Positions 1-37,693 of a stretch of 37,693 nucleotides of DNA are shown here, piece after piece. The DNA lies in the NCBI GenBank assembly GCA_902576045.1, contig CACGTU010000010.1, positions 1 to 37,693 on the forward strand, given 5' to 3'. The position numbers and the translations under genes were made by a program. This stretch comes from an uncultured Pelagibacteraceae bacterium. Its GTDB lineage: Bacteria; Pseudomonadota; Alphaproteobacteria; Pelagibacterales; Pelagibacteraceae. Under the pieces are notes generated by a model. That model was not told where the DNA came from and did no database searches. It saw nothing but the letters and a program-made list of their open reading frames with translations. Numbering within the stretch: the first letter of the stretch is position 1; the number at the start of each line of letters is the position of its first letter.

Positions 1-995
1 AACAAGAAAGGTTTATTTTCTAATGAACCCTTATTTAAAAAATCTATAAATTTTTCTAGGTCATTTAATAGACTTTTAATTTTATTATTTTGATATTCAC
101 TTTCTGTGTGCCAGCTAGTTACATTTTTAAGAGATTTAATTAAACAATCTTTAAAAATATTAAAATCTTTATTTGAAACCTTTTCTATTTGTCTTATTTT
201 TTTTAAAGCAGTTTCTCTTGCAAAGATCCAATTATTCAAAAGTTCTGGGTGATTTACAATAAATGGAGCCATGCCTAACCCTGTTGAATTACCAATGCCT
301 AGATTTCTGCAAATATTTGGGTCTAATTGAACTGCTAAGCCTGGATTTTTATTTTTTGCAATATGATTAACTTGATCAAAAGTAAATTGCCTTACTAAAT
401 AAACCAGCATCATTTCCAATCTAAATGGACCTAAAATTTCATCACGGTTTTTTATTCTAAATCTGTCTGCTAAACCAAATTTTCCTGATCCATAAACTGC
501 AGTGGTTCTATATAAATAACCAACTTTAGATAAATTATTCACATCAGGTTGTTGACCATTTGACAAACAATCTACAACATAATTAAAAAGTCTTAATGAT
601 TTATTAGCCCTTGAAAGTGTTAATTCTTTGTAAGATAATCTTCCAACTTCCTGTTTTGGAACTTCATTAGCTAATCGATCTATATCCTGATCTGTAGGTA
701 TACCATCGTGCAATGTAAATGCAGCATCCCACTTTGTGGCAATTACCCTATCTGATCTTTCCTCATCTTTAATTTCATTTGCAAAACAAATTAAGGAGTA
801 AGTTCTATTATTTTTTGAAAAAGAATATACTGCTCTTCCATATCCGTTTTGGTTTAGATTAAATAAATCTCTTCTATATTCCCAATCTTTAAATTCATTT
901 AAAAAAGATCGTAAGAATGAAAGTTTTGATTGATGAAATGATCCAAGTTTGGATAATTTCATTAAAATTTTTGGGTCTCTTAAATTTACTTCCAT
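1..995 (-). CDS. Unknown conserved-looking protein, C-terminus cut by window edge
   Basis: An uninterrupted minus-strand reading frame starts at ATG 995-993 and runs off the left edge, giving at least 331 codons. The start is well fixed: the TAA of the dipeptidase-like gene at 995-997 shares its last base with this ATG (TAATG), so the two are probably translationally coupled and act in one process. The protein is soluble-looking, with no signal peptide or membrane segment. It begins MEVNLRDPKILMKLSK and has many aromatic and basic residues, for example a KDWEYRRDLFNLNQNGYG stretch near residue 35. I do not recognise the family. The long frame, normal AT-rich codon use and coupling make it a real gene; its function is unknown, and an enzyme or accessory factor of small-molecule catabolism is only a guess from its neighbour. 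Confidence 0.75.
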   Translation of the reverse strand, partial: MEVNLRDPKILMKLSKLGSFHQSKLSFLRSFLNEFKDWEYRRDLFNLNQNGYGRAVYSFSKNNRTYSLICFANEIKDEERSDRVIATKWDAAFTLHDGIPTDQDIDRLANEVPKQEVGRLSYKELTLSRANKSLRLFNYVVDCLSNGQQPDVNNLSKVGYLYRTTAVYGSGKFGLADRFRIKNRDEILGPFRLEMMLVYLVRQFTFDQVNHIAKNKNPGLAVQLDPNICRNLGIGNSTGLGMAPFIVNHPELLNNWIFARETALKKIRQIEKVSNKDFNIFKDCLIKSLKNVTSWHTESEYQNNKIKSLLNDLEKFIDFLNKGSLENKPFL

Positions 996-1963
996 TAGTT
1001 AATATTTTTATAAAAATTGAACCAATTATTTCCTAAAATATTGTTAATTTCTTCGTCATTAAATCCAATTTTATTTAAACCTTTTTCAATATTATTAAAA
1101 CCTCTAGCATCTATAAACCAATCTGGTTGATCTGGGAAACCAGGTTTATCTTTGCTCCCTTCACCATAATTTTTTGCCTTAGCCCAAGTTCCATTTCTCA
1201 TCCATTCGACTATGCTGTCTGGCTGATTTAGACATAAATCAGATCCTATGCCTACATTCTTTGATCCCATTATATCAACTGTTCTAGCCACCATCTCACA
1301 AAAGCTATCGAGTTTACAATTAGTACTATCTTTTAAATGATGCGCATACAAAGATAGTCCAAGAATACCCCCACTCTCTGCCAGTTTCTTTAAAACTGTA
1401 TTAGATTTATTTCTTTTTGCTTCATGCCAAAAAGAAGGATTAGCATGTGTTATCGCTATTGGTTTTTTACTTAAATCAATTGCATCAAGTGTACTTTGCT
1501 CAGCAGAATGTGACATATCAATAACTATCCCTACTCTATTCATTTCTTTAATTACTTCTCTTCCAAAGTTTGTAACCCCACTATCATTTTTTTCGTAACA
1601 ACCAGTGGCCAGCAATGATTGGTTATTGTATGTAAGTTGCATAAATCTACATCCAAATTGATGAACTTTTTCAACTAAATTAATGTCATCTTCTATTGGT
1701 GAGCAATTTTGAAAACCAAAAAATACTGCTGTTTTATTTTCTTTTTGGGCTTTAGTTATATCTTCATATGACTTTCCTAAAAATATTAAGTCATTATTTT
1801 TATTAAATAACTCATCCCATTCTTTAACTCGATTTAAAAATTCGTCGTAGTCTTCATGGTAAACTACTGTAACATGAATAGCATCTAATCCTGCCTCTCT
1901 ATTAATTTCAAATATTTCTCTAGACCAATTGCAGTATTGTAAATTGTCAATTCGATAATTCAT
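995..1963 (-). CDS. Membrane-dipeptidase (M19)-like amidohydrolase, 322 aa
   Basis: This is a TIM-barrel metallohydrolase of the renal dipeptidase (peptidase M19) family. Visible family motifs are GFQN (about residue 83), the ATGCYE stretch (about 120), DMSHS (about 150), ITHANP (about 172) and GIGSDL (about 240), which normally carry metal-bridging Glu, His and Asp residues. The usual N-terminal His-x-Asp metal pair (DGHxD) is not present; the equivalent position reads IDNLQYCNW. This matches a subgroup of M19-like proteins that, from memory, is found beside dimethylglycine and methylamine catabolism genes in pseudomonads, so true dipeptidase activity should not be assumed. There is no signal peptide, so it is cytoplasmic. 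Its stop overlaps the start of the unknown gene downstream. The family call is secure; the substrate is unknown. Confidence 0.85.
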   Translation of the reverse strand: MNYRIDNLQYCNWSREIFEINREAGLDAIHVTVVYHEDYDEFLNRVKEWDELFNKNNDLIFLGKSYEDITKAQKENKTAVFFGFQNCSPIEDDINLVEKVHQFGCRFMQLTYNNQSLLATGCYEKNDSGVTNFGREVIKEMNRVGIVIDMSHSAEQSTLDAIDLSKKPIAITHANPSFWHEAKRNKSNTVLKKLAESGGILGLSLYAHHLKDSTNCKLDSFCEMVARTVDIMGSKNVGIGSDLCLNQPDSIVEWMRNGTWAKAKNYGEGSKDKPGFPDQPDWFIDARGFNNIEKGLNKIGFNDEEINNILGNNWFNFYKNIN

Positions 1964-2079
1964 ATGAGTTGATTAAACTTATTACAGTATTTAAACGCTT
2001 GTTGATATGTAAATTGAAGACACACATAAATCTATTGAAATTTTGGGGTATTTTGTAATAAATGTAAAAAGTTAAGCAA

Positions 2080-2085
2080 TATAAT
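2080..2085 (+). promoter_or_regulatory. Possible -10 box for a near-leaderless purEK transcript
   Basis: A perfect TATAAT lies 7 bases before the purE ATG. No Shine-Dalgarno-like sequence precedes that ATG (the upstream bases read ATCTTTAA). If the box is used, transcription would begin at or next to the start codon. No convincing -35 hexamer sits at 16-18 bp spacing (a TTGTAA lies 21 bp away), and chance TATAAT boxes are common in DNA this AT-rich, so confidence is low. Confidence 0.3.
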
Positions 2086-2091
2086 CTTTAA

Positions 2092-2586
2092 ATGAAAAAC
2101 AGAAAAAATAACCAGAAAGTTGCTATTGTTATGGGTAGTCAATCAGACTATTCGACAATGCAATTTTGTGAAAAAGTTCTAAAAGTTTTAAAAATAAAAT
2201 TTGAAACCAAAATTGTATCTGCTCATAGAACACCCGATAGAATGTACCAATTTGCAAGAATGGCAGAAAAAAATGGAATTTCTGTAATTGTTGCAGGAGC
2301 TGGTGGATCTGCTCATTTACCTGGAATGATAGCTGCGTTGACAAGCATACCAGTAATTGGAGTACCAATAGAAAGTAAAAAACTTAAAGGTTTGGATAGC
2401 TTGTTGTCAATTGCTCAAATGCCAAAAGGTATTCCGGTTGGAACTGTAGCAATTGGTAAAGATGGTGCTATTAATGCTGGTCTATTTGCGGCTTCAATTC
2501 TTGCTAGCTCAAATATTCAAATAAAAAAAAATCTTAATAATTGGCGCATAAAGCAATCGAAGTCTGTAACGAAAAAACCTAAATAA
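2092..2586 (+). CDS. purE: N5-carboxyaminoimidazole ribonucleotide mutase PurE
   Basis: Class I PurE catalyses conversion of N5-CAIR to CAIR in de novo purine synthesis. The 164-aa length fits the family. The N-terminal MGSQSDYSTM phosphate-binding loop, the SAHRTP motif and the AGAGGSAHLPGM and GVPIES segments are intact. The C-terminus has a short basic tail. The start is the first ATG of the frame. purK begins on the base after this stop codon, so the pair forms the usual purEK operon, which uses the ATP-dependent PurK route to N5-CAIR. A cytoplasmic housekeeping gene with nothing unusual apart from the missing ribosome binding site. Confidence 0.97.
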   Translation: MKNRKNNQKVAIVMGSQSDYSTMQFCEKVLKVLKIKFETKIVSAHRTPDRMYQFARMAEKNGISVIVAGAGGSAHLPGMIAALTSIPVIGVPIESKKLKGLDSLLSIAQMPKGIPVGTVAIGKDGAINAGLFAASILASSNIQIKKNLNNWRIKQSKSVTKKPK

Positions 2587-3636
2587 ATGTCAGATATTAC
2601 TTTAGGTATAATAGGTGGAGGTCAACTCGGATCCTTATTATCTGTAGCTGCAAATAAATTAAATATTAATACTGTAATCTTTAGTGATGATAAAAATTCT
2701 CCAGCAAAAAATTTTACAAAAAATTTTATTTCTGGAAATTATGATGATGAAAAATTGATTAAAGAGTTTTTAAGTAAAGTAAATGTGATTACTTATGAGT
2801 TTGAAAATATTCCTTACAAAATATTGAAGAAATTAAATGAAATTAAACCAGTATTACCAAAGCCAGAAATAAATAAATTAATTCAAAATAGATATACTGA
2901 AAAAGATTTTCTTAACAAAAATAACATTAGAACAACAAGATATTCTCTAATAAAAGACGAAGATGATATTAAAATAAATGACGGATTAATTCCTGGTTTA
3001 TTAAAAACTTGTACTTTAGGTTATGATGGAAAAGGACAATTCAAAATTGATAAAACAGAAAATATTAGTTCTGAAATTGATTTTACTAAGGAATATATTC
3101 TAGAAAAATTTGTAAAACTAAAAAAAGAGATTTCTGTAATTATCACACGATTTGGTCATCAAAGATATGAAATTTATGAACCAATTGAAAATTTACATGA
3201 GGATCAAATTTTAAAACATTCAAAAATTCCTGCTCAAATATCAGAAAAAATTAAAAATCAGGCAACCAATTGGGCAACTATAATTGCTGAAGAGCTCGAT
3301 TATGTTGGAACGTTATGTGTTGAATATTTTATTGATAATAAAGATAATTTATATGCAAATGAAATAGCCCCTAGAGTTCATAACTCAGGTCATCTAACAA
3401 TAAATTCTCATAATGTAAGTCAATTTGAAAATCACATTAGAGCTGTATGTGGACTAGAAAAAGTTGAAACAAAAAAAATATATAATGCTAGAATGCTCAA
3501 TCTAATTGGAAATGATATTGAAGACTATCGTGTGAAAAATTTCAAAGATAATGAGTTTTTTTTTGATTACCAAAAAACTGAAATAAGAGAAAAAAGAAAG
3601 ATGGGTCATTTCACAATTATTGAAAAAGAGAATTAA
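2587..3636 (+). CDS. purK: 5-(carboxyamino)imidazole ribonucleotide synthase PurK
   Basis: This ATP-grasp enzyme makes N5-CAIR from AIR, bicarbonate and ATP, supplying PurE. Its 349 aa match the usual length. Visible motifs are IGGGQLGSLL at residues 8-17, TYEFENIP (about 70), the ATP-grasp glycine loop TLGYDGKGQF (about 142), and the NEIAPRVHNSGH catalytic segment (about 258). The ATG follows the purE stop directly (TAAATG), so translation of the two genes is coupled. After the stop there is no clear hairpin-plus-T-run terminator; instead a 200-bp repeat-rich stretch follows. Confidence 0.97.
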   Translation: MSDITLGIIGGGQLGSLLSVAANKLNINTVIFSDDKNSPAKNFTKNFISGNYDDEKLIKEFLSKVNVITYEFENIPYKILKKLNEIKPVLPKPEINKLIQNRYTEKDFLNKNNIRTTRYSLIKDEDDIKINDGLIPGLLKTCTLGYDGKGQFKIDKTENISSEIDFTKEYILEKFVKLKKEISVIITRFGHQRYEIYEPIENLHEDQILKHSKIPAQISEKIKNQATNWATIIAEELDYVGTLCVEYFIDNKDNLYANEIAPRVHNSGHLTINSHNVSQFENHIRAVCGLEKVETKKIYNARMLNLIGNDIEDYRVKNFKDNEFFFDYQKTEIREKRKMGHFTIIEKEN

Positions 3637-3671
3637 ATTTTTTGGATTAAAGATAGACTATATTTGGGGTG

Positions 3672-3718
3672 CTAGTGGTACACCCGACTTCACACAACCT
3701 CACACTACTTCACACTAG
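3672..3718. repeat. Three 10-bp tandem repeats enclosed by 6-bp inverted arms
   Basis: CTTCACACAA, CCTCACACTA and CTTCACACTA lie in exact 10-bp register from 3688 to 3717. They are enclosed by CTAGTG (3672-3677) and CACTAG (3713-3718), which are reverse complements. A second small pair, GGGTG and CACCC, brackets 3669-3685. The period of about one helical turn would present the same face of DNA to a protein, so multimeric protein binding is possible; an imperfect RNA stem is an alternative. The stretch is less AT-rich than its surroundings and codes for no plausible protein. Function unknown. Confidence 0.7.
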
Positions 3719-3720
3719 TT

Positions 3721-3758
3721 ATGCGGATAATTAAAATTTGATTGAAAATAATTCGCAT
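3721..3758. repeat. Imperfect 12-bp inverted repeat
   Basis: ATGCGGATAATT (3721-3732) and AATAATTCGCAT (3747-3758) pair at 10 of 12 positions across a 14-nt centre. The ATGCG/CGCAT ends are perfect and rich in CG for this genome, so the pairing is less likely to be an AT-bias accident. It lies between the 10-bp repeats and the first 37-nt direct repeat. It could be an operator or a stem in a non-coding RNA. Confidence 0.5.
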
Positions 3759-3783
3759 AAAGACTCATCAATTTAAGCTAAAA

Positions 3784-3820
3784 ACTATACCCCAAACTAT
3801 ACCAAGTTGAGATAAATCAA
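3784..3820 (+). repeat. 37-nt direct repeat, copy 1 (left of regulator/aldolase pair)
   Basis: This copy matches the one at 5399-5435 at 32 of 37 positions in the same orientation. Each copy contains ACTATACC twice, 12 bases apart, followed by the identical TTGAGATAAATCAA. In this copy the second half extends to a perfect 7-bp hairpin, AAGTTGA-GATAAA-TCAACTT (3804-3823). It ends 15 bp from the stop codon of the Lrp-family gene. The two copies bracket the divergent gene pair almost exactly, as would be expected for a cassette inserted between duplicated ends. Confidence 0.75.
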
Positions 3821-3835
3821 CTTAATATAATATCT

Positions 3836-4288
3836 TTATTCTACTCGTGAATATTCTGACTTAACTCTACGTAAAGGTACGGAGGTTTCAACTGAAGAAA
3901 CACCATCTATTACAGTAAGTTTTTTTGTTAAAAAATCCTCAAATTCCTCAACATCTTTAACCGCAATTCTAATTAAGTAATCCTTAGCACCTGTCATTAA
4001 CCAACATTCAACAACTTCAGGAAAATTTAAAATTTTTTTCTCAAATTTATCAAAATTTTTTGATTGTTGTTTTTCTAGGCTTATAAATATAAATGCAGGA
4101 AATTTGTAACCAAGTGAAGTTTCATCAATATTTATTGAATAATTTTTAATTATATTATTTTCTTCTAATTGGTTTATTCTTCTTGCGGTAGGAGCAATAC
4201 TTAAATTTATTTTCTCACTAATATTTTGAAGTGTAGTTTTGCTGTTATTTTTAAGTATTTTTACAATCTTTTTATCAAATTCATCCAT
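3836..4288 (-). CDS. Lrp/AsnC-family transcriptional regulator, 150 aa
   Basis: The N-terminal helix-turn-helix (about residues 1-55) begins DEFDKKIVKILKNNSKTT and includes ISEKINLSIAPTARRINQLE. The C-terminal RAM (ligand-sensing) domain spans about 65-150 and includes VECWLMTGAKDYLIRI. Length and layout are those of a feast/famine regulator, which binds DNA as dimers to octamers and senses an amino acid or related metabolite. It is divergent from a DapA-family aldolase gene across a 117-bp gap carrying inverted repeats, so it most likely controls that gene and itself. The effector is unknown; a substrate or product of the neighbouring aldolase is the natural guess. The family is secure, the target is inferred. 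Confidence 0.93.
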   Translation of the reverse strand: MDEFDKKIVKILKNNSKTTLQNISEKINLSIAPTARRINQLEENNIIKNYSINIDETSLGYKFPAFIFISLEKQQSKNFDKFEKKILNFPEVVECWLMTGAKDYLIRIAVKDVEEFEDFLTKKLTVIDGVSSVETSVPLRRVKSEYSRVE

Positions 4289-4296
4289 ATTTTTAA

Positions 4297-4361
4297 TAAA
4301 TTTTATTAATATTTATAAAATATCTTATAAAATTTACTAATATTCAACTATAAATTAGTAA
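4297..4361. promoter_or_regulatory. Candidate operator region between regulator and aldolase genes
   Basis: Two perfect inverted repeats partly overlap in the divergent promoter gap. TTACTAAT (4334-4341) pairs with ATTAGTAA (4354-4361) across 12 bp, and TAAATTTTAT (4297-4306) pairs with ATAAAATTTA (4327-4336) across 20 bp. Dyads of this kind in a divergent gap beside an Lrp-family gene are typical of autoregulatory sites. The second dyad is pure A/T and could be chance; the first includes C/G and is more persuasive. Confidence 0.45.
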
Positions 4362-4405
4362 TAATAGAGAAAATTTATTTTTAATTTCATGTAATTAATA
4401 ATTAT

Positions 4406-5374
4406 ATGAATAAATCTAAATCATTTGATCCAATCTGGGTTCCAATTATTTCTCAATATCAAAACACAAAAAATTTAGAGCTAGATGAAAAGCTTATTCA
4501 AAAACATATCAATTGGTTAGACCCACATGTAAAACAATTCTTGATATGCGGAACTACAGGGGATGGATGGAATTTAACAGATAAATTAATTTTAAATTGG
4601 TTAGATATATTAAATGATAACTCTTTAATCAAAAAAGATAACAAAATATTATTTGGAGCATTTGGAAAAACAACAGAAGATGTTCTAAGACGTGCAGATA
4701 TCATAGAAAGACATATAGATAAAAATGGATCATCTGCAGGTTTTTTTGGATTAACTTTATGTGCTCCCGTTGATGAAAACATCAAACAAGAAGGAATTAT
4801 TTCACATTTTAAGCGTATCATTGAAAATACACATTTGCCAATTTCTATCTATCAATTACCTCAAGTAGTAAAATGTAAAATTGAACCTGAAACATTAAAA
4901 ATATTAAAAGATAATTTTCAAGATAGAATTAAATTATTTAAGGATACTAGTGGTGAAGATGATGTTGTGAATTCTAGAATTAATTTTAATGATTTAATAT
5001 TTTTAAGAGGAGCAGAAGAAAATTATTTTGATCATTTAAAACCTAATGGGAAATATGATGGATTTTTATTAAGCTCAGCAAATTGTTTTGGTAAAATTTT
5101 AAGAGAAATTTATAATAATGTTGCAAAGGGTAATTTTAAAGATGCAGAAAAAATGTCTGAGGAACTAAGCGATATAATTAGAATTTCATTCTCAGAAGGT
5201 CAAAAACTAGATTTTGGAAACCCTTTTTCTAATGTAAATAAAGCATTTGCTCATGTCTTAATTAATAAAGATAATCTTAGTTGCAAAACATGTTTTGATA
5301 GAAATATACCTAATGAATTTTTAAATGATATGTTTCTATTGCTATCTAAATATAACTTAAGAAAATCCTTATAG
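4406..5374 (+). CDS. DapA/N-acetylneuraminate-lyase family class I aldolase, 322 aa
   Basis: A (beta/alpha)8 aldolase of the dihydrodipicolinate synthase superfamily. The GTTGDG motif (residues 49-54) corresponds to the family GTTGE carboxylate-binding motif. Tyr149 in IYQLP corresponds to the catalytic Tyr of YNxP. Lys179 in LFKDTSG is the Schiff-base lysine. All core catalytic positions are present, so it should be an active pyruvate- or 2-oxoacid-dependent lyase or synthase. Divergence from housekeeping DapA (IYQLPQ rather than YNVP, many basic inserts) and the dedicated Lrp-type regulator suggest a catabolic role, for example on a sugar acid or hydroxyproline derivative, rather than lysine synthesis. 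The gene ends 24 bp before a copy of the flanking direct repeat. Substrate unknown. Confidence 0.88.
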   Translation: MNKSKSFDPIWVPIISQYQNTKNLELDEKLIQKHINWLDPHVKQFLICGTTGDGWNLTDKLILNWLDILNDNSLIKKDNKILFGAFGKTTEDVLRRADIIERHIDKNGSSAGFFGLTLCAPVDENIKQEGIISHFKRIIENTHLPISIYQLPQVVKCKIEPETLKILKDNFQDRIKLFKDTSGEDDVVNSRINFNDLIFLRGAEENYFDHLKPNGKYDGFLLSSANCFGKILREIYNNVAKGNFKDAEKMSEELSDIIRISFSEGQKLDFGNPFSNVNKAFAHVLINKDNLSCKTCFDRNIPNEFLNDMFLLLSKYNLRKSL

Positions 5375-5398
5375 GAATTTGTAAAATTTTGTGGGATA

Positions 5399-5435
5399 AC
5401 TATACCCAGGACTATACCAGATTGAGATAAATCAA
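5399..5435 (+). repeat. 37-nt direct repeat, copy 2 (right of regulator/aldolase pair)
   Basis: Same orientation as the copy at 3784-3820, with five substitutions: three in the spacer between the two ACTATACC units and two just before TTGAGATAAATCAA. The flanking hairpin arms of copy 1 (AAG/CTT) are not conserved here. It lies between the aldolase stop and the 3' end of the broken SRAP gene. Confidence 0.75.
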
Positions 5436-5486
5436 GGTTTGAAGTAGTATGAATAAAGAAAACGCAAGTAAACTGTGGAAACTTAT

Positions 5487-6095
5487 TCAGGAAGCCGGCG
5501 ATTTATTAGTACGTTTGTTCACTTCTTTTGATACTTCGTAAAAATTTAAAGTTGGTTTTCTACATTCATTTAAAATGTTTGAACCAGAAAGTTCTAAATT
5601 TAAATATTTGTTCACATCATTCTCATTTAAAATAACAGGTTGTCTATGATGAATTTCACTAATATTACTTGATGCTTGTTCTGTAATTAAGCAAAACTGT
5701 TTATTCTCAAAAATAGCTGCAAAATATATAAGTTTTTTGTCTACTCTTTGAAAATAAAAAGGTGTTTTAATTTTATCTTCCCTTTTCCATTCATAAAACC
5801 CATCCGCAATAGCAATACATCTTGAGACATTTATTAATTTTTTAAAAGAGATTTTTTCATCAATTGTTTCAAGTCTTGCATTAGTTTATGGTTTAAAATC
5901 CCTCTTTTTTGACCAAGAAGGGATTATTCCCCATGTCAAATTCTCAAGTGTATTTCCATTAATATATTTTTTTATAACTGGAAGTTTTTGATAAGGATGA
6001 GCATTATAATTTTCATTATCTTCAACTTGAATTGCAGATTTAACTATTTTCTTTGTTTTTGAAACAGGATTAGTAATTACATATCTACCACACAT
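5487..6095 (-). pseudogene. SRAP/HMCES (YedK-like) gene interrupted by one in-frame TAA
   Basis: The minus frame starts MCGRYVITNP at 6095, with Cys2 as the nucleophile that crosslinks abasic sites in SRAP proteins. It continues through LTWGIIPSW and then meets TAA at 5888-5886, exactly where the family reads into its NAR-ET motif. In the same frame the rest follows at once: TNARLETIDEKISF, ADGFYEWKRED with the catalytic Glu, and EIHHRQPVIL with the catalytic His, ending near VNKRTNKSPAS and TGA at 5489-5487. The whole is 203 codons, the normal family length, with no frameshift. SRAP proteins shield abasic sites in single-stranded DNA. The lesion is a single nonsense codon, so it is a very recent pseudogene, a strain polymorphism or a base-call error. 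It lies next to the repeat-bracketed cassette and is divergent from the GNAT gene. Confidence 0.88.
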
Positions 6096-6132
6096 AATAA
6101 TTTGTTCTTGGCTTAATTTGTATTTAGATTAT

Positions 6133-6603
6133 ATGTTCATCGAAATAATGAAATCAATAGAAAATAACTTTGATGATCCAAAAGTAAATGAGCTTCTTAA
6201 TAAGCATTTTATTGAATTAAGATCAGTATCTCCAGAGGGAAGTTCTCATGTATTAGACATTCCAGGTCTTAAAGACCCAAGTATTAGATTTTGGAGTTTG
6301 TGGGATGAGGAAGAATTAATTGGATGTGGTGCATTAAAAACATTGGAACCTAATCATGGAGAATTTAAATCAATAAGAGTAGCTGACAAATTTAGAAAGC
6401 AAAAAATAGGACAAAAAATTGTATCACACTTAATTGACCGTTCTAAACAGCTTGGATTTAAAAAATTAAGTATAGAGACTGGGTCTGGAGAATTTTTTGC
6501 ACCTGCAAGAAAATTATTTACAAGTTTTGGATTTGAAACTTGTAGACCCTTTGCTCATTACAAAGAAGATATAAATTCCTGTTATTATTCTTTAAATTTA
6601 TAA
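6133..6603 (+). CDS. GNAT-family N-acetyltransferase
   Basis: A small acetyl-CoA-dependent acyltransferase. The central strands IRFWSLWDEEELIGCGALKTL, the KSIRVADKFRKQKIGQKIV acetyl-CoA pyrophosphate-binding region (a variant of R/QxxGxG/A) and the C-terminal KLFTSFGFETCRPFAHY segment give the normal GNAT order and length. The frame is open from ATG 6118, but conserved-looking sequence begins MFIEIMKSIENNF, so I prefer ATG 6133; ATG 6148 is also possible and none has a clear ribosome binding site. The substrate is unknown. The unknown gene at 6611 follows after 7 bp, so they are probably cotranscribed. Confidence 0.85.
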   Translation: MFIEIMKSIENNFDDPKVNELLNKHFIELRSVSPEGSSHVLDIPGLKDPSIRFWSLWDEEELIGCGALKTLEPNHGEFKSIRVADKFRKQKIGQKIVSHLIDRSKQLGFKKLSIETGSGEFFAPARKLFTSFGFETCRPFAHYKEDINSCYYSLNL

Positions 6604-6610
6604 AAGTATT

Positions 6611-7051
6611 TTGAAAAAAGATTTAACATTACCGCATGTGCTTTATGTTGCAAAATTTATATATTTAAAAATTTATGAAATTAAAAACAAAAATAAAGAT
6701 TTAAGCAACATAGATGCGTTTGAAATATTTATAGGTACAAAAGATTTTGATGAAATAAGCTCAGGTAAATTTCATGAAGATTGGTTTAATAGTTTAATTG
6801 ATAATAACTATACTGATAAATCTACAGGTAAAAAAATTAATAGCGAGACCATGAAATTGCTTGAAATCCAAAAAAAATCAATGATTAGAGAATTACTTAA
6901 AATTCCTAAACTTTATTATGCTAAAAGTCATTTTCCTTTAGAGCTTTCGCAGCGAGCTTTTAATCATCTTTGGCGTGTGTGTGAAAGTTACGAGCTTTGG
7001 TGCAAAGAAACCAAACAAGATGATTTGATTTTATTAAATCTTTCCTCTTAA
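6611..7051 (+). CDS. Unknown protein, 146 aa, probable TTG start
   Basis: The frame begins at TTG 6611, 7 bp after the GNAT stop; the first in-frame ATG is far inside, so TTG is the best start. The product is soluble, lysine-rich and mostly helical-looking, with LPHVLYVAKFIYLKIYEIKN at the N-terminus and a Trp/Cys-containing C-terminus (FNHLWRVCESYELWCKETKQ). No metal motif, signal peptide or membrane span is evident. I do not recognise the family. Close spacing to the acetyltransferase suggests one operon. It is probably a real gene, because the frame is long and the downstream gap contains the next promoter. Confidence 0.7.
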   Translation: MKKDLTLPHVLYVAKFIYLKIYEIKNKNKDLSNIDAFEIFIGTKDFDEISSGKFHEDWFNSLIDNNYTDKSTGKKINSETMKLLEIQKKSMIRELLKIPKLYYAKSHFPLELSQRAFNHLWRVCESYELWCKETKQDDLILLNLSS

Positions 7052-7090
7052 TTAATTTTTTTTTTCTTATAAATTAGTTAAAATATATTT

Positions 7091-8707
7091 ATGAGATCCA
7101 AGTTCTACGTATTTGTTGACAAAACACTTTTTGATCTAGGTAGACAATTTAAATGGAGTTATTTGCCTCCATTGATGATTTATGTTGCTGCTGGAATATC
7201 AGGTTTAACAGGAATAGTTGGTACTTTTTTTGTTAAAGATTATTTAAATCTTTCTGCTGCTTTTTTAGCTGGTCTTGGTTTTTGGGCAGGTATCCCTTGG
7301 GCTCTTAAAATGCCACTTGGTCATTTAGTTGATTTAATTTGGAATAAGAAAAACTATATGGTTTTTGTTGGTGCTTCTCTTATCTCCCTTAGCTTATTAA
7401 TTATGTACGGATTAATTATTCATACTGAGTGGATGTCAACAATTTTGACTGTTGAGACATGGTTTGTAATCAGCGTTTTATTATCTCCAATTGGATACGT
7501 AGTTCAAGATGTAGTTGCTGATGCAATGACTGTGGAGGCTGTTCCTCTAGTTGATGATGATGGGGAAAATTTTAGCAGAGATGAGATAAAATTAATGCAT
7601 ACAACCATGCAAACTCTAGGTAGATTTGCAATAATAGGTGGTACAGTTTTAGTTGCTTTAGCTAATGTAATTCTTTTTAAAGGTGTTGACGACTTAGAAC
7701 AAACAGAAAAAATTTCTTTGTATGGCTCTATATATATTTATGCTCTTATAATACCAATCGTATCAGTAATGGGTATATTTTTGGCTTCATTTCTTAAAAG
7801 CCAGAAAAGAAAAAAATTAATTCAAAAAGGATTTTCAGGTTTAGAAGCAGAGATACCAAAAGAAAAAACAGAGATAAATTGGTGGATATTAGGTGGAAGT
7901 CTAGTATTTGTTATTTTTACTCTAAGTGTTGGTTCATTTAGATTACCATTTGCTCAAGAGATAGTCTTCCTAGGTTCAATGATAATAATTTTATTCTTAA
8001 TGAATAAATTAATAAAAGAACTTCCAAAAGATTTAAGATTAACTGTGGTTGGAACGGCTATAATAATATTTATATTTCGTGCTATGCCTGGTCCCGGACC
8101 TGGATTATCATGGTTTGAGATAGATGTACTTGAATTTAATGAACAGTTTTTTTCAGTTTTATCGCTAATAGCATCTGTTCTTACTTTGGTTGGTATAATT
8201 GTATTAAGGCCATTTATGGCAAATAATTCTATAGCCAAAATAATAATAATTTTATCAATTGCTGGTGCAGTATTATTTTTACCAAGTGTTGGAATGTATT
8301 ACGGTTTTCATAACTGGACATCATCAATAACTAATGGTGTTGTTGATGCAAAATTTATAGCAATATTTAATACTGCGCTCGAATCGCCTTTGGGACAAGT
8401 TTCAATGATACCATTGCTAGCATGGATCGCTAAAAATGCACCTGCTCATTTAAAAGCAACTTTCTTTGCAGTGTTTGCATCTTTTACAAACTTAGCGCTA
8501 TCTGCAAGTTCATTAGGAACAAAATATTTAAATGAAATATTCACGATCACCCGTGAAGTTAAAGATAAAGTTTCAAATGCTATTTTAACAACGGCAGATT
8601 ATTCAGAACTAGGTTTATTGCTAATCACAGTGACACTCTTAACTTTACTAATTCCAATAATATTTGTTAATATTATACAAAAAACAAAATTTAAAACTGA
8701 CGAATGA
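7091..8707 (+). CDS. BT1-like / major-facilitator-type membrane transporter, 538 aa
   Basis: A polytopic inner-membrane protein with about 12 hydrophobic segments and a charged central loop near residues 236-262 (KSQKRKKLIQKG). The first half contains WAGIPWALKMPLGHLVD and VVQDVVADAMTVE. These resemble the BT1 (folate/biopterin transporter) branch of the major facilitator superfamily, where proline- and aspartate-bearing loops are characteristic. Substrate unknown; a folate or pterin would fit a genome region rich in THF enzymes, but that is speculation. The persulfide dioxygenase gene starts inside its last codon (ATGA overlap at 8704-8707), so the two are translationally coupled. Transporter identity is firm; the BT1 assignment is moderate. 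Confidence 0.75.
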   Translation: MRSKFYVFVDKTLFDLGRQFKWSYLPPLMIYVAAGISGLTGIVGTFFVKDYLNLSAAFLAGLGFWAGIPWALKMPLGHLVDLIWNKKNYMVFVGASLISLSLLIMYGLIIHTEWMSTILTVETWFVISVLLSPIGYVVQDVVADAMTVEAVPLVDDDGENFSRDEIKLMHTTMQTLGRFAIIGGTVLVALANVILFKGVDDLEQTEKISLYGSIYIYALIIPIVSVMGIFLASFLKSQKRKKLIQKGFSGLEAEIPKEKTEINWWILGGSLVFVIFTLSVGSFRLPFAQEIVFLGSMIIILFLMNKLIKELPKDLRLTVVGTAIIIFIFRAMPGPGPGLSWFEIDVLEFNEQFFSVLSLIASVLTLVGIIVLRPFMANNSIAKIIIILSIAGAVLFLPSVGMYYGFHNWTSSITNGVVDAKFIAIFNTALESPLGQVSMIPLLAWIAKNAPAHLKATFFAVFASFTNLALSASSLGTKYLNEIFTITREVKDKVSNAILTTADYSELGLLLITVTLLTLLIPIIFVNIIQKTKFKTDE

Positions 8708-9702
8708 TATTTAAACAATTTTTTGATAATTCCTCATCAACTTATACGTACCTCATTAGTTCTGGGAAAGGTAGAGAGGCATTAATTATTGACCCAGTAT
8801 TAGAGAATGTTGAAACATATATTAGCTATTTAAAAGAATTAGATCTCAAACTTGTAAAGGTGATAGATACACATATTCATGCGGATCATATTTCAGGCAT
8901 GGCTGAATTAAGAGATAAAACAAATTGTGTAACTATAATGGGGGACAAAGCACCAGCTAATGTTGTTGCCATGAAAGTTGCTGACAATGAGAATATCAAG
9001 ATTGAAAATATAAATATTAAAGCACTATTTACACCAGGTCACACGTCTGAAAGCTTTTGTTTTTTGATGAATGATAGGGTTTTTACTGGAGATACTTTAT
9101 TAATTAAAGGGACAGGCAGAACAGATTTTCAAAATGGAGATGCAAGAGATGCCTATAATTCTATTTTCAATGTTCTATTAAAACTGCCTGAGGACACAAA
9201 AGTATATCCTGCGCATGATTATAAAGGAGAAACTGTAAGTACTATCGGTGAAGAAAAAAAATTAAATCCTCGTTTACAAGTCAAATCTGTGGATGAATAT
9301 GTGAATATTATGAATAATTTAAATTTACCAAACCCAAAAATGATGGATATTGCAGTTCCTGGAAATCTCAGTTTAGGTATCAGTTTAAAAAAACAGAAAT
9401 TAAGTAACGGTTTAGAAAAAAAAGATTTTTTAAGGAAGATAAAAGATCAAAACAGTTTACTGATAGATTTAAGAGAAAAACAAGAAATTGAAAAAGATGG
9501 AAAAATTGAAGGAGGACTTGAAATTCCTTTTACTGATATTAACGAATACATAAAAAATAATAAACAAGATCTTTTGAATAAAAATTTATTATTTTATTGT
9601 AGAGTTGGTCATAGATCAGCACTAGCTGTTCAAATTTCGAAAAATTATAATCTTGAAAATAGTCATCACTTAATTGGTGGGATGAAAAACTTAAATTTGT
9701 AA
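8704..9702 (+). CDS. Persulfide dioxygenase (ETHE1-like) fused to rhodanese domain
   Basis: The N-terminal metallo-beta-lactamase domain (residues 1-180) has THIHADH (His57, His59, Asp61, His62), TPGHTS (His113), FTGDTLLIKGTGRTDF (Asp130) and YPAHDY (His171). The GTGRTDF motif and the predicted single-iron set His57/His113/Asp130 are those of ETHE1-type persulfide dioxygenases, which oxidise glutathione persulfide to sulfite. A rhodanese domain follows (about 240-332) with active-site Cys299 in FYCRVGHRS, able to move sulfane sulfur between thiols. Such fusions couple sulfur transfer and persulfide oxidation in the cytoplasm. The gene overlaps the transporter gene upstream by 4 bp and converges on soxG with a 6-bp gap. 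Confidence 0.92.
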   Translation: MIFKQFFDNSSSTYTYLISSGKGREALIIDPVLENVETYISYLKELDLKLVKVIDTHIHADHISGMAELRDKTNCVTIMGDKAPANVVAMKVADNENIKIENINIKALFTPGHTSESFCFLMNDRVFTGDTLLIKGTGRTDFQNGDARDAYNSIFNVLLKLPEDTKVYPAHDYKGETVSTIGEEKKLNPRLQVKSVDEYVNIMNNLNLPNPKMMDIAVPGNLSLGISLKKQKLSNGLEKKDFLRKIKDQNSLLIDLREKQEIEKDGKIEGGLEIPFTDINEYIKNNKQDLLNKNLLFYCRVGHRSALAVQISKNYNLENSHHLIGGMKNLNL

Positions 9703-9708
9703 AATTTT

Positions 9709-10293
9709 TTAAACTGACTTAAAGCCAAATTCTAAACAAGCATCAGTCAGTGAATGATGCAAAGATTCTCCAAAACTTCTTAAAGCTAGAACTCTAATAA
9801 CCTGAGGATTATCAGATATAAAATCTAATGTTATAGTTATTGCGTGGAAAACTGAATTAGAACAGTCCCCCTCTCCTAATTCATTAATGTTTAATGGGGA
9901 TCCTTTTTTAATTACCTCTCTTGCAAGATTGCCTTCTACCTCAATTATAGTTCTTGAATGAGAAAGATCAGTAATTGCAAAATCTTTATCAGTAAAATCA
10001 TTTTTAAAGGTATCAAAAATATTTTTTTTATCTGATATAACTAGCCAATTATCTGGTCCCATCCACAATATTCTTGTACTAGAGTTATGTTTTACTTTTA
10101 ATGGATCAGGTAATCTTAAACCATCTAAGTTCATTTTTGAAACATCAGCTGTGGAATTTTTATACTTAACAATTTGATAAATTATTAAATTTTTAACTTC
10201 TTTTAATTTAAGCAACTCATTTTCATTTTTATTTTCATAATCACCAAATGTTCCATGTTTATGAATATTTTGTAATGATGAAATGTATGTCAT
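9709..10293 (-). CDS. soxG: Sarcosine oxidase gamma subunit
   Basis: A 194-aa protein of the SoxG family, a small relative of the GcvT/YgfZ fold that packs on the alpha subunit in heterotetrameric sarcosine oxidase. Family-like segments include STRILWMGPDNWLVIS and ITDLSHSRTIIEVEG. Its ATG overlaps the soxA stop by 4 bp (ATGA at 10290-10293). It is the last gene of a soxB-soxD-soxA-soxG operon on the minus strand. The N-methylglutamate dehydrogenase complex has homologous subunits; operon context rather than this subunit must decide between the two. Confidence 0.9.
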   Translation of the reverse strand: MTYISSLQNIHKHGTFGDYENKNENELLKLKEVKNLIIYQIVKYKNSTADVSKMNLDGLRLPDPLKVKHNSSTRILWMGPDNWLVISDKKNIFDTFKNDFTDKDFAITDLSHSRTIIEVEGNLAREVIKKGSPLNINELGEGDCSNSVFHAITITLDFISDNPQVIRVLALRSFGESLHHSLTDACLEFGFKSV

Positions 10294-13286
10294 GATCGAA
10301 CTCTTTTTCCTTCTGGATCAACATAATGAGATGAAATTATTTCAACCTCTATTGAAGTATTTTTAAGAGGCGAAACTGCAAATAATTTTTTTCCAATCAT
10401 ATTCTTTCCATCATTTACGATTGCAAGAGAAAATGGATTATTATTTTCTACACTCCAGCAAGATGATGAGACATGACCTAGTTTAGGATTTGGAAGTTTT
10501 GCCTTTTCATTTTCAACTAAATGGGATCCCTCTGGTATACTGGACTTTCTATCTGTTGGTACTAATCCAACTATTTTTTGCCTATTTTCTAATGTGAATG
10601 CCTCTTTATCTAAAGAATTTTTTCCAATGAAATCTTTTTTCTTTGAAACTAATCCATCTAATGAAACATCTTGTGGAATTGTTCTTCCATCTAATTCTGG
10701 GCCGGCAACGTGCCCCATTTCAATTCTTAAAGTTGAAAGGGCTTCAGTTCCATATGGTTGATTGTTAAATTCTTGACCAATTTCCATCATTTTTTCCCAC
10801 ATGAACAAACCATAATTTGACTCAACATTAACCTCGTAAGCAAGCTCGCCTGAAAATGAAATTCTAAAAATTCTTGCTGGCACACCAAATAAATTACTTT
10901 CGATATAACCCATAAAAGGTAAAGCTTCATTGGAAACATCTAAATCTGGAAATAATTTGGATAACATATCTCTTGATTTAGGACCAGCTATTGCTGCGCC
11001 TGCCCATTGTTCTGTTGTAGATACAACATTTACATTTAATTCTGGCCATACAATTTGAAGATAATATTCGAGATGAGATAATACATTTGCGGCTTGTGCT
11101 GTTGTCGTAGTCATATGATAATGATTTTCAGAAATCCTTGTTGTAGTACCATCGTCCATTATCATGCCATCTTCTCTCAACATCACTCCATATCTTGCCT
11201 TACCAACTGGGAGTTTTAACCAAGCATTTGTGTACACCCTATTTAAAAATTCAGCTGCATCTGGGCCTTTAATATCTATTTTTCCAAGTGTAGTTACATC
11301 ACATATTCCAACATTCTCTCTTACATTTTTTGCTTCACGCTTTGAAGCCTCTAACAAAGTTTCATTTCCTTGTTTGTAATATCTAGGTCTTTTCCATGCA
11401 CCTGCATCAACAAACACTGCATTATTTTTTTCATGCCACTCGTGCATTGGTGTTTTTCTAGTTGGCATAAATTCCATACCCACTTCTCTTCCAACAATTG
11501 TACCAATAGTAATTGGAGTAAATGGTGGTCTAAAAGTTGTGTGCCCTACTTCGGGTACAATTTTATTTTCGATATTAGAGACCATTTGAAGACCATTAAG
11601 GTTACTTGTTCTTCCTTGATCCGTAGCCATACCTAATGTTGTATACCTTTTTACATGCTCGATGGACCTATAACCTTCTCTTAAAGCTATCTCTATATCA
11701 GAAACTGCAACGTCATTTTGAAAATCTACAAATCTTTTTGGGTTTTCATTTTTAGGAAGTGGCATACACCAAAATTTGTCATGCACACTGAATTTAGTTT
11801 CGGTTACTGTAGGTATTTTGTTCTCATTATTTTTATCAGTTATTTTGCTTGATAATTCTGAACCAGTTTTAAACCCACTTTCAATAGTTTCTTGAAGAGT
11901 AAAACTTCCATTTGCAGCACCTATTGTTTTTTCATTTTGTTTAGATTTATCTGGAATAAAAGCATCTATTTTTTCATCAAATTTTAATTTATTTCCAGAT
12001 TGCGATGCCAAATGAACAGTTGGCGTCCAAAAACCTGAAACACATATACAATCACAATTAATTGTTTCGGTACTTTCAAAAGATTTTTTATCTTTAGTCA
12101 ATTTACCTATTTTTGCTGATTTTACTTTTTTGTATCCATTTGCAACAATTACACCGTAAGAAAATTTTATTTGAATACCTTTATTTTTTGCTTCTTGTAC
12201 AACCTCAGAGTCGTGCTCTTCTCTTGTATCTAATATTATTGGTTCAACGTTATTTTTCTTAAATTCAAAAGCAGTTTCATAAGCACTATCGTTATTGGTA
12301 AATATAATTGGTTTTCTTCCAACTAAAACGCCATATACTTTCATATATTCTTTAGCTGCTGATGATAAAACTACGCCAGGTGTATCATTGTTTCCAAAAA
12401 CAATTGGTCGTTCTATTGATCCTGTTGATAAAATAGTCTCTTTAGCTCTAATATACCAAAGTCTTTGTCTTGGAGTATATTTTGATTTATTTGATAAGTG
12501 GTCGCCTACTCTTTCAAACATAACCATCATATTATGATCGTAATAACCAAATACTTGAGATCTATTTTTTAATGTCACGTTTGGCATTGTTTTTAGCTCA
12601 GATATGATTTTTTCAGACCAGTCTTTTCCGGACATATTGTCTATACTAACGTCATCGGTTAATAAGGTTCCGCCATATCTCGGTTTATCTTCAGCAAGAA
12701 TTACTTTTGCTCCATTTTTTGCTGCAGCATAAGCACTTGCTAACCCGGAGGGTCCTGAGCCAGTTACTAATAGATCGCAATATTCAAATTTATGTTCATA
12801 TCGTTCTTTATCTTTTTCTAAAGAAGCAACACCTAATCCAGCTGCTTTACGAATAAATGGTTCATAAACTTTATACCAAAAACTTTTTGGCCACATAAAT
12901 GTTTTATAATAAAACCCTGCTGGGAAAAATCTTTTTAGAAAATTGTTTATCGCTCCAATGTCAAATTCAACTGATGGCCAACAATTTTGGCTAGTTGCCG
13001 ACAATCCCTCTACTAATTCAATTTCGGTTGCATTTATGTTTGGTTCTGAATGTCCATTGATTGTAACTTGAAGTTTGGCATTTGGTTCATCAACTCCTGC
13101 TCCAATAAAACCTCTTGGTCTATGATATTTAAAACTTCTTCCTACTAAGTGAACTCCATTTGCAAGTAATGCCGAAGCTAGAGTATCTCCCTCATAACCT
13201 TGATATGATTTTCCATTAAAGTTAAATGTAATTACTTTATCTCTATTTATGAGCCCAATATTATTTAACCTGTGTGATTGTCTCAT
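10290..13286 (-). CDS. soxA: Sarcosine oxidase alpha subunit
   Basis: The 998-aa length is normal for SoxA. Domain order: a 2Fe-2S-ferredoxin-like fold near 15-100 (GYEGDTLASALLANGVHLVG), a nucleotide-binding domain from about 165 (LLVTGSGPSGLASAYAAAKNG), and a C-terminal GcvT-like THF-binding half from about 600 (VGICDVTTLGKIDIKGPDAA; SFSGELAYEVNV). In the complex the amine is oxidised at the beta subunit FAD and the methyl carbon is transferred to THF in this subunit as 5,10-methylene-THF. It overlaps soxD and soxG by 4 bp each. Divergent fhs supports a C1 role. The alternative is the MgdC subunit of N-methylglutamate dehydrogenase. Confidence 0.93.
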   Translation of the reverse strand: MRQSHRLNNIGLINRDKVITFNFNGKSYQGYEGDTLASALLANGVHLVGRSFKYHRPRGFIGAGVDEPNAKLQVTINGHSEPNINATEIELVEGLSATSQNCWPSVEFDIGAINNFLKRFFPAGFYYKTFMWPKSFWYKVYEPFIRKAAGLGVASLEKDKERYEHKFEYCDLLVTGSGPSGLASAYAAAKNGAKVILAEDKPRYGGTLLTDDVSIDNMSGKDWSEKIISELKTMPNVTLKNRSQVFGYYDHNMMVMFERVGDHLSNKSKYTPRQRLWYIRAKETILSTGSIERPIVFGNNDTPGVVLSSAAKEYMKVYGVLVGRKPIIFTNNDSAYETAFEFKKNNVEPIILDTREEHDSEVVQEAKNKGIQIKFSYGVIVANGYKKVKSAKIGKLTKDKKSFESTETINCDCICVSGFWTPTVHLASQSGNKLKFDEKIDAFIPDKSKQNEKTIGAANGSFTLQETIESGFKTGSELSSKITDKNNENKIPTVTETKFSVHDKFWCMPLPKNENPKRFVDFQNDVAVSDIEIALREGYRSIEHVKRYTTLGMATDQGRTSNLNGLQMVSNIENKIVPEVGHTTFRPPFTPITIGTIVGREVGMEFMPTRKTPMHEWHEKNNAVFVDAGAWKRPRYYKQGNETLLEASKREAKNVRENVGICDVTTLGKIDIKGPDAAEFLNRVYTNAWLKLPVGKARYGVMLREDGMIMDDGTTTRISENHYHMTTTTAQAANVLSHLEYYLQIVWPELNVNVVSTTEQWAGAAIAGPKSRDMLSKLFPDLDVSNEALPFMGYIESNLFGVPARIFRISFSGELAYEVNVESNYGLFMWEKMMEIGQEFNNQPYGTEALSTLRIEMGHVAGPELDGRTIPQDVSLDGLVSKKKDFIGKNSLDKEAFTLENRQKIVGLVPTDRKSSIPEGSHLVENEKAKLPNPKLGHVSSSCWSVENNNPFSLAIVNDGKNMIGKKLFAVSPLKNTSIEVEIISSHYVDPEGKRVRS

Positions 13287-13552
13287 ACTATTTCTTCACT
13301 CATTTTAGCTGTTTTAAATATTTCATGCGTTGCAGTATCTCTTTGAACTTTAAACCATTGCCTACATCCTGAGATATGATGCCAAAGTTCAATGTGTTTT
13401 CCTCTTGGACTTTTTCTCATATAAACAAAATTATCCCATTCCTCTTTTGAAACTTCTCTGTTAATTTCTGGTCTCTTAACTGTTGCATCTCCACCATAAG
13501 CAAACTCTTTTTGCGCTCTTAATCCACAGAATGGACAATTAATATGTAGCAT
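13283..13552 (-). CDS. soxD: Sarcosine oxidase delta subunit (zinc-binding)
   Basis: An 89-aa protein with Cys6 and Cys9 (INCPFCG) and, later, His59 and Cys63 (WHHISGCRQWF). This Cys-x2-Cys ... His-x3-Cys set is the zinc site of known heterotetrameric sarcosine oxidase delta subunits, so the protein should be structurally intact. It lies between soxB (3-bp gap) and soxA (4-bp overlap). The start is the ATG at 13552, giving MLHINCPFCG, the typical N-terminus. Confidence 0.95.
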   Translation of the reverse strand: MLHINCPFCGLRAQKEFAYGGDATVKRPEINREVSKEEWDNFVYMRKSPRGKHIELWHHISGCRQWFKVQRDTATHEIFKTAKMSEEIV

Positions 13553-13555
13553 AAA

Positions 13556-14812
13556 TTATGAGATCCAAGTTTTAGTGCCTAAGCCTTTTTCGTCTAAAAG
13601 ATATCCATTTGAAAATCTATTTAATGTAAGATCAGCATTTAATTCATGAAGTCTATCTTGGGCAATAGTATGGGCAAAAGTCCATCCTGAAACAGGAGTT
13701 GATTTAAAACCACCATAACACCATCCACAATTTAAATATAATCCCTCAATATGTGTTTTGTCTATTATTGGTGAACCATCCATAGACATATCCATTATAC
13801 CACCCCATGTTCTAAGCATTTTAAGTCTACTTAAGAAAGGAAATAACGCTAACCCACCAGTTAAAACATGCTGAATAGTTGGCAGATTACCTCTTTGAGC
13901 ATAACTATTATAACCATCAAGATCTCCTCCCATAACCATTTCGCCTTTATCAGATTGACTTATGTAGAAATGTCCAGCTCCAAATGTAACAACTCCATCT
14001 AATACAGGTTTAACTGGTTCAGAAACACATGCTTGTAGTAAATGTGTTTCAATTGGCAGTGTCATATTTAATTTTTCTGCAAGAATATTTGTGCTTCCTG
14101 CAACACATAGGCCAACTTTCTTGGCTTTAATAACACCTTTAGAAGTTCTTACTCCTTTAATTTTTCCACCTTCAACATCAAATCCCTCTACTTCACAATG
14201 TTGTATAATATCAACGCCCATACTATCTGCTTGTCTTGCATATCCCCAAGCCACACCATCGTGTCTCGCAGTCCCAGCACTTGGCTGCATTAGTCCTCCA
14301 AAAATAGGAAATCTCACTTCATCTGAAAAATCTGCCATTGGAATTAATTTTTTAACTTCATCTCTATTTAAAAGCTTTGCATCAATTCCATTTAATCTCA
14401 TAGAATTTCCTCTTCTTGCATAAGCATTCATTTGTGCATCAGAGTGAGCTAAATTAATTATTCCTCTTGGAGAAAACATCACATTAAAATTTAGTTCCTG
14501 GCTAAGATTTCTCCATAAGTCCATACCAAATTCATTAAATCTTGCATTAGCATCATACATAAAGTTTGATCTAATTATTGTAGTGTTTCGACCAACATTT
14601 CCTCCGCCTATCCAACCTTTTTCAATTACTGCTACATTTGTAATTTTATGTTCTTTTGCAAGATAGTATGCCGTTGCCAGTCCATGTCCTCCACCACCAA
14701 TTATGACTACATCATATTCACTTTTTGGTGTTGGATCTTTCCAGGCAACTTCCCAGTTTTGATGATCTGAAAATGCGTTTTTAATTAAACTAAAAACAGA
14801 ATATTTTTGCAT
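13556..14812 (-). CDS. soxB: Sarcosine oxidase beta subunit (FAD/FMN flavoprotein)
   Basis: A 418-aa DAO-family flavoprotein. The dinucleotide-binding motif VVIIGGGGHGLATAYYL is at residues 35-51. TARHDGVAWGYARQ contains His184, at the position of the histidine that covalently carries FMN in heterotetrameric sarcosine oxidases. The C-terminal YLNCGWCYGGFKSTPVSG segment is also typical. It oxidises sarcosine to glycine. It is the first gene of the operon and is divergent from fhs across 150 bp that hold a 17-bp tandem repeat. The gene lacks a recognisable Shine-Dalgarno sequence. The homologous MgdA of N-methylglutamate dehydrogenase is the alternative, but no methylglutamate synthase genes adjoin. 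Confidence 0.94.
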   Translation of the reverse strand: MQKYSVFSLIKNAFSDHQNWEVAWKDPTPKSEYDVVIIGGGGHGLATAYYLAKEHKITNVAVIEKGWIGGGNVGRNTTIIRSNFMYDANARFNEFGMDLWRNLSQELNFNVMFSPRGIINLAHSDAQMNAYARRGNSMRLNGIDAKLLNRDEVKKLIPMADFSDEVRFPIFGGLMQPSAGTARHDGVAWGYARQADSMGVDIIQHCEVEGFDVEGGKIKGVRTSKGVIKAKKVGLCVAGSTNILAEKLNMTLPIETHLLQACVSEPVKPVLDGVVTFGAGHFYISQSDKGEMVMGGDLDGYNSYAQRGNLPTIQHVLTGGLALFPFLSRLKMLRTWGGIMDMSMDGSPIIDKTHIEGLYLNCGWCYGGFKSTPVSGWTFAHTIAQDRLHELNADLTLNRFSNGYLLDEKGLGTKTWIS

Positions 14813-14868
14813 GGTTGGATTTTACAGTAAGAAATTCATATTTTTCTTATTTTTTATATATATATTTT

Positions 14869-14909
14869 TTAGAAGTTTAAAAACCAAATAAATTAGAAGT
14901 TTAAAAACC
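14869..14909. promoter_or_regulatory. 17-bp perfect tandem direct repeat between soxB and fhs
   Basis: TTAGAAGTTTAAAAACC occurs at 14869-14885 and again at 14893-14909, a 24-bp period with a 7-bp A/T spacer. Both copies are identical, unlike the surrounding unstructured AT-rich sequence, and lie midway between the soxB start (14812) and the fhs start (14963). A direct repeat in a divergent C1-gene promoter is a good candidate for a regulator binding array controlling both operons. No regulator gene is adjacent. Confidence 0.6.
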
Positions 14910-14962
14910 TTACAAAAAAGGATAAGAATTCTCCACGTTTAACTAACCAATAAAATATTCTT

Positions 14963-16642
14963 ATGCCAAAAACTGATATCCAAATAGCCAGGGAAGCTAA
15001 AATGAAACCCATAGATGAAATTTTAGCTAAAATAAATGTACCTGATGAACCAAATGCTTTTAGTCCAATGGGAAGACATATCGCAAAAATAAATTTAGGG
15101 TATCTAGATCAGCTCAAAGATAAAAAAAATGGAAAATTAATTTTAGTAACTGCGATAACTCCCACTCCTGCTGGTGAGGGTAAAACGACAACTTCTGTAG
15201 GCTTAAGTGATGGATTGAATAAAATTGGAAAAAAATCAATTGTATGTCTGAGGGAACCAAGTCTTGGTCCTTCCTTTGGATTAAAAGGCGGTGCAGCTGG
15301 TGGAGGATATGCTCAAGTTGTGCCAATGGAACAAATTAATTTACATTTTACTGGTGATTTTCATGCAATTACCTCAGCTCATAATTTATTATCAGCTCTT
15401 ATTGATAACCATATTTATTGGGGAAATAAATTAAATATAGATGTGAGAAGAGTTTCTTGGAGAAGAATCATGGACATGAATGACAGATCTTTAAGATCAA
15501 TCATTGTTGATCTTGGGGGTGTAGCTAATGGGTATCCTCGTCAAGATAGTTTTGATATTACCGTTGCTTCAGAACTGATGGCAATATTCTGTTTAGCAAC
15601 AGATTTAAAAGATTTAGAAAAAAGAATTTCTAATATAACGATTGGGTATACAAGAGATAAAACGCCCATCTATGCTAAGGATTTAAATGCACATGGTCCG
15701 ATGACTGTGTTATTAAAAGAGGCAATTAGACCAAATGTAACTCAAACTTTAGAGAATAACCCAGCCATAATTCATGGTGGTCCTTTTGCTAATATTGCTC
15801 ATGGATGTAATTCTGTAATAGCCACAAAAGCTGGGTTAAAATTAGCAGACTATGTCGTTACTGAAGCTGGATTTGGCGCAGATCTTGGAGCAGAAAAGTT
15901 TTTAAATATAAAGTGTAGAAAATCTGGTATTAAACCTGATTGTGTAGTCATTGTTGCAACAATTAGAGCTCTTAAAATGCATGGTGGTATTACAAAAGAT
16001 GAATTAAAAAATGAAAATGTTAAAGCATTAAAAAAAGGATTGGTTAACCTTGAAAGACACATAAATAATACAAGAAAATTTGGCATACCAGTTACAATAG
16101 CAGTTAATCATTTTATTACAGATACAGAGAAAGAAATGAAAACATTGTTAGATTTCTGCAAAACTCAAGGTGTAAAAGCATCTAAATGCACACATTGGAG
16201 TAATGGAAGCGAAGGAACAAAAGAACTTGCAAATAATGTTGTAAAAATTTGTGAAGATAACCAAGATACATTTAAATATTTATACGAAGATAAATTATCT
16301 TTATTCAAAAAAATTGAGAAAATCGCTCAAGAAATTTATCACGCAAGTGAAGTAGTCGCTGATACAAAAGTTAGACAACAATTAAAAGAATTTGAAGAAA
16401 AAGGTTATGGTAATCTTCCTGTGTGTATCGCTAAAACTCAATATAGTTTTTCAACAGACCCAAATTTGAAAGGTGCACCAACAGGTCATGTGCTACCAGT
16501 TCGAGAAGTTCGTTTGTCATCTGGTGCTGAATTTGTTGTCGTTGTTTGTGGAGAAATAATGACAATGCCTGGATTGCCAAGAGTGCCAGCTGCAGATTCG
16601 ATTAAACTAAATGATGAAGGTGAGATTGAAGGACTGTTTTAA
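14963..16642 (+). CDS. fhs: Formate--tetrahydrofolate ligase
   Basis: The enzyme makes 10-formyl-THF from formate, ATP and THF. The 559-aa length fits. The P-loop [16 protein letters not shown] is near residue 70. Other family blocks are [49 protein letters not shown] and the C-terminal [11 protein letters not shown]. It is divergent from the sarcosine oxidase operon: formaldehyde-level and formate-level C1 units meet in the THF pool, so the pairing is metabolic as well as positional. In the reverse direction the enzyme can recover ATP from C1 oxidation, a role proposed for methyl-oxidising marine bacteria. It converges on the amidotransferase gene with a 10-bp gap. Confidence 0.98.
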
Positions 16643-16652
16643 TATTAGCACA

Positions 16653-17450
16653 TTAAATATTTATTTTTAGATCAATAAATTTTAACCAATTTTCTAACTC
16701 TCTCATTCGAGCATCAAGTTTAGAAACTTTAATTTCATCCTCAATTATTTTAACATGATTATCAATCTCATTTTGGTCTTTAAAAGCTTTATTATTAAGA
16801 AGTCTCTCTGTTCTAAAGTGTATCAAGCTAACCATTTTTTCATATGAAATTTCAGGATGATATTGAATTCCCCAAATATTACTTATACCCGCTTTAAAAG
16901 ATACACCCATCACTTTATTAATTGAATTTGAAGCTAGTAATATTGAATTTGCAGGTAACGTTACAACCTCGTCAAAGTTGAATGCCGGAGTATTAAATAT
17001 TTTGTTTTTATTTTTATAGATATTATGTTTCAAGCCCTCTTCATTAATTTCAATATCATGTGCAATACCTCTGTGAGCTCCCCTTTCACATCTTTTCACT
17101 TCGCCGCCAGCAACAGTAACAGCAACCTGCATACCCCAACAAATAGCTAAAATGTTTTTAATATTATTTTGACATTCTCTCATAAAATCAAGTTGTCTCC
17201 TTATTTCAGGAGTATCATTATAAATATTTAGACTACTGCCTCCCCATATCATTCCATCGTATTTATTTAAATTTTTTACAACATCAGATACATTTGAATC
17301 TGAAGAAGGATTCACGACATCTATTTCTAAATCTTTTGTAAAGTAGTTAATACTGTCCTTTAAGCTTTCTGTGTGTGTTTTAATACCACCATCAGTAAAA
17401 CTCTGATTTTCCTCTCTTAGATTACCCTCTACTATTAATATTTTTTTCAC
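16653..17450 (-). CDS. Class I glutamine amidotransferase-like protein, 265 aa
   Basis: A stand-alone GATase domain with a complete catalytic triad: Cys104 in ICWGMQ and His198/Glu200 in QYHPE. It resembles the GMP synthase-type or gamma-glutamyl hydrolase-like domain rather than a full biosynthetic enzyme, because no synthase domain is attached. A C-terminal helical extension of about 55 residues is charged (EDEIKVSKLDARMRELENW). It is the last gene of the glycerol operon, 13 bp after gpsA. Such proteins hydrolyse glutamine or gamma-glutamyl amides. Given the nearby methylamine locus, hydrolysis of a gamma-glutamyl amine is imaginable but unsupported. Substrate unknown. Confidence 0.82.
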   Translation of the reverse strand: MKKILIVEGNLREENQSFTDGGIKTHTESLKDSINYFTKDLEIDVVNPSSDSNVSDVVKNLNKYDGMIWGGSSLNIYNDTPEIRRQLDFMRECQNNIKNILAICWGMQVAVTVAGGEVKRCERGAHRGIAHDIEINEEGLKHNIYKNKNKIFNTPAFNFDEVVTLPANSILLASNSINKVMGVSFKAGISNIWGIQYHPEISYEKMVSLIHFRTERLLNNKAFKDQNEIDNHVKIIEDEIKVSKLDARMRELENWLKFIDLKINI

Positions 17451-17463
17451 TTTAAAAACTTAA

Positions 17464-18492
17464 TTACCAATCAATTATTAATTTTTTGTTATTACAAATT
17501 GCTTCAAGCATACAAAAAAGCAATGGAAAATCTTTTTTATCAAATTCTTTGAGTATTTTTGGACCAATTTCAAAAGCTAGATCTGCTCCTTCAACTGTTG
17601 TTTCTTTCATGTGATTTTCTTTAGCATCTTTATAAAGCAATCCTTTGCCAAGATAATGACCCATCATGCTATTTCTCCCACCTGCAGCACTTACGTGTAA
17701 ATCGCCTAGTCCAGCTAGTCCAAAAACTGTTTCCTCTTTACCTTTTAGTTTTTTTGTCAACTTTTTCATTTCCGATAATGATTTGTAAACTAATGAAGCA
17801 GCTGTGTTTAAGTAATATTTTTTTTTAATTTTATCATCTAAATTTTCACCACTTAAACCTTCTGATGCCCCAATCAACATTGAATAAATATTTTTTGTAG
17901 CTGCGCACACTTCTACTCCAATAAGATCATCAGTAAATTCAGTTGAATAATAACTTGTTGAAATTATTTTTCCTATTTCTTTTACTATTTCAATATTGTT
18001 ATTAGCTAAAACCACACTGCTTTTAATTCTATTAGCTAAACCATTTGCAAGGCATGGTCCACCTACAGCTGATATCTTTGGATTAGAAGCACCTTTTAAC
18101 TTTAAAATTTTTTCTAATTTGTCTGCTAATGTTTCAAATTTATTTTCAATTACAGCTAAACCTTTTGTAAGTAGTAATATATTTGTGTTTTCATTATAAA
18201 ATTTTGAAACTTCGTCACCTATCCACTCTATGCCCTTCGAACTTACCCCGACAACAATTAGATCTATATTGTCTTTCATTTTATCATCAAACTCAGAAAA
18301 TTTTATAACTTTAACATTCTTTGGTAGTTTGCAATTTAATACTGGGTGTTGATTTTTATTATTATTTATCTGATCTATTATTTTATCCTCTAAAAAGGAG
18401 CCAACTAAAAAAACTTCATTAGAATTGTCAGCACAAGGAATTGAAAAAGCGGATCCCATTGCACCAGCACCAATAATAACGATTTTCTTCAT
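17464..18492 (-). CDS. gpsA: Glycerol-3-phosphate dehydrogenase [NAD(P)+], GpsA type
   Basis: The protein begins MKKIVIIGAGAMGSAF at ATG 18492; an upstream in-frame ATG at 18528 would add 12 residues and overlap the preceding gene, so 18492 is chosen. The Rossmann motif GAGAMG, the catalytic-lysine segment VCAATKNIYSMLIGASEGL and GLAGLGDLHVSAAGGRNSMMG (the counterpart of the GLGDL-T-SRN motif) are visible. The last differs from housekeeping GpsA, which hints at a paralogue. It interconverts DHAP and glycerol-3-phosphate in the cytosol. Placement after a glycerol transporter and kinase, with no membrane GlpD seen, suggests it may oxidise kinase-made G3P, though lipid precursor supply is equally possible. 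Confidence 0.85.
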   Translation of the reverse strand: MKKIVIIGAGAMGSAFSIPCADNSNEVFLVGSFLEDKIIDQINNNKNQHPVLNCKLPKNVKVIKFSEFDDKMKDNIDLIVVGVSSKGIEWIGDEVSKFYNENTNILLLTKGLAVIENKFETLADKLEKILKLKGASNPKISAVGGPCLANGLANRIKSSVVLANNNIEIVKEIGKIISTSYYSTEFTDDLIGVEVCAATKNIYSMLIGASEGLSGENLDDKIKKKYYLNTAASLVYKSLSEMKKLTKKLKGKEETVFGLAGLGDLHVSAAGGRNSMMGHYLGKGLLYKDAKENHMKETTVEGADLAFEIGPKILKEFDKKDFPLLFCMLEAICNNKKLIIDW

Positions 18493-18499
18493 AAAATTA

Positions 18500-18859
18500 T
18501 TATACGTACCTGAATACAAAAATAGCAAATATGAATGATAGTATGGTTGCTACCCATAACATTGGTCCTATTAATCCAAGCCAGCCAAGATGGATATACG
18601 CGGCACTAAGAAGAGATAAAAATAATCGATCTCCTCTAGTGGTATCGAGACCTAAAATTCCTTTTCTTGGACTGCCGCCAGGTTTTTTTTTCTCCCAAAC
18701 AGTCATGGCTATCAAACAACAAGCTATAAAAATAAAGAAAGCTGCTGTCTGCCACGTCCATGCCATCCATGTTATAAATTCAAAATCAAAAAAACCTTTT
18801 TCTTGGGTTTTTGCAACAGAGTCCCAAGAATTAGCAGCATATAACTTAGTAAAAATCAT
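18500..18859 (-). CDS. DUF2160-like small membrane protein of glycerol ABC transporter locus
   Basis: A 119-aa protein with three hydrophobic segments (about residues 31-52, 74-92 and 94-117) joined by a basic loop, KKKPGGSPRKGILGLDTTRG. Length, topology and position match the DUF2160 family, typically found beside GlpSTPQV-type glycerol ABC transporters. Its ATG overlaps the glpQ stop by 4 bp, so its synthesis is tied to that of the permease. It may assist the permease pair in the membrane; no function is established to my knowledge. Confidence 0.8.
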   Translation of the reverse strand: MIFTKLYAANSWDSVAKTQEKGFFDFEFITWMAWTWQTAAFFIFIACCLIAMTVWEKKKPGGSPRKGILGLDTTRGDRLFLSLLSAAYIHLGWLGLIGPMLWVATILSFIFAIFVFRYV

Positions 18860-19656
18860 ACTCTTCCTAATGCAAATCCTTTAGCAATATAATTTCTAAC
18901 AAAGTAAATTACTATTGCTCCAGGAACTATTGTTAGACTTCCAGCGGCTGCTAGTAAACCTAGCTCATATCCTGAGGTACTAGCTGTTCGTGTCATCGTA
19001 GCAGCAATAGGTTTTGCGGCTACTGCTGTCAATGTTTTTGCAAGTAAAAGTTCAACCCATGAAAACATAAAACAGAAAAACATTGTAATTCCAATACCTG
19101 CAGTGATTGTTGGTATAAAAATTTTAAAGAAAAATTTCCAAAAAGAATAACCATCAACATACGCAGTTTCATCTAACTCCTTTGGAACAGCTGACATAAA
19201 TCCCTCTAATATCCAAACTGCAAGAGGAATGTTAAATAAGCAGTGAGATAAGGCTACGGCTACATGTGTATCAAACAAATTAACTGAAGAATAAAATTGA
19301 AAGAATGGTAATGCAAAAACCGCTGGTGGCGCCATTCTATTTGTAAGTAGCCAGAAAAACAAATGTTTATCACCTAAAAATTTATATCTCGAAAATGCAT
19401 AAGCAGCGGGAAGTGCTGCGGCGACTGATATAACTGTATTTAAGACTACATAATAAATTGAATTTAAATATCCAGTGTACCAAGTGCTATCCGTAAATAT
19501 TTTTTTATAATTCTCTAATGTAAATTCATTTGGCCAAAGAGTGTATGTATTAATAATTTCTGTTGTTGTTTTAAAAGACATATTTAACAACCAATAAATT
19601 GGTAGCATTAAAAAAATTATGTATAAAGTTGGAACTATCCATTTATATTTTTTCAC
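18856..19656 (-). CDS. glpQ: Glycerol ABC transporter permease GlpQ-like
   Basis: A 266-aa inner-membrane permease with six hydrophobic segments, starting MKKYKWIVPTLYIIFLMLPI. The cytoplasmic coupling (EAA) loop is seen as LDETAYVDGYSFWKFFFKIF followed by IPTITAGIG. It is the second permease of a CUT1-like importer with GlpP, overlapping that gene by 4 bp. The glycerol assignment comes from the whole cluster (kinase, GlpV-like binding protein, paired ATPases, DUF2160), not from this subunit alone. Confidence 0.88.
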   Translation of the reverse strand: MKKYKWIVPTLYIIFLMLPIYWLLNMSFKTTTEIINTYTLWPNEFTLENYKKIFTDSTWYTGYLNSIYYVVLNTVISVAAALPAAYAFSRYKFLGDKHLFFWLLTNRMAPPAVFALPFFQFYSSVNLFDTHVAVALSHCLFNIPLAVWILEGFMSAVPKELDETAYVDGYSFWKFFFKIFIPTITAGIGITMFFCFMFSWVELLLAKTLTAVAAKPIAATMTRTASTSGYELGLLAAAGSLTIVPGAIVIYFVRNYIAKGFALGRV

Positions 19657-20519
19657 GATTGACCCTCATTTTTCATCATTAAATTATAAAAAACCCAACA
19701 AACTGTAAGAACTATAAAAAAATAAATTAAGGACATAGCTGCTGCTGGACCTAAATCAAATTGACCAAGTGCCATTTTAACTAAGTCAATTGATAAAAAA
19801 GCTGTTGCATTTCCTGGACCACCCCCAGTTAACACAAATGGTTCTGTGTAAATCATAAAACTATCCATAAAACGTAGAAGTATTGCAATTGTTAAAACTT
19901 TCTTCATTTTAGGTAATTCAATATGTCTAAACACTGACCATCTACTAGCACCGTCAATTTCTGCTGCTTGGTAATATGCAGGTTGAATTGATCTTAGGCC
20001 CGCATAAGACAATAGAACTACAAGTGAAGTCCAATGCCAAACATCCATCAAAACAGTTGTAAACCATGCATCACCACTTTGTTGCGTGAAATTGTAATCA
20101 AAGCCTAATGCATTTAGTGAGTGTCCTAAAAAGCCAATGTCAGGTAATGCAAAAATATTCCACATTGCACCTACTACATTCCAAGGTATTAAAAGTGGCA
20201 TAGACATTAGTACTAAACAAACTGATACCCCAATTCCTTCCTTTGGCATTGTTAATGCAATGAAAATTCCAAGTGGAATTTGTATAAATAATATTATGAG
20301 CGTAAATAAAATTTGTCTTCCTAAGGCAGCATGAAACCTATCTGAAAGAAGTATTTGTTTAAACCATCTAGTTCCCTCCCACATAAAGACATTATTGCCA
20401 AAAGTCTCTTGAAAAGCATAATTAACAACTGTCATTAATGGAATGATGGCGTTAAAAGCAACTAATACAAAAACCGGTATTACGAAGAGCCAAGCTTTTT
20501 GATTTACTGTTTTATTCAT
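19653..20519 (-). CDS. glpP: Glycerol ABC transporter permease GlpP-like
   Basis: A 288-aa inner-membrane permease with about six spans. Its coupling loop reads YQAAEIDGASRWSVFRHIEL followed by PKMKKVL, a good EAA consensus for contact with the ATPase Q-loop region. It shares one base with the glpT stop at 20519 and overlaps glpQ by 4 bp. It should form the translocation channel with GlpQ. Confidence 0.89.
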   Translation of the reverse strand: MNKTVNQKAWLFVIPVFVLVAFNAIIPLMTVVNYAFQETFGNNVFMWEGTRWFKQILLSDRFHAALGRQILFTLIILFIQIPLGIFIALTMPKEGIGVSVCLVLMSMPLLIPWNVVGAMWNIFALPDIGFLGHSLNALGFDYNFTQQSGDAWFTTVLMDVWHWTSLVVLLSYAGLRSIQPAYYQAAEIDGASRWSVFRHIELPKMKKVLTIAILLRFMDSFMIYTEPFVLTGGGPGNATAFLSIDLVKMALGQFDLGPAAAMSLIYFFIVLTVCWVFYNLMMKNEGQS

Positions 20520-21583
20520 TATTCAATTATCCAATTATCTCCATACACATACGTATAATCTTTTTTAAAGTTTAAAAATGCAGATCCAGTTGGAATATTA
20601 TCTGAACTTTTTGCTATTACTTTTATTTTTCCACTTTCACTTTCAGTATCAATTATCTTATGTCTTCCTGTGTTACTTACCTTAAGTATCTTTACAGGCA
20701 AACCTCTTTCATTAAATTCAATAAATTCTGGTCTAATTCCGACTTCAGTTTTAGAAAAACTTTTATCTTTAATATCTATTTTGGTTTCAATTTTATTACC
20801 ATTTATAGAAATTGCACCATTATCTATTTTACATGGCAGAATATTCATGCCTGGAGATCCTATAAAATGACCAACAAAAGTATGTCGAGGTTTCTCAAAT
20901 AATTCCACAGGTGTTCCAATCTGAACAATTTCAGCCTCATGCATTACTACAACTTGATCGGCAAATGTAAGTGCCTCTGTCTGATCATGTGTGACATAAA
21001 TCATTGTTCTATTAATCTTTTGATGTAGTTCTTTTAATTTTGATCTTAAGATCCATTTTAAATGTGGATCAATCACTGTTAGGGGTTCATCAAACATAAT
21101 TACATTCACATCTGATCTAACAAGACCTCTTCCAAGAGAAATTTTTTGTTTGCCATCAGCTGTTAAACCAGATGCTCTGTTATGGAGTGTTGAAGTAAGT
21201 TCAAGCATCTCTGCAATTTCTTCTACTTTCTGTTTTATTTCCTGTTCGGATATACCTCTATTTTTCAATGGGAATGCGAGATTATCAAAAACAGTCATCG
21301 TGTCGTAGATAACTGGAAATTGGAAAATTTGAGCAATATTTCTTTCAACAGGATTTTTATTTGTAACATCCTCACCATTAAATAATATTTGACCTTCTGT
21401 TGGATTAATTAATCCTGAAATTATGTTTAACAAAGTTGTTTTTCCACAACCAGATGGACCTAAAAGTGCATAGGCTCCACCGTCGTTCCAATCAATATTT
21501 ACATCACGAAGTGCCCAGTCCTCTTTATTAACTTGAGAACTTAAATAACTATGGCTTAAATTTTTGAGTGAAATCTTAGACAT
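20519..21583 (-). CDS. glpT: Glycerol ABC transporter ATPase GlpT-like (degenerate signature motif)
   Basis: A 354-aa MalK-like ATPase. Walker A GPSGCGKTT is at 42-50, Q-loop FQFP at 87-90, Walker B VIMFDEP at 161-167 with the catalytic Glu166, and the switch His199 in YVTHDQTEAL. The ABC signature is abnormal: where LSGGQ is expected the protein has LTADG (140-144), although the following helix (ISLGRGLVR) aligns well. A C-terminal OB-like regulatory domain follows (about 245-354). It should pair with GlpS, which has a normal signature but lacks the switch histidine. It overlaps glpS by 8 bp. Confidence 0.9.
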   Translation of the reverse strand: MSKISLKNLSHSYLSSQVNKEDWALRDVNIDWNDGGAYALLGPSGCGKTTLLNIISGLINPTEGQILFNGEDVTNKNPVERNIAQIFQFPVIYDTMTVFDNLAFPLKNRGISEQEIKQKVEEIAEMLELTSTLHNRASGLTADGKQKISLGRGLVRSDVNVIMFDEPLTVIDPHLKWILRSKLKELHQKINRTMIYVTHDQTEALTFADQVVVMHEAEIVQIGTPVELFEKPRHTFVGHFIGSPGMNILPCKIDNGAISINGNKIETKIDIKDKSFSKTEVGIRPEFIEFNERGLPVKILKVSNTGRHKIIDTESESGKIKVIAKSSDNIPTGSAFLNFKKDYTYVYGDNWIIE

Positions 21584-22640
21584 TGTTTACCAATTTATTA
21601 GATTCATCAAAATATAAAAACTCGTCTGAATTCATAAATAATTTAGTTTGCTCACCAACATTTTTTTGATGGATTCCATTTGATAAGGATACCCAATTTA
21701 AATCTCCATTAGTGAAGTGAATTAAACTTTCAGAACCACTCAGCTCTGAGATTAAGACTTTTCCAGAAATTTCTAAGGAGTTTGAGCCTTCTTTGTATGT
21801 GGTGATATTGTGTGGTCTTATCCCGACTTTATATTCACCATCTTTAAGTTTTGAATTTATCTTCCAACTCACATCATCAGAAATTAGTGAACAAACATCA
21901 CCTTGCTTTTTAATTTTAGCAATATTCATCGGTGGATCACTAAATACCTGAGCTGATTGTAAGCTATTTGGTTGATTATAAACTTCTAAAGTTTTTCCAT
22001 GTTGAACAATTTTTCCCTCAAGTAAAGTTGCAGTGTAACCTCCAATTAGTAATGCATCTGAAGGTTCTGTGGTTGCATATACAACTATACAATCCCTATC
22101 TTCAAATAATTTTGGCAACTCTTCTCTTAACTCTTCTCTTAATTTAAAATCTAAATTTGCCAGAGGTTCATCTAATAGAATTAAATCAGAATCTTTTACC
22201 AAAGCTCTGGCAAGTGCTGTCCTTTGCTGTTGACCTCCTGAAAGTTCATTTGGTCTTTTATTTAACATTGGAGAAAGTTTTAGTAATTCAGCAACTTTCC
22301 CAACTCTGTTTTTAATTTCATTGCTGTCAACTCCCGTAATTTTTAATGGAGATGCAATATTATCATAAACGTTAAAGTTCGGATAATTGATGAACTGTTG
22401 GTAAACCATCGAGACATTTCTTTTTTGAACTTTTACACCAGTTACATTTTTTTCGTTGAACCAAATTTCTCCATTTGTTGGCTTATCTAATCCAGCCATA
22501 ATTTGCATGAGCGTAGTTTTGCCTGCTAAGGTTGATCCAAGAAGTACGTTGATAGTATTTTTTTCTAATTTTAAATTAGTTTCATAAATATGAGTTTCTT
22601 GTCCAATTTTTTTTTCAACATTTCTTAATTCTAAACTCAT
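21576..22640 (-). CDS. glpS: Glycerol ABC transporter ATPase GlpS-like (switch His missing)
   Basis: A 354-aa MalK-like ATPase. Walker A is GSTLAGKTT (35-43), the Q-loop lies in YQQF (80-83), and the perfect signature LSGGQ (133-137) and Walker B LILLDEP (153-159, Glu158) are present. At the H-loop the sequence is VVYATTEPSDAL, so the switch histidine is Thr191. The C-terminal regulatory domain is present. The gene follows glpV after an 82-bp gap containing a strong hairpin and overlaps glpT. Its defect complements that of GlpT, implying an obligate heterodimer with one consensus ATP site. Confidence 0.9.
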   Translation of the reverse strand: MSLELRNVEKKIGQETHIYETNLKLEKNTINVLLGSTLAGKTTLMQIMAGLDKPTNGEIWFNEKNVTGVKVQKRNVSMVYQQFINYPNFNVYDNIASPLKITGVDSNEIKNRVGKVAELLKLSPMLNKRPNELSGGQQQRTALARALVKDSDLILLDEPLANLDFKLREELREELPKLFEDRDCIVVYATTEPSDALLIGGYTATLLEGKIVQHGKTLEVYNQPNSLQSAQVFSDPPMNIAKIKKQGDVCSLISDDVSWKINSKLKDGEYKVGIRPHNITTYKEGSNSLEISGKVLISELSGSESLIHFTNGDLNWVSLSNGIHQKNVGEQTKLFMNSDEFLYFDESNKLVNNV

Positions 22641-22662
22641 AATTTTATTTTGAATTTTAACG

Positions 22663-22694
22663 AAAGAAGGACGTCATATAAGACGTCCTTCTTT
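22663..22694 (-). terminator. 13-bp perfect hairpin between glpV and glpS
   Basis: AAAGAAGGACGTC (22663-22675) and GACGTCCTTCTTT (22682-22694) are perfect reverse complements around a 6-nt loop. In the minus-strand transcript the hairpin follows the glpV stop by about 28 bases, and the bases after it (CGTTAAAATT) lack a proper U-tract. It therefore probably works as a leaky terminator or as a 3'-end stabiliser. Either would leave much more mRNA for the binding protein than for the membrane components, a common arrangement in ABC importer operons. Confidence 0.75.
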
Positions 22695-22722
22695 TTAATT
22701 TGAAAGTATTTTCAAAATAAAA

Positions 22723-24450
22723 CTAGTTCCAAGCTTTTTCGTAAGGAACAGTTTTACCTTGAGGTTTTTCATTACGTTTTGCTTTTGGTGATCCAGGTTG
22801 GTCTAACCAATATTTTGCTCCTTTTGGTTCAGACAATCTAGGTCCACATCCACCATACGTATTGTTAGCTTTATCTGCAGCTTCCATACGGGACATTACT
22901 AAGTTCATCTCTTCTGCAAGACGATCCATAGCTTCCTGAGGACTAAAAGCACCAGAGTTTACATCTCCAATTTGTTGCCACCATATTTGTGCAAGTTTCG
23001 GATAATCCGGAACATTGATACCTGTAGGTGACCACAATACTCTATTAGGTGATCTGTAGAATTCTACTAATCCACCTAATTTTGGAGCTCTCTCTGTGAA
23101 TGATTTATGATTAATATCACTATCTCTTATAATAGTTAAACCTACGTGGCTTTTCTTAAGAGATACAGTTTTTGAGACAACGAACTGAGCATATAACCAT
23201 GCAGCTTTTCTTCTATCAACTGGTGTAGACTTAAATAAAGTCCATGATCCAGCATCTTGATATCCAAGCTTCATACCTTCATCCCAGTAAGGACCTTTTG
23301 GTGAAGGACCCATTCTCCATAAAGGATTTCCATTGTCATCAACTGTTTTATTTCCAGAACTCTTAGGCGCTACCATTGATGCAGTAAACGCTGTGTACCA
23401 GAAGATCTGTTGAGCAACATTACCAGACGATAATGCAGGTAGTGATTGATAAAAGTCCATACTAGCAGCTCCTGGAGGCGCATATGATCTTAACCACTCA
23501 TCCCATTTTCTAATTGCGTAAACTGCTGCTGGTCCATTAGCTGCTCCACCTCTTGCAACATCAGCGCCAACTGGATTACAAGTTCCAGATTCCATTCTAA
23601 TACCCCATTCATCAACAGGTACACCATTAGGTTTTCCAACAGAACCTGCGCCAGCCATTGATAGCCACGCATCAGTCATTCTCCAACCTAAGTCAGGAGC
23701 TCTTTTACCATAATCCATGTGTCCGTATACTCTAACACCATCGATTTCTTTTACATCGTTAGTGAAATATTCTGCAATGTCTTCATAAGCAGACCAGTTA
23801 ACTGGTACACCTAAATCATAACCATATTTCTTTTTAAATCCTGCTTTAATATCAGCTCTATCAAACCAATCTTTTCTAAACCAATAAAGGTTTGCAAATT
23901 GTTGATCTGGAAGTTGATATAATTTTCCATCAGGACCAGTTGTAAATGATTTTCCAATGAAATCATCGATATCTAATGTAGGCAATGTAACCGCTTTACC
24001 TTCACCAGCCATCCAATCAGTCAGGTTAACTGCAAGTTGAAGTCTTGAGTGCGTACCAATTAAATCAGAGTCATTGATATATGCATCATACAAGTTTCTT
24101 CCTGTTTGCATTTGTGTTTGTACAGCTTGTACTACTTCACCTTCACCAAGTAACTGGTGGTTAACTTTGATCCCAGTGATTTCTTCAAAAGCTTTAGTTA
24201 ATGTTTTAGACTCATATTCGTGAGTTGGAATAGTTTCTGATAATACATTTATTTCCATACCTTTAAAAGGTTTGGCTGCATCATGAAACCATTTAAGTTC
24301 TTTCTCTCTTTGTTTAGATGAAAGAGTTGAAAGTTTAAACTCACCATTTGACCATTTCTTAACTGCAGCCATATGGCCATCAGCATAAGAGTTTGTGGTG
24401 AATGAGAATAAAGCAACAAAAGCTAAGATTGTTTTAAATGATCGTATCAT
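22723..24450 (-). CDS. glpV: Glycerol ABC transporter periplasmic binding protein GlpV-like
   Basis: A 575-aa extracellular solute-binding protein. The signal peptide spans about residues 1-23 (basic start MIRSFK, hydrophobic core, cleavage near SYA-DG). The mature part is large for the family-1 class, as is usual for GlpV-type proteins, and rich in Trp and Gly (GKLYQLPDQQFANLYWFRKD; DAWLSMAGAG). A strong Shine-Dalgarno sequence, GAGGGGAA, precedes the ATG. It heads the transporter operon, 98 bp after glpK. Glycerol is inferred from glpK and the GlpSTPQV-type set; another polyol remains possible. Confidence 0.87.
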   Translation of the reverse strand: MIRSFKTILAFVALFSFTTNSYADGHMAAVKKWSNGEFKLSTLSSKQREKELKWFHDAAKPFKGMEINVLSETIPTHEYESKTLTKAFEEITGIKVNHQLLGEGEVVQAVQTQMQTGRNLYDAYINDSDLIGTHSRLQLAVNLTDWMAGEGKAVTLPTLDIDDFIGKSFTTGPDGKLYQLPDQQFANLYWFRKDWFDRADIKAGFKKKYGYDLGVPVNWSAYEDIAEYFTNDVKEIDGVRVYGHMDYGKRAPDLGWRMTDAWLSMAGAGSVGKPNGVPVDEWGIRMESGTCNPVGADVARGGAANGPAAVYAIRKWDEWLRSYAPPGAASMDFYQSLPALSSGNVAQQIFWYTAFTASMVAPKSSGNKTVDDNGNPLWRMGPSPKGPYWDEGMKLGYQDAGSWTLFKSTPVDRRKAAWLYAQFVVSKTVSLKKSHVGLTIIRDSDINHKSFTERAPKLGGLVEFYRSPNRVLWSPTGINVPDYPKLAQIWWQQIGDVNSGAFSPQEAMDRLAEEMNLVMSRMEAADKANNTYGGCGPRLSEPKGAKYWLDQPGSPKAKRNEKPQGKTVPYEKAWN

Positions 24451-24456
24451 TTTATT

Positions 24457-24466
24457 TTCCCCTCTT
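24457..24466 (-). promoter_or_regulatory. Strong ribosome binding site of glpV
   Basis: On the minus strand the sequence AAGAGGGGAA lies 6 bases upstream of the glpV ATG at 24450. Purine-rich GGGG cores like this are rare in the window; similar ones precede tmoX and the GS-family gene at 37239, while purE, fhs, soxB and tdm have none. This marks the binding protein for heavy translation. Confidence 0.7.
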
Positions 24467-24525
24467 GTGTTTATTGAAGGTAAAATGTAACAAAAATTAC
24501 TAAGTGCTGTAAAGATTAAATATAT

Positions 24526-24538
24526 AATTGAATCAATT
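24526..24538. promoter_or_regulatory. 13-bp perfect palindrome upstream of glpV
   Basis: AATTGAATCAATT is a perfect palindrome about 76 bp upstream of the glpV start and 11 bp after the glpK stop. It also supplies a TTGATT that could act as a -35 element on the minus strand. Position and symmetry suggest an operator for the transporter operon. The high A/T content makes chance occurrence possible. Confidence 0.35.
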
Positions 24539-24548
24539 CTAAGTTGAA

Positions 24549-26030
24549 TTATGTTATCAAAGTTCTTTTAATTGCTTTCTGCCATCCAAAAATTAAATTT
24601 CTTCTATCTTTGTTTTTTATTTTTGGAGAAAATTTTTTATCTAAAGACCAATTTTTTGAAATGTCGCTTAGAGATTTGTAAACTCCAATTTTTAAACCTG
24701 CCATAAAGGCAGCACCTAATGCGGTTGTTTCGTCAACTTTTGGTCTTAAAACTTTTACATTAATTATGTCTGATAAAAATTGTGAAAACCAATTATTTTT
24801 TACCATACCTCCATCTACTCTGACTATTTTTGGACGAAGCCCATCATTTTTCATTGCTTCAAATAAATCATATGTTTGATATCCAACAGACTCTACTGTT
24901 GCTCTTACAATTTCGCTTATTCCAGTGTCTCTTGTTAAACCACTTAAAACACCTCTAGATTTTGCATTCCAATATGGTGTTCCAAGGCCTGTAAAAGCTG
25001 GAACCAGATAAACGCCATGATTATCTTTTAATTTTTTTATTATTTTTTCTGAGTCTGCTGCCTTTTTTAAAAATTTAATTTTATCTCTTAACCACTGAAC
25101 GCCTGCCCCTGCTATGAATATTGACCCTTCAAGTGCATAGGTTGTTTTTCCGTTAATTCTATATCCAATTGTTGTTAGTAATCTGTTTTTGGAATAAATA
25201 ATTTTACTTCCAGTATTAAGCAAAACAAATGCTCCAGTCCCATAAGTACTTTTTAATGATCCTGGTTCAAAACAACATTGTCCAATTGTTGCAGATTGTT
25301 GATCTCCCACCATTCCAGTAACAGAATACGACTCGCCTGTAATCTTTGGGTCTGTGTGACCAAAATCATCAGAACTATCCTTTACCTCAGGAAGTATATG
25401 ACTTGGAATTTTTAAAATATCTAATATTTGTTTATCCCACTTGTTTGTTGCTATATTAAATAGCATAGTTCTACTTGCATTTGTTGCATCTGTGAAATGA
25501 TTGGTTCCTCCCGTTAATCTCCAAAGTAAAAAGCAATCTACTGTTCCAAATAACAATCTTTTTTGTTTAATAAGTTGTTTTGCTTTTGGAACATTATCTA
25601 TGATCCATTTAATTTTTGTTGCTGAGAAATAAGCATCGATTAATAAACCAGTTTTATTATAAATTAACGTTTCTTTTTTTTGCTTTATAAGTTTATTACA
25701 ATATTCAACTGCCCTTCTATCTTGCCAGACTATTGCATTGTAAATAGCCTTTCCGGTATGCTTATCCCAAAGTATTGTTGTTTCTCTTTGGTTTGTTATT
25801 CCAATTGTTAAAATCTTTCCTTTAAGTGATTTACTTTTTTGAATAACTTTTTTTAAAACTTTTTGAGTTGTAGACCAAATCTCTTCTGGATTATGTTCTA
25901 CCCATCCATCTTTTGGAAAGTATTGAGTAAACTCTAGCTGTGACACAAAAACTGGTTTCCCTTTTAAATCAAATAAAATTGCTCTACTAGAGGTAGTACC
26001 TTGGTCAATAGATACAATAAATTTTCTCAT
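24549..26030 (-). CDS. glpK: Glycerol kinase
   Basis: A FGGY-family kinase that phosphorylates glycerol to glycerol-3-phosphate in the cytosol. The 493-aa length is standard. Visible motifs are SIDQGTTSSRAILFD at the N-terminus, the GITNQRETTILWD block (about residue 80), NAIVWQDRRAVEYC, GMVGDQQSATIGQ (about 240), STYGTGAFVLLNTG, and VDGGMVKNNWFSQFLSDI near 405. All are intact. It starts a minus-strand locus with the GlpV transporter, although the 98-bp gap and palindrome before glpV allow a separate promoter. It is divergent from tmm across 135 bp. Confidence 0.97.
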   Translation of the reverse strand: MRKFIVSIDQGTTSSRAILFDLKGKPVFVSQLEFTQYFPKDGWVEHNPEEIWSTTQKVLKKVIQKSKSLKGKILTIGITNQRETTILWDKHTGKAIYNAIVWQDRRAVEYCNKLIKQKKETLIYNKTGLLIDAYFSATKIKWIIDNVPKAKQLIKQKRLLFGTVDCFLLWRLTGGTNHFTDATNASRTMLFNIATNKWDKQILDILKIPSHILPEVKDSSDDFGHTDPKITGESYSVTGMVGDQQSATIGQCCFEPGSLKSTYGTGAFVLLNTGSKIIYSKNRLLTTIGYRINGKTTYALEGSIFIAGAGVQWLRDKIKFLKKAADSEKIIKKLKDNHGVYLVPAFTGLGTPYWNAKSRGVLSGLTRDTGISEIVRATVESVGYQTYDLFEAMKNDGLRPKIVRVDGGMVKNNWFSQFLSDIINVKVLRPKVDETTALGAAFMAGLKIGVYKSLSDISKNWSLDKKFSPKIKNKDRRNLIFGWQKAIKRTLIT

Positions 26031-26165
26031 ATTTATTAATAGTCTAATATTTTTTTCTATTATTTAATATAAATTTTATTCCAAAGTTTAATTTATTTAT
26101 GATTTAATTTTTCATGATTTGTTAGTAAAATTATTTTATAAATTTTATTCAGTGGAGAATTTTAG

Positions 26166-27497
26166 ATGAAAAAAGTAGCAATTATTGGTGCAGGTCCTTG
26201 TGGCCTTTCAATGTTAAGAGCATTTGAACATTTAGAAAAGAAGGGTGAAAAAATTCCAGAAATAGTTTGTTTTGATAAACAAGAAGATTGGGGAGGTCTT
26301 TGGAATTATAGTTGGAGAACTGGTTCTGATCAATATGGAGACCCTGTTCCAAACAGTATGTATAGGTATTTATGGTCAAATGGACCAAAAGAATGTTTAG
26401 AGTTTGCTGATTACTCTTTTGATGAACATTTTGGAAAACCTATTCCATCTTTTCCACCAAGAGAAGTTTTACAAGATTATATAATTGGAAGAGTAAGTCA
26501 GGGTAATTTAAAAAGTAAAATTAAATTTAACACTAGAGTGTTAAATACATCATTTAAAAATGATAAATTTGAAGTAAGTTTTCAAGATAAGGTCAATGAT
26601 AAAATACAAACTGATGAGTTTGATTATGTTGTGGTATCAACTGGTCATTTTTCAGTTCCATTTATACCTGAATACAAAGGTATGAAATCATTTCCAGGAA
26701 GAATTATGCACTCGCATGATTTTAGAGATGCAGAAGAGTTCAGAGGAAAGAATGTTATTGTATTAGGCAGTAGTTACTCAGCTGAAGATGTTGCTTTACA
26801 ATGTAATAAGTATGGAGCTAAAAGTGTAACTATAGGCTACAGACATAACCCAATGGGATTTAAATGGCCTGAAGGAATGAAAGAAGTCTTTTATCTAGAT
26901 CGTCTTGAGGGAAAAAAAGCAATTTTTAAAGATGGTACGGAACAAGAAGCTGATGCTATAATTTTATGTACAGGATATCTTCACCATTTTCCTTTTTTAG
27001 AGGAAAGTCTTAAACTTAAAACTCACAACAGGCTTTATCCTCCAAAACTTTACAAAGGTGTTGTGTGGCAAGATAATCATAAACTTCTTTATCTTGGTAT
27101 GCAGGACCAGTTTCATACTTTTAATATGTTTGATTGCCAAGCATGGTATGCAAGAGATGTGATAATGGGTAAAATTAAAATGCCAAGTGACAGTGAAATC
27201 GATGATGATATTAAAAAATGGGTTGAGATGGAGGAAAAATTAGAAAATCCAGATCAAATGATCGATTTTCAAACAGAGTACACTAAAGAGCTTCATGAAA
27301 TGAGTGATTATCCACAAATTGATTTTGAGTTAATTAGAAAACATTTTAAAGAATGGGAGCACCATAAAGTTGAAGATATTTTAACTTATAGAAATAAATC
27401 ATTTTCATCGCCTGTTACAGGTTCTGTTGCACCAATTCATCATACACCTTGGGAAACGGCAATGGATGACTCTTTAAAAACTTTTTTAAATAAATAA
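26166..27497 (+). CDS. tmm: Trimethylamine monooxygenase (flavin-containing)
   Basis: A class B flavin monooxygenase that oxidises trimethylamine to TMAO with NADPH and O2. The FAD motif GAGPCG is at residues 8-13. The FMO signature FxGxxxHxxxF is met by FPGRIMHSHDF (about 177-187). The NADPH-binding motif is VIVLGSSYSAED, and ILCTGYLHHFPF corresponds to the later ATG-containing block. The 443-aa length and the WGGLWNYSW and YRYLWSNGPKE segments are typical of bacterial Tmm. A GGAG ribosome binding site lies about 10 bases before the ATG. It lies in a locus with TMAO transporter and demethylase genes, which strongly supports TMA as substrate; broader amine or sulfide N/S-oxygenation is possible. 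Confidence 0.94.
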   Translation: MKKVAIIGAGPCGLSMLRAFEHLEKKGEKIPEIVCFDKQEDWGGLWNYSWRTGSDQYGDPVPNSMYRYLWSNGPKECLEFADYSFDEHFGKPIPSFPPREVLQDYIIGRVSQGNLKSKIKFNTRVLNTSFKNDKFEVSFQDKVNDKIQTDEFDYVVVSTGHFSVPFIPEYKGMKSFPGRIMHSHDFRDAEEFRGKNVIVLGSSYSAEDVALQCNKYGAKSVTIGYRHNPMGFKWPEGMKEVFYLDRLEGKKAIFKDGTEQEADAIILCTGYLHHFPFLEESLKLKTHNRLYPPKLYKGVVWQDNHKLLYLGMQDQFHTFNMFDCQAWYARDVIMGKIKMPSDSEIDDDIKKWVEMEEKLENPDQMIDFQTEYTKELHEMSDYPQIDFELIRKHFKEWEHHKVEDILTYRNKSFSSPVTGSVAPIHHTPWETAMDDSLKTFLNK

Positions 27498-27520
27498 AAA
27501 AAGATTTTTAAACAAAGTTA

Positions 27521-27694
27521 TTATATTTGATTTTTATCTTTTCTAAAAAAAGGAATTAAAAATACAAAACAGGCAAATAAAAAAAATAAACTTCCAAACA
27601 TTGCCCAAAAACTACCAATACTTGATATTACAAACCCTATTGCTGAAACTATAAACAATATCCATCCAATTAAGTTGATAGTCTGATTTTTCAT
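27521..27694 (-). CDS. 57-aa two-span membrane protein at the end of the tmoVW operon
   Basis: ATG 27694 opens a 57-codon frame ending TAA at 27523-27521. It begins MKNQTINLIGWILFIVSAIG. Two hydrophobic segments (about residues 7-25 and 28-50) are separated by SSIGSFW, and the C-terminus is charged (RKDKNQI). The start lies 7 bases after the tmoW stop, so it is probably cotranscribed with the transporter. Amphiphilic design, charge placement and operon spacing make it a convincing small gene. I do not recognise a family. It could modulate the permease or be an unrelated small membrane protein. Confidence 0.65.
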   Translation of the reverse strand: MKNQTINLIGWILFIVSAIGFVISSIGSFWAMFGSLFFLFACFVFLIPFFRKDKNQI

Positions 27695-27701
27695 ATTTGG
27701 A

Positions 27702-29855
27702 TTAATCTATTCCTAGATGTTTTTTTCTTTTTCCAACGTAAGTTCTTATTAGATTGTCAAAGATCAATCCAATAAAGGCAACACAAATTCCTAAAGTAAG
27801 ACCTATTCCTGCTCCATTTTTATCTGATAAAGCTTTTAAAATATATTGTCCTAAATCTTCTGTCCCAATAAAGGCTCCAATAATTACCATGAATAACGCA
27901 AAAACAATTGTTTGATTTAAGCCAAGCATCATGTGCGGGAAGGCTAAAGGAAATTCAATTTTAGTTAACCTTTGAAATTTATTTACACCTGACATAGTTG
28001 CAGCATCGTGTAATCCTGCGGGTACACTTCTTAATCCTTCAATTGTGTATCTTGTTGCAGGAATAGTCGCGTAAACTATCACGGCGATTAGTACTGATGT
28101 ATCTGTAATACCAAACAACATCATCACAGGAATTAAATATACAAATGAAGGGAAAGTTTGAAAAATATCACAAACTCCTAACATAAACTTTGCTGAATTT
28201 TTGTTTTGAAAACATAGAGTTCCAACTGTAAAACCAATTATGCAAGATATAATTACACCAAATGTTGCCATGTAAGTTGTAACTAGAGCTCTATCCCACC
28301 ATGGACTTAGAGCAATAAATAACGTTAAGGCGCACACAACTAAAGCTGAACGAATTCCACCTATTAAGTAACCTGCTCCAACCACAAGTACTAAAGTAGC
28401 AACCGCTGGCATTCTTAAATATAAAGCTCTCATTGGTTGAAGAACATCCTGAATTAACCATGTGTTGAAAGCTTTGATGTAAACAAAGAAAGTTTCAAAA
28501 ATCCAATCAACTCCTTTGTTCCAAAAATCTGCAGTTGAAATTCCTTTGTTATGTGGAACTTCAAATAAATAATTAAATCCTTCTTTAAAATAAAATGAAC
28601 CTGCATAAGCTAATAAAATACCAATAATAAATGCTCCTCCAAAGAATATTAAATTTTTATTTCTTTGGTAAAAAGTTAAGTTTCCAAAATAATCTATTTG
28701 CTTGTTTGCCCATGCTAATGACATTTTATCTAACAGAATTGCAATCAAACTAATGCATAAACCTGCTTCTAATGCTAACCCAATATTTAATTGGTTTAAA
28801 GCAAGTAACAAATTAAAACCTAATCCTTTTGCGCCTATAAATGCAGAAATAACTGCCATTGAGAAACAAACCATGATTACCTGGTTCACTCCTATCAATA
28901 TATCTCTTCTAGCTGTTGGAATTAATACTTTGAACATCAATTGCCAATTAGTACACCCACTCATTCTTCCAGCTTCAATAACTTCAGGGGGGATTGCTCT
29001 TAAACCTAATAAAGTTAGTAATATCATTGGTGGTACAGCAACTACCATGGTTATTATTACAGCTGCGTGATCGCCTACCCCAAAAAGCACAAGTGCTGGA
29101 ACCAAAACTGCATATTGTGGCATTGTCTGCATAACAAGCAATATTGGATACAATGCTTTCTCAACTCGTTTACTTTTAAAAGCCGCAATACCAAGGCCTA
29201 AACCAAATGCAAAAGATAATGGGGCCGCAACTAAAATAAAAGAAAGTGTTTGCATAGAAGGTTTCCATTGACCAAAAATAGAAATGTAAACCATTGTTAG
29301 ACCGGCAAATATAGCAAGGCCTTTACCGCTTAATTTGTATGAAAGGATTGCAAAGCCAGCAGCTACAATAGTCCATGGCAAACCTGGGAGTTCTGCCCAC
29401 GGATATGCATCAATAAAATCCCAACTTGTAAATGCAACAATAGTTTCAAGACCTCCCAATAAAATCTCTCTAATTAATTCAATTAGAAAAGTCATAAAAG
29501 CAGTAAGGTTTCTGCTAATTTGTAAAAGCAAAGGTCGAGTTTTAAATTCTTGTGTATCTTCATTCCAAAATTCCATTGGCATCCATTCATTCATTAAGAA
29601 GAACAAAGAGTCATTAATCCAAATAGGTAGCCATCCAAGTAGTGGGGGTAATCTCCAAAATACATCAAATGCGTAATATCTTACTTCTTTGCCAAGAAAT
29701 ACGAACGTACTTTGATTGGGATCTTTTACAAATTCTGCTTGGCCCCTTATAAATTTATAAGTTTCAGGAACGTCTATTGCAAAACATAAGGCAAAAAATA
29801 CAGCTAATAAAAACAACCATTGAAAAACTTTTGGATATTTTTTTATAATGTCCAT
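27702..29855 (-). CDS. tmoW: TMAO ABC transporter permease TmoW-like, duplicated permease protein
   Basis: A 717-aa inner-membrane protein containing two ProW/OpuAB-type permease modules in one chain. The first coupling loop is near PPEVIEAGRMSGCTNWQLMF, the second near PAGLHDAATMSGVNKFQRLT. Repeated segments such as MQTMPQYAVLVPALVLFGVG and QTFPSFVYLIPVMMLFGITD show internal duplication. A single chain can thus supply both halves of the translocation path. It is 3 bp from the ATPase gene upstream. The betaine/TMAO class is certain; TMAO rather than glycine betaine is inferred from tmm and tdm in the locus. Confidence 0.88.
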   Translation of the reverse strand: MDIIKKYPKVFQWLFLLAVFFALCFAIDVPETYKFIRGQAEFVKDPNQSTFVFLGKEVRYYAFDVFWRLPPLLGWLPIWINDSLFFLMNEWMPMEFWNEDTQEFKTRPLLLQISRNLTAFMTFLIELIREILLGGLETIVAFTSWDFIDAYPWAELPGLPWTIVAAGFAILSYKLSGKGLAIFAGLTMVYISIFGQWKPSMQTLSFILVAAPLSFAFGLGLGIAAFKSKRVEKALYPILLVMQTMPQYAVLVPALVLFGVGDHAAVIITMVVAVPPMILLTLLGLRAIPPEVIEAGRMSGCTNWQLMFKVLIPTARRDILIGVNQVIMVCFSMAVISAFIGAKGLGFNLLLALNQLNIGLALEAGLCISLIAILLDKMSLAWANKQIDYFGNLTFYQRNKNLIFFGGAFIIGILLAYAGSFYFKEGFNYLFEVPHNKGISTADFWNKGVDWIFETFFVYIKAFNTWLIQDVLQPMRALYLRMPAVATLVLVVGAGYLIGGIRSALVVCALTLFIALSPWWDRALVTTYMATFGVIISCIIGFTVGTLCFQNKNSAKFMLGVCDIFQTFPSFVYLIPVMMLFGITDTSVLIAVIVYATIPATRYTIEGLRSVPAGLHDAATMSGVNKFQRLTKIEFPLAFPHMMLGLNQTIVFALFMVIIGAFIGTEDLGQYILKALSDKNGAGIGLTLGICVAFIGLIFDNLIRTYVGKRKKHLGID

Positions 29856-29858
29856 AAT

Positions 29859-30887
29859 TTAGCTATTACTTTTTCTGCCTCCGAATACTGTTTGTATAAT
29901 CTTAGATGGATTAATTGAGCCAACAATTTTATTATCTTGATCAATAACTGAAACTGATTTTTCTTGGGTAAGGATTTTTTCTGCAACATTTTCTATAATT
30001 TCATCCTTTAAAACTTTTAAATCAGAACTTTCAGAATTTGTTTTATCCATTACATCTTCAATGGTTAATACTTTTTCTCTAGGCACTTCCTCTGTAAATT
30101 TTTTTACGTATTCTGTGGCAGGATTTAAAACTATATTTGCAGGTGTATCTAATTGTTCAATAATTCCATCTTTCATAATTGCAATTCTATCTGCAAGCTT
30201 TAATGCTTCATCAAAATCATGAGTTATAAACATAATTGTTTTTTGGAGTTTTTCTTGAAGTCTTAGAAATTCATCCTGCATTTCCTTTCTTATCAAGGGA
30301 TCTAATGCTGAAAATGGTTCGTCTAAGAACCAAATATCTGGTTCAACTGCTAAAGATCTAGCAATACCTACTCTTTGTTGTTGTCCACCTGAAAGTTCTC
30401 TTGGAAAATAGTTTTCTCTTCCATCGAGTCCAACAAGTTTGACCATGTCCATTGCTTTACTAATACTGTTTTCAGTTTTAATTCCCTTAATTTGTAGAGG
30501 AAATGCAATATTCTCAACTACTGTTTTATGTGGCAGTAATGCAAAACTTTGAAATACCATTCCCATTTTATTTCTTCTAAGATTAATCAATTCTTTATTA
30601 TTTAATTTAAGCAAATCTTGACCTTCGATAAAAATCTTTCCACCTGTTGCATCAGTCAATCTTGATATGCATCTGAGTAATGTCGATTTGCCAGATCCAG
30701 ACAATCCCATTACAACAAGCATTTCTCCTTTAGAAACTTCAAAAGAAGCATCGTTAACACCAACGATACATCCATTTTCTTGGAATGTTTTGGCGTCTAC
30801 ATTGCCATTTGCTTCTTGAAGCATTTTTTGGGCATTAGTACCAAAAATTTTATAAACATTTTCACATTTAATAACAGCTTCTGACAT
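29859..30887 (-). CDS. tmoV: TMAO ABC transporter ATPase TmoV-like
   Basis: A 342-aa ProV/OpuAA-type ATPase. Walker A GLSGSGKST is at residues 61-69, signature LSGGQ at 165-169, Walker B IWFLDEP with Glu190, and the switch His223 in FITHDFDEAL, all canonical, so a homodimer can power TmoW. The C-terminal 110 residues resemble the CBS-like tail of osmolyte ATPases (SVSVIDQDNKIVGSIN). It starts 62 bp downstream of the unknown membrane gene and leads directly into tmoW. The gene name rests on locus context. Confidence 0.9.
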   Translation of the reverse strand: MSEAVIKCENVYKIFGTNAQKMLQEANGNVDAKTFQENGCIVGVNDASFEVSKGEMLVVMGLSGSGKSTLLRCISRLTDATGGKIFIEGQDLLKLNNKELINLRRNKMGMVFQSFALLPHKTVVENIAFPLQIKGIKTENSISKAMDMVKLVGLDGRENYFPRELSGGQQQRVGIARSLAVEPDIWFLDEPFSALDPLIRKEMQDEFLRLQEKLQKTIMFITHDFDEALKLADRIAIMKDGIIEQLDTPANIVLNPATEYVKKFTEEVPREKVLTIEDVMDKTNSESSDLKVLKDEIIENVAEKILTQEKSVSVIDQDNKIVGSINPSKIIQTVFGGRKSNS

Positions 30888-30949
30888 AATTAATTTAAAT
30901 TATATGAAATTTATACAAAGTTAAATCGATATAATTATCCATCTCCAAA

Positions 30950-31495
30950 TTAAAAATTTTTAATGTAATAAACTCTTGTATCTATTCCTGTGCTTAAAAA
31001 GCTTAATGCCTCACCACTAACTGTGATACTTTCATCTACGCCTACATTATTTCCACTTACGGTATAACCTGCAAAACACTTATTTTTCTCTTTATCCCAT
31101 TTAACAAATGTTTCATCTATTTTGTTTCCATTAATTGTATAAATTTCGTGTGCTCTAAAATTCAAAAAATTTGCACCCATAATCGCACGTTGTGGAATTA
31201 ATTTTGTGGCATTACATACAGCTTCATATAACTCATCAGATAATTTAAAATGATCTGTGCCGTCAAATGTTACCAAAATACCGGATGGTAATTTTGATAT
31301 TAATGCGCTTAGTTTTTTTTCTTTTGCTATTCTCTCTTCCTCTAATTTCATTTTTTTAACTAATTCATCGCCTTGACCAAAGATAGTATTTAAAATGGAA
31401 AATGAGATAATAATAATAATTGTAATAAAAATAAGACCAATTAATTGCCTTAAAGATTCTGGTAATGATCTAAATTTATTAAAGTAAGTATTCAT
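30950..31495 (-). CDS. Unknown single-span membrane protein, about 181 aa
   Basis: The frame is open from ATG 31528, but that start overlaps the MORN gene; ATG 31495 (MNTYFNKFRSLPESLRQ) leaves a 5-bp gap and is preferred. One strong hydrophobic span (LIGLIFITIIIIISFSILN) is followed by a charged helix (KKMKLEEERIAKEKK) and a C-terminal domain of about 120 residues, probably periplasmic, with two cysteines (AVCNAT; NKCFAG) that could form a disulfide. I recognise no family. It sits with the MORN gene between tmoX and tmoV, which is unusual for a TMAO transporter operon. Confidence 0.7.
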   Translation of the reverse strand: MNTYFNKFRSLPESLRQLIGLIFITIIIIISFSILNTIFGQGDELVKKMKLEEERIAKEKKLSALISKLPSGILVTFDGTDHFKLSDELYEAVCNATKLIPQRAIMGANFLNFRAHEIYTINGNKIDETFVKWDKEKNKCFAGYTVSGNNVGVDESITVSGEALSFLSTGIDTRVYYIKNF

Positions 31496-31500
31496 TTTAA

Positions 31501-31878
31501 TTATTCTTGGAGTTTGCCATTTTCCCAAATACCTGATTTTTGTTTTCCGTCAGACCAAGTGAATGTTCCTTCGCCATTCATAAATCCATTTTTCCACTCA
31601 CCTTCATACGTTGAGCCATCAGGAAATGTTAAAACTCCTTGTCCACTCCACATACTATTTTTAAATTCACCTTTATAGATATATCCATTAGGCCAAGTCT
31701 CTGTTCCTTGACCCTGTTTTTTTGTTGCAACCCATTCTCCTTCATAAGTTGTTTTGTCTGTATAAATCCATTTACCAAAACCATTTTCACAATTTCCTTC
31801 TTTACACCCCGTACTTCGAGAAAAAACCGTGGAACTGATCAAAAAACTTAAAAAAACGAAAATAAAATATTTTTTCAT
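31501..31878 (-). CDS. Exported MORN-repeat protein, 125 aa
   Basis: The signal peptide covers about residues 1-20 (MKKYFIFVFLSFLISSTVFS). The mature protein is a run of MORN-type repeats of about 22-23 residues: TTYEGEWVATKKQGQGTETW, YIYKGEFKNSMWSGQGVLTF and STYEGEWKNGFMNGEGTFTW, plus a partial C-terminal copy. Two cysteines (GCKEGNCENG) precede the repeats. MORN repeats form a beta-sheet scaffold for protein or lipid contact. Placement directly behind the tmoX terminator and ahead of the unknown membrane gene suggests those two act as a unit at the envelope, not necessarily in TMAO uptake. Confidence 0.85.
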   Translation of the reverse strand: MKKYFIFVFLSFLISSTVFSRSTGCKEGNCENGFGKWIYTDKTTYEGEWVATKKQGQGTETWPNGYIYKGEFKNSMWSGQGVLTFPDGSTYEGEWKNGFMNGEGTFTWSDGKQKSGIWENGKLQE

Positions 31879-31900
31879 AATAATATTTTACACAAGATTA

Positions 31901-31940
31901 ATTAAAAAAAAATCCCCCCCAACAAAGTTGGGGAGGATTT
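31901..31940 (-). terminator. Rho-independent terminator after tmoX
   Basis: In the minus-strand transcript the stem AAATCCTCCCCAAC (31940-31927) pairs with GTTGGGGGGGATTT (31923-31910) with one mismatch and a 3-nt loop, and is followed by a run of T residues. It lies 18 bases after the tmoX stop. It should end most tmoX transcripts before the MORN gene, favouring high binding-protein levels over the membrane subunits downstream. Confidence 0.9.
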
Positions 31941-31958
31941 AAAATTTAGCTCTTATCC

Positions 31959-32906
31959 TTATTTAGTAAACGCTTGCCAAACACTCTTGTTATCAGCTAA
32001 CCACTTTTTAGCTGCATCTTCGTGAGTCATTTTATCAACGTCAACTAAAGCTGCCATTGCTCCAATTTGACTTGTAGAGAATGACAATTTTTTGAAAGCT
32101 GATGCTGCCTTTGGATGAGTTTTTGGAAAATCTTCATGTGCCGCTTTTTTCAAATAACCATCTGGCGATCCACATTTTCCATCTCCACCGTCCTCAGGTC
32201 TGCAACCTGCTGTGTATGGAGGGAAATCAATAAATGTAAAACCAGCACCATCAGTAAAGTTTGGTGTCCAGTTGAAGATTATTGTTCCTCTTCCTTCTTT
32301 TTCAGCTGCTGATAATTCAGCCCATAGTGCATCTGCGCTTCCAGCAAATTTTACCCACCATAGATCTCCTAATCCAAGAGCATCAACTCTTTGAGGAATT
32401 AAGTCACCATGCCAAGTTTGTGGACCTTCTAACATTCTTCCTTTTCCATCTGGTGAATCAGGAGTTGTGAAGTTTTTTGCACAATCTGGATTTTTTAAAG
32501 CTGTCCAATCTGGTAATCCTGGGCATAAACCTTTTTCTACAACCCAGTTTGGATATCCCATATCCTCAAGCGTTCTAGCTTCATGGTCACCCATATCTAT
32601 TAAACCACCTTTATCTAAAGCAGTTGTAAATGATTTACCAAATGCAGATTCCCAAACTTCATGTGAAATTGTTACATCACCAATTCTAATTGACTCGTAT
32701 ACTGCTTGTGAGTCTGCGTTAACGTATTTTACGTTGTTACCCATGCTTTCAAAAATACCACCAATAACATATGCCATAACAATTTGGCTTGACCAGTTAT
32801 GTGTTGGGATTACGATGGGTTTTTTACTATCTGCTGCATTAGATATACCTGCAAAGCTTACTACAGAGATAACTACTGCTGATAGTAGAGATATTAGTTT
32901 TCTCAT
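31959..32906 (-). CDS. tmoX: TMAO-binding periplasmic protein TmoX-like (OpuAC family)
   Basis: A 315-aa quaternary-amine binding protein. The signal peptide ends near SNAA (about residue 25). The mature part has the OpuAC layout with Trp residues suited to an aromatic cage (THNWSSQIVMAYVIG; ISHEVWESAFG; IIFNWTPNF). Cysteines at PGLPDWTALKNPDCAK and in the CRPEDGGDGKCGSPDG loop may form a disulfide or metal-binding loop. It has a strong ribosome binding site (AAAGGGGA, 32918-32911), a near-consensus promoter and its own terminator, indicating heavy expression. TMAO specificity is inferred from tmm and tdm; glycine betaine is the alternative. Confidence 0.9.
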   Translation of the reverse strand: MRKLISLLSAVVISVVSFAGISNAADSKKPIVIPTHNWSSQIVMAYVIGGIFESMGNNVKYVNADSQAVYESIRIGDVTISHEVWESAFGKSFTTALDKGGLIDMGDHEARTLEDMGYPNWVVEKGLCPGLPDWTALKNPDCAKNFTTPDSPDGKGRMLEGPQTWHGDLIPQRVDALGLGDLWWVKFAGSADALWAELSAAEKEGRGTIIFNWTPNFTDGAGFTFIDFPPYTAGCRPEDGGDGKCGSPDGYLKKAAHEDFPKTHPKAASAFKKLSFSTSQIGAMAALVDVDKMTHEDAAKKWLADNKSVWQAFTK

Positions 32907-32937
32907 TTGTTCCCCTTTCTTAATATTAAGTAACTAA

Positions 32938-32966
32938 AGTATCCTTAAATTAAGTGTTATAGTCAA
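32938..32966 (-). promoter_or_regulatory. Sigma70-type promoter of tmoX
   Basis: On the minus strand TTGACT (32966-32961) and GATACT (32943-32938) are separated by exactly 17 bp, matching 5/6 and 4/6 of the consensus -35 and -10 hexamers. Transcription would start near 32931, giving a leader of about 25 nt that contains the AAAGGGGA ribosome binding site. It is the best promoter match noticed in the window. Confidence 0.6.
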
Positions 32967-33051
32967 TACGAGTTAATTATATTAAATATATATAAATTTT
33001 ATGACTACTGTTATTATACTTTATAATTAATAATGGCGTGACAAATAGTTT

Positions 33052-35388
33052 ATGCAAACAAGTTTAAACATAAAAGAACCTGGCTTAAATGTATTTCCAC
33101 TTGGAGTTGAAAGATATGTAGTGAATGGTGGAGGACTAACTGGTGTCCAAATTCTTCCTGATGATGAAATTGAAATTATTAACGACGAAGGAAATCAAAT
33201 TTGCGAAATTACAGTTTTTAACAAAGATGGAAAATCTGAGTTAGGAATTTTAAGTTTAAATGAAAGTAAAAATAGTTCTGAAATCAAAAAAATTTTATTT
33301 AACAAAAACGAAACATCTTTACAGGCTCTCTATCAATTAAAAAAAAGAAACCTAGATTTAGAAAAATCTAAATCAGCAATTCTTTTTAATAAAGATACAG
33401 TTGCTAAAGAAACTATAAAATTAAAATCTAAAGACAAATGTTATTGCATAATTTCTGCACCAGGAAATGCAATGTTAGTACATGAACAAAACCCATCAAC
33501 TGATTTAACTGTTTTAGTTAAAAGAGCTGAAAAAAAGCAAGATAAAGAATTCTCGGTAATTCCTGATCCTGTATATGATCCATCTGGAGAAATAGATATT
33601 AAAAGAACAACTGCTGATGCTTATCAAGTTAAAGAAGGAGATTATATACAAATAATTACACCTACAGGAAGGCAGTGCTCAGACTTTATAGCTTTTGATA
33701 CTGCTAAATTAGATAAAGGACAAGAAAACGGTTTGGATTGGCAAACAACAAGAACTTTCATGGGTCATACTTTTCCTGGACCTGGTTTATTCTCAAAATT
33801 TTATGATGTTGATCATGAGCCTTTAATTGAAGTTGTAAGAGATACGGTTGGTATTCATGATACTTTCAATTTAGCTTGTACATCTAAATACTATGAAGAT
33901 GCTGGATATTTTGGGCACGCTAATTGTTCAGATAATCTAAATGAAAGTATGGAAAAATATGGTGTTCAAAAAAAAAGAGGTTGGCATGCAATAAACTTAT
34001 TTTTCAACACATCTGCAGGTGGTCAAAACTCTGTGTTGTCTGATGAGTCTTATGCAAGACCAGGTGACTATGTAATATTTAGAGCACTAAAAGATTTAAC
34101 TTGCGGAACAACAGCTTGTCCAAGTGATATCGATAGCTGTAATGGTTGGAATCCAACTGATATTTTTGTTAGAACTTATGACAAAAAAAAAGAATTCACA
34201 AAATCATTTGGTTTTAGAATGAAAACAGACTCTGAAAATAAACTTACAAGAAATACTGGTTTTTATGAAAGAACTTCAAAGTTAACTAGAAACTATGTTG
34301 ATGCAAGAGGTTTTTGGTTGCCAAATGATTACACAAAACATGGAGTAATAAACGAATACACTGCTTGTAGAGAAAAAGCAGTTGTTATTGATTTATCTTC
34401 TTTGAGAAAGTTTGAAATCATTGGACCTGATGCAGAAGAGTTAATGAATTATACATTAACACGTAATGTAAAAAAATTGTCAGTCGGTCAAATTGTTTAC
34501 TCTGCAATGTGTTATGAAAATGGAATGATGTTTGATGATGGAACCTTATTAAGATTAAGTGAAACAGGATTTAGATGGGTTTGTGGTGATGAGTACGCTG
34601 GAGAATGGTTAAAAGAACAAGCTAAGAAAAAAAATTACAAAGTAATAATTAAAAATTCTACAGATCAAATTAATAATATTTCATTGCAAGGACCAAACAG
34701 TAGAAAAATTTTGGAAAAATTTATTTTTACACCACCTACGCAACCAACTATTTCCGAACTTCAATGGTTCAGATTTACTATTTGTAGAGCAGATGATTTA
34801 AAAGGAATTCCATTAATTGTTTCTAGAACAGGTTACACTGGTGAACTTGGATTTGAGATTTGGTGTCATCCTGATCATGCACCAGAAGTTTGGGATAAAG
34901 TTATGGAAGCAGGTAAAGATGAAGGTTTAATTCCAGCAGGATTTGGTGCATTAGATTTACTTAGAATTGAAGCAGGTTTAATTTTATTTGGAAATGAATT
35001 TGATGGCCAGCAAGATCCTTTTGAAGCAGGAATAGGTTTTTCAGTACCACTAAAAACGAAAACAGATGATTTTATTGGTAAAGAAAACTTAATTAAAAGA
35101 AAAGAAAATCCTCAAAAAAAATTAGTTGGGCTTGAATTAATTGGTAAAGAAAAAGCAAATCACGGTGACTGTGTTCATATTGGAAGAGCGCAAGTAGGTA
35201 TCGTAACAAGCGCGTGTTTGTCTCCTACATTGAATAAAAATATTGCTTTGTGTAGAATTGATGTTGGTCATTCTGAAATAGGAACAGATGTTGAAGTTGG
35301 TAAAATTGATGGTCACCAAAAAAGAATTCCTGCTAAAATAGTTGGCTTTCCACACTTTGATCCGCAAAAAACTAGAGTTAGATCCTAG
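33052..35388 (+). CDS. tdm: Trimethylamine N-oxide demethylase (DUF1989 + GcvT-like)
   Basis: A 778-aa two-part enzyme converting TMAO to dimethylamine and formaldehyde. The N-terminal half ends in a DUF1989-type metal-binding domain (about residues 170-390) with likely ligands among Cys276, His289, Cys292, Cys351, Cys356 and Cys363 (motifs HDTFNLAC, GYFGHANCSDN, TCGTTACPSDIDSCNGWNP). The C-terminal half (about 410-778) is a GcvT/dimethylglycine-type THF-binding domain (VVIDLSSLRKFEIIGPDAEE; SRTGYTGELGFEIWCHPDH), which can capture the released carbon as methylene-THF. This fusion is characteristic of Tdm. It is divergent from tmoX, and the next gene starts on the base after its stop. No clear ribosome binding site is seen. 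Confidence 0.92.
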   Translation: MQTSLNIKEPGLNVFPLGVERYVVNGGGLTGVQILPDDEIEIINDEGNQICEITVFNKDGKSELGILSLNESKNSSEIKKILFNKNETSLQALYQLKKRNLDLEKSKSAILFNKDTVAKETIKLKSKDKCYCIISAPGNAMLVHEQNPSTDLTVLVKRAEKKQDKEFSVIPDPVYDPSGEIDIKRTTADAYQVKEGDYIQIITPTGRQCSDFIAFDTAKLDKGQENGLDWQTTRTFMGHTFPGPGLFSKFYDVDHEPLIEVVRDTVGIHDTFNLACTSKYYEDAGYFGHANCSDNLNESMEKYGVQKKRGWHAINLFFNTSAGGQNSVLSDESYARPGDYVIFRALKDLTCGTTACPSDIDSCNGWNPTDIFVRTYDKKKEFTKSFGFRMKTDSENKLTRNTGFYERTSKLTRNYVDARGFWLPNDYTKHGVINEYTACREKAVVIDLSSLRKFEIIGPDAEELMNYTLTRNVKKLSVGQIVYSAMCYENGMMFDDGTLLRLSETGFRWVCGDEYAGEWLKEQAKKKNYKVIIKNSTDQINNISLQGPNSRKILEKFIFTPPTQPTISELQWFRFTICRADDLKGIPLIVSRTGYTGELGFEIWCHPDHAPEVWDKVMEAGKDEGLIPAGFGALDLLRIEAGLILFGNEFDGQQDPFEAGIGFSVPLKTKTDDFIGKENLIKRKENPQKKLVGLELIGKEKANHGDCVHIGRAQVGIVTSACLSPTLNKNIALCRIDVGHSEIGTDVEVGKIDGHQKRIPAKIVGFPHFDPQKTRVRS

Positions 35389-35739
35389 ATGTCAAAAGCT
35401 ACAAAAGACTTATTAGAATTCTGGGAAGATCAATTAAAATTATCGCATACATCATCAAACTATTTTTTTAGAAAATCACCTTCTCATTATCATATGATGT
35501 TGCTAGTAATGACTGCTTACAAACTTAATCAAAACCTTTCCGTTGAAGAACTTAAGACAAAGTTATTTAAAACATCTAGACCAAAATCAGCACTTATAAT
35601 TACCGAGGCATGTGAAAAAGGTTTTTTCTATCTTGAAAAAACATCGAAAGATCAAAGAAAAAAACACATAAAACCAAGCCAATCTTTTATTAGTGAATTC
35701 AACGATTATTTAAGAACCCTTAAAAATTTAAGCTTCTAA
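35389..35739 (+). CDS. Small winged-helix-like protein (MarR-like), 116 aa
   Basis: It starts immediately after the tdm stop (TAGATG), so it is translationally coupled to tdm. The product has a helical N-terminus (LLEFWEDQLKLSHTSSNYFF) and a later segment SRPKSALIITEACEKGFFYLEKTSKDQRKKHIKPS. This follows the recognition-helix and beta-wing pattern of MarR-type domains (helix, glycine turn, D-x-R in the wing). At 116 aa it is short for a full MarR dimer. A regulator of the methylamine genes is a reasonable hypothesis. The family assignment is by pattern only. Confidence 0.7.
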   Translation: MSKATKDLLEFWEDQLKLSHTSSNYFFRKSPSHYHMMLLVMTAYKLNQNLSVEELKTKLFKTSRPKSALIITEACEKGFFYLEKTSKDQRKKHIKPSQSFISEFNDYLRTLKNLSF

Positions 35740-35844
35740 GCCCTTATTAGATAATACTTTGAAGTTGTATTACTTAATTTATTTATAAAAATTAGATATA
35801 AAAAAAATTATATATTTCCCCTATGCAAAAAATAGAGTTCACTT

Positions 35845-37170
35845 ATGTCATTACCGACAAAAGCAAAAGTAGTAATAATTGGTGGAGGTATCCACGGTTT
35901 AAGTACTGCTTGGAAATTATCAGAGACATATAAAAATCCAGGGGACGTTGTTGTTTTAGAAAAAAAAGATACAGCTGCAGGTGCGAGTGGTATTGCTTGC
36001 GGAGTTGTAAGAAACAACTATTTCCAACCTGCAATGAGAGAATTAATGGCCCATTCTGTTTCAGTTTGGGAAAGTGATCCAAAAGCATTTAAATATAATC
36101 CAGTTGGCTACATGCAGATTTCACCAGAAGTAATGCACGAAGATGTAAGAAGTATTTATGAGCAACAAAAAGCTATTGGTTATGAATCTGTGTTCATCGA
36201 AGGTGAAAAAGATTGTATGAATTACATGAAGGGAATTTTTGATGATTGGCAAGCTCAAGGAATAACTTCTGTTCTTCATGAGAAAAAAGGTGGATACGCA
36301 TTTAACAAAGATTCGATTAAAGCTTTAGAGAGCAAAGCTAACAACAATGGAGTTCATGTCCATAAAGGTGTTAAGGTAACAGGATTTAAAAGAGGAAGTA
36401 ACAGTAATGCAGTTACAGGAGTTGTAACTGATCAAGGAACTATTGATTGTGATCAGGTTGTAGTTGGTGCAGGTCCATGGGTAAGAGACTTTTGGAACAT
36501 GTTAGAGCTTCCAAAGACAACTGAGATTAAAGGTAAAGATGGAAAATCACATGAAGTTGAAATGTGGAAATATTGGTTTTTACAAGAAGGTGTGCTTGGA
36601 GTTGATGCAGATTATTTAAAAACTAATGAAGGTAAACAACCACCTGTAATTCATGTTGATACAGATGCACCATTGCATTCGGATGCAACAGGTAAATTAA
36701 TTACAGATGAACTATGGGGAATTTATTATAAACCTGATATCGAGGGTTTAGGTGTTCAAGGCGGAACTTCACCATACATTGTACAAAAACATTTTGACCA
36801 AGTAAATGTTGATCCATATGGAATAGAATCTCCAGAATTTCAAACAACAGATAAGTTTGCAGATATGTGGACGTCAGCTCTTGCTCACATTCAAAAAAGA
36901 TTTGTAGGGAAATCAAATTTATATAGAAAAGGACCATCAGGTGGTCTTGGATGTTTAACGCCAGACAGTTTTCCAATCTTCGATAGATTTTTTGAAAACG
37001 TTTACATGATTGCAGATGCCAATCATGGTTATAAAATGATTGGGGTTGGACACTTGGTTGCTCAAGAAATTTTAGGTCAAGAGAGTGATTTGTTAAAACC
37101 GTTCAGATTCAATCGATACGCGAAAGGTGAATTGCACCCCACTTCGAACAGTCCGTTTCCTTGGAGCTAA
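35845..37170 (+). CDS. DAO-family FAD-dependent amine oxidoreductase, 441 aa
   Basis: The FAD-binding motif VVIIGGGIHGLSTAWKL is at residues 9-25. It has the glycine/sarcosine oxidase (DAO) fold order, with AAGASGIACGVVRNNYFQPA for flavin contact and YMIADANHGYKMIGVGHLVA at the C-terminus. It is related to SoxB and to the flavin subunits of dimethylglycine and N-methylglutamate dehydrogenases but lacks SoxB's RHDGVAWG FMN-histidine motif. It follows tdm and a winged-helix gene and precedes a glutamine synthetase-family gene. Oxidation of dimethylamine, a gamma-glutamyl-methylamine product or N-methylglutamate is likely. The precise substrate cannot be read from the sequence. Confidence 0.85.
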   Translation: MSLPTKAKVVIIGGGIHGLSTAWKLSETYKNPGDVVVLEKKDTAAGASGIACGVVRNNYFQPAMRELMAHSVSVWESDPKAFKYNPVGYMQISPEVMHEDVRSIYEQQKAIGYESVFIEGEKDCMNYMKGIFDDWQAQGITSVLHEKKGGYAFNKDSIKALESKANNNGVHVHKGVKVTGFKRGSNSNAVTGVVTDQGTIDCDQVVVGAGPWVRDFWNMLELPKTTEIKGKDGKSHEVEMWKYWFLQEGVLGVDADYLKTNEGKQPPVIHVDTDAPLHSDATGKLITDELWGIYYKPDIEGLGVQGGTSPYIVQKHFDQVNVDPYGIESPEFQTTDKFADMWTSALAHIQKRFVGKSNLYRKGPSGGLGCLTPDSFPIFDRFFENVYMIADANHGYKMIGVGHLVAQEILGQESDLLKPFRFNRYAKGELHPTSNSPFPWS

Positions 37171-37199
37171 CCGTTCTAAGTAGACAGACGTTTTTTTTT
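37171..37199 (+). terminator. Weak terminator or attenuator before the GS-family gene
   Basis: Directly after the flavoenzyme stop, CGTTCT can pair with AGA and ACG on the far side of a bulge (37172-37190), followed by nine T residues (37191-37199). The stem is short and imperfect. The T-run directly behind it fits partial termination between the flavoenzyme and the strongly translated gene at 37239. Confidence 0.35.
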
Positions 37200-37238
37200 C
37201 AGTTACTTTTTTGAACTTAAAATTCTTAAAGGGGGACA

Positions 37239-37693
37239 ATGACTGATCTAGAAAAACATGTAAATCAACCAGGTAGAGCTAAACTTGTAAAAAAAGTTAG
37301 AGAAAAAATTAACGAGTTAGGAATAACATATATTTATTTTCAGTTTATTTCTGTGACAGGAAGAGTTGTTGGTAAAGGTATACCAGCAGACCATTGGGAA
37401 AGAACTGCAGAAAAAGGTTTTCAATTAGTTTACGGTGCAACTGCAAACTTATTTTTAGATCGTCACAATAATTATATCGGTTATGGACCGGAAGCTATGG
37501 AATTAGTTGGAATTCCTGACCCTGAAACTTTTGTTCAGTTACCTTGGGACAAAAGAGTTGGAAGAGTTTTTTGTACATGTTTTAGAAATAGAGAAGAAAG
37601 AAAAAATCCAGGAGGTCATTTAACTTCTGACTGCAGAGGAAATTTAAGAATTTTCATGGATGAATTTAAGAAAAAACATGGTCTTGAATTAAG
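37239..37693 (+). CDS. Glutamine synthetase-family protein, possibly GmaS, 3' end cut off
   Basis: The first 151 codons are present; the gene continues past the window. The start is fixed by a strong ribosome binding site (AAAGGGGG, 37228-37235) just before ATG 37239. The N-terminus (INELGITYIYFQFISVTGRV, then GKGIPADHW) has the pattern of the glutamine synthetase N-terminal beta-grasp domain, where a small ligase discriminates its amine. The protein then continues GPEAMELVGIPDPETFVQLP. The context (tdm, DAO flavoenzyme) suggests gamma-glutamylmethylamide synthetase or a paralogue acting on another amine. The catalytic domain lies outside the window, so activity cannot be checked and no symbol is assigned. 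Confidence 0.75.
   Translation, partial: MTDLEKHVNQPGRAKLVKKVREKINELGITYIYFQFISVTGRVVGKGIPADHWERTAEKGFQLVYGATANLFLDRHNNYIGYGPEAMELVGIPDPETFVQLPWDKRVGRVFCTCFRNREERKNPGGHLTSDCRGNLRIFMDEFKKKHGLEL

Follow-up and report, generated by a model that had tools for sequence, protein, structure and literature searches.

Introduction

What explains the dense array of repeats that follows purK in an uncultured member of the Pelagibacteraceae? SAR11 bacteria rank among the ocean's most abundant cells, and their genomes are streamlined. The window – the whole stretch of 37,693 bp that was analysed, from contig CACGTU010000010.1 of assembly GCA_902576045.1 – contains a spacer of this kind at 3640-3835, for which a first-pass annotation offered three readings: a structured RNA, the remnant of an integration site, or a protein-binding array.

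Here, we compare this spacer with related genomes and with viral contigs. It is very probably the left attachment end (attL) of a cassette that lacks its own integrase, the enzyme most likely being supplied in trans by 9-kb elements and the arms of the attachment site setting the specificity. Dozens of different cassettes with shared ends are stacked at one SAR11 gene, referred to as gene X, and are apparently moved by the integrase of these separate 9-kb elements.

Results

Organization of the spacer

The repeats first described in the spacer are all present. Three tandem repeats of about 10 bp lie at 3681-3715 with a start-to-start distance of 10, bracketed by CTAGTG (3672-3677) and CACTAG (3713-3718); the inverted repeat, given earlier as 12 bp, measures 14 nt with 86% complementarity (3719-3732 and 3747-3760); and the repeat of about 37-38 nt at 3783-3820, the feature to which the 7-bp hairpin AAGTTGA/TCAACTT belongs, has an 87% identical partner in direct orientation at 5398-5435. 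Alignment with copies from other genomes delimits a 160-nt unit, window 3661-3820, starting with ATTTGGGG and ending with GAGATAAATCAA (Table 1). The right arm of the hairpin lies outside this conserved unit, and the hairpin is thus incidental.

The unit is very probably the attL of an integrated cassette of 1.84 kb, at about 3662-5503. It is the left arm of an attP site together with the equivalent of the first codons of an integrase gene, and its arm-type pair corresponds to the integrase codons KLxxKLxxxEIxQ in two integrase-bearing elements, L118 and L120. The integration site remnant and the protein-binding array were therefore both right in kind, the one as an attL and the other in that the arrays are laid out like integrase arm-type sites. 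Beyond 3640-3835 lie the matching right end (5398-5503), the whole cassette and an array of cassettes across genomes.

Table 1. Features of the cassette and its flanks in the window
Feature	Position	Strand	Remarks
purK, left flank of insertion	2587-3636	+	Pfam ATP-grasp and PurK_C; purK and SRAP gene adjoin in relatives
attL core junction GACTAT/ATTTGGGG	3656-3669	+	exchange at about 3661/3662; empty site of relatives AAACTATTATTTGTAGG
Conserved 160-nt left end	3661-3820	+	near-gapless alignment of copies, sharp edges; layout as in attP of L118, L120 and L286
10-bp phased CACACTA repeats	3681-3715	+	repeat number differs among copies
Mid segment with inverted repeat	3719-3760	+	common to cassettes, absent from integrase-bearing elements; no covariation
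Left arm-type pair ACTATACC...ACTATACC then GAGATAAATCAA	3782-3820	+	matches own right arm
Lrp/AsnC regulator (cargo)	3836-4288	-	Pfam AsnC_trans_reg, 5.7e-22
DHDPS (DapA) family enzyme (cargo)	4406-5374	+	Pfam DHDPS, 2e-20
Right arm-type pair ACTATACC...ACTATACC and GAGATAAATCAA	5398-5435	+	direct repeat of 3783-3820
Element-borne 5' end of gene X (MNKENASKLWKLIQEAGD...), ending in core	5449-5503	+	
attR core junction GGCGATT/TATTAGTACG	5497-5513	+	exchange at about 5503/5504
SRAP (HMCES-like) gene, 3' end struck by insertion	5487-6095	-	in-frame stop at 5886-5888

Empty sites and a second location of the same cassette

In relatives, purK and the convergent SRAP gene adjoin directly, for example in G108 (...AAAGATAAACTATTATTTGTAGGTTT...). 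The window junctions read GATAGACTAT/ATTTGGGG on the left and GGCGATT/TATTAGTACG on the right; the outer halves joined give GACTATTATTAGTACG, the same as the empty sites, and the inner halves joined give GGCGATTATTTGGGG, the same as attP. With the pre-insertion attB of this genome inferred from its relatives, the simplest reading is a conservative exchange, without base loss, at a putative secondary site that has ATTATT[T/A]G in common with gene X. An attL and attR with a common core, and an unoccupied attB in relatives, are what characterizes attachment sites of lambda-type tyrosine integrases. The last residues of the SRAP gene (5487-6095, minus strand) come from the cassette end. A Xer/dif reading of the AATCGCTTAAAGACTC motif was abandoned because the empty sites place the core at ATTATTTG, and a tRNA remnant was ruled out as the origin, none being found within the window.

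The same Lrp/DHDPS unit is located at gene X in G107, where it has a scar and matches window 3661-5507 at 98.4% over 1847 bp, the homology beginning at 3661; in G215 the unit is likewise at gene X, its left end being damaged, and the gene X locus of the window genome is empty. Found at gene X in G107 and between purK and the SRAP gene here, an integrase-less unit has occupied two unrelated sites, and the presence of this 1.84-kb unit at both loci indicates that it probably moved itself.

Recurrence of the left end in SAR11 genomes

The elements of the spacer recur in related genomes as a block: among 201 same-genus (SAR11) genomes, 30 contain nearly complete copies of the 160-nt end that share both edges (E ≤ 1.1e-9), often several per contig and up to four. 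Over 114 distinct bodies the length steps by 10 nt (152, 162, 172), as expected because the number of CACACTA repeats varies. Scanning GTDB genomes with the left-junction pattern gave at least 119 stretches, and among the matches listed most are from Pelagibacteraceae single-cell genomes; the body is present in 99 of 124 scanned loci (119 listed stretches and five added otherwise). An empty cassette exists in G229, which belongs to a different genus of this family: gene X comes straight after the body, and there is no cargo (L088 7033-7305).

Gene X is the usual target

Gene X encodes 75 aa beginning M-N-x-E-N-x-x-KLWKIIQEAGDYL..., matches no Pfam family, and is present in 105 of 147 genomes across the SAR11 order. 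Nearly all bodies are preceded by its first ~24 codons, cut at codon ~20, and at the far end of the cassette the gene X 5' end appears again, followed by intact gene X. Each insertion, with a gene X 5' end on either side, thus leaves the old 5' end as a scar and provides the gene with a new start. Of 145 near-complete hits to the body, counted without de-duplication, 141 have the scar upstream. The exceptions are the window and its sister G149, a single site in G152, and also L162, in which a diverged gene-X start lies ahead of the body. The region downstream of gene X is largely fixed, with threonine-aldolase-like, amidinotransferase-like and peptidase-like genes (named by sequence resemblance only) among which additional genes intervene in L079; the upstream side is variable.

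Gene X itself (e.g. L083, plus strand, ~4849-5076) has very weak similarity to the phage anti-repressor family phrog_463 (E 0.056). A distant second integrase of 557 aa, 28% identical to that of L118, is found in L123 (8228-9901; also L122 584-811 and L123 10001-10108) and is apparently inserted at codon ~40 of gene X with the last 36 codons duplicated; gene X seems to be the target of two integrase types.

Cassette cargo

Cargo ranges from 0.56 to 8.4 kb (median about 1.85 kb) and is mostly ~0.9 coding. In addition to the Lrp regulator and DHDPS-family enzyme of the window, cassettes encode type I restriction-modification (L085), an Eco57I-like enzyme (L033), an N6 methylase (L035), an EcoRI-type methylase with GmrSD/HNH (L116), a C5 methylase (L091), a Z1/ResIII protein (L105, with a near-identical ORF in L094), an AAA helicase with an MTES_1575 nuclease domain (L100), an AbiU-like protein (L032), a TRAP transporter with an amidohydrolase (L099), a short-chain dehydrogenase (L098), and BipA with a DEAD helicase (L106).

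Integrase-bearing 9-kb elements

A complete attP is present in two contigs from IMG/VR, a source that does not prove packaging. L120 (8,983 bp) is circular, as its first 50 nt recur at 8885 in a long terminal repeat, and L118 (9,070 bp), whose terminal repeat measures just 29 bp, is probably so. On each of the two contigs the order is right-arm repeats, gene-X start, core and left arm, leading straight into a gene for a tyrosine integrase of 568-575 aa (PF00589 at 8.5e-6 and 4.1e-5, under the Pfam curated cut-off; phrog_1 at 8e-23 for L118), and the terminal repeat pair of the 160-nt unit plus GAGATAAA-CAA corresponds to about codons 4-17 of that gene. The SAR11 single-cell contig AG-447-P19 (L286) has an attP and an intact integrase, 82% identical to that of L120, in a gene order consistent with a circle, and with no terminal repeat. 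In the attP of L118, L120 and L286 alike, arm-type repeats flank the core on both sides, next to a tyrosine integrase gene.

The 9-kb elements encode the integrase, an AEP primase and small HTH-like proteins; no capsid gene was recognised in them, and several small proteins are without assignment. Against isolate phages, the L118 integrase gave no match and its primase weak, partial matches only. Relatives of the 9-kb integrase/primase elements reside at other chromosomal places in G120 and G168 (L281 7113-13899; L282 1657-8175), the integrase being intact in G120 and the G168 match having one in-frame stop. Intact integrase-bearing elements at the core described here are rare in the data examined: besides a broken integrated integrase copy adjoining gene X in G159 and a remnant in L222, there are the two viral contigs and one intact single-cell contig. 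The right-arm repeats of G159 are of the ACTATACC class, as in the window cassette. In the remnant (single cell AG-899-N21, L222 6900-7300), an attL carries an integrase N-terminus joined to a yajQ-like C-terminal fragment; it is evidently what a deletion has left of an integrase-bearing element.

The broken integrase of G159, the fusion in L222 and the lost left end in G215 are what would be seen if the cassettes were decayed elements, that is, 9-kb integrase-bearing insertions at gene X that lost everything between their arms, so that what remains would be inert scars, their genes left over or acquired, with no mobility in trans. We consider this unlikely, because one integrase-less unit with identical inner breakpoints is found at two unrelated sites, the cargo is ~0.9 coding, the arms remain matched, and the 114 distinct bodies share a mid segment missing from the integrase-bearing elements. 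Cassettes conserve this segment, which separates the CACACTA array from the arm pair; it has no match in L118, L120, L162, L280-L282 or L122-L123 (best E 0.45), nor was its motif found in viral contigs. Its restriction to cassettes speaks against many independent deletions from integrase-bearing elements, and argues for the cassettes being a lineage that propagates as cassettes.

Arm repeats and integrase specificity

The variable bases of the ACTAG-type pair differ among cassettes and agree between left and right within one. Across 40 cassettes the mean left/right alignment score is 19.7 for true pairs and 8.5 for others, with 0 of 20,000 permutations as high; a few cassettes (L030, L103) have mismatched arms. 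The arm classes of L118 and L286 also occur in cassettes. Among the integrases, the N-terminal ~150 residues are 41-62% identical versus 73-90% for the rest. The N-terminal region of lambda-type integrases is the arm-binding region, and its fast divergence is as expected if arm recognition diversifies. Together with the matching of arms within cassettes, this divergence suggests that the repeats are bound by the integrase, and that they determine which integrase can serve, and move, which cassette.

Conservation of the spacer does not reflect RNA structure

The folding of the spacer, which is better than that of its shuffles, would agree with a structured non-coding RNA, or an RNA regulator, lying downstream of purK. 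The z-score is about -3.1 on each strand, and this equality points to DNA inverted repeats. An Rfam scan of the stretch gave no match, copies sit in many different gene contexts, and a covariance analysis over 114 distinct copies detected no covariation in the tested helices: pairing was 0.695 versus 0.696 in column shuffles for the inverted repeat at 3719-3760, 0.675 versus 0.677 for 3663/3789, and 0.746 versus 0.743 for CTAGTG/CACTAG. RNA structure is refuted as the explanation of the conservation, and the proposal of a structured RNA, which is left unsupported, is highly improbable.

Recombinases in cassettes and their host genomes

No relatives of the L118, L120 or L123 integrases were found in the cassette loci, and there is no cognate integrase in the cassettes or cassette-bearing genomes examined. 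The cassettes are att-flanked units without an integrase, as are CIMEs and other non-autonomous elements. In a PF00589 search of 35 genomes (cassette-bearing and controls), 32 had a match and three had none over threshold; most have a single ~325-aa recombinase (Xer-type) and a few have extras. The complete cassette-bearing genomes G213 and G211 have one tyrosine recombinase each. A resident serine recombinase was rejected as the mover, being absent from 18 of the 19 cassette-bearing genomes searched. Some genomes are incomplete, and an integrase could therefore be missed in them. Integron-type gene cassettes, with attC sites and an integron integrase, likewise form arrays of small cassettes of one to few genes at a single locus, and are scarcely credible here, since no integron integrase was seen near the arrays or in the genomes searched, exchange is at ATT/ATTTG inside the 5' end of a host gene, and the lambda-like sites include arm repeats, the integrase-bearing attP being separate.

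Discussion

These comparisons are best read as describing MITE- or CALIN-like integrase-less cassettes that would be mobilised in trans by arm-matched integrases, often with defence genes. The attP of a circular cassette would have a right arm with two 11-12-bp ACTAG-type repeats, a centre formed by a copy of the gene X 5' end, in which the core GGCGATTATTTG lies, and a left arm bearing the 10-bp CACACTA repeats and a second ACTAG-type pair of the same kind. The attB with which a tyrosine integrase would recombine this attP lies at codon ~20 of gene X; the old 5' end would be left as a scar while the cassette brings a new start, so that cassettes could accumulate upstream of gene X, which stays intact. 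The cassette has no integrase of its own; the enzyme would most likely be supplied in trans by 9-kb integrase/primase elements of the L118, L120 and L286 type, in which the attP layout is the same and whose arm repeats would set the pairing of integrase and cassette. In the window, the Lrp/DHDPS cassette would have entered between purK and the SRAP gene through a core that resembles the usual one (ATTATT[T/A]G). Mobilisation in trans, and a route of transfer between cells, are what we infer from this arrangement.

A literature search on SAR11 cassettes, CIME-like systems and satellites, with some key papers outside its reach, found analogues and not this system. CIMEs and the ssrA islands of Dehalococcoides (PMC3146451) are likewise units flanked by attL and attR, many of them integrase-less, in tandem stacks at one gene. 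The SAR11 cassettes differ from them in their size (0.6-8.4 kb), cassette-specific left segment and class-matched arm repeats. Unlike the Dehalococcoides islands, for which DsiB is a serine recombinase (PMC3146451), the SAR11 integrase is of the tyrosine type and its site lies in the 5' end of a gene for a small protein; in the 9-kb elements, no conjugation genes were noticed. MITEs and CALINs (PMC11389934) are also non-autonomous, keep their recombination ends and borrow an enzyme in trans, whereas what the SAR11 cassettes keep is a two-armed lambda-like attP, in place of attC or terminal inverted repeats, and their cargo is long and diverse. Marine phage satellites – VEIMEs, tycheposons and PICMIs (PMC11389934, PMC10803314) – may be akin to the 9-kb elements, whose gene set is satellite-like; the SAR11 cassettes differ in having neither integrase nor primase, and tycheposons are described at tRNA genes. 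The dusA integrases (PMC4482086) also insert at the 5' end of a protein-coding gene; their target gene is a different one, and most SAR11 insertions differ in being without an integrase.

We lean towards a broader interpretation, in which lambda-like att sites would sustain a cassette economy in SAR11 like that of integrons: a distinct integrase-less lineage would spread and diversify on its own, each cassette tuned by its arms to one of several integrase specificities from satellite-like elements, and would bring in genes for defence and nutrients singly or in small numbers. The matched arm repeats render integrase-specificity classes directly testable, and the core and arm signatures allow cassettes to be listed in SAR11 genomes and metagenomes. 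SAR11 bacteria usually have a single tyrosine recombinase, yet their accessory genes vary greatly, and the cassettes offer a concrete site-specific route by which genes for restriction-modification, abortive infection, transport and regulation may enter and be swapped.

Follow-up and report, generated by a model that had tools for sequence, protein, structure and literature searches.

Organization of the TMAO locus

The whole stretch of DNA analysed here (the window, 37,693 nucleotides from an uncultured Pelagibacteraceae bacterium) carries a trimethylamine N-oxide (TMAO) locus, in which the gene of a small protein, termed WH in the following, is placed between tdm and an mgdA-like gene with gmaS behind it (Table 1). 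As tdm ends at 35388 and WH begins at 35389, on the very next base (...TCC TAG ATG TCA...), stop and start abut, in agreement with the TAGATG coupling described in the sequence-only reading of the window. The mgdA-like gene occupies the position of SAR11_1304 ('monomeric sarcosine oxidase') and is the first gene of the presumed target operon discussed below. Because no dmmDABC homolog was found in HTCC1062, according to the part of that account used here (PMC8918994), the mgdA-like gene is a candidate to supply the missing dimethylamine-oxidising step. The 151-residue gmaS fragment gave no NCBIfam match. SAR11_1304 adjoins SAR11_1303, a gcvT-like gene in the tdm position (PMC3160333, in part). 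In the relative G086 an intact WH lies between the tdm-position gene and the mgdA-like gene, and a WH between SAR11_1303 and SAR11_1304 seems to have been left without a tag.

At a second place the window carries soxBDAG and the divergent fhs. Of 28 chosen genomes 24 contain this soxBDAG-fhs copy, whereas the four others, three of which lack tdm, show only a paralog of 57–59% identity. The soxB of this copy (E≤1e-190) is absent from 29 of the 32 genomes of at least 90% completeness that have neither WH nor Tdm. The rarity of the copy without tdm/WH therefore points to it, rather than to the paralog, as the putative N-methylglutamate dehydrogenase. Two further observations concern the surroundings: the genes of a MORN-repeat-like secreted protein and of a 192-residue membrane-anchored protein (30950–31878) are retained in most of the examined loci between tmoX and tmoW, and the window contains an AsnC/Lrp-like regulator gene (3836–4288) whose family matches stay below the cut-offs.

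Table 1. Positions of genes, predicted elements and candidate sites in the window, and of related genes at other loci (L numbers).
Feature	Position	Strand	Basis
soxBDAG, candidate N-methylglutamate dehydrogenase operon	9709..14812	-	soxB: TIGR01373, 664 bits, cut-off 529
Candidate C1-box between soxBDAG and fhs	14850..14876	-	best window site of mcl (first) matrix, 11.6 at 14853
fhs, formate-tetrahydrofolate ligase	14963..16642	+	NF010030, 913 bits, cut-off 652
tmm	26166-27497		ORF list
tmoV/W	between tmm and tmoX in ORF list		names from synteny and literature
tmoX, TMAO-binding protein gene, divergent from tdm	31959..32906	-	ORF list; name from synteny and literature
Dyad CTTAATATTAAG in tmoX leader, just upstream of tmoX ribosome-binding site	32919..32930	.	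exact in 72/96 WH loci
tdm, trimethylamine N-oxide demethylase	33052..35388	+	NCBIfam NF053776, 1117.1 bits, cut-off 1100
tdm stop / WH start junction TAGATG	35386..35391	+	sequence; conserved coupling
WH, 116-residue MarR-type winged-helix protein	35389..35739	+	ORF list, homologs, predicted fold, family profile against PDB
Predicted WH recognition helix, residues 64-76, RPKSALIITEACE	35578..35616	+	DSSP of model
Predicted WH wing, residues 80-96, with D88-x-R90	35626..35676	+	DSSP of model
Candidate C1-box, WH-mgdA spacer	35781..35807	+	mcl (first) matrix p=0.005 (site 35776-35816); soxB-fhs (second) matrix 22.6, second window locus
mgdA-like, FAD-dependent sarcosine-oxidase-like gene	35845..37170	+	TIGR01373, 73 bits, below cut-off 529
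gmaS start (gamma-glutamylmethylamide synthetase), cut by window end	37239..37693	+	synteny and literature (PMC8918994, PMC3160333, both in part)
MarR-like paralogs at other loci	L040 6134-6550; L041 6508-6924; L042 6176-6583; L043 3496-3897; L044 5986-6348; L045 5376-5711		
Loci with serine-cycle-type genes in or beside the TMAO locus	L133, L134, L141, L142, L147, L154, L155, L157		

Fold and family of WH

The predicted structure of WH (AlphaFold, 24 close sequences; mean pLDDT 78.4, pTM 0.69) is composed, according to DSSP, of helices 3–19, 25–28, 31–45, 52–59 and 64–76, strands 80–84 and 92–96 and a terminal helix 98–112, and as a model displays the MarR winged-helix topology α1-α2-α3-α4-wing-α5. 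Foldseek yielded 46 matches with E≤0.001, and the 50 rows listed are all of the MarR or Sar type, headed by PefR (E 9.4e-5); TM-scores normalised on the WH query range from 0.49 to 0.66 and identities from 8 to 23% among the matches listed. With VIA-align the best row is MepR (Z 12.2, rmsd 2.9, 109 aligned residues) and the listed rows are nearly all MarR family members, the lower ones including a Wadjet subunit and AF1382. A profile of 24 WH relatives searched against the PDB likewise found PefR (7dvs, E 9.7e-5) and, over nearly the whole length, SarX (6k8e, E 0.0032). The window WH alone matched no Pfam or NCBIfam family above the cut-off, and Pfam MarR_2 matches 6 of the 24 relatives weakly (best E 0.012). 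The Pfam hits SH2_1 (E 0.035) and DUF6554 (E 0.05), far below the cut-off, were rejected as its family, as was the sole match of a single-sequence PDB search, a nucleosidase (E 0.33).

WH stops after helix 5, so that helix 6, which completes the MarR dimerisation domain, is absent; most VIA-align alignments end near residues 113–122 of the MarR chains. Sar-type MarR members are likewise not known to possess a C-terminal helix 6. At the predicted recognition helix Arg64, Pro65 and Lys66 are invariant in 18 orthologs, and in the predicted wing Asp88 and Arg90 are invariant across all 24 aligned orthologs and paralogs; we take D88-x-R90 to be the MarR wing signature. The model, Foldseek and VIA-align all support the winged helix that had been supposed from the sequence, and the predicted structure speaks for a short MarR-family protein in which the last dimerisation helix is missing. 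MepR, PefR and other MarR repressors have the fold in common with WH, but their listed chains mostly comprise 133–147 residues and include helix 6. SarX and the single-domain Sar proteins of Staphylococcus, with chains of 121–128 residues, are closer in size, but are Firmicutes regulators without targets in common with WH. Small MarR-like paralogs of 24–29% identity to WH are encoded beside other metabolic genes in related genomes; no Pfam model was found that covers these paralogs as a group.

Conservation and gene neighbours

Within a set of 61 genomes, WH orthologs of 73–100% identity occur in 17 (the own genome included), all belonging to the window's genus and all having the gene directly 3' of tdm, and orthologs of 58–60% identity occur in 14 further ones. 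In GTDB contigs 529 of 546 pattern matches encode WH relatives, the best 80 of which constitute the set of named loci. Pairwise comparisons (NG86) gave dN of 0.09–0.20, with dS of 1.6–2.5 in three and saturated (not computable) in three others. The ORF is a real, conserved gene of Pelagibacteraceae. Among the named loci (best 80 of 529), the 5' neighbour is tdm in 79, the 80th being cut by the contig end, and the 3' neighbour is the mgdA-like gene in 79, the remaining one lying at a contig end. Stop of tdm and start of WH share one base in 69 loci, directly adjoin in 6 and are separated by 3–10 bases in 4. From this coupling, WH would be expected to be produced in proportion to Tdm.

In some Pelagibacteraceae malyl-CoA lyase-like (mcl), malate-CoA ligase (mtkA, mtkB) and PEP carboxylase (ppc) genes, of the serine-cycle type, are located in or beside the TMAO locus. 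WH is found directly before the mgdA-like gene in G077 and between this gene and mcl-mtkA-mtkB-ppc in G133, tdm being absent in both; it precedes mcl-mtkA-mtkB-ppc in G066 and G181, faces ppc in G163 and G142 and faces mtkB in G095, G228 and G164. The G133 genes reach the NCBIfam cut-offs for MtkA (638 bits, cut-off 604) and PPC (923 bits, cut-off 815), for MtkB the matching models are those of succinate-CoA ligase alpha, and the lyase remains below the cut-offs of its nearest models; mcl/mtk/ppc genes at other loci were named by similarity to those of G133. Of 26 genomes examined 7 contain mcl, which outside the window's genus is present in all 4 WH-bearing and in none of 15 WH-less genomes. 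It is missing in the WH genomes G086, G012, G063 and G077, and therefore serine-cycle-type genes were rejected as a constant partner of WH. The window's own genome has mcl-mtkA-mtkB elsewhere (L174, G000:C35). A study of three SAR11 strains from 2011 predicted no net C1 assimilation (PMC3160333, in the part used here).

A box shared by methylamine and one-carbon promoters

A rare AT-rich sequence, here called the C1-box (best form CTAAAAAWTATATATAAAAA), is common to the promoters of the mgdA-like gene and of soxBDAG/fhs, and in relatives to those of malyl-CoA lyase/malate-CoA ligase genes. It was traced with two matrices, the first (41 bp) trained on four mcl promoters of other genera and the second (27 bp) only on soxB-fhs sites. 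Training sites were chosen by eye after viewing the loci; the tests on other promoters, genomes and left-out sites do not reuse them, the genomes being related to each other. Duplicate spacers, spacers under 40–45 or over 400–420 bases and loci without both tmoX and tdm starts were dropped.

The first matrix scores a median of 14.9 in 94 mgdA-like spacers of WH-bearing loci versus -16.2 in 157 other spacers of such loci. Compared with dinucleotide shuffles, 24 of 27 mgdA-like spacers reach p≤0.05, among them that of the window, and those of L035, L017 and L160 are not significant (28 loci were given; L149 has no mgdA-like spacer and several have no usable tmoX-tdm spacer). In 400 kb of G123 (798,400 windows) its maximum is 13.3, versus 19.5 at the mgdA-like promoter of this genome. 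For the soxB-fhs promoter p≤0.05 is reached in 11 of 14 WH-bearing loci of the genus (not in G248, G077 and G164) and in 0 of 7 loci without WH; of three WH-bearing loci from other genera (L214, -11.7; L216, -2.7, p=0.015; L220, -16.1) one does so, L219 (G080) having been left out as too short. For the G077 site the second matrix gives 14.9.

The second matrix, trained at soxB-fhs alone, reaches at least 12 in 85 of 91 distinct mgdA-like spacers, in 3 of 3 WH-mcl spacers and in 2 of 3 mcl/mgdA spacers, the background being 3 windows of at least 12 in 400 kb of G123. When G123 is left out of training, its soxB-fhs site scores 31.5, whereas the best background match in the 400 kb scores 17.1; the six highest background matches fall within coding sequences or at their borders. 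Omission of the window site from training leaves 14850–14876 (31.5) and 35781–35807 (23.0) as the two best loci of the window. The best candidate sites are thus located elsewhere than in the tmoX-tdm spacer (32907–33051), which the sequence-only reading had proposed as the target and which in the window contains no significant copy of the box. For tmm no site is among the best window sites of either matrix, and no C1-box is present at the mcl genes of the own genome.

Twelve exact matches, chosen by us from 24 listed, were fetched: 7 are located at soxB(-fhs), 1 falls within a coding sequence and 4 belong to mgdA-like promoters; of these four promoters three are divergent from a phosphoserine transaminase gene (one checked) and one from a class V aminotransferase gene. 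Shorter or looser forms were rejected. The pattern MTAAAWWWTATATATAAAAA with one mismatch gave genome-wide counts resembling those of the reversed control (judged by eye, not summed), so that only exact or matrix matches carry signal, and TTTTATATATAAAA gave 7 sites in 12 genomes, 3 of which belong to TMAO loci, versus 9 for the reversed control, and the longer box was used instead.

These data also bear on a different layout of control, in which WH would be a classical local MarR autoregulator that represses the tdm-WH message and tmoXWV from the tmoX-tdm spacer and is relieved by TMAO or DMA. Such a role would suit the divergent regulator-target arrangement and the induction of tmoX and tdm by TMAO (PMC8918994, in part), and the tmoX leader indeed contains the 12-bp dyad CTTAATATTAAG, which is exact in 72 of 96 WH loci and of whose three copies in the own genome this is the sole intergenic one. 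Moreover, the tmoX-tdm spacer of G123 holds the box (19.2), as does the similar one of G022 (L047, 19.2, contig ending in tdm). However, loci without WH hold other dyads at the same position, so that the dyad follows taxonomy and not WH, and CTTAATATTAAG was rejected as WH operator; 3 of the 11 rows counted as lacking WH (L047, L049, L131) are contigs ending inside tdm, and L047 is the single tmoX-tdm spacer counted as lacking WH that scores high with the second matrix. With the first matrix 2 of 20 tmoX-tdm spacers reach p≤0.05 (window p=0.73), and with the second 1 of 73 from WH-bearing loci attains at least 12. We consider local autoregulation of this kind rather unlikely. As a separate observation, most of the examined loci, whether or not they contain WH, have a dyad-symmetric element of varying sequence just ahead of the tmoX ribosome-binding site.

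Co-occurrence of the box with WH

Outside the window's genus the exact box was found in 4 of 5 WH genomes but in none of the 16 that have tdm without a close WH, and its absence from the latter ties the box to WH within the same genera. A 17th such tdm genome, G323, has one exact-box match, whose position is not among the matches listed. No box precedes the mgdA-like gene in ten loci where tdm has no WH beside it, the best site in any of them (12.4) lying inside a gene. The association is not a strict one, since boxes occur without a WH hit: the exact box is present in G340, G098, G071, G074 and G085, which also gave no profile match. The last four are drafts of 56–78% completeness. In G340 (90% complete) tdm, WH and the mgdA-like gene are absent, tmoX lies one gene from fhs and the soxB-fhs box is kept; the tdm-WH locus looks deleted or rearranged while the box remains. 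Together with G310 and G314, G340 makes up the three of 32 genomes (likewise chosen by us, at least 90% complete) without WH and Tdm that have soxB, and all three carry the box. The contig of G310 ends inside tmoV and that of G314 about 1 kb past tmm, both before tdm as judged by the gene order of G063.

One might therefore suppose that WH binds DNA and controls something else, the C1-box being the site of another factor or a special promoter signature. The seven genomes with box and without WH hit (G340, G310, G314, G098, G071, G074, G085), the placement of the box near the presumed -10 element (by eye) and the different neighbours of WH orthologs in another family of the order speak for this possibility; the AT-richness of the box would possibly also fit a promoter or nucleoid-protein signature, and its association with WH may reflect shared ancestry. 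On the other hand, six of the seven are either incomplete drafts or break off ahead of the expected tdm, and none of the 16 tdm genomes without close WH carries the exact box. On balance we regard another binder of the box as unlikely.

Linkage between WH and tdm

Among 297 genomes of the family WH is present in 88, Tdm in 101 and both in 83, and in 81 of the 83 WH lies directly 3' of tdm on the same strand. The two exceptions are G066, with the mgdA-like gene between tdm and WH, and G185, with the two genes on separate contigs. Within the window's genus, 79 of 80 Tdm-bearing genomes have WH, always adjacently; in the remaining one (G276) a contig end interrupts the locus. Besides G276, 17 genomes of other genera carry Tdm but no WH at E≤1e-15; in all nine of these 17 that were inspected tdm runs straight into the mgdA-like gene, and one of the 17 (G080) has a remote WH-like match (E 2.2e-10) some 7 kb away from tdm. 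Conversely, WH without Tdm occurs in G077 (one contig, 99% complete) and G133, and also in G004, G246 and G272, where the WH match reaches the contig end. The 14 genomes with WH orthologs of 58–60% identity belong to another family of the order; they contain no full-length Tdm, no tdm was found within the fetched stretches of 13 of their loci, and the orthologs follow, where examined, a sulfatase or metallo-hydrolase gene. No strong box is located near them; the best site (12.2) belongs to L032, where it overlaps the start of the preceding gene. The supposed linkage to tdm is thus strong within the genus (79/80) and fails elsewhere, that is in the 17 tdm genomes without close WH, in G077 and G133 and in the orthologs of the other family.

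Two deep Tdm alleles, of about 63% and about 80–90% identity to that of the window, swap within otherwise similar loci. The 63% allele occurs in 6 of 79 named loci (L087, L088, L105, L106, L120, L129), in which WH is 90–91% identical. Since the linkage is not obligatory, a pathway regulator is favoured over a partner of Tdm: the proposal that WH, with no regulatory function, might serve Tdm as a translationally coupled chaperone or non-DNA-binding partner would agree with the tight stop/start coupling and the adjacency in 81/83 genomes, but is highly improbable in view of WH without tdm in G077 and G133, the 17 tdm genomes of other genera without close WH, the nearly unchanged WH beside the 63% allele and the retained MarR wing and recognition helix.

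Discussion

On the basis of the computed fold, conservation, coupling and linkage of WH and of a box that is both shared and rare, we propose, with a probability of about 0.5, that WH is a short MarR transcription factor made from the tdm message and acting on an AT-rich box at the next steps of the pathway. WH as the binder of the box, the sign of control and an effector are what we infer from these data. WH would be translated from the tdm message and therefore be present whenever the TMAO demethylase is induced. In this scenario TMAO induces the tdm-WH message and WH is made; the protein then most likely acts as a dimer on the box in front of the mgdA-like gene with gmaS behind it, of soxBDAG with the divergent fhs and, in some relatives, of the malyl-CoA lyase/malate-CoA ligase genes. 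Thereby, the handling of dimethylamine, methylamine and one-carbon units would be adjusted to the entry of TMAO. The location of the box near the presumed -10 element (assigned by eye) would suit a repression relieved by a pathway intermediate, activation being equally open. Compared with the original interpretation, the winged helix and the tdm linkage within the genus have been supported, while the partnership with Tdm, the tmoX-tdm spacer as target and a linkage outside the genus have not.

Regulators of the corresponding Roseobacter pathway have been described in the meantime (PMC13390433, in part). The AraC-type TmaR (SPO1584) of Ruegeria pomeroyi DSS-3 is the master regulator of trimethylamine catabolism and binds the tdm, dmm, gmaS-mgs and mgd promoters, and the GntR-type TmoR (SPO1553) represses tmm with DMA and TMAO as effectors; in the portion of that paper used here SAR11 is mentioned solely in the introduction and references (PMC13390433). 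A search of the literature found neither a MarR-type regulator of the TMAO locus nor a named TMAO regulator of SAR11, so the earlier statement that no regulator of this type had been described has held. TmaR resembles WH in being encoded with methylamine genes, in targets that for WH are predicted likewise to include gmaS and an operon of the sox/mgd type, and in being present also where upstream genes are missing (PMC13390433, in part). C1-boxes are located at the gmaS-operon and mgd-type promoters, with WH as their presumed binder. TmaR differs in its AraC-type DNA-binding domain, the MarR fold of WH not being homologous, and in also activating tdm (PMC13390433, in part), whereas the window tdm is not preceded by a significant site. 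TmoR is likewise encoded within the TMAO gene cluster, but combines a GntR-type DNA-binding domain with an effector domain, whereas WH is a single MarR-type domain of 116 residues; its pathway target is tmm only (PMC13390433, in part), which is not among the best window sites of the box. By analogy, WH perhaps works like TmaR, not as a member of that family but as a short MarR protein.

SAR11 bacteria carry few regulators. They are among the most abundant cells of the sea, and HTCC1062 responds to TMAO with raised tmoX, tdm and gmaS, the regulator being unnamed in the consulted part of that account (PMC8918994) and in the literature found. A conserved regulator gene, together with DNA sites at two window promoters and at a third in relatives, turns this gap into a simple binding question. 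That one of the two sox operons co-occurs with tdm is also relevant to a question left from 2011, namely which of them is the N-methylglutamate dehydrogenase (PMC3160333, in part). More tentatively, and with slightly less than an even chance in our estimate, WH could be a minimal MarR protein, made from the TMAO demethylase message, that in this SAR11 genus acts as master regulator of both methylamine and one-carbon metabolism, reads out the activity of the pathway and replaces the AraC-type TmaR of Roseobacters. If so, its regulon would be defined by a dedicated box and would encompass the downstream demethylation operon, N-methylglutamate dehydrogenase, formate-THF ligase and, in some relatives, malyl-CoA lyase/malate-CoA ligase, and the same pathway would have been wired by unrelated regulator families in Roseobacters and SAR11.
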